From positions 1 through 64,000 of the forward strand of contig CAJNAR010000007.1 in assembly GCA_905220665.1 (NCBI GenBank): a stretch of 64,000 bases of DNA, given 5' to 3'. Of the stretch, positions 1 to 64,000 are shown in pieces. A program made the translations under genes and the position numbers. The notes below the pieces were generated by a model that did not search any database, was not told where the DNA came from, and saw only the letters and a program-made list of their open reading frames with translations. Within the stretch, counting starts at the first letter, position 1, and each line of letters begins with the position of its first letter. Source of the DNA: Albugo candida (taxonomy: Eukaryota; Oomycota; Peronosporomycetes; Albuginales; Albuginaceae).

Positions 1-291
1 AAACCCTAAACCCTAAACCCTAAACCCTAAAACCCTAAACCCTAAACCCTAAACCCTAAACCCTAAACCCTAAACCCTAAACCCTAAACCCTAAACCCTA
101 AACCCTAAACCCTAAACCCTAAACCCTAAACCCTAAACCCTAAACCCTAAACCCTAAACCCTAAACCCTAAACCCTAAACCCTAAACCCTAAACCCTAAA
201 CCCTAAACCCTAAACCCTAAACCCTAAACCCTAAACCCTAAACCCTAAACCCTAAACCCTAAACCCTAAACCCTAAACCCTAAACCCTAAA
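1..291. repeat. Telomere repeat array (CCCTAAA)n
   Basis: The first 291 bases are uninterrupted CCCTAAA units apart from one with an extra A near position 30. On the other strand this is TTTAGGG, the telomere unit of oomycetes and most plants. The C-rich strand reads 5' to 3' into the chromosome, so the left edge of the window is a physical chromosome end. The array stops abruptly inside a retrotransposon coding frame. Confidence 0.97.
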
Positions 292-1401
292 TTCCAAGTG
301 ACCATCCAGCACTTGAACGTACTTCATCTTGTTCGATTCTTCGAATACAGCTGTTCGCACTATCACCAGTTTGTTTGTTCTGTAATCAATCACTCGATAA
401 CCCTTTGTCATCGTGGAGTATCCGACAAACATACAAGAGAATCCTTTGTCATCCAGCTTTTGTCTCTTTGCCTTGTCAATGTGTGCAAAACCCTTGGATC
501 CAAAAACGCACAAGTTGCTTAAATTCGGTCGCGTTTCCAAGCAAACTTCAACAGGTGTCTTGGAATTCCAAACTGAGCATGGACCGCGATTGGTGATATA
601 CACCGCTGTATTAATTGCTTCCGCCCACCACTGCTTTTTCTACGCTATCATACATCGAGCTCGCTCCATCAATGTACGGCTCATTCGCTCAGCCAAACCG
701 TTTTGGCGAGTAAGAGACAGTTGTTTAATGTATGATCCTGGCGTGGCGACAAAGGTATGTGAACTTCTTGTTAATGTACTCTCCCCCGTTGTCGGTTCGA
801 ATACATGCGATCCTTTTGTTTATTTGATTCTCCATCAAAGCTTTATATTCCACAAAGTTTTCAAATACTTTACTCTTCGATGCTAGGAAATAGGCGACAG
901 TATTTCTGGAGTAATCGTCGGTAAACGTGACAGCATACTTTGCACCCTCGTGTGATTTGATTTGCATGTGACCCATTACGACTGTGTGTAAGTTCAAGAA
1001 CTCCGGACGTCTTGATCTCACTGTTCTTTGATTTTGGGAATGATTCCACATTCGTTATCCCGTTTATACATCCTGCACACATTTCATGATCATCTTCTTG
1101 ATTCAAATCCACGTTCATTCCGTCGACACATTTACTAACGTTTTTCAGATTCGACATCGATATATGTCCAAGGTGTGCATGCCATAATTCCAAATCTTGT
1201 TTCGAATTTGCTTGACTGGCATTCTCCACGCTGGATGAACATCGCAATGCGTACAGCTTTCCTTTTTTTCTTGAGATTTGTCACCTGGTGACCGTTTTTC
1301 ATGATGCCACACCATCGTCCTTCAAATTTAACTTTGAGTCCTCTTGACACCAAAGCTGATACTGAGAGTATTCGTCGATCCATGCCTGGTACCAATAGCA
1401 C
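292..1401 (-). pseudogene. Copia pol fragment: GAG-pre-integrase and integrase
   Basis: Several overlapping minus frames together carry the GAG-pre-integrase motif (LWHAHLGHIS near 1180), its downstream CxxC zinc half, an integrase core (FTDDYSR and RTDNGGEY blocks, 780-940) and the integrase C-terminal block (FVGYS, GYRV, 430-480). These are enough to name the family. Frameshifts near 600-725, 1000 and 1250 show it is not functional. The last codons before the break are replaced by telomere sequence. Confidence 0.8.
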
Positions 1402-1664
1402 ATCATAAATGTTTACTCGAGCTCCATTTTCAAGTGTAACGGGAACAGTTCCAATTCTTGTGGCTGTTAGTTGAAGGCCATTTGCAACAGTGATTTGAAT
1501 TGATGATTTGACTTGTTCGAGATCCGTAAAATTTCTTGAAATGGGCTCATGTGACTGCTGACACCACTATCTGGAAACCAATTCATGTCAGACTTGTTGT
1601 TTGACGCCATGAATGCGTGTTTGCTACTTGGTTGCCGTCTAGACTGCTGTCGATTTTGACGACA

Positions 1665-2054
1665 TTACGCTATTCTATGTCCAGTACGTCCACATCCAAA
1701 ACACTTTCCATTGAACTTTTGTGCTGCTCCATCCCGTTGTTTATGGTTTCCTTGTCTTTCTTTTCTGAACTGCTGCTTCGTTGCTTTCAAAGCAAGTTCC
1801 CCGGATTCCTTTCGTTGCAGCGATTCATATTCACGTTGGATCATTTCTTTCGCTTGTAAAATATCCATATTTGGTATGTTTTCGATGATTTTTACGATTG
1901 AGTCGTATTCATCCAACAGAGTGCCTAATAGCAAGATGACTTGCTCGTCTTGAGTCAAAGTGTCTCCAATCGCAGCCGTTCTTGTGCAAATCTCCTCAAA
2001 TTTCTTGAGGTGTTCCAATGCATTTCCACCCTTTTCCATTTTGAACTCGTGCAC
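1665..2054 (-). pseudogene. Copia gag fragment with zinc knuckle
   Basis: A 129-codon minus frame shows a copia gag (UBN2-type) helical region and ends in a nucleocapsid knuckle, CFGCGRTGH, near 1670-1700. The 5' part continues in other frames up to about 2180, so the N-terminus is lost to frameshifts. It lies directly inside the LTR and primer site, as expected for gag. Confidence 0.75.
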
Positions 2055-2183
2055 TTGTCGTCAAGGCCTTAACGTCATTGACTTTCCACATTTCTATTGC
2101 TAGATCGGCCTTATTCGGAATCTTCAAGGCATCAATGATTCCGTGTAATTTTCTTCGCACAATAAGTCACTCTGTTCCATCGA

Positions 2184-2199
2184 GCTTGGGCTCATAACC
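2184..2199 (-). other. Primer binding site, initiator Met tRNA anticodon-loop type
   Basis: Immediately inside the LTR the minus strand reads GGTTATGAGCCCAAGC. It is complementary to the anticodon stem-loop of eukaryotic initiator Met tRNA (GGGCTCATAACC). Drosophila copia is known to prime from an internal half-tRNA like this. The same motif (GGTTATGA) follows the LTR of the next copia element at 4096-4107, which supports the reading. Confidence 0.75.
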
Positions 2200-2364
2200 T
2201 GTTGAATTGAAGTGAGCTTTGACGAGAGATCGTTAGAGCCACGTCGTTCAGTGTAGATTGAAAGTACGTTTATTAAGGTTTTAGATTGCTACCTACAGTA
2301 GATGTAATATTAGAATCTTCAGCATGGCCTTTATTGTCCAATGTGGTCTACACCATCATCAACA
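2200..2364 (-). repeat. Copia 5' LTR (165 bp)
   Basis: Bounded by a perfect 5-bp inverted terminal repeat, TGTTG at 2200 and CAACA ending at 2364, with the primer site directly adjacent. The partner LTR is lost beyond the telomere, so the outer limit rests on the terminal dinucleotides only and no target duplication can be checked. Confidence 0.65.
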
Positions 2365-2456
2365 AATTTCCCCTCTGATTGGCTAATATTCGTAAACCAA
2401 TATGATCAATATGTGACTGTATAAGCACCAAAGATAAAATAATAAAATTTCTTGAT

Positions 2457-3485
2457 TCATCTTTTTCTTGCACTTCTTCGAGTCCGAACGGTGCTTTGCT
2501 TCCCACAAGTACTACATAAACGTTTGTTTTGGTTTTTCCTTGGGTTCCACATATTCAAATCCAGATAAGTTGCGTCGCGTCGATCCATGTTCTTGGCGCG
2601 GTCGGGCGAGCAATTACTGGCTCTTGCGAAGTTTTTGGAATTTGTTGCGAAAGTGTCTGAATGTCGTAGCCTGCTTATCAAATTGCAAGGCTCCGAAGAA
2701 GGTGGCCACTTGATCAGGTAATATTGGGAGACTTCTGGCTGGCCACAATGGAGGAGGGCTTAGTTGGTGGGGCTTATTCAAGTGACGGATAGATGTAGCT
2801 CATTTGCAAGTTTTGGATTTCGACGCAGGTATTGACCCAGTTTTTGCTTATATGGATGATCACAGACGGCATGAATACTCGAAAGCACACGTCTTCGTCC
2901 TTTTTTGTGGCTGGCCGGCAATTTTCAACCGGTGAACGGCCATCTAAAGTTTTGAGGATTGCGGCTTGGAGGGCGTAGTACAGTCTGGTTTTACGAAAAA
3001 CAATTCCACGATCATTCCGCAGACATGTTTGAATGTTCCTCGTTAAAACCCCTTCTTCAGCAAATCCATCTACTTTGTTTTCAATTCTGTTTCGAGTCTG
3101 ATGGGGATTGTATGGGTTCTTGTTGTGGTGGATGGCATATGGTTATGATCCTCTACAACCACGCCGATAGTCCAATTCAAGTCATCCTGTATGGCTTTCG
3201 AGCGGAAGGAACCTTTGACGAATACTGTCGAGGTCTTTAGTCTTCGCGTTTTTCCGTTAGACGAAGCAGATTGCGGTAAGACCCTCCTCGGTCGCATCTG
3301 AGATGGACCGTATAGTGTGCATTACATTGCTAGAAGGATGATTTTGTCACTAAACCAGCACATTCATTTAATGCCTTTACTGTGGCTTCACGAGAACTAT
3401 ATTCAACTCCAGCAATAATGGTTGATGGATGTAGCAATTCGTTCTGAACCGTGACATCCGATTCTTCACTGTATTTTGCATCCAT
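2457..3485 (-). pseudogene. Decayed MULE/FAR1-like transposase
   Basis: Minus-strand pieces read in order. First is an N-terminal stretch (3485-3345, with AGVEYSSREATVKALNECAG) like the start of FAR1-type domains. Then comes a zinc-finger end typical of FAR1/MULE proteins (W-x-hydrophobic run followed by VEDHNHMPS, near 3130-3200), and then a 'KKGVLTRNIQTCL'-like block as seen after the HNH in MULE proteins. A basic tail with CSTCGKQ lies near 2480. There are many frame changes and no DDE core is visible. The family call rests on the HNH block and domain order, so it is tentative; a host-derived FAR1-like gene relic is the alternative. Confidence 0.45.
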
Positions 3486-3955
3486 ATTTCGCTTGATTAA
3501 ATCCCTTAATATTGCGCAACCCGTTGAATGTTGCTGTGTCTTAGATAGGGGGGCTTAAAAATGTGGAAAAGTGGAAAAGTGGGAATACGTAAGCTACTAT
3601 ACATCTTATGTTGAAGGACTACCGTATCGACCAATCATGTTATATTACATAAATTAGCTAATACGAGTTGTTTTATCTGTGGCAATAGTGGCACGGCTTT
3701 TCATTTATTCATAGAGAAGGTTTAAAATGCCATGACTGAATTCAAATTATTACCGCTAAGAGCTGATTGACTCCTCTACACAATGGTGGCATCCTACAGA
3801 GCCTAAAATCCCTTCTCTAAATATCCGAATATGAATGTCCATGTACGCTTTAACATACCCCCTGTAAGTCTTAATACGTACTGAGCATATATAAGATCAT
3901 TTAAAGAAACAATGATCGCCGCTTCTGGTACTTGATTGCTGCTACTGATTACTAG
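3486..3955. other. Gene-free spacer
   Basis: AT-rich sequence with no supportable coding frame, RNA gene or clear repeat. It separates the MULE-like relic from the LTR of the next copia element. Confidence 0.5.
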
Positions 3956-4095
3956 TGTTAAATAGGCGCGACTGCTGATGTCGAAAGGGCACGACCACTG
4001 AAAATAAACTATTAGAAAAGATAATAGGACCAAAAGCTTCAAATGAAACAGTTTCTCATTTACTTCACACTGTTCAAGAAGCATGGACAACAACA
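3956..4095 (+). repeat. Left LTR of copia element
   Basis: Starts TGTTA, ends CAACA, and is followed at 4096-4107 by GGTTATGATTCC, a primer site resembling the initiator-tRNA type seen at 2184-2199. The sequence aligns with 7368-7490. The outer end is set from that alignment and the TG start, so it could be some bases off. Confidence 0.65.
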
Positions 4096-4499
4096 GGTTA
4101 TGATTCCAAACTCCCCGGAGACCCCCTCGCCTTAAGCTCCACTTCGCGCACACGATAATGCGACAAGTTTTAGCGCGTAGTTCTCTCAAGCAAGTGAGCA
4201 CGGGGCCTCTGACCATGGTGTAGACCGTCTAGACAGAATGGAGAGACTCATCGGGAACGTGATGAGTGATATGGCACGGGAACGCGTAAAGCGTACTTAG
4301 TTGCCCCCCCCGCGGAATTAAAATACCACATGAAGAGTCGTTTGAGCGTCTTCATCCAGCTATTGGGTGCCCCACGACAGCTCTCCAGAGCTGGATCGCT
4401 CATTGTAGCCATGGGAGTGCAGATGCCGTTTTCTTCGCCGCAACCTTGAGTGCAGCAGCAACAGCTCTTTCCGACTGTGCAGCCTATGGCGCAAATAAA

Positions 4500-7330
4500 T
4501 ATGCAGCTAGGGCAGCAATTCTTTCCTCAGCAAAAGTTTGTGACCAAGATGCCAAGTGTCAAGGATATGAAGCTACCAATTGAGCGCTTTATTGGAAAAA
4601 ATGAACACAGGACTTGGAGCTGGAATTAAAGACTGGGGTTGCATTTTCTGGACGAACTTGGTGCAGCTCCACAACTCAGGGGAGGCGAATGGCCTGAAGA
4701 GTTCAAGATGAGGACTCTAAATCGATATCTCGATCGCATCGGAAATACCAGCGGTTAAACATCTGAATGAACAAGATCTTGGAGGTGTACGACCGAGAAG
4801 TTACTGTCGCCCAAGCCACGCGGTTGATGCGAGCACGTAAAAAAAATGACCGCTCGCGGACGGAACACTACCAGTACTTGGTTGTCGTTGCAAGTTCGGC
4901 GAATTTTCCCGGACAGCTTTTTTTCTTTAGTTCATTTTGTGAAGGGGCAACGACGGACATAAGAAGAGCCATGTATACTAGGCTCAATCGCCGTCGCACT
5001 GACCATCTCGAATAGGCATGGTAGTTGCAGACTTTGCCGCGACATTCGAGCATGCTACTACCGCAAATGTAGTTATTGTCGGCAGAGAAGCTACTGGAAC
5101 CCACCGTAATTTTCGGAGTTCGGGCAATGCGACAAAGGCATAGAAGCATTGAGATGGCTAGCGATGTTGGAATTATAACCAAGTCGGCCATATCAAGCGA
5201 CAATGCCCAAAAAAGGTTAGCAGAAGCCAAGCCCCGTTTGCTTTACAGCAGTGCCTGTAGACACACCTGATGATGAACGACACCGTCCTTGTCAATGTGG
5301 TAGATTTCTCCGATGAGTGCAATGCTGCAGATAGGCAGTCGATTAAGGTCGCGAGGGGTGGTTAAGTAATACTGAATGCTACCGTGGATGGGACAGTGCA
5401 CGTGGTCACTTTAAGTAAAGTCTATTACGCTAAAGACCTTGCACATATTTAAATTTGGTACTGCAAGCTTGAAGAAAAAGGAGTCTCTCTGAGCTACGAA
5501 GACGGAAAACGGTACATGAAGCGTGTCAATGACGGAGCACGAGTCTTTGAAGTCGAAAAGGAAAACAGTGTCCTTGTCGTGAGCACTCGCAGTGAAAAAT
5601 CGTCATCTACTAACAACGACATTGTGTCTGCCTCTCTGCAGGCTGCTAGTCCTGAAGTTGACACTACTGGTCGAATAAGATGTACGCTGCTGCAGATACA
5701 CAATCGTCTTGGAAATCTCATGTATGACACGGTCGAAAAAATGGCCGACCGTCTAAGCTCGGGAATTGAGCTAGTCGACCGAAATCGACCAAAGCGTCTA
5801 ACATGTGCTCAAGGCAAGCAGGCAAAGAATTCGTAGTCCAAGAAGGACACTGGCGCACATTCCCCGATTGATCGAATTGGTGGATTTGTCTGCAGTGATC
5901 TTAAAGGTCCAATGCCACTGCTGGATCGAAACGGATAACCGACACATGATGAACTTTGTTGCTGACGCGTCCAACTACTGTAGAGTGCTAGTTGCGCGGA
6001 AGAAGGAATTTGTTGCGCGGATGTTTGAGCATTGTTATACCTTTTTTGAGCGCTATCTCGAATTCAAGGTCCCCATTTTAAGGACGGATGGCACTGATTA
6101 ATATCGCAGTGTCGATATGTTTTGCAAGTCGACTGGGATGATCAGAAAAGTAATAGAGGCCAATAACCAAGCATTCAACGAAAGGGCTGAGTGCATGCAT
6201 AGAACTGTGCTAAATATGGCGCGTTGCATGATGTTCGCAAGTTGTTTGCCATTACATTTCTAGGGTGATGCAGTGCAGCTCGCCGCGTATGCAGTAATTT
6301 GCATCCCGAGCAGCTCGAATTTAAACTGATCATCGCCGCTTGAGATATCTACGGGACAGAAACTCAGCATTTCTGACATAGTGGTGTTTGGAATTCCGTG
6401 TACTGTGCACCGTGATCCGGAACGGAAAGCATGGAAGTCACGGACTAAGGTTAAGGAGATTTTGGGAAAGCACGATGAGACTATAGAGTTTAAGGTGCAT
6501 CATCCTCAGGAAGAGTTGTTCGTGACAACGTACCACGTCTAGAATGTCGAATTGATGGGAGTTGAGGAAAATGGCATTTACAGGAGCACCTACATCACGA
6601 AGATTTATCTTTGGAAACCATCAAGGAAAAAGAGGATGTCGCACAGTGGAAGGAGCTACAAGCGATGTTTCAGTCAGCAATTGGAATTCTGTTATGGCTG
6701 GCTCGTTGTACGAGACCGGACATTGCATTCGCTTTGCATCGAGCCAGCCGACGCCAAGAGAAAGTGACTGGCGGTGGACTATGCGGATCGTTCGCTATCT
6801 GAAGGGTACGATGGAGGTAAAGTTAAAACTAATGGGAGTGGTCACAGAGGATGAACCGCCAACGATTATTTCTGGAAAGCTACAGTGACGCAGATTACGC
6901 AGCGAATCCTACACACCGAAAATCGGTCAGTGGAGGTGTCATCTTTCTTAACGAGATGACTGTAAGCTATATGTGCCGAAAAAAAGTAAGCGTGGCTCCA
7001 TCCACGATGTAAACCGAGTTCGTGGCAGCTTCACTGGTAGCAAGTGATATTTTAGGACTGAAGTAGCTACTAAGAGAGACTGGACTGCGCGTGGTCAAGC
7101 CGATGGTGATGCACGTGGATAATCAAGCTGCGATAAGGTAGACTCAAGGGGAAGACCGCGCAGGGAGGGCTAAGCATATGGCGGTAAGACTCAAGTTTAT
7201 CAAGGATTACAGTCAGAAAGAATTGATCACGGTGGACTATTGGGAGTCGCGTTTCATGCGAGCTGACATTCTCACCATGACGTTTCCCGCGTCCGGCTGA
7301 TTGAATTGCGCAAGATGGTCTCCCTGGAAG
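4500..7330 (+). pseudogene. Copia gag-pol remnant
   Basis: Frame-broken coding region. A gag zinc knuckle is visible near 5165-5215 (CWNYNQVGHIKRQC, one Cys replaced by Tyr). A protease-distal block is near 5290-5440 and an integrase start near 5850-5920 (DLKGPMPLLDRNG). An integrase block with NERAECMHRTVLNMAR lies at 6165-6230. An RT/RNase H end follows at 6660-7300 (LLWLARCTRPDIAFALHRAS, YSDADYAANPTHRKSVSGG, MHVDNQAAIR). Stops and frameshifts occur throughout. The typical RT catalytic region is largely missing between 6540 and 6650. Confidence 0.75.
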
Positions 7331-7367
7331 GCGTCTTGAAAGGTGTCTTGAAAAGCACGACTATTGG

Positions 7368-7490
7368 TGTCGAAATGGCGCGACTAGTGATGTGAAAAGA
7401 AACTATTAGAAGAGATAATGTGACCGTAAGCTTCGAATAAAACAGTTTCTCATTTACTCCACACTGTTCAAGCAGCATGGACAAAAATCA
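7368..7490 (+). repeat. Right LTR of copia element
   Basis: Aligns with the left LTR at 3956-4095 and lies just after the RNase H end (ADILTMTFPASRLIELRKM, ending near 7320). It is 17 bp shorter than the left copy, mainly through a deletion near 7395. Confidence 0.6.
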
Positions 7491-8613
7491 TCAAGTTCAC
7501 AAAATCTCAATTTATATTATAATAAACGATATATTTGGGCAGGCGTGACTTTCTATTGCGACTTCATTATTTCATGTCTTAACGATTTGATGTTCTCATG
7601 AACACCGAATCGTTTGCTTGATGATAGTCCCGATAATTCAAAATGCAAAGACTCACTAAAAACTAACTATTGCCTGATCAAATATTCTAGCCTCCCCAAA
7701 AGAGAAGCGATGAAAAAATCAGGTTATAGGAAATTGATGAGTTTGAAGCAGATTAGGGAAGGTGTGTTTCATACGAACGCATATAAAACAAAACCTTCAG
7801 ACAATGAAAAGGGTATATATGCTTCATATGTAAAATGGTAATTATAGTTGTCGTAGCGTGTATATATTGATAATACGGAATTATACAGCTTTACTTTCAG
7901 AATGCTCCAGAACTTCCACCTTCAGTTCATCCGTGCAGATAGAAGTTTTTAACATGATAAAAGAATGACAAACAAAAATGCATACAAAAGTGAGATGATC
8001 TATTACGAGTTGCGTATGCGGTATAAATTTAGTACAATAACTATAGACTTTCATGACCAGCCTATCCATGGGGAAGTGCTACGCCTCGATCGAGGATGAT
8101 TGTAAGTAAGAGGTGTACAGGGCATCATTGAGTGCACACTCGCAATCGCGTCAGCATATGGAGTAAAATTGCTACCATATTTTCAAGTACTGTCAACGGG
8201 CCAGTCATAATGTGTACCAAGAATTCTGAGCAGCACTATCTATAAAGCGAAGAACAAATAGGCAACGGTTTCAATTTTTTCCGGAGAACGCTTCAATGGT
8301 TGAAGAGAAGTAAGTACAGAACTTTTGTGGCATCAAGACGCCTGATATGCTGGGCAACATAAGATACGAGCACTATGACCGTACTGTCCAACGTGCGCGC
8401 TTTACGCAAGCGGAATTCTCAGCTCCAAGATCTTCGTTATACATTCAAATTGAGAAGAAATTTACAAATACGCAGTACCTTATACGAAAGGAAAGATTAT
8501 TGCAATGCGATAATTTCAAAAATGCTTTGAGAAGAATCCATAAGCTGGGGCGAGATTTGTGTAAAATGATGCTGAAGGGCAACCGAATCTTCAGTGATAC
8601 CCACTTTGCCTTA
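7491..8613. other. Gene-free stretch
   Basis: Two short plus frames (7614-7841 and 8347-8637) have no recognisable family and no supporting context. The stretch sits between copia remnants and most likely contains further decayed element sequence, but I see no motif that proves it. Confidence 0.4.
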
Positions 8614-9038
8614 GAAAAGACAAACCGAAGTCGTTGACCGGAGCAGTCGTGATGTTTAACGGAATTATTGTCATCTGGGCGTGCAGAAAATAAGTAAGAG
8701 CTGGCTTGTCCACCATAAAAATGGAATTTGTCACCGCTTCTGACGCGACACGCGATCTACTTGGGGTACGCAAGTTATCAATAAATCTGGGAATGGCCAT
8801 GGCAACCCCGATGCCTATTATGGTAGACAATAAGGCTGCTATCAAGCACCTGGAAGGCGAAGCATCACCTGCGAAGGCAATGCACATAGACATTTGGATT
8901 GAGTTTGTATGTGATCAAGCGAGACGGGAAATCATCATACCAGGCTACGTACCGTTGGACAAGCTGGCAGCCGCTGAATTGACGAAGGCGCTTTTTTTTA
9001 ATCTTGCCGACATGCGCTCACTAGTAGGCCTGCAGTAA
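8614..9038 (+). pseudogene. Copia RNase H fragment
   Basis: Plus-strand codons read SLTGAVVMFNGIIVIWACRK, one stop, then LSTIKMEFVTAS, followed by DNKAAIKHLEG and a HIDI...FV block. These are the successive motifs of the copia RNase H domain. No RT or integrase precedes it. A purine-rich run with TGTTTGG near 9055-9065 might be the polypurine tract and LTR start, but no second LTR is seen. Confidence 0.7.
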
Positions 9039-9439
9039 CGAAACAAGGTCGAGAAGGAGTGTTTGGAAAATGGTGATTGGTACACGCAAATTTGGACGAT
9101 GTCAGCCACGGCCGAATGTTCACCACTATGACGTCATTAAACAACGTGCTGTTTGAGATAGTGTGATCTTGTAGTTGTTAAGCGGACAGGATGCATAGAA
9201 AATGCATATGAGAAAAGTCAGTACCAGTTCAACATTTGCACTGAAGAAAAGTAACAGGTATTTAGAATAATACACTTTATGGGGGCCTTTTTGACGAGAG
9301 CAGTGAGGCTGCGTGCCTATGTATGGACTTACAACAAGGAATTTTTTTGAGTCAAAATCATTGTGCTATCAGATAATAGTGTGGTCATGAGTTGTGACGA
9401 CAGACAGCAAAGCCCTCTAAGAAGTGGACGGGAGTATGT

Positions 9440-12310
9440 CAGGTCGTTGAAGGGGTCCATCGTGTCAGATGCTGTGGAGGAACGGGTGTGACACAGGAGT
9501 ATCTGTATCAGCAGTATCAGAACCAGCTGGCGTTGAATGATTGACAGCAAATCGTAAAACGGGAAATAACGCAACAGATCAATCTTCTTACGGTCTGCTG
9601 TCTACAGTTGATACAGCAAGGTAACGCTCGCAACAAGTACTATGAGAGATTATGTCCCATCAAATCCAAACGCTGTAGGAAAAATGGAGGCTATGAAATC
9701 ACAGCAAAAAAAGATATCCTGCCTAGAGGAAGACTCGCCTGCGGCTAGAGAAGCAAGTTGAGGACTCTATGACAATCAAAATGAGAGTTCCATGAAGGAG
9801 ACATGCAATATTTGGACGGAACGTGTGACGTTGGCTACAGGGGAAAATATGCCTGTAGCCCCGGTTCATAAGGAAGATAAAAAAGATAAAACAAATCATG
9901 GAATTATGTATGGTGTACAATCACCGTGTAAGAATGCTCAATTCGAGCACTGATAGTCGCGTATTTCTGATGCCTGTTGGTGCGTGTATCGACCATAAAG
10001 TGATGAACAGAACTGGTCAATTTGATTTGGAGAAGACGGGGTGATACATCACGGACCAATACCGTTGAACTACTTCCTCTCCATAAGGAATTGCGAGGTC
10101 GAAGACGACGAATAATTGGATAGGGATGCAAAAAGCGCAGCATAGACACAAACCTGCAAGATGCGGATTCAAGAGTAGTGCATTTTCTTGCAGATTATAT
10201 GACAAGACTGTGAAGCAATCAACAAGGTAAGACTTGTAAACAAGAACTAATGATAATATTTGCGACTTCCTTAGTCAACACCAGAACAAATACTAGCATG
10301 CATTTTTTGGAGATTTTCGCAGTCAGCTAGCCGAAGATAGCAATGGTCCATCTCTGCAACACATTGCGTCCGATGACATTCGAAAAGAGGATTCAAAGAG
10401 ACCTGAAGAGTAAAAATAAGGCTTTGAAAGGATCAGCGGTGGTTCTTGTGAGCTAATCTATGATACAGATAAAAATGCTCAAATTCGAATCGTTTTTTCC
10501 TGACAATAGCCGTCACAAGATACCGGAAGATAGGCAGATGGAACGAAACATTGCCAAATCAAATTCGAGGTCAGTCAAAGTTTCGTGAAAAAGCGTTAGC
10601 GAAAAACAGTCTCGGGTATTCGTGGTGCATGCTGTAACCTGTGGCTTAAAGAAGCACGAAGTGGTTGACTGCCGTAGTGTCACTGCAGTAGAGGCAAGAA
10701 AGGTGATTGACAAAAAGCAGGAAAAAAACAGAATTAACAACCGAGAAGCCAAAATGGACTATATATAGATGGGTTGCGGATGATAACGAAGTTATCGTCA
10801 CTTAGGACAGCTATGCTGAAGAATCAGTCGTTACTTTATCGCTTATAGATCAGGTACTACAAACGGAGTATGGTCAAGAGTTCAAGTTGTAGCGATATCA
10901 ATTCCAACTCAAAATTTTGCTCAGCAAAATTCGAAACTTAAGTTGCTAAGCTACACTTAAAATTTGCGGCGGGGGAATCGGGACTTTTGATGCTGAGAAA
11001 TGTGGTTTGCTGGATTGCGGGAAATGATTTGCCGACTGAACTGGGACAGGTCCTGCTAAGAAAAGAAATCTTGCGTCGATTACGCTTCGATCCAAGCCAA
11101 ATGTTGCCTGACACAAGACTGCGTGTGATCGATGTGTAATTTGATCGTGTTGAAATTGGCGGCGAGTTACAAAAGGAAATTGTAAATGCTTTCATTTGAC
11201 ATATGAAGAAGGCGAATTTACGGAGGAGGATCAAGTTCTCGTAAGAGCCGAATAAACAAGCTGGTTTCCAGGAATGAAAAAACAAGATTCTTCGTAGTTC
11301 CAGCTTGTGTCGAAAAACAAAGTGGCGGAAGTAAAGGTGAATCGATCTAGCAACGGATTTAAAATATCAGGATTGTTTTCGAGTTCGATTGTGGAATAAT
11401 GCACCAATGATATGCCACCTCTGAAAGTGCGTCTGAAGGGCGGTGCGAAACCGGTACAATGAAAAGCTCGCAGACATCCGCCAGCGCACCAGCAATTTAT
11501 GCATGAACACCTTCAAATCAGGTGAATGGAGGGTTGTGCTACAGGAATCCCCAAAGCGTTGGTCCTTGCCGCAACTCTTGTTAAGAAGACTGGTATTGCC
11601 AAATCTCGAATGAATATGAACGTGCAGGCGCTAATGAAGAGACAGAGCGAGTATTGTCTCCAGAGTCTATTTCCCATTGGACTTTTTCAAGGCTACTAGC
11701 AGTCCCTACTAGATGAAATCTGTCAGGATTCATTCAGTTTTCTAACGGATATGATTCAGTACACCCAAAACAAGAGTTCTCATGGGCAGCATAGACAGAT
11801 TGGCCTGATGGCAAGCGACTGTTCAAAAATGTTTGCGGACTAGCTGTAGAAGGACTACTGATGTGGTTGGATGCCCTAGCTGGATATGAAATTGATGAGC
11901 AAAAATTGTTGATATTGCTGGAAAAGGGGCTTCTTTTGTGCAAATGAAACGTTTGAAGTTCAACCCGAGAAAAAGCAGCCTTTTTTAAGAAGAAGAAAAA
12001 CTCTGCAGCTGTAATCTCAATGGACGTGGTATGAAGCATAATCCGGATCATATCGCTACAATGATACATCTCTCATCCCCAACAAATGGGCAGGATTTGT
12101 AGCACTTTCTGTGCGGCTAAAATGGATGCGTTCGTCCATTCCCGACTACAAACGCATATTGTAAACGCTAAATGATGCCATGTTGCGAGAGTACAAGCTA
12201 GCAGGAGGTTGTGAAAGCTCTCGTTAGGATAGTCAATATAGATGCGATAAGTTTGACAGAAAAGGAAGATCACTCCCTCGAGCTTGCAAAACAAGCACTG
12301 TCGAAATCAG
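9440..12310 (+). mobile_element. Ty3/gypsy element copy A, partial
   Basis: Plus-strand sequence homologous to the minus strand of the element at 19505-24696. Shared blocks include the gag-region segment 9930-10150 (matches 23800-23960), the protease-region segment 10930-11280 (matches 22600-23030, LLRNVVCWIA block), and the RT start with PPLKVRLKGGAKPVQ at 11410-11460. An RT piece with WLD in the catalytic position follows near 11860-11880. Stops are frequent. RNase H and integrase are missing after about 12300 and no LTR is recognised. Confidence 0.7.
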
Positions 12311-12772
12311 TGGATCTATCCTACCTGGACATCCGCTGAAGGTGTCTTTATTACTAGAATAACACTAAGTGACTTATCTAGATGGCTAGGCTATCTTGAA
12401 TAATAACACAGATTAAAAACGATTCCTGAAAATACCTGTGATAGATAATAGTATGTCTTCTTGTTGATAGCTCTGTTTTGCGGTAATCACCACAATATAA
12501 GACTGTGTCCAGTGTGTATATAGCTCAAAATTTTCCAAAGTAACGTGCTCATGAAACTATTGTGCTCCACACTAGGCTGAAAAAGTGGCATTCAACTGTA
12601 AGTAGATTAGGAATTGCACTTGCACTTCCACTTCCATTTGATGGTGCCGTACCCGCAGCAACGATCGTCTACTCCTAAAAAAGCAATCAAATAATCCTTT
12701 CGTTTCAAGCTCATCCAGCTCCTTAGCAAGCCGAATGCGTTCGTCTTCATCGAATCACTGCCGTAAATGTAT
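12311..12772. other. Gene-free stretch
   Basis: No supportable coding frame or RNA gene. It lies between the truncated gypsy copy and the first member of a diverged direct repeat. Confidence 0.4.
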
Positions 12773-12925
12773 CAATCAAACGACGATTCCGTTCGGTCCA
12801 GACGAAGTGCAGATCACCGCTTGCAATACAGGCCATGAAACCGATAAAATCTGCAGTGAGTCTTTTCATGTTGGTTGCAATGCTGGAACAATTGCACATG
12901 CAGTATGCATCCAGCCTAAACGGGA
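12773..12925. repeat. Diverged direct repeat, copy 1
   Basis: About 150 bp that recurs at 13563-13715 with roughly three quarters of bases matching (shared words ACGACGATTCC and ATTGCACATGCAGTATGC). The minus strand of this copy is open (SGDLHFVWTERNRRLIDTF), suggesting an old coding fragment, but I do not recognise the protein. Confidence 0.6.
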
Positions 12926-12995
12926 ATGGAAAAATGGTCACAAGCAAGATCATCTCCAGCATAAATGTGCCGTGTCATCAGACTGGAAAAAGATA

Positions 12996-13528
12996 GGGAA
13001 TTGCTAAACTCACCCTCGCTTTTTCCTAAACTCATCCCATGCATTTTTTAACCAATCATATTTCATCATCTTTGATAGTTTAGCCAATCACGCTTGATCG
13101 GTTTAAACAATCATAAAACAGCAAATTTTTAATATCCTTGGGCGCTTTTGACATTGAAATCTACCGTCAATCATACCTTCCCGCAAAATGTCTATCACGA
13201 GCCTCCTGGACTTCAATTGGATCTCACTCGAGGACGATGAACAAGCAATTAGAGCGGCGGCCCTCTCTGACGGCTTTCCAGTGAAAGTTGCACGATCCAG
13301 AAACGTCGGAAACAATCCTGAGACCGAAGTGCGAGTAAAAGTTTTCTAATCCACAAACCCGTCGCCTTCCCAGATACAGTATTTGTCAAGCAATAGGACA
13401 TAATGTCAGGAGGTGCAGGTTGCATCAAGTTCAACTTTTATCGAATCAATCAAAATGATGAAATATGTTCGGTTAAAATTGCATGGGGTGGGTTGAGTAA
13501 AAATCGAGGGTGAGTTTAGCAATTCCCA
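12996..13528. mobile_element. 533-bp terminal-inverted-repeat transposon (MITE-like)
   Basis: The left end reads GGGAATTGCTAAACTCACCC and the right end is its reverse complement. The inverted repeats stay similar for about 50 bp each (shared CCATGCA inside). An identical 8-bp direct repeat, AAAAGATA, flanks both ends (12988-12995 and 13529-13536), as target-site duplications do. Eight-base duplications are made by hAT, Merlin and P-type transposases; which applies here is unknown. Inside, a 52-codon plus frame starts at 13188 (MSITSLLDFNW...), too short for a transposase, so the element is probably non-autonomous. Confidence 0.85.
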
Positions 13529-13562
13529 AAAGATATTTTAATTAGATTCCAGTGCGCTGATC

Positions 13563-13715
13563 GAACAAACGACGATTCCTATGTGTCTAGACGAAATGCA
13601 GTGTCACCGCTCACAACGCAATCCATAAATCCGATTTAATTTGCTGATATGTTTTCCAATCCGACCGTAGTGCTAATACGATTGCACATGCAGTATGCGT
13701 CCATCTTGGGCGAGA
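13563..13715. repeat. Diverged direct repeat, copy 2
   Basis: Homologous to 12773-12925 at an offset of about 790 bp. The TIR element lies between the two copies and accounts for 541 bp of that offset. Confidence 0.55.
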
Positions 13716-13978
13716 GGAAAAAAACTGATCCGAACTAGAAAGAAAATCCCAGATCGCACTCTAGAAAGAGTATTGATCGGATTTCACTACCCCACACGAA
13801 GAATGCGTGCACACTATTATGTCGAGCGGAATATCCTTCAAGAACCAGAAACGAGATCGAACTGACAACATTCGAAAGGCTAGACGAAACTGTAAATCTT
13901 CGAGTATCGGTAATAAACGTTTCGAAGATGCCGTGATGTAGCCATGAATATTTGAACTCGTTCTGAATCTAGTGCATC

Positions 13979-14928
13979 CTATCGCTCCCCTGATGACCAA
14001 TGTGTCAAGCTCGGACGACTCTTGGTTGGTTCGGGAGGTTCCAGACGATTCGTGAGAGTCCTGAGCGTGGAATTGATGGAAAATAATGCTGTCTCTCCTT
14101 GCTCTGTAGTCGCATATAAAAATCTACCACTTGTGTTTGTTCGAATCAAAGTGATGAGACCAAGCGTCCAGCGGATACGCTGCAGTATCTGAGTGACTTC
14201 GTTGTCCAGTCGACACAGCAACGTTTCTTCAGCCATATCCGATGCGTTCAGCTCTTCGTCGCTGTGATACATGTCGACAAAATCTTCCTCCGTTGGCCAT
14301 GTGTCGCTTTCACGAAAAAAGTCTTGCAGAATTCAAATCTCGAAAAGCGTGACAAAGAATTTCTTAAATGTTCGATGTGGTTCGTCCACAATGCCAAGAT
14401 TGTACCAAACGTTTTGCGTACTCGGATTACGAGTAGCAGCTTCATATTGTAATTCTTGGTCGCAGTGGAACCACATCGGTTGTTCCATGTAGTACTGACG
14501 GCGTTGTGAAACATTCAAATCGGATATTGTAATGCCCCAATCCATCTGATGCCACATTTTAAATGCGTGCTTCCACCATGACGATATGCTCTCCTATTGA
14601 ACCATTTTTCCATGTCGATGTGGTGCGATGGTGAATATATCCATCGGCTTGTGTGGTCCAAAGGAAGGTTGGTTAAGTTGTAATAATTCCGTCGAAGCAG
14701 TTGTCCAATTCGCAGGAATAATTGTTGGCGCATGGATGCGAACTGCTGCGAAACTGAATACGTTGTAGCTTTGGTCGTCCCACCAAAAATGGAACTTGTA
14801 GTCCTCCATCTTGTCTGCGAAGATATAAAAAAAAAATTGCTGAGTAGGTGAACATGTTTTGAATCTTTGTTGTGTTTCCGACCAAACACAAAGCGATTTA
14901 CCATCGATTGCCACATTCGAATAGTCAC
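13979..14928 (-). pseudogene. LINE ORF2 C-terminal (post-RT) region
   Basis: Overlapping minus frames (14914-14594, 14557-14333, 14514-14248, 14272-13979) read as one continuous protein with frameshifts. It contains a Trp-rich stretch (FHFWWDDQSYNVF, then an MWFHCDQELQ block). Together with its place downstream of the ORF2 start, this fits the region behind the reverse transcriptase. A 105-bp piece (about 14583-14688) is also present at 39315-39419. Confidence 0.55.
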
Positions 14929-14990
14929 TGGGGTTGTGATCGAAGTAAAATTCCTCTTTCCAGCTTATATTCGAACACGATCTTCAGACA

Positions 14991-16472
14991 CTATCCAAAC
15001 GTTTCCGGATCAAGCTGATAAAATGCAGCTGGTAGTCCATCCATACCTGGAGAAGAACTACTCCTCATGTGCTTGATCGCTTCCGCCATCTCAGTAGTAC
15101 TTAACCGAGTTGAGAGACGGTCTTGCTCTGCTGTGGCAAGGGAAACTTGAATCGAATCGAGTAACTTCTTTTGCTTTCTTTCACTTGGATCATTTGAGTC
15201 GGTCTCGGAGCTATAAAGAGAGCCCATGACACCACCCCAATGATCTCTGAATTCGTCAATAAACTCCCTGAGGTTCGATGTCACGGTACCACATTTTTTT
15301 GTAACATTTTCGATCGGCACGCGACGACAAGAACTATTCGGAGGGCGAATAAAATGCTTGGAAGAGTTCTCCATATGCTTCACGTGATGGTCGAAGCTTT
15401 CATCTTGGTTGTATTTCGCATTGTTTTCGACTGAAAATTTAAATTGTTGGAGACTCGCTTCATAAAAATACCGTGACTCATTGGTGTCTTGGATGCGATA
15501 TCGAGCTGCTGCGACTTTCAAAACACGCTGGCTAGACTCAACATCACGTCGGCTATCTTTTGCAACCTTTTGTTCAATGCGTTGAAGCTGTTTCTTGATT
15601 TTCGTCTTCCAACTTTCCCACATCTTACCGGGCTTCGAAGGTGTCCGTAACTGTCCGAGCACCAAAATCGCTTCCAATTCGACAACTTTAGGATATTCAA
15701 ATAGTCGTAATGAACATTTCCAATATCCTCGACCCGGAGATTGAGTTGGATTTGTAAAAGTTACTTTTTGTGCCAGATGATCTCCGGCCTGTCGTGGACA
15801 AAAATACTCAGAGGTTTTGTATACCATATTGAATATCTCTTCCGACATGCAGATATAATCAAGTCGATTTTTGCGCGGTAATGGTCCCGTAAATACTTTT
15901 TCAGTCGGATGTTGGATTCGCCAAGCGTCTACCACACCCAACTGTGAAAGCCATTCCAAACACGCTAATCGACTTGGTTCGTGTCGAATTGTTCCACTCG
16001 AAGCATGGATAGCTGGATCGAGTGGTGTGTTGAAATCACCAAATACGATATGTGTTGCGGTCGATTCGAAAGTGTTTGAAAGCAATAACCCATAAAAACC
16101 CACTCGTTCCTCGGCCTTGACCGGTGCATATACATTGTGAATATATACCGGTGCATCGTGAATGATAAGACGCAAAACCAAATAACGATTTCGAATGTTT
16201 CGTTCGGTCAGTTCTTCAGCTGTTGAGTAACCGGGAAAGTCTGAAGGAAGGATTGTCATGACGCCGCCCCTGCGGTTTTGAGTCGGATGGAGAAAAGCAC
16301 TGTTGTGATCATTGACAAACATTTTGTGCTGCATTTTTGAGGATAATAAAAACTGAAATGAGTCCAGTTGGTTGCGTTCGTGAAACTTGGTTTCTTGAAC
16401 ACAACAAATGGAGTGCTGTGATAGGATGTGGTCGATAAAAAGATGACCATTTTTTATGAATTCCATTAACAT
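14991..16472 (-). pseudogene. LINE ORF2: apurinic-type endonuclease and start of RT
   Basis: A 493-codon open frame carries the endonuclease/exonuclease/phosphatase fold. It has CCVQETK (catalytic Glu), RGGVMTILPSD, VYIHNVYAP, HIVFGDFNTPLD and LDYICMS (Asp/His motifs of L1-type endonuclease). A coiled linker follows, then SSSSPGMDGLPAAFYQ, the conserved entry to the RT domain. The frame stops right there, about 1.5 kb of RT core (including the YxDD site) is absent, and the C-terminal region follows. The endonuclease frame is intact, so the loss may be fairly recent. Confidence 0.8.
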
Positions 16473-16522
16473 TCACCTTGAGTGCTGAGATATTGTTCCA
16501 CGTTGAGATAATCGAGGAGCCC

Positions 16523-18887
16523 TTAGCATTCACGCTGAAGTGGACCGGAAATCAGCCTCATTTCACCATCTTCTTTTGAGAGATGAAGTGTTGCTTTCTC
16601 TTCTGGGAAAAAGCTGAGATTGATTGAGAGCTCGCCGATATCGCCACAGAGAAGTCCTTGCCATTTACCTCCAAACCATTGAGACCAACATTTTATGCCC
16701 ACATCGGAGCGTAACAACAAGATGAGCATATTGATTGGGAGTAAACGACAATGGTGACCCGGAATCCAAATCACTGGTCTATCGGTGAGATAGTGGATCC
16801 AGTGATCGTTTGTGTAAAATGTCGGGGCAGTAGACATAATTAATAATTCCAATAATGCGACAGCTTTGGTCGCCCGAGTCAAACCGTGAACAGTGTCCGG
16901 CACTGACTTCCACCACAGCATCACTTTCTCGAACAATACAGCTCTCTTTAGGGAACTTTTCCACCAACGTGGCGATTCCATCGCGTCGTAAACGTGACAT
17001 CTTCGCCGATATTGTGCGCTGCAAAAACGCGATTGATTAGAAGTAGATGTGCTACTTCGTCCAACGCAGGATCATTCGACTCCATGCATGGAATAAGCAC
17101 CACATGCATAGTGATGGGATGATCTAATGCTGCCCGGATGATTTGGTCCGGGTTAGTACAAAACTGTACGAGGCGACGCACATGAGGGATGCACGTATCG
17201 GCTTGAACCAGCTTGTCCGGTCGAAGCTGGTGGAGTGCAATTTTGGAATCCATTTCCATGAGCTCTCCGATTTCACCAATTCGAGTTGGTCGCTCTACTT
17301 TTACCACCGTTGTATGACGCTCCTTATAAAAGTGTGCCACCTCTTTCGAAGTGGCTATCTTTGTTGACATCCGTGCTTTCACGGGAATAATTTGAATGCG
17401 GTTGCCATGCTCTGGATTGGCAACCGCTTGGACTTCTTCGACTTCCACCTCCATGGTTGCGAGCACAGCAAAGTAATTGCTTGTCGCCAACGTCGGGAGC
17501 GCCCGAGGTGGTGCATTGGAAACCATTTGGTCGAACGGCTCAGTCCGATTACGCTTTCCCCGTGTCCATGCCAACTGCATTTATGTGTCACCATCCTTCT
17601 CCACCCGTGGATGGGAAGATGATTGACTTTTCAGTTGGAGGATTGGGGGAGTAGGCTGAGATAAGTCTGGTGACCCTGGTGGTGAGATAGAGGGAGGACT
17701 GTTGAGCTCCAACGAAATTTGGCCGGAATCTTTTCGCTCCGGTCGCCTCGTCTCCAATTCTGAATTTGAACTGGCTTCTCCACCTTTTTTGGGACAACCG
17801 CGACTGTCTTTGGCGTGGTTGTTTGTTTTTGTTTTCCATGTTGTCGGTGTGCTTGTTTTTGATTCTGAGGTTGAGTGTGATTTGTGTTTGTTTTTTTTTG
17901 TTGGGGTTCTTTTTGTTTTCGTTTGGCTGTTGTCGCGCTCCCGTGGATAATGCAGCACCCAAATCCAAGCAGTACGGTCCACGTTGACCAAAACGTGGTC
18001 GCTCCGTTGGAATAGGAGCATTCTTACCCCGTACTGGGTAAAGTTGTTTGTCGTATTCGATTTGTTCAATCACTTTACCAACTCGAACCAGTTGTTGGGG
18101 ACACGTCGAACAGCCAAAGTAGACTCTCCATGTCGACATCACCACTTCTTTAGTGGGAACCGTTTAGTGGGAACCGTCTCACGAAAGGTGTCATATACCA
18201 CTTGACACCCGAGTTTGTGAAGAGAGCGGAGAATGTTATTCCGTTCTTCCTCCACGCCGACACCGAAAACATCGAGGTAGTACTTTGTTTCAAGAGTATC
18301 AAACTCCCGAAAAAAATACTTTCCCCCAACGATAGTCACCGGCTGACACTCCAACTGTTGGCAGGCATCCGCCGTGGTGACCATCACCCTGATGTTTCCC
18401 CAGGCATTTTGGATACCTGAGCGATTGACCGGCTCTCCAGTAGGCTTTCAAGGACCGGATTGCCGTGGTCTCGTATTAAGGAGGTCAAAATTTTCCCATT
18501 TAGAGTACGGGTCAAGTACTGGCCCGTCTCCAAGACCATAGGGAAGGTTGCTATCCGGATTTGGAAAGGTCTTGCTGCTTCCAATTTCACAGACAAAACA
18601 GACCAATCCGGGTGCTCCCCATCAGCATATAGCTGCAGTATAGCCTCGATATCCGAGGCTTTTGGCTTTGGGAGCTCCACGCGAAATTTCGCCCGAGCTC
18701 TAGCCTGGTCCTTACGTAAGGACTCCTGCGACTTGAATATTTCTGCCAAAGTGGGACCTTTGGTGTCGTCCACACTTGCAGTTGCAGTTGCCTTTGGGTC
18801 ACTCTGTGACGAGGCAACGACAGTACCGCTTGTACCACCGGTACCACATCCTACACCGGTAGTACCGGTATTACCCTGTACCGTCAC
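16523..18887 (-). pseudogene. LINE ORF1 region
   Basis: Consecutive minus frames 18887-18384, 18387-18139, 18145-17588, 17580-16948 and 16981-16523 overlap by a few bases to tens of bases. They appear to be one ORF1-type protein broken by frameshifts. The visible protein is Thr/Gly-rich at the start, then has a folded part (RVYFGCSTCPQQLVRVGKVI) followed by a Lys/Thr-rich low-complexity stretch. No zinc knuckle is seen. The assignment rests mainly on its position directly upstream of ORF2. Confidence 0.5.
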
Positions 18888-19504
18888 ACTGGGGTGGGGG
18901 TACTTTCCACGTCATCACATAGGGGTGATGACTCATCAAGAATCATGCAATCACCCAAGACAGGGTGACTCGTGAGGGTTGCCACGTCACTGCAAGTTGA
19001 CGCTAGCACCCTTGGTTGTGTCGATATGTCGACTTGAACCATTGTTTTCGAGAGGAAAGAGTTGAAAAAAGTCGTTTTTTCGAAATGTTTTTACTAAATT
19101 AGCGGGTTACGTAGTAGCCGGCAAATTGAGAAGTTACAAGGATTCATATAGAACCTGATGCAGTAAATTCACAGCAAATATTATACGTGGTAGCGCATGC
19201 GGGGTCATCAGGTCATCGTACCAGTAACGCAATATTGCACATATTGCCAAATCACGTGGCGTGGACGACGATGAAGGGTGATGTGAAGCATTTTGTAGAT
19301 AAGTATACACATTTTTGGTCTCAAATTGAAAAAAATGTCCACGACCGTTTGTTGAAACATTGCGGGCAACACGGCCATATGAGATTATCGGTCGTTACCG
19401 AAACGAATAAACCGGTTCTGTCTGTTTTGGTTTTGTATGATGGTATGAATAGATCTTAGACTAGACCAGTTTGAACGCTATGGAGTAGTTTTACGATGGG
19501 CAAG

Positions 19505-19699
19505 TGTTGTAAGTCCACACTTCGAAACGCAGCCTCCCTCTCCTCGTTCACATGGCGCCGTATAACTTATTACTTAGTTGTTAAAAGTTTGCCTTCTCTA
19601 TTTACCAATTTTTGCTCTTCCATAAACCCGCTACCCCGTAACCAGATCCGCACTCCGTGACTCAACTACAACATAGCCGGATCCGGTCCAGATCCAAAA
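19505..19699 (-). repeat. LTR of gypsy copy B (left)
   Basis: Begins TGTTGTAAGTCC and shares long blocks with 24506-24696 (CTTCGAAACGCAGCCTC, GGATCCGGTCCAGA). The exact inner end is blurred because the terminal CCAACA of the partner reads CCAAAAC here. Confidence 0.8.
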
Positions 19700-20980
19700 C
19701 TTCTTCCAAAAGGTATCTTCAGCTCGCTGATAATATCTTTGTTTACAGGGTCCTCTTGGTGACGCAATGCATACGCCTGAAGCGCCGCAGGAACATCTTC
19801 CTTTGAATGAGCTACGGGCTCCTATGCATTCTCATTTCCGTCTAGGACGACAGGCTCATTGCTTTTCCATCACGTGGCCTTCACTATTGTGAGCGACATG
19901 GGCCAATAGGTCACCTTCGAATTTCAAATCTTGTCCGCATGAAATTTGAGACGCCCAGCTTTGCCTTCGCGTTCCTGGCCAGTGATAAAAAGTTTCGCCG
20001 TAAGAATTCAGTTTGAGCTGAACCCGTCACCGTTGCCGGTCTGAACCAGTGAGAACGCAAGTTGTCGCGCTTTGTGTGGGCGTTAAAGGCATGAATTTGT
20101 GCATGGTAACCGCGCTCGCACGAAGGTATTTGAATTGGAGTACTTGCAACTCGTGAATGCATTTCAACGTCATGGTCGGGAATGAACAGCTAGGCAGCGC
20201 GCCATCCCCGTCATCACCAGCGCTTCACCCTCCAAAGACGGCGACATGGATTAGTTGAGAACATATTGATACCAAAAGAAAATGTTGAACGTAGCCAGTC
20301 ACGCAAATGAATTCGCGATTCACTCGCGAGAGTATGAAATACTCGAAGTAGCTCTTTGTTTACCACTTTAACAGTTCCATTCGCCCAGGTTCATCGTGCA
20401 GCCTTGATGTAGGCGGGGGTCCCCGATCACTGCATTTTTGAGATGTGATTCTTGATGGCTTACTTAGCGGTTACATATTCCAAATGATGCAATCCAATAT
20501 TAGCAATACCTCGCGCATGATTAAGGCATCTGCCCAGCGATGTCTTTGAGGTACACATACTTGATTGCATCTTCTTCAAGCACGTGAATATAGCGCTGTA
20601 CCGTACTCGAATTCCCAATATACACATAGTCCCATTGTAATGTATCTTTCGGCTTCGTACCATGTAGCCCTTCTCCAAGACTTCACATTACTGTTCCGTC
20701 CGTATCACTAAAGTGTAAACATTGCTTTACAAACACCTGAACATCTTGCTTCAATGTTGTCCAGTCGTAAAGCTCGGCCACATTTTGAGTCGTCACATCG
20801 ACCCCTCCCCCTCCAGGACCACTAATACCAAAATAGCCACTACGAACAGTGTAACCTGGAGCTCAGACGCCTCGTCTGGCATTCAAATTCTCCCGGATTT
20901 CGTACGGTACACGCCATCAAGATGTTGATCAACTGAATCTTAGCTGCTTTCTGGGCTTAGCCAACTTCTTCCATGGTCGG

Positions 20981-21211
20981 CTATACATGATTCCCTTCCA
21001 AAGTTGGCGACAGCGGGCGGGGTTCTTGGTAAATCACGCATACTGTTCGCATCGGCGAACCCCATCGGGATAGAAGATCCGCCCAGATATTTTCCACGCC
21101 AGTGATATCGTGTGTTTCATACCGATATGCCATTAGAAGGATGGCCCACCGCTGCAACTTTGCGGCTGTGTATTTCGGTACACTTGCGATAAGACTGCGA
21201 GGATTGAACAT
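20981..21211 (-). pseudogene. Gypsy RNase H end
   Basis: A 76-codon minus frame with LQRWAILLMAYRYETHDITG, then a V-E-N-x-x-A-D-L-L-S-R-W motif. This is the conserved end of the Ty3/gypsy RT/RNase H domain (AD-x-LSR). It belongs to copy B. Confidence 0.8.
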
Positions 21212-21907
21212 ATGCTAAAGATTCCGATGATCGGTAAACAAATTACATCCACTTAGGCAGTGCAGCAGGTAGTCGGCACGGCGACAGGTTTCCACAACGC
21301 GTAGGCCTCCTTTTCCACTATTTCCCACTTGATGAAAGCGTCACTGAAGGTGCCACCTAAAAACATTGAAGGCTGATGGTCTTGCTAGTTCTAGTTCTAA
21401 CTTTTTGTTTCCATTTGTTTAGAAACCTGCGTTATCACTGCTCCCCGATAACAATCCTATGAATCCGTGAATACGCATAGCTGCTTGTTGATTTCCAGGT
21501 GAGATAACTCCACTGATTTCGAGAGTTCCTTTTTTGCACGGTTGAGGCAGAATTCTTCTTTCTGGTCCAGCCTAATTCATCCATATTGACTTTCTTGACC
21601 TGATAGATTTTACGACATCCGGCTCGCTCGTACTCTCGCTCTATGGCATCCGTTTACGTTGCCACTATGCGATTGTAGCCGGGAATCGAAGAACGCTTCC
21701 ATCCCAAACGACACAGAAACTGCTGCAACTCCTCTCCATTTTTGTTAGGGAGAACAAATTAACCAGTGCAGCGATACGCCACGGATCATGCTTCATACCA
21801 CTTCCACCGATAATGCGGCGCACTATTTTTCTTCCTGCTGGAAAAGCTGTTTTTGCTCGGGTTCAACTTCAAACGTTGCGTTTCGCACACCATAAGCACT
21901 TTCCCAA

Positions 21908-22150
21908 CTATATCAACAGGTGTTGTTCATCCGTTACGTGCCCAAGTAAGTCATCTAACCATATCAGTAGCCCCTTGTACAGCAAATCTGCAAGCATTTC
22001 TTGTTCAGTCGCTTGGCAGCAGGCCACACTGTCTGTGCCACCCATCAGAACTCTTCTTGGGTTGTACACAACCATATCCGTTAGAAAATTGAACAACTCC
22101 TGATAGTTTCCAAGCGTTGGAAACTGCCAGTGGTCTTTGGAAAAGTCCAA
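21908..22150 (-). pseudogene. Gypsy reverse transcriptase fragment
   Basis: Minus frame containing DFSKDHWQFP, a PRRVLMGGTDSVACCQ block and LLIWLDDLLGH. WLDD stands in the place of the usual YxDD catalytic box. This order is standard for Ty3/gypsy RT. Confidence 0.8.
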
Positions 22151-22509
22151 TAAGCAATAAACTCTGCATTCTCAAAGGTGATCAAAAGTCACTTCCATCA
22201 TAGGCATGGGGCACAGTACTCGCTCAGTCTGTATTAACCGCCCGCACGTCCACGGTCATCCGGAATTTGGCAACATCAGGCTTCTCAACAATGAGCGGGG
22301 ATGTGAACAACGGCTTTGGGGGTTCCTGTATCACAACCCTGTATCCACCAGTTCTTTCAAATGGTCACGCATAGGTTATCGTTAAGCTGGCGGGTATCTG
22401 CGAGCTTTGCATTGTACCGGTTTCGCACCGTCCTTTAGACGCACTTTCAGAGGTGGCATATCGACTGGTGGATCGCTCCCCAATCACACTCAAAACCCAT
22501 CCTTATGTT

Positions 22510-23028
22510 TCACAAGTATTCTTCGCACTTCGGGGGCAAATCCGTCGCTACATCCATGCACTTTGCTTCCGCCACTTTGTTTTTCAGCACATGCTGAACC
22601 TCTGTAGGATCTTGATCCTGTATTTCTGGAAACCAGTTTGTTCCATCGGTTCTTACGAGGACTTTCTTCTCCTCCGTAAAATCAACTTCTTCATGTTGAA
22701 TGCAAACACCGACAGTCTCCTTTTGTAAATCGCCTTCATTTTCAACGCGGTCAAAGTCCACATCGGTCATACGCAACCTTGTGTTATGCAACATTTGGCG
22801 TGGACTGTAGCCTAATCGATGCAGGGCCTCTTTTCCTAGTAGGACCTGTCCCAATCCAGTCGGGAAATCTTTTTCCGCAATCCAGCAAACCACGTTTCTC
22901 AGCAAAATCCCACGTCCGTCGCGAATTTGAAGTTTAGCTTCACGACTTAAGGTAATTTCGATTTTTTTTGCTGAGCGAAATTCTGAGTTTGATTTGGTAT
23001 CGCAAGATGTTGAAAAGTTAACCAACAC
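22510..23028 (-). pseudogene. Gypsy protease-region fragment
   Basis: A 172-codon minus frame (REAKLQIRDGRGILLRNVVC...) lying upstream of RT and homologous to copy A at 10930-11280. It matches the strand-order segment between an aspartic protease and RT. The catalytic D-S/T-G itself is not visible in this frame. Confidence 0.55.
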
Positions 23029-24505
23029 CCTTTTGTCGTAACTGGTCTATAAGCTATGGGGTAAGTACTGATTCGTCGTCACTGCTATCCGGAGTGATCA
23101 CAACTTCGTGATCATCTGCAACCCATCCCAATATAGTCCCTTGTGGCTTCTCGAAGACCTCTGCACCAATCCGATCATTGGTTCTCTAGTTTTTTCTGGT
23201 AGTTTTTGTCAAATACTTTCCTTGCTTCTTCTACAGAGTGACATTGGGCAATAAAAACACTCCGTCATCCTTCGAGCCATACTTGTAGCGTGCACCACGT
23301 GTACCCGTTACTGTTTTTTCGGCCTCGCTTTCCCACAAAACTTTGGCTGACCTCTATATTGAATTCGCAATGTTTTCTTCCGTCAGTCTATCTGTCAGTA
23401 CCTTGTGACGGCTATCGTCCGGTAAAAACGATTCAAATTTGAGAAAAACTTTTCAACTGTATCTTGATCCAACTTACAAAAACCACCTTTGATCCTTTCA
23501 TAGCCTTATTTTGATTTTTTTTCTTCAGTTCTCTGTGTATCATCTACCTAAATGTCGTCGGACGCAACGCGTTGGTGAAATGGGCCACTGTCATCTTCGG
23601 CTCGATTACTATGAACATCTTCAGATCAAGCATGTCCAGTATTGTCAAATAGTCTGCAAGTAAACGCACTACTCTTGAATTCGCATCTTGCAGGTTTGTG
23701 TCCATGCTGAGATGTTTTGCATCTCTATATAATTTCTCGTAGTCGTCATTTTCAGAATCCGTACGGAGAGGAAGTGATTCAACCTACCTTGTTTCGTGCT
23801 GTTCCCCTCCGGCTTCTGCAATCTCAAATTGACGAATTCGGTTCATCACTTTGTGGTCGATACAGGCACCAACAGGCATCAAAAATACGCGACTTCAAAT
23901 GCTCGCATTGAGCACCCTTACGCAACGATAGTACAACAACACAGGTCCATGAATTCCCTCTTCTCTTTGTTCATACTTTCACTATACGTCGGGGTTATAG
24001 GCATATTTGCCCCAGTCGCCAACGCCACACACTCCGTGCGAATATAGCTTATCCCTCCATGGGACTCTCGTCTTGATTGGCAAAGAGTTCTCAACGTGCT
24101 TCACTAGCCGCACGCGATCGCTTACCTAGATAGGATATCTTATGTTGCTGTATGCTTATCGCCTCAGCTGCCTCCTTCAACGCTTGGAACTGATGGGCAA
24201 AAACTCTTTCTGTTGCTCCATTTCCGGTTTCATGGATTGCTGTCACTCATTCAACGCCAGCTGGCTCTGATACTGCTGGGCCAGATATCCTGTGCGCTGT
24301 TTCTTCACTGTGTCTCGCCCGTTCCTCCGCAGCATTCGACACAATGGATCTCTACAACGACCTTTCCGGTATAACCCGTCTTGTCTGGGTCTGCACATTA
24401 TTTTGAATGACGTGCTTCACTTCGCAGAGGGCTTTGTCGTCTGTCGTCACCACTCATGAAGGCACTCTTACTTGATAGCACGATACTTTCGGCTAAAGAA
24501 TTCTT

Positions 24506-24696
24506 TGTTGTAAGTCCGCACTTCGAAACGCAGCCTCGCTGCTCTCGTTAACACGGCCCCCATGTAGCTTATTACTTGGTGGTTAAAAACTCTGCCTTAT
24601 CTAGCTACCACTCCTTGTTATTCCGCAAACGCGCTACCCCGTACCCATATCCGCACCGCCAACCACAACGTACCCGGATCCGGTCCAGACCCAACA
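24506..24696 (-). repeat. LTR of gypsy copy B (right)
   Basis: 191 bp starting TGTTG and ending CCAACA, homologous to 19505-19699. In element orientation this is the 5' LTR, because the coding strand is minus. Confidence 0.8.
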
Positions 24697-25640
24697 GTAA
24701 GCGACAAGGCTTCCCATTTTAAGATTGAGGTAATGAACCGGTGGCTGAAAATACTAGCAGCTCATCACCATCTCGTGGCAGCATACAGCCCATGGGCAAA
24801 TGGTACGGCTGAGGTCATGAATAGACAGCTGCCGAAAGTAATGCGGTCTTTTTTGAGTGAACGAAAATTGAGGCTTGGCAATGGCCAGCGTTGCTGTCTT
24901 TATGATACTCATCGGTTAGTCAGCTTCCTCATGGTCGCCTAGGTGGAGTGACTCCAGTAATTGCGTTCATGGCTCTCCCAAAGGGCGACCCCATTTATGG
25001 AAGGGTTGATCGCAAAAACATGCCGTCCATCACGCCTCAAAAATTGTAAGGAACACAAAGCAAACTCGTGGTGTAGTTACATCGAAATATTCACGATGTG
25101 CACCATCAAGTGTCAGAAAGTACTAGAAAGAAAAATCAGGCTGCACGTAGGTGGCATGAGGAAAAGTTGGAGTACGACCAGCCAACTCTGAGGTTGGAGA
25201 TTTCGTATTGGCCGGACATGTTACCAGAACGAAGAACAAACTATTTTTGCGCTGTAAAGGCCCTGACTGGATTGTTGCGACGATCAACTAGTGGAATTAC
25301 GTAATTCAGGAACTGTTTGAAAAGCCTTTTCACGATCATTACGTGTCATGTTACCAGATTGAAGTTGTACAGAACGAAAAATGCGGAAGTGACTCAAGAT
25401 GTCTTGGATTATATCACTTATGCAAACGGTGGCTAGATGGTTAATCAGCTGACCAGTTCTCCGCATTAATCTGGACACGCATATTTGAGAAAGATGAGTA
25501 CAATGGGTAGGCTTGGACGAAGTGGGAATTAGCTGGGAGTCGCTCTTATAATGTGGGAAGACGTTCCATGTTTGGCTGAAAAAAAAATTCCACGCGAATC
25601 AGCGGTATTGTAACTTTCTTATGGTCAGAAAGCTCAAGAA

Positions 25641-28241
25641 GAAGAGGGTAATGACGGGTTTTGTACCAATTTGATATAATAGGAGAGTATCTATCTAGAT
25701 TTCCAATAGGATCTATCGGTTCGGCATTTTTCTATACTTTTTGTTAGAGAAATTAGATAGAACTCGACGTTTTGCTTGGCTTCTAGAGCAAGCAAATTCG
25801 GAAAACATATCACAAAAAAAAGGTATACACTGTTTAGTTACAAATGGAGTGAGGCATCTTCTTCATTCAACATCACTTCTTGATTTCTACAGACTACTGG
25901 TCCACCGCTTGTCATTGATTCAACCCACTCCAATTTGACACATCTGCATACCATCAAGGGTGTACTTCCTATGGTATCCACTTTCATTCGAACTATAGCT
26001 TTCTTGCAGGGAAAAACTTCATGACGTCAATATGGCTAAAGACATCAGACCTCAGTTCATTTATGTGTGGAGACCATTTTAATAATTTATCCCGTGATAA
26101 TTAACACCATTGCTTCTTACTCCAGTCGTTAAGGATCCATTCTGGGGGCAAAACTGATTGTTGTCGAGATGATCTTCTGCTGCTTTGAGTTCTGATGAAT
26201 ATCTGAGTACAGATACATATAGTGTCCCAGCGCGCAAGCACCACTGTATCAGCTGAGTATCACCGTTCTTCTTTCAGCTGAGAGAGATACAAGGGAGCAT
26301 GCTAAAGGATCCTTATTGTGAATGTTATAGTTTGGTACGGAACAATGCAGCGTTTTCAGCAGCTTTTATATCTATGCCAGGTCTAAAATACTGCAGAAAT
26401 TGGTCGGTATTACACCCATTTAAATAGCGTATCTAATGCGGCCACCTTTTTCTGAACTACTGCTTTAGCTGTCTCTCAAGAGCTTCAGTACTTTCAGAGT
26501 CCGTTTCGTTTGTCGTACTTGGGTGATCGTTTACAATCGGAATATTTTCGCATATCAGCATTGGTACCAAACAAGCTCTTCAGTCATTATAGGAACGTCA
26601 GTCACGTCTGAGACATCTTAAGCGTCAAGAAGGAAGACTTAGTTTTGCTAGCTCAGGTGGACTTCCCTTTTTCAAGAAATATCTTGCAGTCAATTGATAG
26701 TCGTGGTTCATATCACGGATACGAATACATTCACATCCGAGCCACTGAAACATCTTGTCACTGTGTCACTTGGAAAATCATATGCTTCTAATGCATACCT
26801 CTGATCACCCCGTACGACACACACTGACAACTTGAAGCACATGCGTACGACAGACATTTGGAAGAGCTCATAAAAGTAACGTTCAGACACCGCTCTGGAA
26901 GCGATAAAGAATATCATGCCCCAGGGACTATTTTACCGTTCAAGGCTTCCAGGAAGACATTTGAGAGAAATAATAGCATCAGCCACTGGATGGTTAGCTA
27001 GTAGAAGCCTCGAACCACCATGGACACAATGCAATCTGAAGACTAACCTTTTTCACCTTACGATGTCGAACGTTGGTACTGACGAACAGCAACAAAGAAG
27101 CCCTAATGGAGGAACGTGGCATCAACTTGTAGTAATCAAGAAATTGAGCCTACGAGCGCAAGAAGCGGATGTGGTGGCCGCTTACGTGCCATCAATTCTC
27201 TATGTGTACTTTGAATAGTTTCATCAATGCGTGTACATGCATATGCGTTCTATATAAGCACGCGAGTCTCGATTTTAGAAGACGCCGCCCACACGGAAGT
27301 AGAGGTGAATGCGAACTTTCCGTCGATTCTTCAATCATTCAATAAGAAGAAGAGAGGGAGTGAAGGATGGATCGGCAAACGGGAGCCCCGTACTCGGATA
27401 ATTTGACTGAAGACGACCATAAGCAGTTCAACAAGATTGGAACTGAGGTGTGCTCTACCCAGCCAGTGACCATCTTAAAGCGATGCACAATTGTGTGCAG
27501 CTAACCTCGCATCAAGTATGCGCCGCAAGAAATACACAAGGATCGGCAAGCTCCTACTTGTTTAAATTGAAGAGCTGTACAAGCTGGAACGTATTGGCCT
27601 CAACAGCCGCGCCTTGGGCCAAAACTGCGGATGCGTTTGAAGGTTACTTCACACATGCCGAATACCGCGCTATAAGCGATCGCACTGCGCAGAGGGACTT
27701 AGCGGTAGTCCTCTTTATCCACTGCCAGCATATTGGCTCCCGATAATGAAACCTATTCTTACAGAATGGAGCCATCGACTCTCCACACAGTTGTATAAGA
27801 GCCGATGGCAATCGTCCTCTCGGCGTGTACAGTCAGCTAATTCCATCGCGAAGAGCGCTCTCAAGAACTCCGATTGACCTGCTTCGGTCCGCTACTTCAT
27901 GGAAACGACGGGCTCAGCAATAGCGTCAAGGATAGAAAAAATTGAACCTCTTACACGAGCCAGTTTCAAGACAAGCTTACCAGAGCTAAGGGCGATGTCG
28001 ACTATGGTGATAACTAGTATAGTCTTCAGTTTACCCGCTTCTGACTCGGTGGATCTAAGATATTCTAGCTTCCAGATAGCACAATAACACACTGTCCGGA
28101 GTCGCAGTACATTGGCTGCAAAGTGCCATTTTAGCTCCGATCCAAAAGAAGCCTTACGATACTGTTGTTCGAGGTCCTAGCGCGGCTTCTGATCTCCATG
28201 CAACTGTACACCGAGGCCAAGTTCTGAGCATGTACTGCTGT
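25641..28241. other. Gene-free stretch beside PRPP synthetase
   Basis: No coding frame with recognisable family or codon pattern. A TATATAAG box near 27252 with downstream AATAAG and an ATG at 27367 resembles the layout of an LTR followed by gag, but no partner LTR or gag motif was found. Short frames at 26708-26917 (minus), 26916-27218 and 27450-27746 (plus) are left uncalled. Confidence 0.4.
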
Positions 28242-29693
28242 CTAGAGGCTGTGCGTGTACTTGTATTCTTCCTTGGATGTTGTCTTGTCAATGTAGGAGT
28301 GAGCTTTGAAATGTTCTGCTTGGATGAGTTCAGCAAGCATAGGGGCCACCGATAGTCGCTTTATTTTACTTGAGTGGTACACGTCAGCGCCTTGATCTTG
28401 TGGGACAGTATCCATGACAATAACCTGCGACACTGGGCTTTCATCAATGACTTTCTCTGCTTCTCCATTTAATAGAGGATGTGATGCAAAGCAGTACACT
28501 TTACGAGCACCTTTTGATTGGGCAAGTGCTGATAGTTTTGATAGGGTTCGACTAGTGTCGATCATGTCATCCACGATAATCACATCTGCGCCAGTCAGGT
28601 CCCCAACAATATCACCATCAACATGATTTGTTCCACCCGAAGTGGTTCCACGAATGTAAGCCGCAAATCGTACTGGCGAGTCTGGAAGCCATTTATTCAA
28701 GCCATGCTGAAATACGCGTGTACGACGAAGACACTCTGCGTTTGGTGACAATACCACCAGAGGGCGTCGCAGATAAACTTGAGTAGCAAAGTATTCAACG
28801 CCAGCCATGATCGTCTCAAGCGTTTCGACTGGGATATTGGAGCTAAAGAAGCAAGCTTCATGACCCTGCGCTCGTAGCTGAAGGTCGACGGCTATCACGC
28901 GATCGACTCCCATTACTTCAAGCATTTTTGCAATGTCTGCTGCAGGACTCTGTATGAACTTGGAATGAAGGCTTGTGGATGCTGGACTCATACGTCTGTG
29001 ATGCTTATACGCGTAATATCTAAACCGAGGTAATACAAGTTATTTAATGAGCATGAACGAATCAGCAGCGAGGTAGACGTACGGGATGACTACCGACACA
29101 CGTTTCGCACTGGCTCGTCTCATAGTGCTAACCATTAATAGCAGTTCAATGATATTTTCGTTCACAGGTGCTGATAAGCTCTGTACAAGGTAAACGTCTT
29201 TTCCTCGAACACTCTCGCCGATCTGAACTTGGACCTCGCCATCGGCGAATCTTCCAAGAGTCATCTTTCCTACTCTTGTTCCTAGTCGACGTGCAATATC
29301 GTCCGCCAGCTCGTAATGAGAGGATCCGCTAAAGATTTTGAGCTCATGGCAACCAGGAATGAACATTCCTGCATGTGTGCAAGGATGCTTATCGGATGGA
29401 AAGAATGGCGAGAACGGATCGACACGTTTTCGATCCTTAGGAAGGCCAAATTCTTGATCTCGTAAACCTCGTTCCGTAGATGAAGCGCTCATGAGTGCGA
29501 CAGGATACTTAATAAAATTACCAATAATGGTTTTGAGGGTACATCTTTCTTTGTCATTTGATCGAAGAGAGACAAACGGAACAGGTTGAATGTTTGGCCT
29601 TCTCTCATAAGTTTGATATAAAGATCCTGCAGTCACGCCTCCGACGATCACTGCAATTTGCGACACACATCGGCCTGTTGAGTCAAGTCGCAT
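28242..29693 (-). CDS. Ribose-phosphate pyrophosphokinase (PRPP synthetase)
   Basis: Makes phosphoribosyl pyrophosphate from ribose-5-phosphate and ATP for purine, pyrimidine, His and Trp synthesis. Two exons, 29693-29083 and 29019-28242, are joined across a 63-bp intron (GTACGT...TTTAG). The join restores IPYYAYKHHRRM, a highly conserved ATP-site stretch, where the unspliced frame runs to a stop. The 462-residue product has the N-terminal ATP-binding half (FADGEVQVQI, SVRGKDVYLVQS, NENIIELLLM) and the PRPP loop VIIVDDMIDTSRTL. About 110 residues precede the usual start at the FSGSSHYELADDIA block. They begin with a hydrophobic segment (AVIVGGVTAGSLY) that could be a targeting peptide. It is the first intact housekeeping gene inward from the telomere. 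Confidence 0.93.
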
Positions 29694-31096
29694 TGTGAAT
29701 GGCGTTAAAGCGTTGTTGTCGCACTAATGTGATATTCATGTGGTCACACTATTGTGATGGTGGAATTGACCAATTACGCTGACAAAATTCGTGTAGATAT
29801 AACGATACGAGTTCAAGAGGGGGCAAGCAGTTGATACAAGTCAATATGAGTGTCCTTTTATTTATACTTTCTCATTGAGTGCACAAGAGCTCTACCTCTT
29901 TTGAGATTGAAACACCCGAGAAATCATGGCCTAGAAAATAAGAGGGAAACGTAGAAGGGGCCAGTCCGATCTCGCTCTACATCTGCTTTACTAAATCCAA
30001 GGCCGACTTCAAAGTGCGACCTGTTGTAAAGTACTATTGGTCAAAACGGAATTGCATCATGAAAGATTCCAGACGTTTTATATATCACGTCGAAAACACC
30101 TCACATCTCCCCGACTGGAGACTGGAATTGCGACACCCCAATCAAACAGACTAGATGTCGTTTTCACCAATATTCTTCCCAAAATGTTACCGAAAAGGCC
30201 AAAACCATCTCTGAGCTCTTCCTCAAATTTATGTCCATCTTTGGCTACCACCGTACAGAAAAAGCGAGGGCATACGATCAGCGCATTTAGGCTAGAATTT
30301 GTAGTGGGGTTGCTTACCGAATGGTATCGTGCATTTCTCCCATTTCCAACAGAATATGGGAACATGGCTTCTTTCCAGAGTCTTTGCTGCAATTTCTGGT
30401 CAAATACCATCAGCACTTGATCTTCCATCTACGAGAAGCTTGGCTATTCTTAGATATTTTGTGAAGCCTTCCGGATCAATCCACAAAGATCTCTGTCGTC
30501 GATATCCCTAACATTGCTTACGGTAATTTGATCGAACAGAATAGTGTTATCATTGTTTTCTCTGTATCCTTGCACGATATGTATTTTACATATATCCGTG
30601 ACATGTTGCCTTTGTCATATCTACCCGTTGATTTTTCTGCTTTATCATCTCCGTATCTCTGAGTTTACGATCTCATTGCGGATTCCCTTGGGTGCACGAA
30701 TCATTCTTGACTCGCAAGAATCCATTTTTTCTATCGTTGTTTTTTGCTCCAAGATGCGAGGTAGCTTGTTGGCCATATCAATTGTCTCAATTGATTTCTC
30801 GTAACGTCAGTTCTACCTTTCCACTTGTTCTGATGTGTAAACCTCGCATAGAAAAAGATAATCTTGTAAATCTGAACTTATGCTTCCTATCTGCACCATG
30901 AGAAGATGATACGTCCAATGTAATACAACAGGATCCGACAATCACACTGTCGTAGATCACTGAGATGAATAAGTGTCACGAATTTTGTGCAATTTGAATG
31001 CTGCTTATTTATACTATGTCCCTATTTCCCACTCCCTTGGAGAACACATGCAATGACATGTGCATAGAGGCGACATGTCTGCTTGTATGTTGTTTG
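29694..31096. other. Intergenic, no supported gene
   Basis: Upstream region of PRPP synthetase plus AT-rich sequence. A 116-codon minus frame at 30078-30428 has no recognisable family. A second minus frame upstream (about 30511-30420) could be spliced to it but shows no known motif, so it is not called. Confidence 0.4.
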
Positions 31097-31185
31097 CTAT
31101 ACGAAAAGATCAAAAGGTCGAGTAAATATACATGGATTGATTTCATCCATGCATATTTACTCGACCTTTTAATCTTTTCATATAG
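31097..31185 (-). repeat. 41-bp near-perfect inverted repeat with 7-nt loop
   Basis: Arms 31097-31137 and 31145-31185 pair over their full length with no indel. The only three non-Watson-Crick positions (31102/31180, 31111/31171, 31130/31152) are C-A or A-C on the plus strand. On a minus-strand transcript they become G-U wobbles, so the minus RNA would form an unbroken 41-pair helix. It could be an RNA hairpin, a small fold-back MITE or a recent inverted duplication. Confidence 0.8.
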
Positions 31186-31642
31186 CTGACGCTGCCATTT
31201 GATAGTACGAAATGAAGCACAAGTATCATAACTGGAGAACTTGTACACGTAACACATGTCCTTACTCTTGACGAGAAGCTGTAGGTATAATAAAGTCTAC
31301 ATACACAATGCAATGTGCACAACAAACATAGTCAGCAAAGCCGTCTACGAAGGATATGCCACAATTCAAATAGTACCCCTCAGCCGAAAAATAAATTAGT
31401 ACTTCATATACATCTACATTCGCGTTGTCTTGAGAATAATTAGGCTTCGTATCGCTATATACAATCACGCTCAGGTATTGCTGCAAAATAGAGATCCAGG
31501 TAGTAATAATGGAAATTATAACCTGTTAGTTTCTCTGCAAGACGCACGTTGCTTCCGTAGATCCTATCATGACGCTGCCGAGAGGTTTGGTAGCTCAATG
31601 GTCGTATGAGTGTATTTTTGACGATGTACAAGCACCTATTCG

Positions 31643-32341
31643 ATGGCAAATGCTTTGATCTTTGCAGTGTACCTCATAGTAGGACCTGTTTGCGTCCGGG
31701 TTGCAGCACAAAATCAGGAATATCCTTACAACTTTTCGGGTGCACATGCCACAGCGAGTTCATATTACAACTTCAGTCCAAACAAAAAGTTGGACAAGCA
31801 GTTCTTACCATATCGCGCAATTGATGGAGTGGAGAAGTCAACTAGTTGGTGGTCGGGTGGCGGTGAAGTGTCAAAAGTGTATTGGCAATCAAAAATGACT
31901 TCGCCTCCACCGAAACTAACTCGAATGGTCATACGGTGGCATGGTTTTTTGACCCCGTCTAATTATCGAATTCGAGTATCTTATGCTGGCGACAATTTTC
32001 AAACAATCGCTGTGGTAACAAACAAAAGCATCGAGTATGATCGAATCGATGCGCTGACAAGTGAATTCGCCAGTATCCCGTCTTCGTACTACTATCTCCG
32101 AATAGTGATGGATATCCCCAACACTTGTATGGATGCATCCACTTGCACGGGGCCCAGCATTTTACCATACAAGAGCGCTATGGGCGATCGTGCTTCTACA
32201 GAGCGCATAATTTATGGCATTCGTGAAATCGAGCTGTGGTTAGCGCATCCCATGACGAGCAGAGCGAGATTTAGCCGCTCAATTCCACCAACCGAGTTGA
32301 TTGTGCTTGTCATATGCATCCTTCTGCTCGTCTATATATGA
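31643..32341 (+). CDS. Secreted/surface protein with discoidin-like (F5/8 type C) fold
   Basis: 232 residues, single exon. A hydrophobic signal peptide (about residues 1-22, MANALIFAVYLIVGPVC) is followed by a region resembling coagulation factor 5/8 C-type domains: ATASSYYNFSP, an 'AIDGVEKSTSWWSG' ligand-loop-like stretch, LTRMVIRWHG, YRIRVSYAGDNFQTIA, and a closing IREIELWL. Such domains bind carbohydrate or lipid head groups outside cells. The protein ends in a purely hydrophobic tail (LIVLVICILLLVYI) right at the C-terminus. That tail suggests a GPI anchor or a tail membrane anchor at the cell surface. Four Cys in or near the domain (two in a CMDASTC cluster) may form disulfides. No neighbours within several hundred bases. 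The fold call is by pattern only. Confidence 0.72.
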   Translation: MANALIFAVYLIVGPVCVRVAAQNQEYPYNFSGAHATASSYYNFSPNKKLDKQFLPYRAIDGVEKSTSWWSGGGEVSKVYWQSKMTSPPPKLTRMVIRWHGFLTPSNYRIRVSYAGDNFQTIAVVTNKSIEYDRIDALTSEFASIPSSYYYLRIVMDIPNTCMDASTCTGPSILPYKSAMGDRASTERIIYGIREIELWLAHPMTSRARFSRSIPPTELIVLVICILLLVYI

Positions 32342-35300
32342 TTCCGTGAGCAAGTATTGGAACATGATATGCATGAAGGCCTTCTTTCATATACAACAGG
32401 CTTATTCAATTGGGAATCATTGTCTCTACCCCAATTATCGCGGAGATGATGTTTATAGGTAAGTCATTGTTGGCTACTGTAAGTAGATGCAACGCAATGT
32501 TTCATCATAAATATCAGTAGTAGCTATGAGTCAGACATTTGTTACAAGTCGAATTGCTATTTAATCATTGTCATTCGCCTAGCTACGTGCAGAGTACGAG
32601 GAGTGAGGCGTTCAACGAAGCTGTCCGTATAGTATTCGCAATTAACAAGACACTCCTGAGAGCCGCAATGCCGCGGAAACATGACTTTTGTATGTTGCTT
32701 TGATTTCCGAGAAAGATACAACACCTTAAGACGTAGAAAGGATCTGCTTTTGTGATGCTGAAATTTTCACTTAATTAGCCAAAGTTAAGGAAGCGAGCAG
32801 CCAATATGACGTAATTCGGCGTCCTAAAAAATTGATGATTTATGGTGGTGAAAACTCAGAAACGGAGAAGGAGAGTGAGAGCACTTATATAGCAATCTTA
32901 CGCGCTTATCAGAATTGACACGAATATCTTAAAAAATGAACCGATATTGTGTGCCAAAGGGTTCGACGTACAGTAGCTACATGCACTTTCCCGGTTGAGT
33001 CAAAGAAAGTACTGTTTAGAAAATTGATCTTTTGCGATTGCGCATCGATGATGGCTTGGACGGTCGTGCGTCCTCACGCGATCCATTGGTCGAATCGATT
33101 TATCTCAAATTTTTCACGATAATGTGGCAGTGGGGATATTATAATTGCTATCTCATGTCAATAAAACTTGATGTCCAGCGGCGAGTTTGCGTCCGACTAT
33201 CATCTAGGCGCAAGCGAAGATCGCCAATGCGTCCGAAAATTGTACTCATACACAACGAAAGATTGTGTTTCCCATTAGCCATCATCAATTTCAACAAAGT
33301 TCGACGTGCTGCCAGAAGTTTTTTTTATGAAAAATGCGAACAAGATTGGACCGGTGGGTAATTTTGGTATCGTGTCCTTGTATTGCCTCGCCTATGGAAT
33401 CGAATCTTCAAGGATTTGCCGTCCAGTTGGGGAATCGAGTTGTCTTGTAGAAATTTGCTCAGACGAAAAATTTCTTTCATGACGTGTAGAGCTACATTTC
33501 AGCCCGTCACGCACTGACTTCACATACTTATCCTCAAGGGAGGAATATTGGAAGCTCTTGCTCTATTAAATGATTGATTGGTGCTCCAAATATGATTCAA
33601 AGGCTTGTCGCTGAGTTTTGCAGTGATTTGGCTTTATATACTCATTCAACAATTTAGTGAAGAGCTATCTCTCGAATCAGAGATTGCAAGGCCGATTGCA
33701 GTAATGATTTCGTCGTCGCGACTTACCTGCGTCTATCAATTTAAATTCTTTCTACACAATAGATCCCTCTTGGTATTGATACCCATTGCGAGCATCTGTA
33801 TCCCGTCGGTCTTCTCAATTCTGGAAATTTTGTAAATTTTGATTGTTCCCTTCCTTTGTGACTTTGGAGTATTGACTGCATTTGTAGGATGAGCAAGTGG
33901 ACAAACAGCAACCGATGGTTTTGAGATGCATAAGGTATACATTTTTGGAGCTTCCAGTGCTTGGTCAATCCGGGCACCGAATTTTTGTACAAGAATGAGA
34001 TTTTGTATACTCGAGAATTTTTTGGAGGAAAGGGGCATCACATGTATTGTTTCAGCTGTCAAAGCCGGATCAGCGAGAATCCCTGAACATCGAGTAGATG
34101 TGACCTACCAGCGTAAGGAGTTCTCACACGTGTCCGAAGTAGAGCATTTTCTCCAGTATTCAAAAATCTCTATAGCAAAAGCATTTTGAATCTGAATGTG
34201 TGATCAGGAATTTGTGAAGATTCTACCCCTGCTGCCTTCCCGTCGCAAACATATCATTTTCTTCTAAGTGTTTTTTTTGTGTACTACCGTTCAGGTGACT
34301 TATACATCTGAGCCGAACTATGATTGCAGAGGTTGCAAAGAACGATACAGAACGACACTTCACTTTTTCGCCATTCTTGGAATGTAAGTTAAAGCTCATT
34401 CTACTCACGAACATCGCGTGTTTTCGTCAATCAGATCAACGAGTAATTCTGTTTGACGATTATATTGAGCAAGTATCACTTTAGACCAAAATCTCGCTCC
34501 TTTCTTTCCCTTTATGCTGGCTTATCGATTATTCATGCACGATATGCAGCTTTGTGAGCTTTTGATGCTTCGTTGAACATAGAAGATCTGCATACTCTCC
34601 ATATGGCAGAATGACAAGTATGCTATATCCTGGAAGATTTGAGCACAAACATAACGATTATAGCCCACTGATTACACTTGGACGCTAGTGAAATGAACTA
34701 AGCTAAACACGGAACATTTCCTGGCATTCGGAATATGGGGAATCGAAGGTGTGTTGTATTTGCGGTCAATCGTGCGAATATGTAAGCTTCGCATATATAC
34801 TCGAACTCGCACGGCCGCCCAATAGGCTACCTATTTTGTTTGTATGCCTAAGAAATTTTACTTGATCAGGATCCATTGATGAACATAGGCACAAAGATAA
34901 TGAATTGATTATAGCTCGCATTCTGTAAGTCTCTTGCAGAATCTCATAAGCCGCCCATATAATTCGGTATCTCCCAAAGCAGATCGTAAATGCTGCACGA
35001 TGACAACGACACCCAGCACCACGATAACCGATGATAGATTTGATCCAATGCAAGCATCAATATAGCACTTCTCTCGGAGCCGTTTTTTTACGTCACCTAT
35101 TTTCTTAGTGAATTGCAACAACTCGATAGTGGGCATTTGTGTAATCAATGGGATAAGAGGTAGAAATCATCGATATTACACAAATCTAAGGTGTAACTTG
35201 TTCCGGGACCCAATCACAGTCCTTACGACATCATTCACGCAATTCTTCTTGGTTGATCCGTCACAACAATGTTTCCATTTTATTTCTCCTCCTTACAATC

Positions 35301-36644
35301 TCCTGGACTTTACGCAATGATGAGGAAATAGTTCCGCTTGAACAAAACGTCAAGTACATCCTGGGTGACCGGTGTCCGTTCGTCCATTGCTTTCCCGAAT
35401 GCTACAACGTATTCTTACAAGGAAATATCGGCTAGTTAATTAGTAAGAAGAATACTTGCTGGTGTACTGATTGACACAGCGGGATAGGAACGTCGTCATA
35501 TCAACAGTGACTCTCGCAACTTTCTTCAGAGTACATTGATTTCTCATCAATGACATTTTAGAGTTGACTGCAAGTTGAGGTGCCCACAGTTGTAAGTTAA
35601 CAGACATTCCAGCATACGGTGAGACATGCACACAATTCATTAGTATGAATGATTGAGCATATTTCCGTAACACGTACGCAGTACGAGTATCACTACATGA
35701 GAGTAGAATTTTACTTATGCTTGCTGACACGGCGACGAAGCTCTGTCTCTGGAGTCGACGTAGGAAGGTCATTTGAGCTGCTTGAAAAATAAGCTGAGGC
35801 TACAAAATCGCGCCTGGTTCTCTATCGCGGACGACAACTCGATCAGCCAAATTTGCAGTCATAAGGTATTCATTCTCGCAACGCAAAGGGTACCACAACA
35901 CATTCTCTCGCTTCAAACAAGAGTGTTAGCTCATATTACTTGATTTTTCTCGGCAGGTTTGCCAAGCGCAAAGCTCTATTGAGGCATTGTAATACAGAAA
36001 TGATAATTAGAATATCAAATGGACACGACTCGTGGTATCACGTGCATGATAGCCTCGCCTATTTGTGCTGCCCACAAATCACCAAGGCTTTTAGATCTAC
36101 ACAGCGTTAAAGCAGTATCCGACAAAGAAAAAAACATGAGCGAGGCTTTTCTTCCGTTTACGATCGTTCTTTCAGAGGAAGCCTTGATCACAGCTGTAAA
36201 TACCAGCTTTGATTACACTTACAAAACATCGTGCTTGGCGAAGAGTAGCTCGTTTCTCACAATTTTGCGCTTGCGTGAAAGTCTATCCTTCACAAAATGC
36301 TGCCAGTCATATCGTCTTCTAAGTAGCCATTGGGATCAATTTCACATTGCCTTGCACAATTTTGCGCGCGTTATCTTCATATTGTCATGGACGAACCTCA
36401 AGAAACGATTGAAATATTGAACAAAAGCATTATATCTATGCATATACTAATAAATCTGCCAGCGTTCTATTGATGAAACCTCCCCACAAAACGGAATATT
36501 ACTCCGATTCTGTTTCCATCCTACTGCAACGCGAAAAGTTTCTCCAAATTTGAGCAGCTCAATAGCACTTTTGCATCGGCATTATTGGACAAAATTGAGA
36601 ATTTGTAGTCTTCTATAAAATTGGACTACTCCGTCGAGCTTCCA
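32342..36644. other. 4.3-kb gene-poor stretch
   Basis: Only short open frames occur (33032-33361 plus, 33736-34062 minus, 35440-35772 minus, 36019-36420 plus). None shows a known motif, a clear signal peptide or supporting splice structure. No tandem repeats, rRNA or complete tRNA are visible. It could hide small or multi-exon lineage-specific genes, but nothing here can be supported from sequence alone. Confidence 0.4.
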
Positions 36645-37847
36645 TCATTGTTCCGACTCGTTCAAAATCGCGAGAATCGATCCACGATTCGAAGTTCTTT
36701 TCGAAATGAACGTATTTAGCTGGCCTGCTTGTACGCTTGATACTGGATGAGCATCCCAATGAGAATTGTCTTCTACTTGACCAAAGAAATTACGGAACTG
36801 ATTCTTGTTTCTGGACATATCATTCCTCTGATGACTTAAATCAAACGATTGGGAATTTGACGATGATCGATGATTGAGATTATCAGAGAGATTACTGTTT
36901 GATTGCAGAGTATCTCTTGAATCCGATGATGGTACCATATATTTCGACTTGAACGCTTTCGATTTTCCTCTTGCTTGGTTTGAGGAAGATCTGACTCTTG
37001 CGTCTGCTTGAGCTTTCCGACTTTTCGAATTAGGATTTTCAATTACCAAGCTCAGTTCTTTTCGCAATTTTTGGGCTCGTGCATGGATTCGGTTCCGATT
37101 TATGTTTATAGGATTCCCAGCCAGAGCTTCCAAAGTTGTAATTTTGTTTATTATACTCCGAATTCGTCGATGGGGCCATCGAACTAAGCCATTTTTCCGA
37201 CAGATTTTCTTCATCAAAGTGATACAAACTCCCAGTTCTTTGGCAACAACCGTCATCGGCTTGTTGAAATATGGTCGAAGCTCATTCAGTGTGAATTCTT
37301 TCACATTTAGGTCTGCGACTTTTATCATATGATTGGCATCTTCCATTTCATGACACGAAGCTCCCATTACCCTCGTTACTTGATGGTAACTTTTTCGTTC
37401 AGGATATATAATTTGGCTAGGAGGAGTGTGTGTGGGCACGGACATCCAACCTGACACAACTTTGGGTTCAAGATTTGTGCCTGCACACATATCCTCTTGC
37501 CCTTTGAGTATAATTCTCTGGGAATGCAGAGACGATAGTATTGCTTGACGCTCTCCGCTATCCATGTTGCGCGTATTACACCTTGCACTATTGTCCCACT
37601 GGTCATACTGGCACATTCTCTTATGCTCCAAATGTATACATGAAAATACGCAATCTACTTCACTTGAATGGCTCGATAGTTGAGATATGGTGGACGGAGT
37701 GCTGTTACCTTCATATAGACTTGGCTTGCTTTCCAGGTTGGGGTTTGTTCGCATGGGGAATGGTGATCGGCAACTGATTTTGATATTGTGACTACGCGTC
37801 ATTCGTTTATGGTGCTCGTAAGGATTATTGCCATTGGATTGTATCAT
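36645..37847 (-). CDS. RWP-RK domain transcription factor
   Basis: 400-residue single-exon protein. Residues about 184-235 form an RWP-RK DNA-binding domain: LRPYFNKPMTVVAKELGVC, TLMKKICRKNGLVRW, then RWPHRRIRSI (the signature RWP-x-RK reads RWPHRR here). RWP-RK proteins are DNA-binding regulators known from plants (nitrogen response, gamete fate) and are also found in oomycetes. A helical basic segment follows (RARAQKLRKELS, about 255-270), then a Ser/Asn-rich low-complexity tail. The N-terminal 180 residues have no recognised domain. The start is the first ATG of the frame. The conservative Arg for Lys change in the signature is tolerated in known members. Confidence 0.88.
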   Translation of the reverse strand: MIQSNGNNPYEHHKRMTRSHNIKISCRSPFPMRTNPNLESKPSLYEGNSTPSTISQLSSHSSEVDCVFSCIHLEHKRMCQYDQWDNSARCNTRNMDSGERQAILSSLHSQRIILKGQEDMCAGTNLEPKVVSGWMSVPTHTPPSQIIYPERKSYHQVTRVMGASCHEMEDANHMIKVADLNVKEFTLNELRPYFNKPMTVVAKELGVCITLMKKICRKNGLVRWPHRRIRSIINKITTLEALAGNPININRNRIHARAQKLRKELSLVIENPNSKSRKAQADARVRSSSNQARGKSKAFKSKYMVPSSDSRDTLQSNSNLSDNLNHRSSSNSQSFDLSHQRNDMSRNKNQFRNFFGQVEDNSHWDAHPVSSVQAGQLNTFISKRTSNRGSILAILNESEQ

Positions 37848-38252
37848 ACCGTTGGCCCTGTTGCATGTACAGCGCTTTTAGTCCAATCTAGTAAATGAAT
37901 TTTTGGCTCGCAACTGTCCCTACACAAAACATTTTGGAAGTTGGTAAATTTCAAACAAGCTGGCGAATGAAGAGACTAAAATATCAAAGTGGTCTATCAT
38001 GGAATGGAAACTGCCATGAACCCACCGAAATAAAAGTGCACCGATCCAACATTACCTACTTTTGACAAACGAGCCGACAATAATTTTTGTATCGAATTGG
38101 AAGGTTCGCTTTTGCTCTGTAACCATTAATAAAGGGTCTTACTCTCTATAAGGGATAAGAGCTATTCGGTATACATATCTAGCCAATCATAGGAAGTAGT
38201 CAAAACGCTAAAGCTTTTTTGAAAGCGGAACAGACGCTATGAACGGACAATA
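37848..38252. other. Intergenic
   Basis: About 400 bp between the divergent RWP-RK gene and the tandem duplication. No feature is visible beyond AT-rich promoter-like sequence. Confidence 0.4.
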
Positions 38253-39417
38253 ATATGACGTTTTCAGGATGATCGCAGTGATTTTTCGTGGTTTGAAACG
38301 GAGCGGACGTACGCCACAAGAGCAATTATTAAGAAAGCATAGTAGATTTTATCATTATATCGCACAATGGTGATTTTAAATGTGTATGTAAAACGGTAGC
38401 GAAATATGAGATGCAAATTTAGAGATGTTTGTGTGCCGCGCTGGATCGCCTTCTATATCACATCCTTTGCCACCTCCTTAAGATGATCGACTGATCGTGT
38501 GTAATCGAAGGAAACATACTGAATCTGGACTGACTCGAATCGTGATGTACCGTGATGACTTTATTATAGCTTTTATCGGCTCGTTGAATGCTGATCTTAT
38601 CAGTATTAATTCCCTATAGGAGACCCATTCCAAATTGTAAAGGCTGGAACATAGTCACATTCTCAAATCAAAATGCGAAAACTTATCTGTCAGACGCTCT
38701 TCATGTATTTATCCATCGATGCACATGATGTGAGCGTTTGCAAAGACGCAACATACTTCATTTCAGACGATCGTGGTGATATTTGCGCCGGTTCTGGATC
38801 CCAACCATCGGGAAAAGCGTGTCCCGTGAAACACGATATTGCGGTGGAGAGCTGCCGCGTGGAATTGGCGACTTACAAGATAGATTCTTCTACATGTGTT
38901 GCGAAAGAGGACGCAGTATGTGACATTGTCGGGAACAATACGTGGGGATGTATTTTTCCGTCCATTGGATGTAACAAAACGAAACCTGTTGCGGAATGCC
39001 CGGCCTGGACTCTGACGGGAACGGATTGGATCAACCCAAATTTTACAAAGTCTATCAAGGAGTTGCCTCAAGTCATCCCTGATGAACTTACTCAGGAGAA
39101 CTGGTTCACGCAAGAGACACCCGCTTCGGACCTTACCAGTGGATGTGAAAATATCAGAATACCTGCTGCGACACCTCGGCCAACAAAAAGTATTTCAAAC
39201 AAGCAAACGGACGATCCTACGTCTATATCCCATGTCTTCCCCAGTAAAGGAAAAGATCAGCAGAACGAGCACGGTTATCATCACCATTGCCGTTGCTGCA
39301 GCTGCGATAGCTGCTATTACAACTTATCCAACCTCCCTTTGGACCACACAAGCCGATGGATATATTCACCATCGCACCAAATCGACATGGAAAAATGGTT
39401 CAATGGGAGAGCATATC
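38253..39417 (+). repeat. Tandem duplication unit 1 (1165-bp offset)
   Basis: Bases 38253-39317 match 39418-40484 almost perfectly, including 420 bp of upstream sequence. The only clear difference is a missing TA near 39230. The unit ends with about 100 bp of foreign sequence (39318-39417) matching the LINE at 14583-14688. The near identity shows a recent event or gene conversion. Confidence 0.92.
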
Positions 39418-39437
39418 ATATGACGTTTTCAGGATGA
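38673..39437 (+). pseudogene. Cys-rich secreted/membrane protein, broken copy 1
   Basis: Shares its first 187 codons exactly with the gene at 39838. A 2-base deletion after the TSIS codons then shifts the frame. The original membrane-anchor codons are read in a wrong frame and run into the LINE-derived patch before stopping at 39437. The predicted product keeps a Cys-rich ectodomain but loses the transmembrane segment. If expressed it could be a soluble variant of its neighbour; more simply it is a decayed copy. Confidence 0.7.
39315..39419 (+). mobile_element. LINE-derived patch at duplication junction
   Basis: 105 bp, about 95% identical to the reverse complement of 14583-14688, inside the C-terminal region of the LINE. 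It has neither LINE end, so it is not an ordinary insertion. It replaces the 3' end of copy 1 and directly joins the start of unit 2. Confidence 0.85.
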
Positions 39438-40484
39438 TCGCAGTGATTTTTCGTGGTTTGAAACGGAGCGGACGTACGCCACAAGAGCAATTATTAAGAA
39501 AGCATAGTAGATTTTATCATTATATCGCACAATGGTGATTTTAAATGTGTATGTAAAACGGTAGCGAAATATGAGATGCAAATTTAGAGATGTTTGTGTG
39601 CCGCGCTGGATCGCCTTCTATATCACATCCTTTGCCACCTCCTTAAGATGATCGACTGATCGTGTGTAATCGAAGGAAACATACTGAATCTGGACTGACT
39701 CGAATCGTGATGTACCGTGATGACTTTATTATAGCTTTTATCGGCTCGTTGAATGCTGATCTTATCAGTATTAATTCCCTATAGGAGACCCATTCCAAAT
39801 TGTAAAGGCTGGAACATAGTCACATTCTCAAATCAAAATGCGAAAACTTATCTGTCAGACGCTCTTCATGTATTTATCCATCGATGCACATGATGTGAGC
39901 GTTTGCAAAGACGCAACATACTTCATTTCAGACGATCGTGGTGATATTTGCGCCGGTTCTGGATCCCAACCATCGGGAAAAGCGTGTCCCGTGAAACACG
40001 ATATTGCGGTGGAGAGCTGCCGCGTGGAATTGGCGACTTACAAGATAGATTCTTCTACATGTGTTGCGAAAGAGGACGCAGTATGTGACATTGTCGGGAA
40101 CAATACGTGGGGATGTATTTTTCCGTCCATTGGATGTAACAAAACGAAACCTGTTGCGGAATGCCCGGCCTGGACTCTGACGGGAACGGATTGGATCAAC
40201 CCAAATTTTACAAAGTCTATCAAGGAGTTGCCTCAAGTCATCCCTGATGAACTTACTCAGGAGAACTGGTTCACGCAAGAGACACCCGCTTCGGACCTTA
40301 CCAGTGGATGTGAAAATATCAGAATACCTGCTGCGACACCTCGGCCAACAAAAAGTATTTCAAACAAGCAAACGGACGATCCTACGTCTATATCTACCAT
40401 GTCTTCCCCAGTAAAGGAAAAGATCAGCAGAACGAGCACGGTTATCATCACCATTGCCGTTGCTGCAGCTGCGATAGCTGCTAC
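39418..40484 (+). repeat. Tandem duplication unit 2
   Basis: Second member of the duplication (matches 38253-39317). It continues without interruption into the intact 3' end of the gene, so it is probably the parental arrangement at this side. Confidence 0.92.
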
Positions 40485-40617
40485 TGTCGGTGTTGCCGTT
40501 GCTGCAGCTGCGATAGCTGCTACTGTCGGTGTTGCCGCTTTGGTGCGCTATCATTTGGCCCGGGAAACAGCTCTCGAGAATGCCTATCGAATGGACCTTG
40601 TCTTGACACCAAGATGA
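39838..40617 (+). CDS. Cys-rich type I membrane or secreted protein, copy 2
   Basis: 259 residues. A short N-terminal hydrophobic stretch (LICQTLFMYLSI) may be a signal peptide. The ectodomain (about 20-190) has ten regularly spaced Cys (DVSVC, GDIC, GKAC, ESC, STC, DAVC, WGC, IGC, AEC, SGC) and N-glycosylation-type sites (NNT, NFT). A Ser/Thr-rich stalk follows, then an Ala/Val-rich membrane segment. That segment is enlarged by an exact in-frame 39-bp tandem repeat (40453-40491 and 40492-40530, 13 codons each). A short tail ends RMDLVLTPR. I do not recognise the ectodomain family. The layout and duplication suit a surface or host-facing protein. Confidence 0.75.
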   Translation: MRKLICQTLFMYLSIDAHDVSVCKDATYFISDDRGDICAGSGSQPSGKACPVKHDIAVESCRVELATYKIDSSTCVAKEDAVCDIVGNNTWGCIFPSIGCNKTKPVAECPAWTLTGTDWINPNFTKSIKELPQVIPDELTQENWFTQETPASDLTSGCENIRIPAATPRPTKSISNKQTDDPTSISTMSSPVKEKISRTSTVIITIAVAAAAIAATVGVAVAAAAIAATVGVAALVRYHLARETALENAYRMDLVLTPR

Positions 40618-40919
40618 GGAATGATGCACGCCGCAAGTTTTTTTTTCTTTTCCAGTAGATAATCATGAAGCAGTAAGAGGAAGCGAAAAATTGAGTCGAA
40701 CTTTTCACAAATACAAAATTCATGATTTAAATTGTTGATTTTCGACCAATCGGTCAAGATAAGGCGATCTTGTATTCATTAATTACCTATCATGTGTGAT
40801 ATAAGGTATCACTACCATATAAGTGGCTATAAACGTTTCGTCTGATTGATTGGTTAAAATCAAGCGTTGGTGGAGATCTCGCCGCAGCCTTCTTCTGCAT
40901 CTGCATATACACGTTCGAA

Positions 40920-41347
40920 ATGGTCAAAGAAACAAAGACGCGCAGCACCAAACGCTCCCCAGATGTTGTCGCACGGGATTACACAATCAATATGCACAAA
41001 CGTCTTCATGGAGTGTATGTACTTCCACATTCATTGCCTTTTAGCGACTTGTACGCTAACCCAAATTCACTTCCATTAGAACCTTCAAGTGTAAGGCTCC
41101 TCGAGCGATTCGGGAGATCAAGATATTTGCACAAAAGGCGATGAAGACTTGCGATGTCCGTGTTGATCCCAGATTGAACAAGTTTCTCTGGTCGCAAGGA
41201 ATCAAAAGCGTTCCAAGACGTGTTCGAATTCGACTTTCTCGTAAGCGTAACGATGACGAAGATGCCAAGGAAAAGCTGTACACACTTGTCGAGCACGTTC
41301 AAGTCGCATCAGTGAAAGGATTACAAACAGAGACTGTTGACGAATAA
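40920..41347 (+). CDS. RPL31: 60S ribosomal protein L31 (eL31)
   Basis: Two exons, 40920-41014 and 41080-41347, with a 65-bp intron (GTATGT...CATTAG). The 120-residue product has every block of the family: the N-terminal [13 protein letters not shown], then across the junction [16 protein letters not shown] (the splice falls inside the Val codon), [30 protein letters not shown], and the end [19 protein letters not shown]. It is a component of the large ribosomal subunit near the peptide exit tunnel. The length equals the usual one (about 120-125). The splice was set by restoring the conserved GFKK-like region; unspliced, the frame would continue with unrelated sequence. Confidence 0.96.
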
Positions 41348-41493
41348 AGACAAGTTGGGGAGAAATATAAACAAACGTGACCGAGATACCACTTCTTTTA
41401 CCATTCCAATGAAAATTATAACGCTATCATTGCTATGCTGAGCCTCACAGCACATATGCACAGCTTACTTGCCCATCTTGTAGCTATACATCC

Positions 41494-41983
41494 TCATCCG
41501 AACATTTTGGCAAGCTCGAGGATATATTTGCCTTCCTTGTACTTTTGGCTTTCTTCTTGCGCCTCTTCCTAGCATCACGAGATGAAAGCTCGGATTACGT
41601 GAATAGGAAGACTTGCACCTACATATCTCCATCCCACAGGATTCCAGCAACTCTTGCAAAATATGTCAACGACAACATGCACTCCTGTCATAAGCACCCG
41701 TTCTTCCGGGTGTCCAGAGACAATATTCACGCTACTTGCTCAAAGAGTTGGATGACTTCCTGGAGCGTAAATCGCAACATGAAACGTACGCTAAGTCGAA
41801 AAGATATGCTTTCCCACTTCGACCTTGAAAATTCTACAAGATCGAATGGCATCACGCTTGCTTATTGAGGTGTTTGATTTTCACCTTCGATATTATTGCG
41901 TCTCTGGTGGACAAGTGCGTGCTGCATTTTCGACATTCAAATACTCGAGGTCCATCGAGATACAATTTGAACACACGTCCCAT
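41494..41983 (-). CDS. Yippee-like zinc-binding protein
   Basis: Four exons on the minus strand: 41983-41885, 41833-41790, 41731-41623 and 41568-41494, with introns of 51, 58 and 54 bp. Joined, they give 108 residues with the two Yippee CxxC pairs (CRKC in exon 1, CKSC in exon 3). The intervening conserved blocks are present: AYLFDLAVN across the second junction, EERVLMTGVHVVVDI, GWRY at the third donor, and YKEGKYILELAKM at the end. Yippee domains bind one zinc and share a fold with cereblon and Mis18; the cellular role is not well settled. The gene is convergent with RPL31, 146 bp from its stop. The first intron has a weak donor (GTGAAA) but is required by the family sequence. Confidence 0.9.
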
Positions 41984-42445
41984 ATTCAAGTGGCAGAATA
42001 CTCTACTCCAGGTTGAAGCTTTATTCGAATCGCCGACCATCACCTGTACTGTTATAGATAATACCTAGGCTAACGTTATAGTATACGTATTCAGTACCTC
42101 GAAATATTAGTCTATTAGTCGTCGTATAGTTTGATAACCTCTCGTATCATCCCTTCACAGACTCATTTTTCTTGACGCAGATTGCATCGTGCTCCTTGTG
42201 TCCAGAATGGTCTGCGCAACAAGTACATGAGGTCATCAACTACGCTTTTATAAAAGTGAGCGCGTATGGAACGTTAGGGAGTCTGTATATCGGTATAGGC
42301 TTCTTCGGTGCTTGCGTTTTGCGAAAAAGCTTGGCAGGATATCAGACTGATTCTGTATAGCGCTTGTAATGCTCGAACCAATCCGATACGTTCATTACGT
42401 GTCTTTTGTTCAATCACTGCTTCTTCGTTCCACTTTGTGTGCCAA
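41984..42445. other. Intergenic, divergent promoter region
   Basis: 462 bp between the starts of the Yippee gene and the PI4-kinase gene, which point away from each other. No further coding or RNA feature seen. Confidence 0.5.
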
Positions 42446-44521
42446 ATGGCCAATTCGTTGCCTAGCGGCTGGTTTGAGAGCGGTCATAGCGCAATCGTCT
42501 TGTACGTTAAAGATTTCCGTGATCCATTTGCCCGTCGTAAAAAGTTTCGCTTTAAACCTTGGGCAAGCATAAAAGATATTAAAAATCAGCTACAAATTGT
42601 GTGGAATGTGCCCGCGAATGCACAGAAAATATTCCACAATGGAAGAGAGCTGAAAAACTCTCACAATCTGCAGCAATGCGGCATCTATCAGGATCATGCA
42701 GTCTTGGAATTTGTTGCTCGTCGGCCGGAAAATATATCGCAAAATCTAATTACAAAAGCAGATATCAGGGAGCATGGAAATTGTCGCAACGGTATGAAGG
42801 CTTGGAATCACGACTCGTCTCAGCAAGACCGGCGTGAACGACCGACGAGTACATCGAATGGAATACCAATGGTGGAAGCTCCTCGTAACAAATTGATAAA
42901 TAGTGCTGAAAGCTCATTGCTGAAAAGTTTCCAGATGCCATCTATCAATATTCAGCCATATGGAGCTCATCTTCTTCCTATTTCTCTTCTCAAAATCTTG
43001 CACAAGGTTGGAGACTAATCAATCCCTCGTTTGTTTGCTCACTTTGATCACTCGATCAGGTCCTACAAGCGCTCGCGCTCGGACTTGCACCAGAGCTTGC
43101 AATGGATGGTACAGGAGGAACGTATTTTTTCAAAGACGTATTTCATCGCAATACATGCTGCTTTAAACCGAAAGACGAAGAGCCTTTTGGACCCAATAAC
43201 CCTCGTGGACTCGTAGGACAGCTTGGGCAAAGTGGTCTCCGAAAAGGGATCTTGTCCGGTGAAGCCTGTGAGCGAGAGCTTGCCGCCTATCTACTCGACA
43301 AGGTACTCTTTCATTGTCTCATCCATATGCCAAGACTTACTTTGGATGTAGAATCACTTTTCAGGCGTTCCTGCGACCTCTTTAGTAGAGGCTCGACACC
43401 CTGTTTTCAAATATAATGATACAGCACGTCTTCATTTCAAGATTGGATCGTTTCAAGAATTTGTAAAACACGACGATGTTGTTAGTGACGTATCCCCATC
43501 CCAATTCTCTCCGCACGAGGTTCATAAAATCGTGGTTCTTGACATGCGATTACTTAATACTGATCGTAATGACGCCAACATTTTGGTCCGACGTAAACGA
43601 ATGACTCAAAGCGAGGATCAATTGTCAGGTCAACGACCCGTTCAGAAATGTAGCTCCGCTTCATCGAACCGAGTAACAGAATATGAGCTTGTTCCAATTG
43701 ATCACGGCTATTGCTTACCTCAATATCTCGAAGTTGCGTGGTGCGATTGGTGCTGGTATCAATGGCCCCAGCTGCGGGTACCTTTGAGTGAAGAAGATCG
43801 TACTTATATTCTATCGCTCGATCCCAGCAAAGATATGGAGATGATTTCTCAGAAAATTCCACTTCGAGCAGTTTGTCGTCGTAATTTCTTAATTGCTTCG
43901 ATGGTTGTTCAAAAAGGCGTTCGAGGTCGAGTATCGTTATATGAGATTGCTCGTCTGATGTGCCGAGAAGATTTGGAAACTCTTTCGGATTTGGAAAAGC
44001 TATGTCTGCATTCCTTTGAGCAATTGCTCGCGGCTCGAGATGCTAGACGAGATCGCCGTGCGGATATGCTTCGATTAGAAACATCTGTCCCAGGTCTCAT
44101 GAGCATGCCTCCACGTCGGTCTTCACTAAGCAATGGACTTCAGTCTCCTCCTGGATTCTGGGCCAGCCAAAAACCAACGCACTTTTTCGGTGAACATTCA
44201 ATGACCCAGGAGCTCGACAGACATTCCAGCAAGCATTCCAGCCAAGTGTTCGATCCGAGTGATCCCAGTACTGGAACAAAGGACGATGAGAATGCATTAG
44301 GAGGCAAGACAATGCACACGACGTTCAATTCGACAGATTACGAGAGATATCATACGAAAATATGCGATTCTTACGATGTGAGTGAAGAATTTGATGCAAT
44401 GAATAACATTTTGGATGGAAACACTAATGATGAAAAGTTATTCTTATCAATTTTGAGCAAGTCACTGGACGAAGCTTATGATCTGATCAAGAGCAATAGC
44501 ACGAATTTGAGCAGCTACTGA
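42446..44521 (+). CDS. Phosphatidylinositol 4-kinase type II with ubiquitin-like domain
   Basis: Three exons (42446-43006, 43060-43302, 43352-44521), introns 53 and 49 bp, 657 residues. A ubiquitin-like domain lies near residues 16-93. A linker leads to the kinase: GTGGTYFF (nucleotide loop), [17 protein letters not shown] (catalytic Lys), [11 protein letters not shown] joined across intron 2 to [13 protein letters not shown], the catalytic [11 protein letters not shown] near 339-349, and IDHGYCLP as the metal-binding motif near 384. This Ubl-plus-type-II layout is the one of plant PI4K-gamma enzymes, some of which phosphorylate proteins rather than lipid. The product PI4P marks Golgi and endosomal membranes. 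A Ser-rich tail of about 200 residues follows the kinase. An upstream in-frame ATG at 42308 exists; I chose 42446 because it starts just before the Ubl domain. Confidence 0.9.
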
Positions 44522-44722
44522 CTGGATGTTCGATCCATTAGAATAAACTTAGAATAAAGGGCGAGCTCAGGTAAACTGCACCAATAATTTGTCCCGTTGC
44601 AAGACTTTGTGTTGGAGAGAATAATGCAATGATAGGGAATACATAGGCTTAATTTAATGCAATAAATGGCGATTTTGTGTCCTGCTAGGACTTTGAGCTG
44701 ACTCGAATCCTGTTGATAAAAT

Positions 44723-45880
44723 CTACCGGTGTTCTCGCTCAATTGCCTCATGACCTGATTCCGACATGAGCATAGGCTTCCCCGAGCTGGCACGAGAGAT
44801 GATTATAATTCTGGGCCCATCCACTGAATGATTTGGCTCGGTTTCTTCCTCTTCGCCTGATCCTCGAGATGAATAGGTATCTTCCGTCGATTTGGCCTCT
44901 TCAAGTTCCTCTGAGTGTAACTGTTTATATCCACTTTTCATCGGGCTTGATGTTTCCTCGTTCGATCTCGCACGCAAGAGCAAGTCTTCAAGTTCTCCAC
45001 GTGGTAATGTAACCATTTCCTGGCTTTTCGAAAGTGGAGGGGGTGGCATACCGAAGAAAGTACCTTCTCTTGGTGGAAGTTCCTTTTCAGAGCTTTCTGG
45101 GGTATATCTTTCTTCTTCTTTCTTCATTTCTTCCTGTTTCATCCTCGCATAAGGAGAAGACATTTGCGATCCATTCGCATTGGCTTGCGATCCAGACAAC
45201 ATGACTTGGTTGTTTGGGTTGAACCCTCTCGTATCGAGTGTTGTGTCAGCTTCTTGGTATTTATCGACAGCATTCTCTTCCGCTTCCTCCACTCTTTCGC
45301 CCTTTTTCTCCTCTTTTTCCTCCTTCCCCTCTTTTTCCTCCTTCTCCTCTTTTTCCTCCTTCTCTTCTTTATCCTCATTTCCCTCCTTTTCCTCATTCTC
45401 TTCTTTTTCCTCCTTTTCATCACTCTCTTTCTCCTCTTGCTCTTCCGCTGCCTCTTTCGCGTGTGAAGTGGAGCCACCGTTGGACTTGACTACTTTGCTT
45501 TCATTTTCTGACGCCTCCAGCTGTGCAGTTTGCATTGCGGGAGTCTTCACGTCGCGTTGATGGTCAGTAGGAGGCAAAGTAGGAGCTGACTCAATAAGCT
45601 CAGTTCCAGTCTTGTGTTGACTTGATTCCTCATTCGGTTTGACATTCTTTTGGTCGGGTACCGGCGTACTTGGGTTTGGCGCTACGCCTCCAATATTCGG
45701 ATTCGTTGGCTGAGTGTTCACATTTGCGTTCGCAGTTGTTACAGTCGGAGTGGAACCCGTATTGTTTGGTGCGGAGGACGTCGGCGTTGATGTCGATGGA
45801 GTGTCGAAAGCCGAAGCAGAGGATGGAAACGTGACAGCGACCGCTGTGGAAATGATTTGAATAATCTTTGCGATTTGCAT
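44723..45880 (-). CDS. Secreted acidic Glu/Lys-repeat protein 1
   Basis: 385 residues, single exon. A clear signal peptide (residues 1-24, ending SSASAF) precedes a Thr/Pro/Asn-rich region (25-80). Then comes a charged tract of (E)EK-type repeats (about 145-210, e.g. KEEKEEKEEK). The coding DNA of this tract is a CTCCTTTTTC-like satellite at about 45300-45440. The rest is Ser/Glu-rich and disordered, with a short conserved hydrophobic piece near the end (PRIIIISRASSGK). It contains no Cys. The neighbour at 46516 has the same architecture, so these are tandem paralogues. No RXLR or CHxC motif is seen after the signal peptide. Function unknown; apoplastic or host-targeted secreted protein is an inference. 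Confidence 0.8.
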   Translation of the reverse strand: MQIAKIIQIISTAVAVTFPSSASAFDTPSTSTPTSSAPNNTGSTPTVTTANANVNTQPTNPNIGGVAPNPSTPVPDQKNVKPNEESSQHKTGTELIESAPTLPPTDHQRDVKTPAMQTAQLEASENESKVVKSNGGSTSHAKEAAEEQEEKESDEKEEKEENEEKEGNEDKEEKEEKEEKEEKEGKEEKEEKKGERVEEAEENAVDKYQEADTTLDTRGFNPNNQVMLSGSQANANGSQMSSPYARMKQEEMKKEEERYTPESSEKELPPREGTFFGMPPPPLSKSQEMVTLPRGELEDLLLRARSNEETSSPMKSGYKQLHSEELEEAKSTEDTYSSRGSGEEEETEPNHSVDGPRIIIISRASSGKPMLMSESGHEAIEREHR

Positions 45881-46515
45881 TGGATACTTGTAGTAGTCTC
45901 AAGTCTGAAAGAAAAGTGATAATGAGAGCTGTTGGTGCCTTCATGTCTTCTGAGTAACTTGATTGCACAATGTCAAGTTGTGCGAGGTGATGAAACCTGG
46001 ATAAGCCGATATAACGCGTAAAACTAATGCCGGTAATTTTCTTACTCGGCTGATTACTGAGTCAGTATTATTTATACACTGTACAACATGATACAATGAG
46101 TAGCTACTTCATCATATCGTGATGCGATCACGCAATTTCGATTCGACAAGAATCAGGTGCACGAATGAACGACACACACGCAAACCACTAAGATTTGTTG
46201 ATCGCATTCCTATCAATACGCTGTCTGGAATTCTTTCCTATCGGTTGTTGCTTTGCAAACGGATAATTGATTTGCAAAAACGTAGCAGTAGGGTAGATTT
46301 TGTGATCGTAAGAACTATCATCATCCATCTAAATCGCCCAGCCGTTTCAATGCTGACCGACATGCTATCGTGAAGTGTGTGATATGCAGGTCGAGAACGC
46401 GATAACACATCAACGACTAAGTAACAAACAAAAATGATGTAAAATGGGCAATTTTTTTAAAATGACAAAGCGTAGAGAAATAAAGCATATGCTCTCTTAA
46501 AACTTAGAAGCGAAC
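45881..46515. other. Intergenic between the paired secreted genes
   Basis: 635 bp containing the promoter of gene 1 and the terminator of gene 2, both read on the minus strand. Short plus frames here are not supported. Confidence 0.5.
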
Positions 46516-47628
46516 TTAGTGGGTTCGAAGAATGACCACTTTTTGCTCGGCTGGTTCTCTTTGCATGACAGAAAGCGGGACGTGAGAGTGTTGGCTAGCG
46601 ACGTGTGCGCTTTCATCAAAAATATCGAAAGGACTGATGTTTTCTTCGGTTTCCTCAGACTCGGAGGTTTCCGGTTCATCTTCGTCGGTAGACTTCTTGA
46701 TGATATAGACACGCTTTGAATCATCACGGCGTTGATGATGCTCGGTATCAACCATAGCGATTGAACCATCACTCAGACCACCATCAGTAGATATTTCTTT
46801 CTTTTCAATCTCTTTGCTCACTTCTGGCATCTCATGTGCGATAATTACGAGAGCTTTCTGATCTTTTTGATCGCCATTGTGACCGTGTGCCTCCGATTGT
46901 GTTGGTGCCGATGTTGGGTGCTCAGGGACAATAGGACCAGATCTTTGTTTCATGTCTGGTTTTTGAACAGGAGGCGGAGGCTGTTGTTGTGGAGATTCTT
47001 TGGGTTCGTCATGTTTCTCTTCCTCCTCTTTGTCTTCTTTCTCCTCTTTGTCTTCCTTTCCCTCTTTATCCTCCTGCTCTTTGCTTGCATGTTCTTCCTC
47101 CTTATTTTCATGTTCTTCCTCTTCCTCTTTAACATTTTCACCACTTTTGTTGTTTTCTTTCTTTTCGTCCGATTCTTCATCCTTGCTCTCTTCTGGTTTA
47201 GTATCATTAGGCTTTTCATCCTCGTTAGCCTTTACGTTCTCAGGCTTCTCTTGATTGTTATCTTTTTCGTCACCCTTTGGAGCTTCAGAAGATGTCGGAC
47301 TGCCTTCTTGTTTTGTTTGGTGAGCAGGAATTGGAGAACTTGATTGAGAAGTTTGCTTCATCGCAGGTGAATAAGCTTCCGGTTGCATTCCAACCGCTCC
47401 ATGTTGAGGAAGCGGACTCGCGTTAGGTGGATATCCATTCGAGCGTGTTGGAACTGGAGGTGCACTTGGTTTGAATGTATTTGCTTGGGAAGCGGTCTGA
47501 GATGCGCCTTGAGATGCGCCTTGAGGCGTAGGCTGAGGAGGAGAAGTGGAGGGAGTCTCAGCGTTGGAAACGTGGGCTGCGACAGCTAGCGCGATGGAAA
47601 TGAGGCCGAATGTCTTGTTTAACTGCAT
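46516..47628 (-). CDS. Secreted acidic Glu/Lys-repeat protein 2
   Basis: 370 residues, single exon, same plan as the gene at 44723-45880. It has a signal peptide (1-23, ending HVSNAE) and a Pro/Ser/Gln-rich segment with a GASQGASQTASQ repeat. A Glu/Lys/Asp tract follows (about 115-210, KEEEEEHENKEEE...), then a QQQPPPP linker. The C-terminal half contains KRVYIIKKSTDED and ends QKVVILRTH, comparable to the PRIIIIS stretch of its partner. No Cys and no recognised domain. Both start codons are followed by MQ(I/L)-type leaders and both genes face the same way. That supports origin by tandem duplication, although the repeat regions have diverged strongly. Confidence 0.8.
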   Translation of the reverse strand: MQLNKTFGLISIALAVAAHVSNAETPSTSPPQPTPQGASQGASQTASQANTFKPSAPPVPTRSNGYPPNASPLPQHGAVGMQPEAYSPAMKQTSQSSSPIPAHQTKQEGSPTSSEAPKGDEKDNNQEKPENVKANEDEKPNDTKPEESKDEESDEKKENNKSGENVKEEEEEHENKEEEHASKEQEDKEGKEDKEEKEDKEEEEKHDEPKESPQQQPPPPVQKPDMKQRSGPIVPEHPTSAPTQSEAHGHNGDQKDQKALVIIAHEMPEVSKEIEKKEISTDGGLSDGSIAMVDTEHHQRRDDSKRVYIIKKSTDEDEPETSESEETEENISPFDIFDESAHVASQHSHVPLSVMQREPAEQKVVILRTH

Positions 47629-48015
47629 TGTGATTGGAATATTTGAAAGTGAGAGTGATTGATGCTCTGGTCTGCCATTTAGACTGTTGTTGGATCAGAC
47701 TATGATACCACTTGGAAACATACTCTATCAAGTAATAATACTGGATAATGGATGCTTGAATTTTATCTCCGATACGTATATCTTGTTGATAATATTCTAT
47801 AAATGGATATATTCAATAAACCAATCAGTAAGAAAAACGTTGATCCAACTGAATTCAAAATCAAGTAAAAAATCGAATGAGACTGGGTTCAAGTAGCTTC
47901 GATTTGCATGTCCTTGATCGTCTGATCGTTTTAAGCAACTTTGTAAAGTTGCTTTGCAACGTTTTTGTCAAAAATTGACTCCGCTTTTTATCGAAATAGC
48001 AGCTGCGAGCAACGT
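47629..48015. other. Intergenic
   Basis: 387 bp between the start of the secreted gene and the stop of the kinase gene. A short near-palindrome (AAGCAACTTTGTAAAGTTGCTT, 47934-47955) lies here and could be a terminator-like or regulatory hairpin. Confidence 0.4.
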
Positions 48016-50756
48016 TTATGCACTGGTTCTCGATTGAGCGGTTGAAGGGTAGAATGTAAAGTTTTCAAACGTTCCACTTTGTCGGGAAGAAAGGAGATGA
48101 CCTGTTCGGATTGTATCAATCACAGGCTCGGATGTGAATTCTGGATCAAAGTTACCCACATCCAACTCATTGAGTATGATCGGTTTCCACGGCGGCTGTA
48201 CCTCTTGCAGAAAAAGCAGACCCCAGCTGATATTAGTGAAAAAAGAATGTGTTTTGATATCGTCTGCGCCGTGCGCGCCAAGTCGATTCGTTGGCTCAAA
48301 TGTGAGCAATCGATCGATCAGATCCCGTGCATCTTCAGTCATATTGGCTGGAAATAGATCCTGGATGATCCCTGGTGTCATGATTCTTTTCACCATAAGA
48401 TCGTGATTCGCGTCAAGAAAAGGATGAAATCCCGTCAGCATTTCAAACATCAATACACCAAGCGACCACCAATCGACCACATGGCCATATTTTTGCATAG
48501 AGTAAACTTCTGGTGCGAGATATTCTGGGCTTCCTACGATGGTCGAGGCGCCTTGATTGGAAAACACATTCAGTTTAGATAATCCAAAATCTGTGACACA
48601 TATGTGCCCAGAATTTTTCAATAAGATATTCTCAGGCTTTAGATCTCGATACGCCACATTGAGATGATGTAAATGCTCCAATGCTAACACGAGCTCAGCG
48701 CAATAAAAGCGAGTCAATTCGTATGAGAATCCGCTTTTCGACATGTGGTGGAATACTTCTCCGCCGCTGCAATAATCAGTGACAAGATACAATTTATCTT
48801 TGGTTTGAAAGGAGAAACGAAGACGTGAAATGAATGGATGTTGGATTTCCTTGAGAATATATCGTTCTGTTTTCACGTATTCCTTCATATTGAGTTTGAC
48901 CAATTCTTTTCGAAGCACTTTGATAGCGTACAATTTCTGCGTATCGATTTTACGGGCGAGGAATACCTTTCCGATGGATCCCCGGCCAATGACCTTGATG
49001 AGGTCGAAATCGCTGATGGAGATGGAATTTAGTGTGCGTCGTAATGTTTCGTCCTTGGAGCTCTGATTGTTGGCAGAATTGGCCAATGTCAAGTTGCAAC
49101 ACTCGATTTGGAACGAGGAGGATACCGAAGATGTACTTGTGTCAATCATTGTGTTTCGTAATTCTGTGATGGAGGCCAAACGATTTTCATGCTCGCAATT
49201 CAATTCGGTAGTAAACATCCGATTCCGTCGACTTTGTCGGATCAAATCGATCGCATCCACTCGGCATTGCATCAAATGACCAAGCCAAGACGTCGTCCCA
49301 CGATCACATTCCCATACAAATTCTCGAGCAGAGATCTCACGATCCCGAGCTGCAACAAAGTATGTGAAAATGACATCCAAAGCGATGCTGATGGTCATGG
49401 CTTGCTTCGAGGAAGCATGTGGTATTGATGTGAATCTTTTTCGCCTACTTTTGCTCACAATACTGCTTACATCGCCAACAGATATAGAGACGCAATTGGA
49501 GCAGTTTGGATTATCCACATGCGCTCCAGCCGCGATGGCCGTATCAGATGTGAAGTTCATGGCCATTTTGCAGGCGAATGAGTGACTCGTAGAGAGCATT
49601 GCCAACGATGTGGCTGGAGCTTCCGCAAAAACAATGGCTTTCAGCATTTTGCAAAGCCTCTGCTTTCTTTCTTTTGTCAAAAAAATGACCAAATCGATAG
49701 CATCGGCTTGCGCGAGGATGAAATATTGCTTTGCTCCAAAATGATGAAACACTTTATCGCATACAAAACGAGTATATTCTTCTGGCGATACGATCGATCG
49801 ATCCTCTTTATCGCTGCCGCGTTTGTATGGATCCAAAATTACAACTGAAAAGTGCTGTTCGCGGGCTCTTCTCAGTGTGGGCAGCATGGATCCCAATTCT
49901 AATCCTTCAAAAAACAAAGTATCCGTGCTCCAAATACCAGGTCGAGCGTCTTCACTTCCATTAATCACAATGAGAAGATTGGCCTGTGTTTTCCAATCGG
50001 AAGTGATAAAGAGATCACAAAGAACTTGCTTTATTTTGCTCTGCCCATTTTTGTTGGAGTTAGCTTTGACTTGCATTTGGATGTGTGCACGCTTAAAGTC
50101 GAGTTCTGCCATCAGTTCCATTTCAATGTGGGAAATAGCTGCATGCATGGCTTCCGTCGCTCTTTTTCCTTCTTGCTCGTTGCTTACAAACTCGAAAATC
50201 GCTTGGTTGGAAGCACAGCATCGCAGAATTCCGTAGGGATCGAAATAATACGATAATTCCTTCAAACACGCCATCCGATCGGTCAGCTGAATGGACTGTG
50301 TGTTCTCGTCCTCAGTTCCACGTTTCTGCGATTCTAATGAGAGTTTCTTACCGTACCGTTTCCATATCATTTCGAAAATGGAGCGGTCCAAACAAACGAT
50401 ATAATGCTGTCCATCTCTGAACTGCACGCTTTCTGTAACAAGATCGTACGAGGATGCTTGTAGAATCCGACACTGTTCCAGTAATCCATCTGGACGGTCT
50501 TCCATCTCGACATCGTCCTCGAAACAGCTCTATAAAAACACTTTCATCAGTTGGAGCGCAAGGTTGGAAAATAGATTTGATTAAAGTATACCATGACAAG
50601 CTCGTTCACAGTCACAAGCCAAGAATCCATTGCCGTCACAAATGCAATTCTCGCATTGGAATAAACGACTTCATTGCGATTCAGCTGAGCTAACTGAACG
50701 CAGACGCGTACACTCGGCGCTTGCATCGTGTTTTCACCCGAGAATTCCGTCCACAA
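48016..50756 (-). CDS. Arb2-like domain fused to AGC protein kinase
   Basis: Two exons (50756-50592 and 50529-48016; 62-bp intron GTATAC...TTATAG), 892 residues. About 138-365 resembles the Arb2/FAM172 domain, an alpha/beta-hydrolase-like fold: YGILRCCASNQAIFEFV, ANLLIVINGSEDARPGIWS, then FSVVILDPY and KQYFILAQADAID. The usual HG-x-GG nucleophile elbow is not kept. About 560-820 is an AGC kinase: IGRGSIGKVFLAR (P-loop), AIKVLRKE, YRDLKPENILL, DFGLSK, and a T-loop STIVGSPEYLAPE. The AGC tail ends with a hydrophobic motif FENFTF, the docking/phospho-site used by PDK1 and TORC2-type kinases. The kinase should be active. The start could also be the Met at residue 11. It is divergent from COQ4, 60 bp apart. 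Confidence 0.88.
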
Positions 50757-50816
50757 TGCGACGATAAAATGTTGTCAGAACGTACGTAATTTTGCTTAAA
50801 AAACAGCGCATAAGCG
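50757..50816. promoter_or_regulatory. 60-bp bidirectional promoter gap
   Basis: The start codons of the Arb2-kinase and COQ4 genes point away from each other across only 60 bases, so both promoters and 5' leaders must overlap here or within the coding ends. This is inferred from spacing; no specific box is claimed. Confidence 0.45.
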
Positions 50817-51709
50817 ATGCGTTCATTGAGCTTTTACGGTCGATTTTCTCCGCAAATTTGCAGTAAATTGACACGCACAGGCTCGCAGTATGCCTCTATG
50901 TCGATCGGAAAGCCACAAGAGCGGCTTTTGTACGCGAATCACATGCCCACAACTCCTTTGCAGAAAATCATTCTTTCGGGAGTCTCTGCTGTGAGCGTAT
51001 TTGCGAATCCGAATCGAGCCGATATGCTCGCGAATCTCGGCGAATTGACGGGAACCAGTGCTTTACGGTCCATTCACGCGCAAATGTGCTCTAATTCGAC
51101 CGGAGTTCAGATTCTTTATGATCGCCCGCGAATCCGAAGTGATGCGATTAATAAGAGCGCATTGCGGTCGCTACCGAGCGATACGTTTGGGTACGCCTAC
51201 GCTCGTTTTATGGACTCCAACGGGTGCGTACCGCTTCCAATTTATATGATTGATTATTCGTTCGCTGTTAGTTTTGAGGCCGATGGGCGCTCGTACGTTC
51301 AGTTTGTGGATGACACGGATTTGGCTTATGTGATGCAGCGATATCGGGAGCTACATGATCTCTGGCACACTTTATTTGGGCTGCCTGCGACTCTGTTTGG
51401 TGAAATTGTGCTGAAATACATTGAGCTCGTGCAGACGGGTTTGCCAGCTTGTGCATTGAGTGGTTTTGTCGGTCAATTTTTGTTGTCGCGAGGTACGGAA
51501 TTCGTGCAGCTTTTCTCATTTGGCTGAGATGCACATTCACTGTAGATGATATGCGAGAGCTGGCGTGTGTGTATGTTCCGTGGGCGTACAGAGCCGGCAA
51601 AGAAGCATCGTTTTTGATGAACATATATTATGAGAAGGAATTTTCGACGCCTTTGGAGGAGTTCCGTGATCGATACAACATTCAAGTGGCTCCACCAAAG
51701 GAAAAATGA
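50817..51709 (+). CDS. COQ4: Ubiquinone biosynthesis protein COQ4
   Basis: Two exons (50817-51492 and 51546-51709; 53-bp intron GTACGG...TGTAG), 279 residues. COQ4 organises the coenzyme Q synthesis complex on the matrix face of the inner mitochondrial membrane. It is reported to act in the C1 decarboxylation/hydroxylation step. The zinc-ligand motif HDxxH is present (HDLWH, residues 180-184) within YRELHDLWHTLFGLP. Also typical are TPLQKIILSGVSA, GYAYARFMDSNG and the C-terminal VPWAYRAGKEASFLMNIYYE, which is only reached by splicing. The first 30 residues are Arg/Ser-rich without acids, like a mitochondrial presequence. Confidence 0.95.
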
Positions 51710-51813
51710 GCGCTTACTGGGCGCTAAGGCTCTGATGTGATAATGAAAAGTACTTGTCAAGTTTTCAAAATATGCATTCATGCAGAAACATTATTACAAT
51801 CGGTGCTGGAGCC

Positions 51814-52260
51814 CTATTTATCATTCTTTGGCGATTCTTCTGCCGGGTCTGAAACTTGTTCCGTGGGCATTTCTTGCTTGGGGTCTGTGAGGAATTTCTG
51901 AAAAGCTTCACTTTCACGCAAACATTCCTGCTTCCCGATAGCGTCCACAATCTTTGCAAATTGTATCTCGCGTTCCTGCAGAATCTCTGGATTTTGCTTA
52001 TCCAAAAACAAGGCAAACGTCTTGGTACTTGGGAATTTGGGCAGACTCGATACGTCCTCAAGATTTGCATACAGCGTTTTGAAGTCTGTGTACCTGCGTT
52101 TCAGCAGCGTGTCATCCACTTGCACATTATAATAGACGACTTGGTCGGGCCCAATGCTGTGTCCGGTGACGCTGTAGGTACTCTCGCGCTTCTCCTTGGC
52201 GTCGACACGCTGATCGTCGGACTGCAGCGTTTGCGCGGGATTCGATTGAGTGCATCCCAT
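51814..52260 (-). CDS. PX domain protein with myristoylation-type N-terminus
   Basis: 148 residues. I start at 52260 rather than the upstream Met at 52296, because MGCTQSN fits the N-myristoylation consensus (Gly2, Ser6) with Cys3 available for palmitoylation. A PX (phosphoinositide-binding) domain covers about 30-135: YYNVQVDDTLLKRRYTDFKT, then LPKFPSTKTFALF and REIQFAKIVDAIG. In PX domains the RRY(T/S)DF block and the Pro-rich loop bind PI3P. An acidic disordered tail follows. Expected at endosomal or plasma membranes. The gene is convergent with COQ4 (104 bp between stops) and divergent from PACRG (about 300 bp). Confidence 0.88.
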   Translation of the reverse strand: MGCTQSNPAQTLQSDDQRVDAKEKRESTYSVTGHSIGPDQVVYYNVQVDDTLLKRRYTDFKTLYANLEDVSSLPKFPSTKTFALFLDKQNPEILQEREIQFAKIVDAIGKQECLRESEAFQKFLTDPKQEMPTEQVSDPAEESPKNDK

Positions 52261-52559
52261 TTTTTGATCGGTCCGAAAGAAATGTAATGCGTACAATCAG
52301 TCGATTGCGTGGCTGTGAAAGGCACAGAAAACAGAATTTTTAATCACGATAGAAATTTTCCCGCTTTTGGCTCTTTTTCGGTCGGAGGATTGCCAGAGAG
52401 ATTTTGAAAGCCACATATCAGCCGATACTGAACCTTTTATGCATCAGAGCTAGAATGTCATTTTTGGCCGAATTCCAAAAATACTCGAATAAGACCAGGT
52501 CATGAGGACACTCGAGAGCATTGAGCATGCTCAATCGGACAGCCAGTTGAGAATCTATC

Positions 52560-53391
52560 ATGTCCAAGAAAGAAGTGATGAATCGCACCGTAAAAGCAGT
52601 AGAGCTTGGGCGAATATCGCTACAGCCTGTGGGAATAATTCAGCGTAAAAGCTTGGGGCCGAAAAGTTGTGGCGCCTACAAAATTCGCAAAATTGAACAG
52701 ACAAAATTTCGTTATTTTTGTAAGTTGCAGGCTCCCGAACGAAACAATCGAGCTGACACGAGTGTATGTAGATGATCGTGGGGATCTTCCGTTGCGCGTG
52801 AATTTCAACGGTGCGATTCGGAAGATTCAATGGCAAGTAGAGCTCGTGAAACTCGACTTTGGCCATTACCTTCCGCTTTTTATGGAAGGCCTACGCGAGC
52901 TGGACGATCCGTACCATTTTCTGGCGCTGAACGGCATTCTGGACATGCTCGATAAAGGCCAAGATCGGGCGCTATTATGCATTCCTCAGCTGATTCCAGC
53001 CATGAAGCAGAATCTTATGACTCGACATCCACAGATTTTATGTATGCAAATGAAAGTGATACAAAAGCTCGTTGGTGGTAGTAACTATGCTGGAGAAGCT
53101 TTAGTTCCGTATTACCGACAGCTTTTATCAGTGTTCAATCTCTTTGTCAATAAACGTGTCAATTGCGGAGATGCTATCGATTACGGGCAACGAAGAGAAG
53201 ATAATCTCGGAGATCTCATTCTCGAGACTCTAAATATTTTGGAGCGGCATGGAGGTCCTGACGCGTTTGTGAATATAAAGTGCGTCGATACAATTGTTCG
53301 TATGTGAGGGTGTGTCTGACTTGTTTCGATTTCTGATGATAGATATATGGTCCCAACGTATGAAAGCTGCGTGAAAAAAGCTCTTAGATGA
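52560..53391 (+). CDS. PACRG: Parkin co-regulated protein (PACRG), axonemal
   Basis: Three exons (52560-52719, 52763-53279, 53343-53391; introns 43 and 63 bp), 241 residues. PACRG sits at the inner junction between A and B tubules of ciliary doublet microtubules. Conserved blocks: the entry TKFRYF joined across intron 1 to YVDDRGDLPLRV, LVKLDFGHYLPLFMEGL, DPYHFLALNGILDMLD, ALVPYYRQLLSVFN, AIDYGQRREDNLGDLI, and NIKYMVPTYESC joined across intron 2. Without the second splice the conserved VPTYESC end is lost. Presence of this gene indicates a flagellate stage (zoospores). Its stop is 29 bp from the stop of the Sel1 gene on the other strand. Confidence 0.95.
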
Positions 53392-53420
53392 TACGATAAT
53401 TCGATTTTTTTCAATACTCA

Positions 53421-54401
53421 TTAGACAACTGGAAGCTTTTTTAATGCGGATTTTGCTTCTTTCAAGCCTTGGTTTGCCGCTAGTTGATAATAATGAGTCG
53501 CTTTCGCCAGATCTTTGGGTAATTCAGCTTGTCCCTTTTCGAAAAACTGACCGAGACAGAGCTGAGCCTGCGGATTTCCACCTTCCGCCGCAAGAAAAAA
53601 CCATTCCGCAGCTTTACTGAGATTCTTTTCAACACCGTACCCGAGTGAGTAACACGCTCCAAGATCGAATTGAGCAAGAATGAGACCGGCATCAGCTGCT
53701 TTTTTAAAGTGCCGAAAGGCTCTACAACGATCGTGATCGGTTCCTTGCCCGCGGGTATACGCGGTTCCGAGCGCGTGATGTGCTTCCAGCATTCCCTGTT
53801 TGGCTGCTTTTTCAAACAAATCGAACGATTTCGCGAAATTCTGTGTCACGTGAACTCCTTCGGCATACAAACGACCGAGATCATATCGGGCCACCATGTG
53901 GCCTCTGTCAGCTGCTTTGGTCCAGTATTCCACCGCCAGCGAGCAATTTTGCTTGATTCCTTTGGAACCGTGAAGAAAGATTGTTCCAATTTTATGGCAG
54001 CTTTCTTCGTGCCCGGCGTCGGCCGCAGTCTGAAGGAATGTTTTCCCCAATTGCTCGTTTTTCTTTACGTTTTCGTGGCCTTTCAAGTACAAATTTCCGA
54101 GCGCAAATTGAGCTTTTGTGTGACCTCTTTCCGCAGCGTTTGTCCAGTGCATGATTGTTCGGGTAATAAAAGTCCTTGTAGCGATTTTCGCGTCGGAAGA
54201 GGGTGCATCGGGTGGGTGCGTTCGGGAAGCTTTTACGAAGTATTTAACACCGGTTGCGAAATCGCTGTCAGCAGATTCAGAAAATTGTCTTAAGAAAAAT
54301 GATGTGGACGGACTCGTTTGCTGTGCGGATGTTATTTGACGTGGAATTAGCGACCGCAAGTGCTTGGTCGATAGCAGTTTAACGCTCATGGAGATCGCCA
54401 T
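53421..54401 (-). CDS. Sel1-like repeat protein, probably mitochondrial
   Basis: 326 residues, single exon. From about residue 80 to the end there are six or seven Sel1-like repeats (AAERGHTKAQFALGNLYLKG, AADAGHEESCHKIGTIFLHG, AADRGHMVARYDLGRLYAEG and so on), helical pairs of 36-44 residues that act as protein-interaction scaffolds. The N-terminus (MAISMSVKLLSTKHLRSLIPRQ) is basic and free of acids, as in mitochondrial import signals. No enzymatic domain is present. The partner is unknown. Confidence 0.9.
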   Translation of the reverse strand: MAISMSVKLLSTKHLRSLIPRQITSAQQTSPSTSFFLRQFSESADSDFATGVKYFVKASRTHPPDAPSSDAKIATRTFITRTIMHWTNAAERGHTKAQFALGNLYLKGHENVKKNEQLGKTFLQTAADAGHEESCHKIGTIFLHGSKGIKQNCSLAVEYWTKAADRGHMVARYDLGRLYAEGVHVTQNFAKSFDLFEKAAKQGMLEAHHALGTAYTRGQGTDHDRCRAFRHFKKAADAGLILAQFDLGACYSLGYGVEKNLSKAAEWFFLAAEGGNPQAQLCLGQFFEKGQAELPKDLAKATHYYQLAANQGLKEAKSALKKLPVV

Positions 54402-54489
54402 CGGTTACATAACAAACATGTGATGTTACCTATCAATGCCAGTTGATGTTGCAAGAATGTGGTGGTGCAATTTTTAAATAACTGTAACT

Positions 54490-55129
54490 ATGGTGGTGCG
54501 TCGAGATTATCTGCCGGTAAGACATGGTGGCGATGGAATTTGGCCAATTAATGAGAGGAATGTCAACAGGGTCGTATAAAACGGTTTCTAGTTCAGCACC
54601 CAGATTTTGGTCACTTTAGTAATCCAGCAGTGGACCTTCTAGGTACATTTGCGGTGACTGACGCCGTCACTTTGCATCATTCTCATGTTGCATCAGCCGC
54701 TTATGTAGAATCGTTTCTGCGCACATTGGCGAACGGATTGGCCGAACGAGCTGTTGCCGCGCAGACTCAAACACTGACTCCGATGGAGCTGTACGCACCG
54801 AAAAGAACTCACAAATGCGCTGGATTGTTTTGTAATATTATAATATTGCTGTCATGTATTTGTCATTTTGTAGCAAACACTTTGTTGAAGCCCGTAAAGA
54901 TCTCGATTTCCTAAAGAGTAAAGTTGCTTTGGTGCAACATAGTGATGCAATTCGCTGTAAGAAGCGGAAAACAACTGGAAAGATCAAGATCAATGCAGCG
55001 AGAAAGGTTGCAAGCAAGAAGTCGCAGAAACGCTCATCAATGCAGATTAAGATCGCTCAACCTGGAAAAGTGGAGTCTCAATTGCAGAAAAGCATCGAAG
55101 AGAATGATAACTACGATGAAAGTGAGTAG
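54490..55129 (+). CDS. Histone-fold protein of the NC2-alpha/CHRAC15/NF-YC type
   Basis: Proposed exons 54490-54526, 54628-54790 and 54874-55129. The middle exon and the start of the last exon read as a histone fold: VTLHHSHVASAAYVESFLRT (helix 2 region), RAVAAQTQTLTPMEL then KHFVEARKDLDFLKSKV, matching the end of NC2-alpha/Dpb3-type folds. A Lys-rich, then acidic tail follows (KKRKTTGKIKI..., ENDNYDESE), as in NC2-alpha. These proteins heterodimerise with an NF-YB-like partner and act in transcription or chromatin. The last intron (GTACGC...TTGTAG, 83 bp) is well supported by the restored motif. The first exon (MVVRRDYLP...) and its weak donor are a guess, so the start is unsure. Confidence 0.6.
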
Positions 55130-55165
55130 ACGTAGCTGTTACGCAAACTTTACTCATAGAGGAGT

Positions 55166-56111
55166 TCACGCCGCTAAGGTCCTATGCGGTTCAATCTTCT
55201 CTATGAGCCCTGCAAAGAGATTGAGAGCCAAAGCTTCCTTCATGCGTTCAGGATGCAAGTCTGAGGCTTTGTTCACTTGTCTCTTCCACACACTCGAAGT
55301 CGCAGCTTGGAGTCCACCCATTAGATAAAGCGAGTTCGGTCTGTTGGAGACCGCAATGACTCCGTTACCACACAGTCGAGCAACATCACTGAGCTCAGAC
55401 GGTGCCTTATTAAGTTCGCATAAAAGTATCTGCTTCCCATTTTCCACCAGTAGGATGATAGTTGCGAGCGAACACGTGTTATTGATCTCTTTGGATCGAT
55501 GCTGAGCAACCCAATCGCAATATAATTCTTCAAATTTGAAGAATAACAGACAGAATAGTCTATAAAAAACCATTTCATCTTGTAAAAGCTGCCAATACAT
55601 TGTCAATTGGACCGGGAAGCGTCCCGGTTGGCCATCCGAGTCGACGAGATAGAAAACTTGGCAGATTGATCGAGCGACAGCCATAGCTGTTTTGGCGAAC
55701 GGGTACCCTCCACGACGCCTCCGCATTAGCGTGAATTCTGTATGATGATTTTGAACAAAGTAGATCAAGCAGCGTAAGCCCAGCTCGCCCATAGACCGCA
55801 GATCATCGCCTGGGTTACAAGAAGAGAAACCCGCTTTCCATTTCCAAAATTCGCTTATTGGCTCGAATTTCCTGCTAGATTTTTGATTATCTACGAGATT
55901 CCAGAATTGCTCCAAAAGGCTCAAGTGCTAGAGGGGATAATAGTATTCCAATAAATCGAACAATTAGCGATGGTATCGATGTAATTAGGTAAACCTGTGG
56001 GGACTGGAGCAAACGTGTATACAGCAATTTTTGTAGCCTGTACAAAATCATAATTTCTTTGTCATTTGGCTGCCTACCGAGCTCTTTCGTGTGACTCGAC
56101 TGATTCCCCAT
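55166..56111 (-). CDS. ELMO/CED-12 domain protein, myristoylation-type start
   Basis: Two exons (56111-55995 and 55927-55166; 67-bp intron GTTTAC...CTCTAG), 292 residues. The start is placed at MGNQSSHTK, which fits N-myristoylation, rather than eight codons upstream. The ELMO domain (about 70-200) shows EFWKWKAGFSSCNPGDDLRS, MGELGLRCLIYF, then GGYPFAKTAMAVARS, the standard block order. ELMO-domain proteins of the ELMOD class act as GAPs for Arf-family GTPases; others help Rac activation. The typical ELMOD catalytic Arg region (W..x.GFQ-x-x-x-P-x-x-D-F-R) reads GFSSCNPGDDLR here, so the Arg is kept. A conserved-looking C-terminal extension of about 90 residues has no known domain. Confidence 0.85.
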
Positions 56112-56254
56112 TCTTGCGATCTTCAAAAGACACAAAAACAGAGTGCCAATTATATATTAAACCAATCATACTGCTGCTAAAATGGAACAAACCAATCGGA
56201 TTTCAAAACAGCACAAATACAGCCAATCAGCTGTATCTATAGAATCGCAAATGT

Positions 56255-57279
56255 TCACGCAACTGAACAGAAATGAGATTTTTTTCCGCAAGCCGATCGC
56301 TCAAATGCGAGCCAAAAGCACTCGCTGGAATTCAAAATCCTTCTTTTGTGCAGCTGAGAGTCAGGATTCCATTTCTCTTGTGCCAAAAGCATTGCACACT
56401 CGGCAATGACGCGACTGATGAATCCGTAGCCTGGATCGCCTTCACCATGGATACTTGCGCTTATGGCAAGCTGACCATCTTCCTTATAGCCCAATGCAGA
56501 AGCTACAAAAAATCCATTTTGAATGGTGGTATCGGATGCTTCTTGGCTGGGTGCCGGTGCGAATCGTTTCAGAATGGCCCGCGTCCACCGGAAATAAAGC
56601 ATGATTCCTTGCAAGTACAACGCAATGGTCAATGCGAGCTCAAAAAGGAATCCATCCAGTGCAAATCGTATATCAAATACAAATCGGTCACCATAACGAT
56701 TGTTTGAAAATAGTTGCTGAGATGAACGAAAGTGGAATCAAGCGTCCCTCTATCATTCAGTGCTGTCGACCTGTCGATATCCTTATCATATGACATTAGC
56801 AAACGCGATTGGTTCTTCTTGACGAGTCCATTGGCCTCTTTGGCTTGCATCACATCAGTCACGGCCAGCATGAACGGATTCCGCATCCTGTTAAGCTCTC
56901 CCGATGTGCTTGTATCCACATGCGCAAACAATATCGCACAGGTTTAGCAGCCACGGTAGGACACCGTTCCATCATCTTCTTAACCCAAACCAATTTTCCG
57001 GTCAAGTCGCAGTAGAGTACCCGTTTCGGGACACAATTGAAAGAGAACTGTTCCATACAGAGTGTAATGTCCCACGACAGTGAGAACCACTTTGATCGAT
57101 TTCACCATTTTGAGCAAAGAATCTCTATCATGAGAATCTGCGACGTATCGAAAGATTTCGAATCCACATTCGATAATTTCTTCTGTAGATTTTGTAAAAG
57201 AGATCGCAACTTTCCTTCGCTGCATCCTGCCAGCGTCCATTTCATTGAAGAATAACATAAAAATATCATGTGCATTCAC
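56255..57279 (-). pseudogene. Saccharopine dehydrogenase-like oxidoreductase, decayed
   Basis: Minus-strand pieces in several frames read in family order. First is WTLAGCSEGKLRSLLQNLQ (after the missing nucleotide loop), then DSLLKMVKSIKVVLTVVGHYTLYG, then CDLTGKLVWVKKMM. These are followed by an SGELNRMRNPF region and the C-terminal GDPGYGFISRVIAECAMLL with a shifted IPASAFGSHLSDRL end. Frame changes near 57150, 57040, 56900 and 56350 lack good splice sites. The Rossmann start (GATGFTG) is absent because aquaporin codons begin 15 bp away. The natural family (SCCPDH-type) is about 400-430 residues and of uncertain substrate. A multi-intron gene is less likely given the lost N-terminus. Confidence 0.6.
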
Positions 57280-57293
57280 CTAGTTTATATAAA

Positions 57294-58253
57294 TCAAACA
57301 AGACTAGGCTTTTCCATACATCTGTCATGAACCAGGATCGGATGGTGCATTTCCACAAAAAGGTGGTACACTCCAGCCCCGATGGCGCCACCGACTATTG
57401 GGCCTACAGTTGGCACCCAAAAGTAGTAATCTTGCATTGTGAATGTCTTGAATCCCCATCCACCAATTGCGGATAGGAATCTTGAAGCTAAGTCTCCCGC
57501 TGGATTGATAGCACCCCCGGTATTCATTCCAAAAGACGCTCCAATAGCGATAACAAGCAGCGCAGTGGCGCCTGGAGCGGTGTATGGACCTGCGGGTTTG
57601 TTACGTTGGTCTCCGATTGCAAAGATTCCACCCATGAGAAGCGCTGTTCCGAAGGCCTCAGATAAAAATGCGCTTGCATTCGAGATTGCGGCGTTCGGGT
57701 AGGTCGCAAACAGTCCATGTGTAGTCTCTCGTTCGGGGTCGATGACATTAAAAATAGGATAATAGATTGCAAGAACCATCGCTGCGCCACAAAACGCACC
57801 TAACAGCTGTGCTAGAATGTAAAAAGGAGCTTTTCGCCATGGAAAACGTCGAAATAAAGCCAATGTCGTAGTTACTGCTGGATTAATATGTGCGCCACTG
57901 ACACCGCCAGCGCAATGAATCCCGAAAAGAACGCCCAGACCCCAACCCATATTGATACTCAAGTACACACCGCTATTTTGTTGTGATAAAACTACTTGCG
58001 CAACAACACCGTTACCAAAGCAAAGAAGAATAAATGTGCCCAGAAACTCTGCCAAACATTCTCGTAACAGCTGATTCTTGATTGCCCAGCCACTTGGCAT
58101 TTCCGTCATCGTAGCTTTCGGTTCGTGATCGAGATCTGAGTACCCGCTGTCTTTAACTCCACCCATAGTTACTAGTTCCACGGAAGCGGGTTGCCGCATG
58201 TCATCACCATCAGCATCGGCATACATTATCACAGAGAAATCTTGATACCCCAT
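57294..58253 (-). CDS. Aquaglyceroporin-type MIP channel
   Basis: 319 residues, single exon, six membrane helices after a hydrophilic N-terminus of about 60. The first pore box is HINPAV (NPA at 124-126). The second is GGAINPAGDLASR (NPA at 250-252), with the Asp after the box that marks glycerol-conducting members. The residue after the second NPA is Gly253, where nearly all MIP channels have the selectivity-filter Arg. This should widen or neutralise the filter. Expected substrates are water, glycerol or other small polyols, in the plasma membrane. Five Met/Gly-rich N-terminal residues precede an acidic stretch; a later Met (residue 30) is a possible start. Confidence 0.93.
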   Translation of the reverse strand: MGYQDFSVIMYADADGDDMRQPASVELVTMGGVKDSGYSDLDHEPKATMTEMPSGWAIKNQLLRECLAEFLGTFILLCFGNGVVAQVVLSQQNSGVYLSINMGWGLGVLFGIHCAGGVSGAHINPAVTTTLALFRRFPWRKAPFYILAQLLGAFCGAAMVLAIYYPIFNVIDPERETTHGLFATYPNAAISNASAFLSEAFGTALLMGGIFAIGDQRNKPAGPYTAPGATALLVIAIGASFGMNTGGAINPAGDLASRFLSAIGGWGFKTFTMQDYYFWVPTVGPIVGGAIGAGVYHLFVEMHHPILVHDRCMEKPSLV

Positions 58254-58850
58254 TTGAATGGAAGCACAGAGTCAAAAGGTTATTGATCTAGAAACTCAAA
58301 AGTGCGGGAACGACTCAAGAATTCAGGAGACTGAGAATCAATTGAGGTTGTCGTGAAAGTATCTGATCGGCGCGACCCAGAGATGAAATTGGTATATGAG
58401 TAGCAATGTGAGATTTCTAGCTGTAAGAACCATGAAGTCGTGAAATTTGTATTACACCTTTCTGCCAGATGGTATGCATGCGAATAGAATCAACCATACG
58501 TCACTGTACACTAGCTAAATCATCTTGGCTTTCAAATTTCATAGTGTGACCATACTAGACACATCCGTACCGTCATCTGTCTCTTTCCGTTTACATCAGA
58601 GAGACAGATTCCGACTGGTGACCCATTACTTAAAGGGCACACACCAGCTGTGTTGAGCGAAAATTGGAAATTACGTTTTTATGTTGATAGGTCCGTAGTT
58701 CACAAAAAGCGAATCTAAGCCAACGCCGCAGCATTCACCATCTTGATATTCTATACCGCTTGTGACAATGATACTTACACTGACTTCACGCGTAAGCAAT
58801 CTTCTAAACTTCTGTTGTGGGAAAGGAGTGTGTTAGTCATGACTTTTTGA
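58254..58850. other. Intergenic, possible copia LTR remnant
   Basis: No coding frame. The part nearest 58850 follows a polypurine tract of the copia element to the right (GGGGGAGTG on the minus strand, about 58865-58875), so it may contain a decayed 3' LTR, but no partner LTR was found. Confidence 0.35.
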
Positions 58851-58859
58851 CCATCTTCT

Positions 58860-60330
58860 TCCTCACTCCCCCTCAAAGCACTACTCCTGATGTTCGCCTG
58901 GTGAACCGAATCTTGGAATTGTTCGTCGAAATAGGCTTTCTCAAGAAATCTGCAAGTTGATGTTTTGATTCAATGTACTCAATCTGTATTTCTGCATCCT
59001 TCAGAGGGTCACGAATAAAATGGTATCGAACATCAATATGTTTAGCCCGACCTTGATATCCGATATTTTTCGCATTAGCAATAGCACTTTGATTATCCTC
59101 AAAAATAGTTTGTTATTGATTAATGTTTTGCCTTCAACTCAGATAACAAATTCTTGAGCCATATAACTTCTTGCACACAGAGTGGCAGTGCGATGTACTC
59201 TGCCAGCCGTACTGAGTGCTACACTTTGTTGAATTATATGATTTGAAGATCAGTGGGGCTCCGCTTATCATAATCATGATTCCAGAAACAGATCTTCTGT
59301 CTCCCTTGCTATTTACCCAATCCGCGTCACTATACGCACATACCTTCAAAACCTTCCCGCCGCCTCTGTATGAAATCCCGTTGTCACTTGTTAACTTCAT
59401 GTATCGCAGAACTCTTATCGCTGCTTTACAGTGCTCTTCACTATGTAGTTCCAAATGTCGACTAAGTTGACCGACTGAGAGGGCAATATCCGCTTTTGTT
59501 CCATATATGTAGAGTAATGATCCCACTACAGATCAATAAGGACGAAATTTTATCCTCGAGTCTTCTTGTGCAAACCTTGATAAAACTTGGCCTTAAAACA
59601 TTGGAGGTGCAAACTTGCTTTGCGTCGATTTATTTGAACTATTCGATCATCTATGTATGCCGAATACTTGACATATCTTCACCACACGTTTCGTCTGACC
59701 TTAATCTACTTGTATTCCCGGCATATAAATGACCTTTTCGATTCCGTTCACTTAAAATGTTGGCTTACTTGCCGGAAGTCCCCTTTTTTTCTTCCAAAGT
59801 CTTTGCACCCATTACTACGTCATCAACACATAATGCGATGTATACCAGCGACTTTCCTTTTTGTCGACAAACATGCATGAGTCTGTCCTACACTGTTTAA
59901 ATTCCATTTCCAAGAATACTTTCGATATTGTCTTAAACCAAGTTAAAGCTGCCTGCTCCAAAATCATACAAACTTCTATTCAGATGACAAACTTCATTAC
60001 GCTGAGCCTGGACACCTCTAGGTGGTATACGTATATCTTTTCCTCCAGGTACCAATGCCCATTCAAAGACTAGGTGTCGATATCAATTTGCTTAATTTTG
60101 GAAACCTTCGTGACAGCATGCCGATAAGTAAATACTGATAGAATTCATGTTTGCAGCTGGTGCATATGAATCCATATTATCAACCTCGATATCCCAAAGC
60201 AACAAGTCTAGCTTTATAATTTTCAATTTCACCGAATTCATTTCGCTTCAAGGTGAATACCCATTTTGTTCCAATAACCATCATATTCGGTTTCATGTAA
60301 GTCAAAGTCTATGTGTTCTTTGTTATTTTG
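58860..60330 (-). mobile_element. Copia element fragment: RT and RNase H
   Basis: On the minus strand, right to left. An RT piece with YIALCVDDVVMGAKTLEEK (catalytic VDD) lies near 59800-59850. The RT/RNase H link IADIALSVGQLSRHLE-like block is near 59440-59500. The RNase H CAYSDADWVNSKGDRRSVSG is near 59280-59350, and the closing IEYIESKHQLADFL is near 58930-58990. Several stops. Gag, protease and integrase are missing. The polypurine tract lies just beyond the RNase H end. Confidence 0.75.
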
Positions 60331-60421
60331 TTAGAGGGAAAAAGGGCAAGCATATTATCAAAATCATTAGTCACCTACGGGCCACTAATCACAACATCAC
60401 AGCTAGATTTGTCGACAGCTA

Positions 60422-61052
60422 GATTGTCTGGGAAGATGATCAGGGAGCTATCGCATTTGCCACGAACCCAGGATAGCATTTACGAACGAAATATGGGGAT
60501 ACCCGCCATCACTTTATTCGTGAGAAAATAATGACAGGTGTTATAAAAGTGATCTACGAGGGACGAAGTATCGACTCACTGACATTCAGACGAAAGCACT
60601 AGGAACCAAACGAATTCAATGCATTCGTGATTCAATGGGTATTAATTGAGCGTTCAACTTTATTGAGTGGAAGTGTGTTAAAACGTACATTATAGTTGAA
60701 GTACTACATGAGACTGCACCACGATATGCAAAGCGATGACTGTGAGCTATGGTACATAAGTCTCATGTAGTACTTCAACTATAATGTACGTTTTAACACA
60801 CTCCCACTCAATAAAGTTGAACGCTCAATTAATACCCATTGAATCACGAATGCATTGAATTAGTTTGGTTCCTAGTGCTTTCGTCTGAATGTCAGTGAGT
60901 CGATACTTCGTCCCTCGTAGATCATTTTTATAACACCTGTCATTATTTTCTCACGAATAAAGTGATGGCGGGTATCCCCATATTTCGTTCGTAAATGATA
61001 TCCTGGGTTCGTGGCAAATGCGCTAGCTCCCTGATTATCTTCCCAGACAATC
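60422..61052. repeat. Large palindrome of copia 3' ends (294-bp arms, 43-bp spacer)
   Basis: 60422-60715 is the near-exact reverse complement of 60759-61052; the base pairing sum is 121474 at both the outer and inner ends, so there is no net indel. Each arm holds the last 60 codons of copia RNase H (DTRHHFIREKIMTGVIK block), a purine tract (GAGTGGAAGTG) and the first 40 bp of an LTR (TGTTAAAACG...). The two copia 3' ends therefore face each other across 43 bp. Confidence 0.9.
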
Positions 61053-61160
61053 GTTAGATTCTTCTGTTTGAATCCCAAGTCGAATGCATTTCTCTCTCGT
61101 ACATAGTACGTCCTGTGTGCACATGCTTATTGCCATGCAATCAGCTTCTGATGTACTCAA

Positions 61161-61310
61161 TGTTGGAAGGACTTAAGAATGTGCTTTAGGTTTCTAGTCG
61201 CACTTGGCACTTAGTCTAAACGATAAGTTAGGATTTTAATTTTCTAAAGAATAAAACCTCAGTTTTGGCAATTTTCCTGGAACGCGACCATCTTCGCTCA
61301 CCTGCCAACA
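61161..61310 (+). repeat. Left LTR of the gag-only element
   Basis: 150 bp with perfect terminal inverted repeats TGTTGG and CCAACA. Homologous to the copy ending at 62818 (shared TTTTGGCAATTTTCCTGGAA). Confidence 0.85.
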
Positions 61311-61348
61311 GCTTACGAGTCCAACCCAGATTTCATCAGCCAAGACCA

Positions 61349-62602
61349 TGGAAGAATCCGACAGATCAAATGAGTCGGAGATGGACCGAATGATGATGCT
61401 ACTGGAGGCACTCGGAAATCGACTGGACAAAATCGAGACCGAGCGGAGCCTCGGCTCGCCCCTATCAGCACCGACCGCGCGAACGGAGAGCGTATTTGCT
61501 GGTCCCAGCAACCAAGGACGGATTTGACAATGTCATTCTTGGATGCGAAACCGATGTAGCATCGTGGAAGCGGGATGAGGAGAAGCTTTATCCATGCCAT
61601 GCAACATAATTCTCTGGACGGGCTAAATCGAGTGAGATTCCCCGCAGCAAGCGATACGAAGCTCGCCATTCAGCCAATCGAAGGGAAAGAAATCTACTCT
61701 GCACTTGGAGCGCCGCTACGCAATGGTTTTATCGTTTCTTGCGGCAACTATCGCATGTCCAACAAGCATCCGGCGGGATTTGGAGTGAGGAGGTGAAGCT
61801 GGACTGCCTAAGACGGCATCTCAGCGGAGAAGTTCTCACTTATTTCGAGCATCAAGTACCTCAGTGGATAACTCGGTGTTCTAGCGTTGAAGAAGTGATG
61901 GACCGGATCAACGAAGTGTTTCGGCCCAGCATCACCAGAACGCAAGCAACACGCCTTTATACCGCAAAAAAACGACTGGACGCGCTTGGAGTGAGCATTT
62001 TCTATTCCTGTCGGCAGTCAGTGAAGCAGTCGGTGGAGCAGATGATATGCCCCTGGAAAGTGTCATCAAGTACGCAAAGCCTATTTTTAAACAAGCCTGG
62101 TGGCCCGTGTCAGTACATGAGATAAGACACCAGACGGCAAGCCGAGGAACTCTATCACTTTGCCCAGCTTATGGATTCAGACACAGTGATGCATCAAGAG
62201 AGCCGAAGAAATGGAATCGAGACCGAATCGGTACAATAAGGGAATCCAAGCCGAAGAAGCAAATGAGCTGTTATAATTGCGGAAAAATTGGACATATGAA
62301 AAAGGATTGCCGGAAAAAGAGTTCCTCCAGCAGGGAAGACATGGTCTTAGAGATTGGATGCAAAAGTACTACGCTGAAACAACGAAGAAAGTATGGATAT
62401 TAGACAGCGGAACCAGCAGGCATCTCGTAACGGATGTGAACATGTTACAACATCGCAAGGAATGCACCGTATCATGCATACTTCCAAATGGGAAGAAATG
62501 AAGATGGGATGGACAGGGACGGCGACGATTGTCCCAACAGTCAACGGTTTACCGAGGAATGTTCTCTTGAACGACGTGCAACATTCGGAACACCTCCCTT
62601 GA
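61349..62602 (+). pseudogene. gag and protease-start region of the gag-only element
   Basis: Starts MEESDRSNESEMDRMMMLLE (61349), stops at 61526, then continues in other frames: GIWSEEVKLDCLRRHLSGEV (about 61775-61840), a zinc knuckle CYNCGKIGHMKKDC (62270-62312) and the protease catalytic stretch WILDSGTSRHLVTD (62394-62435). The knuckle and the DSG of a copia protease are intact motifs, but the whole is split by at least three frame changes. Confidence 0.7.
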
Positions 62603-62664
62603 TACAGTGTTTCGTATGGAAAGTTGGAGGCAAAAGGATGCGAATTGACGCACCAAGCAGATGG

Positions 62665-62818
62665 ATCGAGAGTTAAAGAGTCAAAAATGTGCTTTAGGTT
62701 CCTAGTCGCACTTGGTGCTTAGTCTACATGATTCGTTAGGACTTCGATTTTCTAAAAAATAAAAACTCACTTTTGGCAATTTTCCTGGAACGCGACCATC
62801 TTCGCTCACCTACCAACA
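62665..62818 (+). repeat. Right LTR of the gag-only element
   Basis: Matches 61161-61310 from about the 15th base onward (AATGTGCTTTAGG... to CCAACA). The first bases are diverged, so the left limit is approximate. Confidence 0.7.
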
Positions 62819-64000
62819 CTCAAAGCCACTGTACGTTTATACTTTGCCCTGGAAGTAACTGGTCCACCATTGAGTCTTTTCAATATTTGATTCACAGACC
62901 TACGGTCATTCAAGTTGTTTCCCCAATCTGCATCACTGCAGGCAGATAGTTGGTTCGGAGTCTTATTGAAGGTGTAGTGTATTCCAAATGTAATACTTTG
63001 ATTGCTACCTTCCAATGCTTCGATTCAGGGTTAGATAAAAACATCCAATTTGACTTACAGGGAATGCCACATCTGGCCGTATGCTTATTGCAACATACAG
63101 CAACCGCCAATAAGTTGACGATACGGTGTGCGATTCATTAGTTCTTTTTCTTCTTGCGTCGTCGAACTGTCTTTGTTTGAGAGTCTAGTGCTTGGATCAA
63201 ACGGATTTTCTACAGCTCGAGTATGATTATACTTGAATAGTTCTGCAGTCGCTTCTAGACATTTCTTCTGTGTGATCGATATCACTCGCTTCTCGGGTTC
63301 TTAATTTATCTCCATACCTAAGAGGTGTTATACTGAAACCAGGTCTTTGAAATCGTTGCAAAATTTTAATTTTAATTTTTTTTACGATATCGATTGATTT
63401 AGCTGCTACGATCATATCATTCACGTAAAGACACAAGTCAATACATCCACCACCATGCTTCTACTTGTATACGCATCTATCAGCACCACATGCTTCAAAC
63501 TCCAGTTTTTAGCAATGTACTGTAGATAATTGAGTTCCACGCATGTGCGGCTTGATTCAATCCATATAAAGCACGGTTCAGCTCCAAAACACATTCTTTG
63601 CCAATGTTAAGTCCCTTTGGGACTTCCAAGTAGACTTCTTGAATGGCTGCGTTCAAATACGCGTTGTCCACATCGATTTCTTTAATGATGCATCCAATTG
63701 CACAGCAAGTTGATAGGAGTATCCTAATCGAGTTAATGCTCACCATAGCAGCGTATGCCTTAAAACAATCGACTACGTAATGTTGCAAAAATCCCAACGC
63801 AATCCGTCTAGCTTTGTAGCGCAGTGTTGGTCCCGTCTCCTTCTTGACCCAGAACCACTTAGTTCCAGTGGTCTTAATCCATGGTTTGCGTGTCATATTG
63901 ACCACGTGTTGTTCCGCTTGTGCGCATCAAATTCGTTGTTGATGGCTTTAATCCACTGGTCTTTTTCATCTCCATTGGTCGCATCTTCATACGATCGTGG

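What the first reader, a model, noticed from the sequence alone, without database searches (positions are those of the whole stretch)
48016..50756. Undescribed fusion: Arb2/FAM172-type domain with an AGC kinase
One uninterrupted 838-codon exon carries an Arb2-like hydrolase-fold domain and a complete AGC kinase with T-loop and FENFTF hydrophobic motif. Arb2 proteins act in heterochromatin and Argonaute-linked RNA silencing in yeast and in splicing/chromatin in animals. I know of no kinase fusion. The combination suggests a stramenopile-specific link between chromatin/RNA regulation and PDK1/TOR-type signalling. The Arb2 part lacks the usual nucleophile elbow, so it may be a binding domain.
Basis: partly seen in the sequence, partly recalled or inferred. 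Interest (0 to 1): 0.75.

Follow-up and report, generated by a model that had tools for sequence, protein, structure and literature searches.

The report
Oomycete AGC kinase with Arb2 domain
A white-rust water mould carries a signalling kinase joined to an Arb2 domain; the pairing is real but was reported in 2010, and here it proves to be one of a family of about thirteen such kinases whose Arb2 part may steer the kinase by binding other proteins.

Summary
The fusion is real. Window 48016-50529 (-) is one open frame (829 aa from its first ATG) with an Arb2 domain (PF22749, E 7.6e-18) and a complete AGC kinase with T-loop and FENFTF motif. A short first exon probably lies at 50592-50726. The source is an Albugo (81% to an A. 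laibachii protein).

It is not undescribed. Judelson & Ah-Fong 2010 reported N-terminal Arb2 on the AGC kinase PITG_06776 and orthologues. What is new is scale: a Pfam search of this genome finds 13 Arb2 loci, and 13 of 13 carry an AGC-like kinase, some with FYVE, C2 or PH domains. Two Phytophthora sojae papers on relatives do not name Arb2 in their main text: PsZFPK4 is a family member; PsYPK1 is probably this gene's orthologue by size (sequence not seen).

The missing elbow is an Albugo loss: 31 of 32 non-Albugo orthologues keep its Ser motif. The chromatin/RNA-silencing reading has no direct support here. Best explanation: Arb2 is a protein-binding pseudo-hydrolase that controls where the kinase sits, perhaps through G-alpha.

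The parts
50592..50726 (-). probable exon 1 (45 codons, starts MQAPSVRV)
   Evidence: GT donor at 50591 and TATAG acceptor ending at 50530 join in frame (one of several open joins listed there); the A. laibachii orthologue P0002 begins with the same exon, NELVM joined to SCFEDD. No transcript seen.
50530..50591 (-). probable 62-base intron
   Evidence: GTATAC...TTATAG, agrees with P0002
48016..50529 (-). main exon: single open frame with Arb2 domain, linker, AGC kinase and AGC tail
49351..50190 (-). Arb2 domain by family alignment (residues about 106-385)
   Evidence: slice of A1 used for the family HMM; the Pfam PF22749 match is residues 80-228, that is 49822-50268
49774..49785 (-). PEEY: Tyr244 where the family keeps His (PDEH/PEEH)
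49699..49713 (-). AQADA: eroded nucleophile elbow (Ser to Ala267)
49219..49239 (-). basic stretch RQSRRNR in the linker; orthologues have KPRKQSRRLS-like (candidate NLS, by eye)
48238..49002 (-). protein kinase domain (residues 502-756)
   Evidence: PF00069 E 4.8e-66
48529..48546 (-). T-loop STIVGS with Thr655
48052..48171 (-). AGC C-terminal tail ending in hydrophobic motif FENFTF (48052-48069)
   Evidence: PF00433 E 2e-9

Best explanation
This is an AGC kinase of the AKT/SGK/S6K type whose N-terminal Arb2 domain is a non-enzymatic, protein-binding alpha/beta-hydrolase-like module. The Arb2 domain binds a partner in the cytoplasm and so controls how much kinase reaches the nucleus; the kinase itself is switched on by T-loop phosphorylation (PDK1 type) and hydrophobic-motif phosphorylation (TORC2 type). 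The likeliest partner is the single G-alpha subunit. Shown here: domains, residues, family, orthology among oomycetes, loss of the elbow in Albugo. Shown in print for a probable orthologue (PsYPK1): G-alpha binds the N-terminal region and its removal sends the kinase to the nucleus. [quoted passage not shown]
For: Domains and active-site motifs. 13 of 13 Arb2 loci found in the genome carry an AGC-like kinase, so Arb2 is a standing accessory module of this kinase group. Family polar positions His244 and Ser267 are lost in both Albugo orthologues while Glu295 stays, and in 8 of the 13 Albugo loci the elbow Ser is replaced, so catalysis is unlikely to be the shared function. PsYPK1 is 870 aa with kinase at 542-861. 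In 5 of 5 complete Peronospora or P. infestans orthologues (P0111, P0118, P0130, P0132, P0133) the distance from the DF before the kinase to the end is 329 aa, and 870-541 = 329; FYVE paralogues of Phytophthora, Bremia and Peronosclerospora (P0082, P0091, P0093, P0098, P0099) have 335. [quoted passage not shown] The genome has one G-alpha locus over the cut-off and a Rictor match.
Against: The PsYPK1 sequence was not seen; size alone links it, and over all complete orthologues the distance runs from 326 to 336, so it overlaps the FYVE value (P0126 gives 335). Residues 2-303 end before the elbow, so the deletion would cut the Arb2 domain rather than remove it cleanly. The related PsZFPK1 does not change location when its N-terminal region is removed, and its GFP pattern, strongest in the nucleus, equals that of free GFP. 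G-alpha did not change PsYPK1 phosphorylation. The Albugo Arb2 domain evolved fast and may have lost the partner. A search for the TORC2 subunit SIN1 (CRIM domain) found nothing, with no positive control.
Confidence: 0.55

Rival explanations
1. Chromatin/RNA-silencing link: the Arb2 domain binds Argonaute or histones, as in FAM172A, Arb2 or Hda1/Clr3, and brings the kinase to nuclear silencing machinery.
For: The profile of nine Albugo Arb2 domains matches the Arb2-bearing chain of Clr3 (5ikk, E 1.4e-6), the only PDB chain under E 0.1. FAM172A binds AGO2 (PMC10205598, passages) and the Hda1 ARB2 domain binds histones (PMC5036196, abstract). The genome has three Piwi-domain loci. The PsYPK1 paper proposes a nuclear role for the kinase (passages).
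Against: No Arb1 match, but that search had no positive control. In PsYPK1 the N-terminal region keeps the kinase out of the nucleus rather than bringing it in, if it is the orthologue. FAM172A and Hda1 are distant relatives; no binding residue was tested.
Confidence: 0.15
2. Active hydrolase fused to a kinase: the Ser-bearing members are real esterases or lipases, and Albugo's copy is a dead one.
For: 31 of 32 non-Albugo orthologues have L-A-Y-S-F-G, and the FYVE group has the textbook G-Y-S-Y-G-G (5 of 5 rows). One of 36 rows of A2 matches Abhydrolase_1 (PF00561, E 2.1e-5). His244 and Glu295 are kept with Ser267 in the Ser-bearing groups.
Against: The elbow Ser is replaced in 8 of 13 Albugo loci by A, G, D, E or R while the fusion persists. 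No His after the last strand is conserved in the window's orthologue group (17 rows). The related Hda1/Clr3-type Arb2 lacks a triad (PMC11878206, passages).
Confidence: 0.15
3. The Arb2 part is decaying baggage in Albugo and only the kinase matters there.
For: On the Albugo stem the Arb2 part changed 1.31 per site against 0.55 in the kinase, and 0.33 against 0.13 at the tips, while in other orthologues the two run even (1.39 against 1.36). His244 and Ser267 are lost.
Against: The frame is intact in two Albugo species and the Arb2 part is still 75% identical between them. A 2.5-fold excess is normal in the FYVE group (1.42 against 0.55), so the rate does not by itself mean decay. The model gives pLDDT mostly 70-94 over the region, with dips.
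Confidence: 0.12

Closest known systems
PITG_06776 and orthologues (P. infestans, P. ramorum, P. sojae, H. arabidopsidis), Judelson & Ah-Fong 2010, PMC3019232
   Same: N-terminal Arb2 domain on an AGC kinase; not found by the authors in apicomplexans, ciliates or diatoms (passages read)
   Different: Which of the paralogue groups found here it belongs to is not known; the paper's Table 2 counts 2 Arb2 kinases, this genome has 13 loci. Its supplementary table could not be read.
PsZFPK4 (PHYSODRAFT_360424) and the PsZFPK group of P. sojae, PMC10381902
   Same: P0089 bears this number and has Arb2 (PF22749 and PF09757), FYVE, kinase and AGC tail (number); same family
   Different: Has a FYVE finger and keeps GYSYGG; the paper (0 occurrences of Arb2 in its main text) describes FYVE and kinase only
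PsYPK1 (Ps350990) of P. sojae, PMC7010300
   Same: [quoted passage not shown] size fits the window's orthologue group
   Different: Sequence not seen here; Arb2 not named in the main text (0 occurrences)
SGK1 / RSK / S6K / AKT
   Same: Kinase, T-loop, AGC tail and hydrophobic motif
   Different: No PH or PX domain in this member; Arb2 instead
FAM172A (ARB2A) and S. pombe Clr3 / yeast Hda1 Arb2 domains
   Same: Arb2 family: PF22749 match, Clr3 profile match E 1.4e-6; that FAM172A falls under PF22749 is recalled
   Different: No kinase fusion in FAM172A, Clr3 or Hda1 (recalled); binding to AGO2 or histones untested here

Membership tests
AGC protein kinases | Pkinase domain with catalytic Lys, HRD-type Asp, DFG | tested here: met
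   PF00069 E 4.8e-66; YAIK, YRDLK, TDFG
AGC protein kinases | C-terminal tail with FxxF[ST][FY] hydrophobic motif and T-loop Thr | tested here: met
   PF00433 E 2e-9; FENFTF 813-818, Thr655
Arb2 domain (PF22749) | profile match over the curated cut-off | tested here: met
   65.2 bits against 26.8, but only profile positions 4-140 of 260; the family HMM covers the rest
Arb2 domain (PF22749) | alpha/beta-hydrolase-like fold | tested here: inconclusive
   strand-helix order and pLDDT mostly 70-94; the structure search was swamped by kinases; profile match to Clr3 5ikk E 1.4e-6
Active alpha/beta hydrolase | nucleophile elbow with Ser/Cys/Asp | tested here: not met
   AQADA in the window and A. laibachii; Ser motif kept in 31 of 32 non-Albugo proteins
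Oomycete Arb2-AGC kinase family (PITG_06776 type) | Arb2 N-terminal to an AGC kinase in one protein, in oomycetes | tested here: met
   window plus 12 paralogue loci; oomycete hits
Orthologue of PsYPK1 | sequence orthology | not testable with these tools
   sequence not held; size agreement only
ARC / Argonaute-binding Arb2 | physical Argonaute or Arb1 partnership | not testable with these tools
   three Piwi loci; Arb1 search empty without positive control

The most novel reading that the evidence does not exclude
Arb2 is the main accessory domain of an oomycete AGC-kinase expansion (13 loci in Albugo) and works as a partner-sensing regulatory module: G-alpha for the PsYPK1 type, phosphoinositides together with FYVE, C2 or PH in other members. 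It would have taken over the role that PH and PX domains play in AKT and SGK, and would give a direct G-protein-to-AGC-kinase route that I know of in neither animals nor fungi.
Probability: 0.3. Interest if true: 0.65.

Novelty: new member of a known kind. Interest (0 to 1): 0.4.

Why it matters
The fusion itself is on record, but its scale was not found in ten searches of an open-licence PubMed Central library; subscription papers, preprints and supplementary tables were not searched. If Arb2 is the standard N-terminal module of a large group of oomycete AGC kinases, two functional studies that left the N-terminal region unnamed (PsYPK1 and PsZFPK1) could have an explanation, and the question of how oomycete AKT-like kinases work when only six of twenty in P. 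infestans have a PH or PX domain (PMC3019232, passage) becomes directly testable. It also gives a natural series of Ser-bearing and Ser-less domains for asking whether Arb2 folds were ever enzymes.

Tried and rejected
Undescribed fusion: rejected on PMC3019232. Two separate genes or a frame artefact: rejected by the uninterrupted frame and the same order in orthologues. Single origin of all Arb2-AGC kinases: undecided. The first kinase tree needs two changes of the label, forced by starred branches; with two long rows left out, the held-together tree is not rejected (p-AU 0.488), though the window's group sits with Arb2-less kinases (99/98). The second model (P0078) was not searched. NCBIfam gave only kinase models far under their cut-offs. 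Active-site geometry could not be measured because no model coordinates were in the script box. Searches for Arb1 and SIN1 gave nothing, without positive control; PF09757 also gave nothing in the genome-wide search, although one translated paralogue (L029) passes its cut-off by hmmscan (28.4 against 26.6 bits), so that negative is weak. RhoGAP on eight models (P0112-P0116, P0128, P0138, P0139) was put down to merged neighbouring gene models, not tested.

Full report
What is there. The minus-strand frame 48016-50529 is open for 837 codons, 829 from its first ATG. Pfam finds Arb2 (PF22749, E 7.6e-18, residues 80-228), Pkinase (E 4.8e-66, 502-756) and Pkinase_C (E 2e-9, 779-818). The kinase has its ATP lysine, YRDLK, TDFG, T-loop Thr655 and FENFTF at 813-818, and its best solved relatives are SGK1, RSK, S6K and AKT. 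A first exon at 50592-50726 with a 62-base GT-AG intron gives an 882-aa protein (several other open joins exist) whose start agrees with the 884-aa Albugo laibachii protein P0002, 81% identical over the 829-aa query. The window's genome is 38.9 Mb in 196 contigs and unnamed; an A. candida protein is 100% identical to one of its paralogues over the Arb2 region (P0078), so A. candida is likely.

Prior art. Judelson and Ah-Fong 2010 (PMC3019232; abstract and outline, passages) state that the AGC kinase PITG_06776 has an N-terminal Arb2 domain, that no other known kinase bears it, that orthologues exist in P. ramorum, P. sojae and H. [quoted passage not shown] Their Table 2 counts two Arb2 kinases and two FYVE kinases, all AGC. 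Their Figure 2, which shows six proteins with novel accessory domains, names PITG_01365 as bearing FYVE; by elimination it may be the Arb2 example, so the Arb2-FYVE-AGC order may also have been drawn in 2010. This is inference; the figure is not held. 'Undescribed fusion' is therefore wrong.

A family, not a single gene. A PF22749 search of the genome gives 15 matches at 13 loci (the tool calls its counts lower bounds). Each of the 13 has a kinase in the same open frame as at least part of the Arb2 domain. In one search, 12 of 13 loci pass the Pfam cut-off, one of them (C166:236526, L039) only with its neighbours; the thirteenth (C148:378983, L040) has 24.2 bits against 26.8. In hmmscan of the translated frames the window and L029-L038 pass (11 of 13), L039 and L040 do not. 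A family HMM built from 33 of the 36 rows of alignment A1 finds all 13 loci, including five that gave it no row (L031, L035, L036, L039, L040; E 7.1e-100 to 7.5e-18). It finds none in eight other kinase loci scanned (L010-L013, L015, L018, L023, L028), of which only about 1.5 kb on either side was held. That the paralogues are AGC kinases rests on similarity to the window's kinase (41-52% identity where listed), a T-loop-like motif in 13 of 13 and an FxxF/Y-S/T-F/Y tail in 10 of 13; in L029, L031 and L036 the frame ends before the tail. Pkinase_C was not matched at E 0.001 in any of the ten paralogue frames. Added domains differ: none in the window, L030, L033 and L035; FYVE over the cut-off in L029, L031 and L039, under it in L037 and L040, by eye only in L038; C2 plus FYVE in L032 and L034; two or more PH domains in front in L036. 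These are single frames, not transcripts.

Spread. Two homology searches limited to the Arb2 region returned 32 and 34 proteins. Every hit with an organism name is an oomycete: Albugo, Phytophthora, Nothophytophthora, Peronospora, Peronosclerospora, Bremia, Pythium, Globisporangium, Lagenidium, Saprolegnia, Aphanomyces, Thraustotheca. The searches need shared 5-letter words and a length of 0.55 to 1.75 times the query, so distant or differently sized relatives could be missed. P0089 is PHYSODRAFT_360424, the number that PMC10381902 gives for PsZFPK4.

Elbow and polar residues. In alignment A1 the window and A. laibachii read AQADA where 17 of 17 non-Albugo orthologue rows read AYSFG; A1 holds 18 of the 33 proteins other than the window's own. 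Over as a whole, 31 of 32 non-Albugo proteins keep LAYSFGA[KR]; P0128 does not fit the pattern and was not examined. Across the 13 Albugo loci the Ser is kept in 5 (L029, L031, L033, L037, L038) and replaced in 8 (window A, L030 G, L032 D, L034 E, L035 G, L036 A, L039 and L040 R) (L031 and L036 by eye). Positions His244, Ser267 and Glu295 are shared by the Ser-bearing groups; the two Albugo orthologues have Tyr, Ala, Glu.

Rates and trees. On one topology the Arb2 and kinase parts of the non-Albugo orthologues changed equally (1.39 and 1.36), while the Albugo stem has 1.31 against 0.55 and the tips 0.33 against 0.13 (from trees). In the FYVE group a 2.5-fold excess in Arb2 is usual, Albugo included (1.42 against 0.55; 0.185 against 0.074), so the shift is specific to this orthologue but is no proof of decay. 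Kinase trees put the window's group with Arb2-less kinases (95/93, 99/98); holding all Arb2 kinases together is not rejected once two long rows are left out (p-AU 0.488). One or two origins remain open.

Fold. The AlphaFold2 model of the window protein has mean pLDDT 75.6; ten-residue blocks over the Arb2 region run mostly 70-94 with dips to 46, and the linker is disordered. The profile of nine Albugo Arb2 domains finds the Arb2-bearing chain of Clr3 (5ikk) at E 1.4e-6; the next chain is at 0.49.

Function. In P. sojae, PsYPK1 is 870 aa with the catalytic region at 542-861 and an N-terminal region described as of unknown function. That region is required and sufficient to bind G-alpha, and a form without residues 2-303 accumulates in the nucleus. 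The knockout has fewer sporangia and oospores and is more sensitive to rapamycin (PMC7010300; section 6 and passages). Size points to the window's orthologue group: 329 aa from the DF to the end in 5 of 5 complete Peronospora or P. infestans rows, equal to 870 minus 541, against 335 in five FYVE-group rows of Phytophthora, Bremia and Peronosclerospora. Other complete orthologues range from 326 to 336, so this is suggestive only. In P0118 the elbow is at 317 and the basic KPKKQSRR linker at 482, so a 2-303 deletion would break the Arb2 fold and leave the basic linker; that fits nuclear entry but is inference. PsZFPK1 also needs its N-terminal residues 2-321, FYVE and kinase (section), yet its location does not change without them, and its GFP signal, strongest in the nucleus, equals free GFP (passage); whether it has Arb2 was not tested. 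The genome has one G-alpha locus over the cut-off, a Rictor match and three Piwi loci.

Verdict. A real, conserved fusion, already on record; a new member of a known kind, with a larger family than reported in the papers found and an Albugo-specific loss of the elbow. The likeliest mechanism is Arb2 as a partner-binding, localising module for an AGC kinase. The chromatin/Argonaute reading is possible but rests on distant relatives.

Noticed in passing
window 46516-47628 (-) and 44723-45880 (-): Two neighbouring frames with signal-peptide-like starts (by eye) followed by Ser/Pro and acidic Glu/Lys-rich low-complexity sequence; no Pfam family over cut-off. They look like tandem relatives of a secreted protein.
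   Followed up: no
window 50817-51524 (+): Coq4 gene (PF05019 E 3.3e-60) head to head with the Arb2 kinase gene; 90 bases lie between the two likely start codons, so they may share a promoter.
   Followed up: no
window 51817-52260 (-): Small PX-domain protein (PF00787 E 2e-9) beyond Coq4.
   Followed up: no
P0112-P0116, P0128, P0138, P0139 (Phytophthora and Lagenidium models): Orthologue models that carry a RhoGAP domain, some without the kinase; two rows of A2 also match PBD. Probably merged neighbouring genes.
   Followed up: no
L036 (G000:C146:312500-319500): A paralogue with at least two PH domains in front of Arb2 and kinase, an architecture not named in the passages read of the 2010 kinome paper.
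   Followed up: partly
L032, elbow position: In this Arb2-C2-FYVE-AGC paralogue the elbow Ser is replaced by Asp (AYDNAG), as in Asp-nucleophile alpha/beta hydrolases (recalled); probably coincidence.
   Followed up: no
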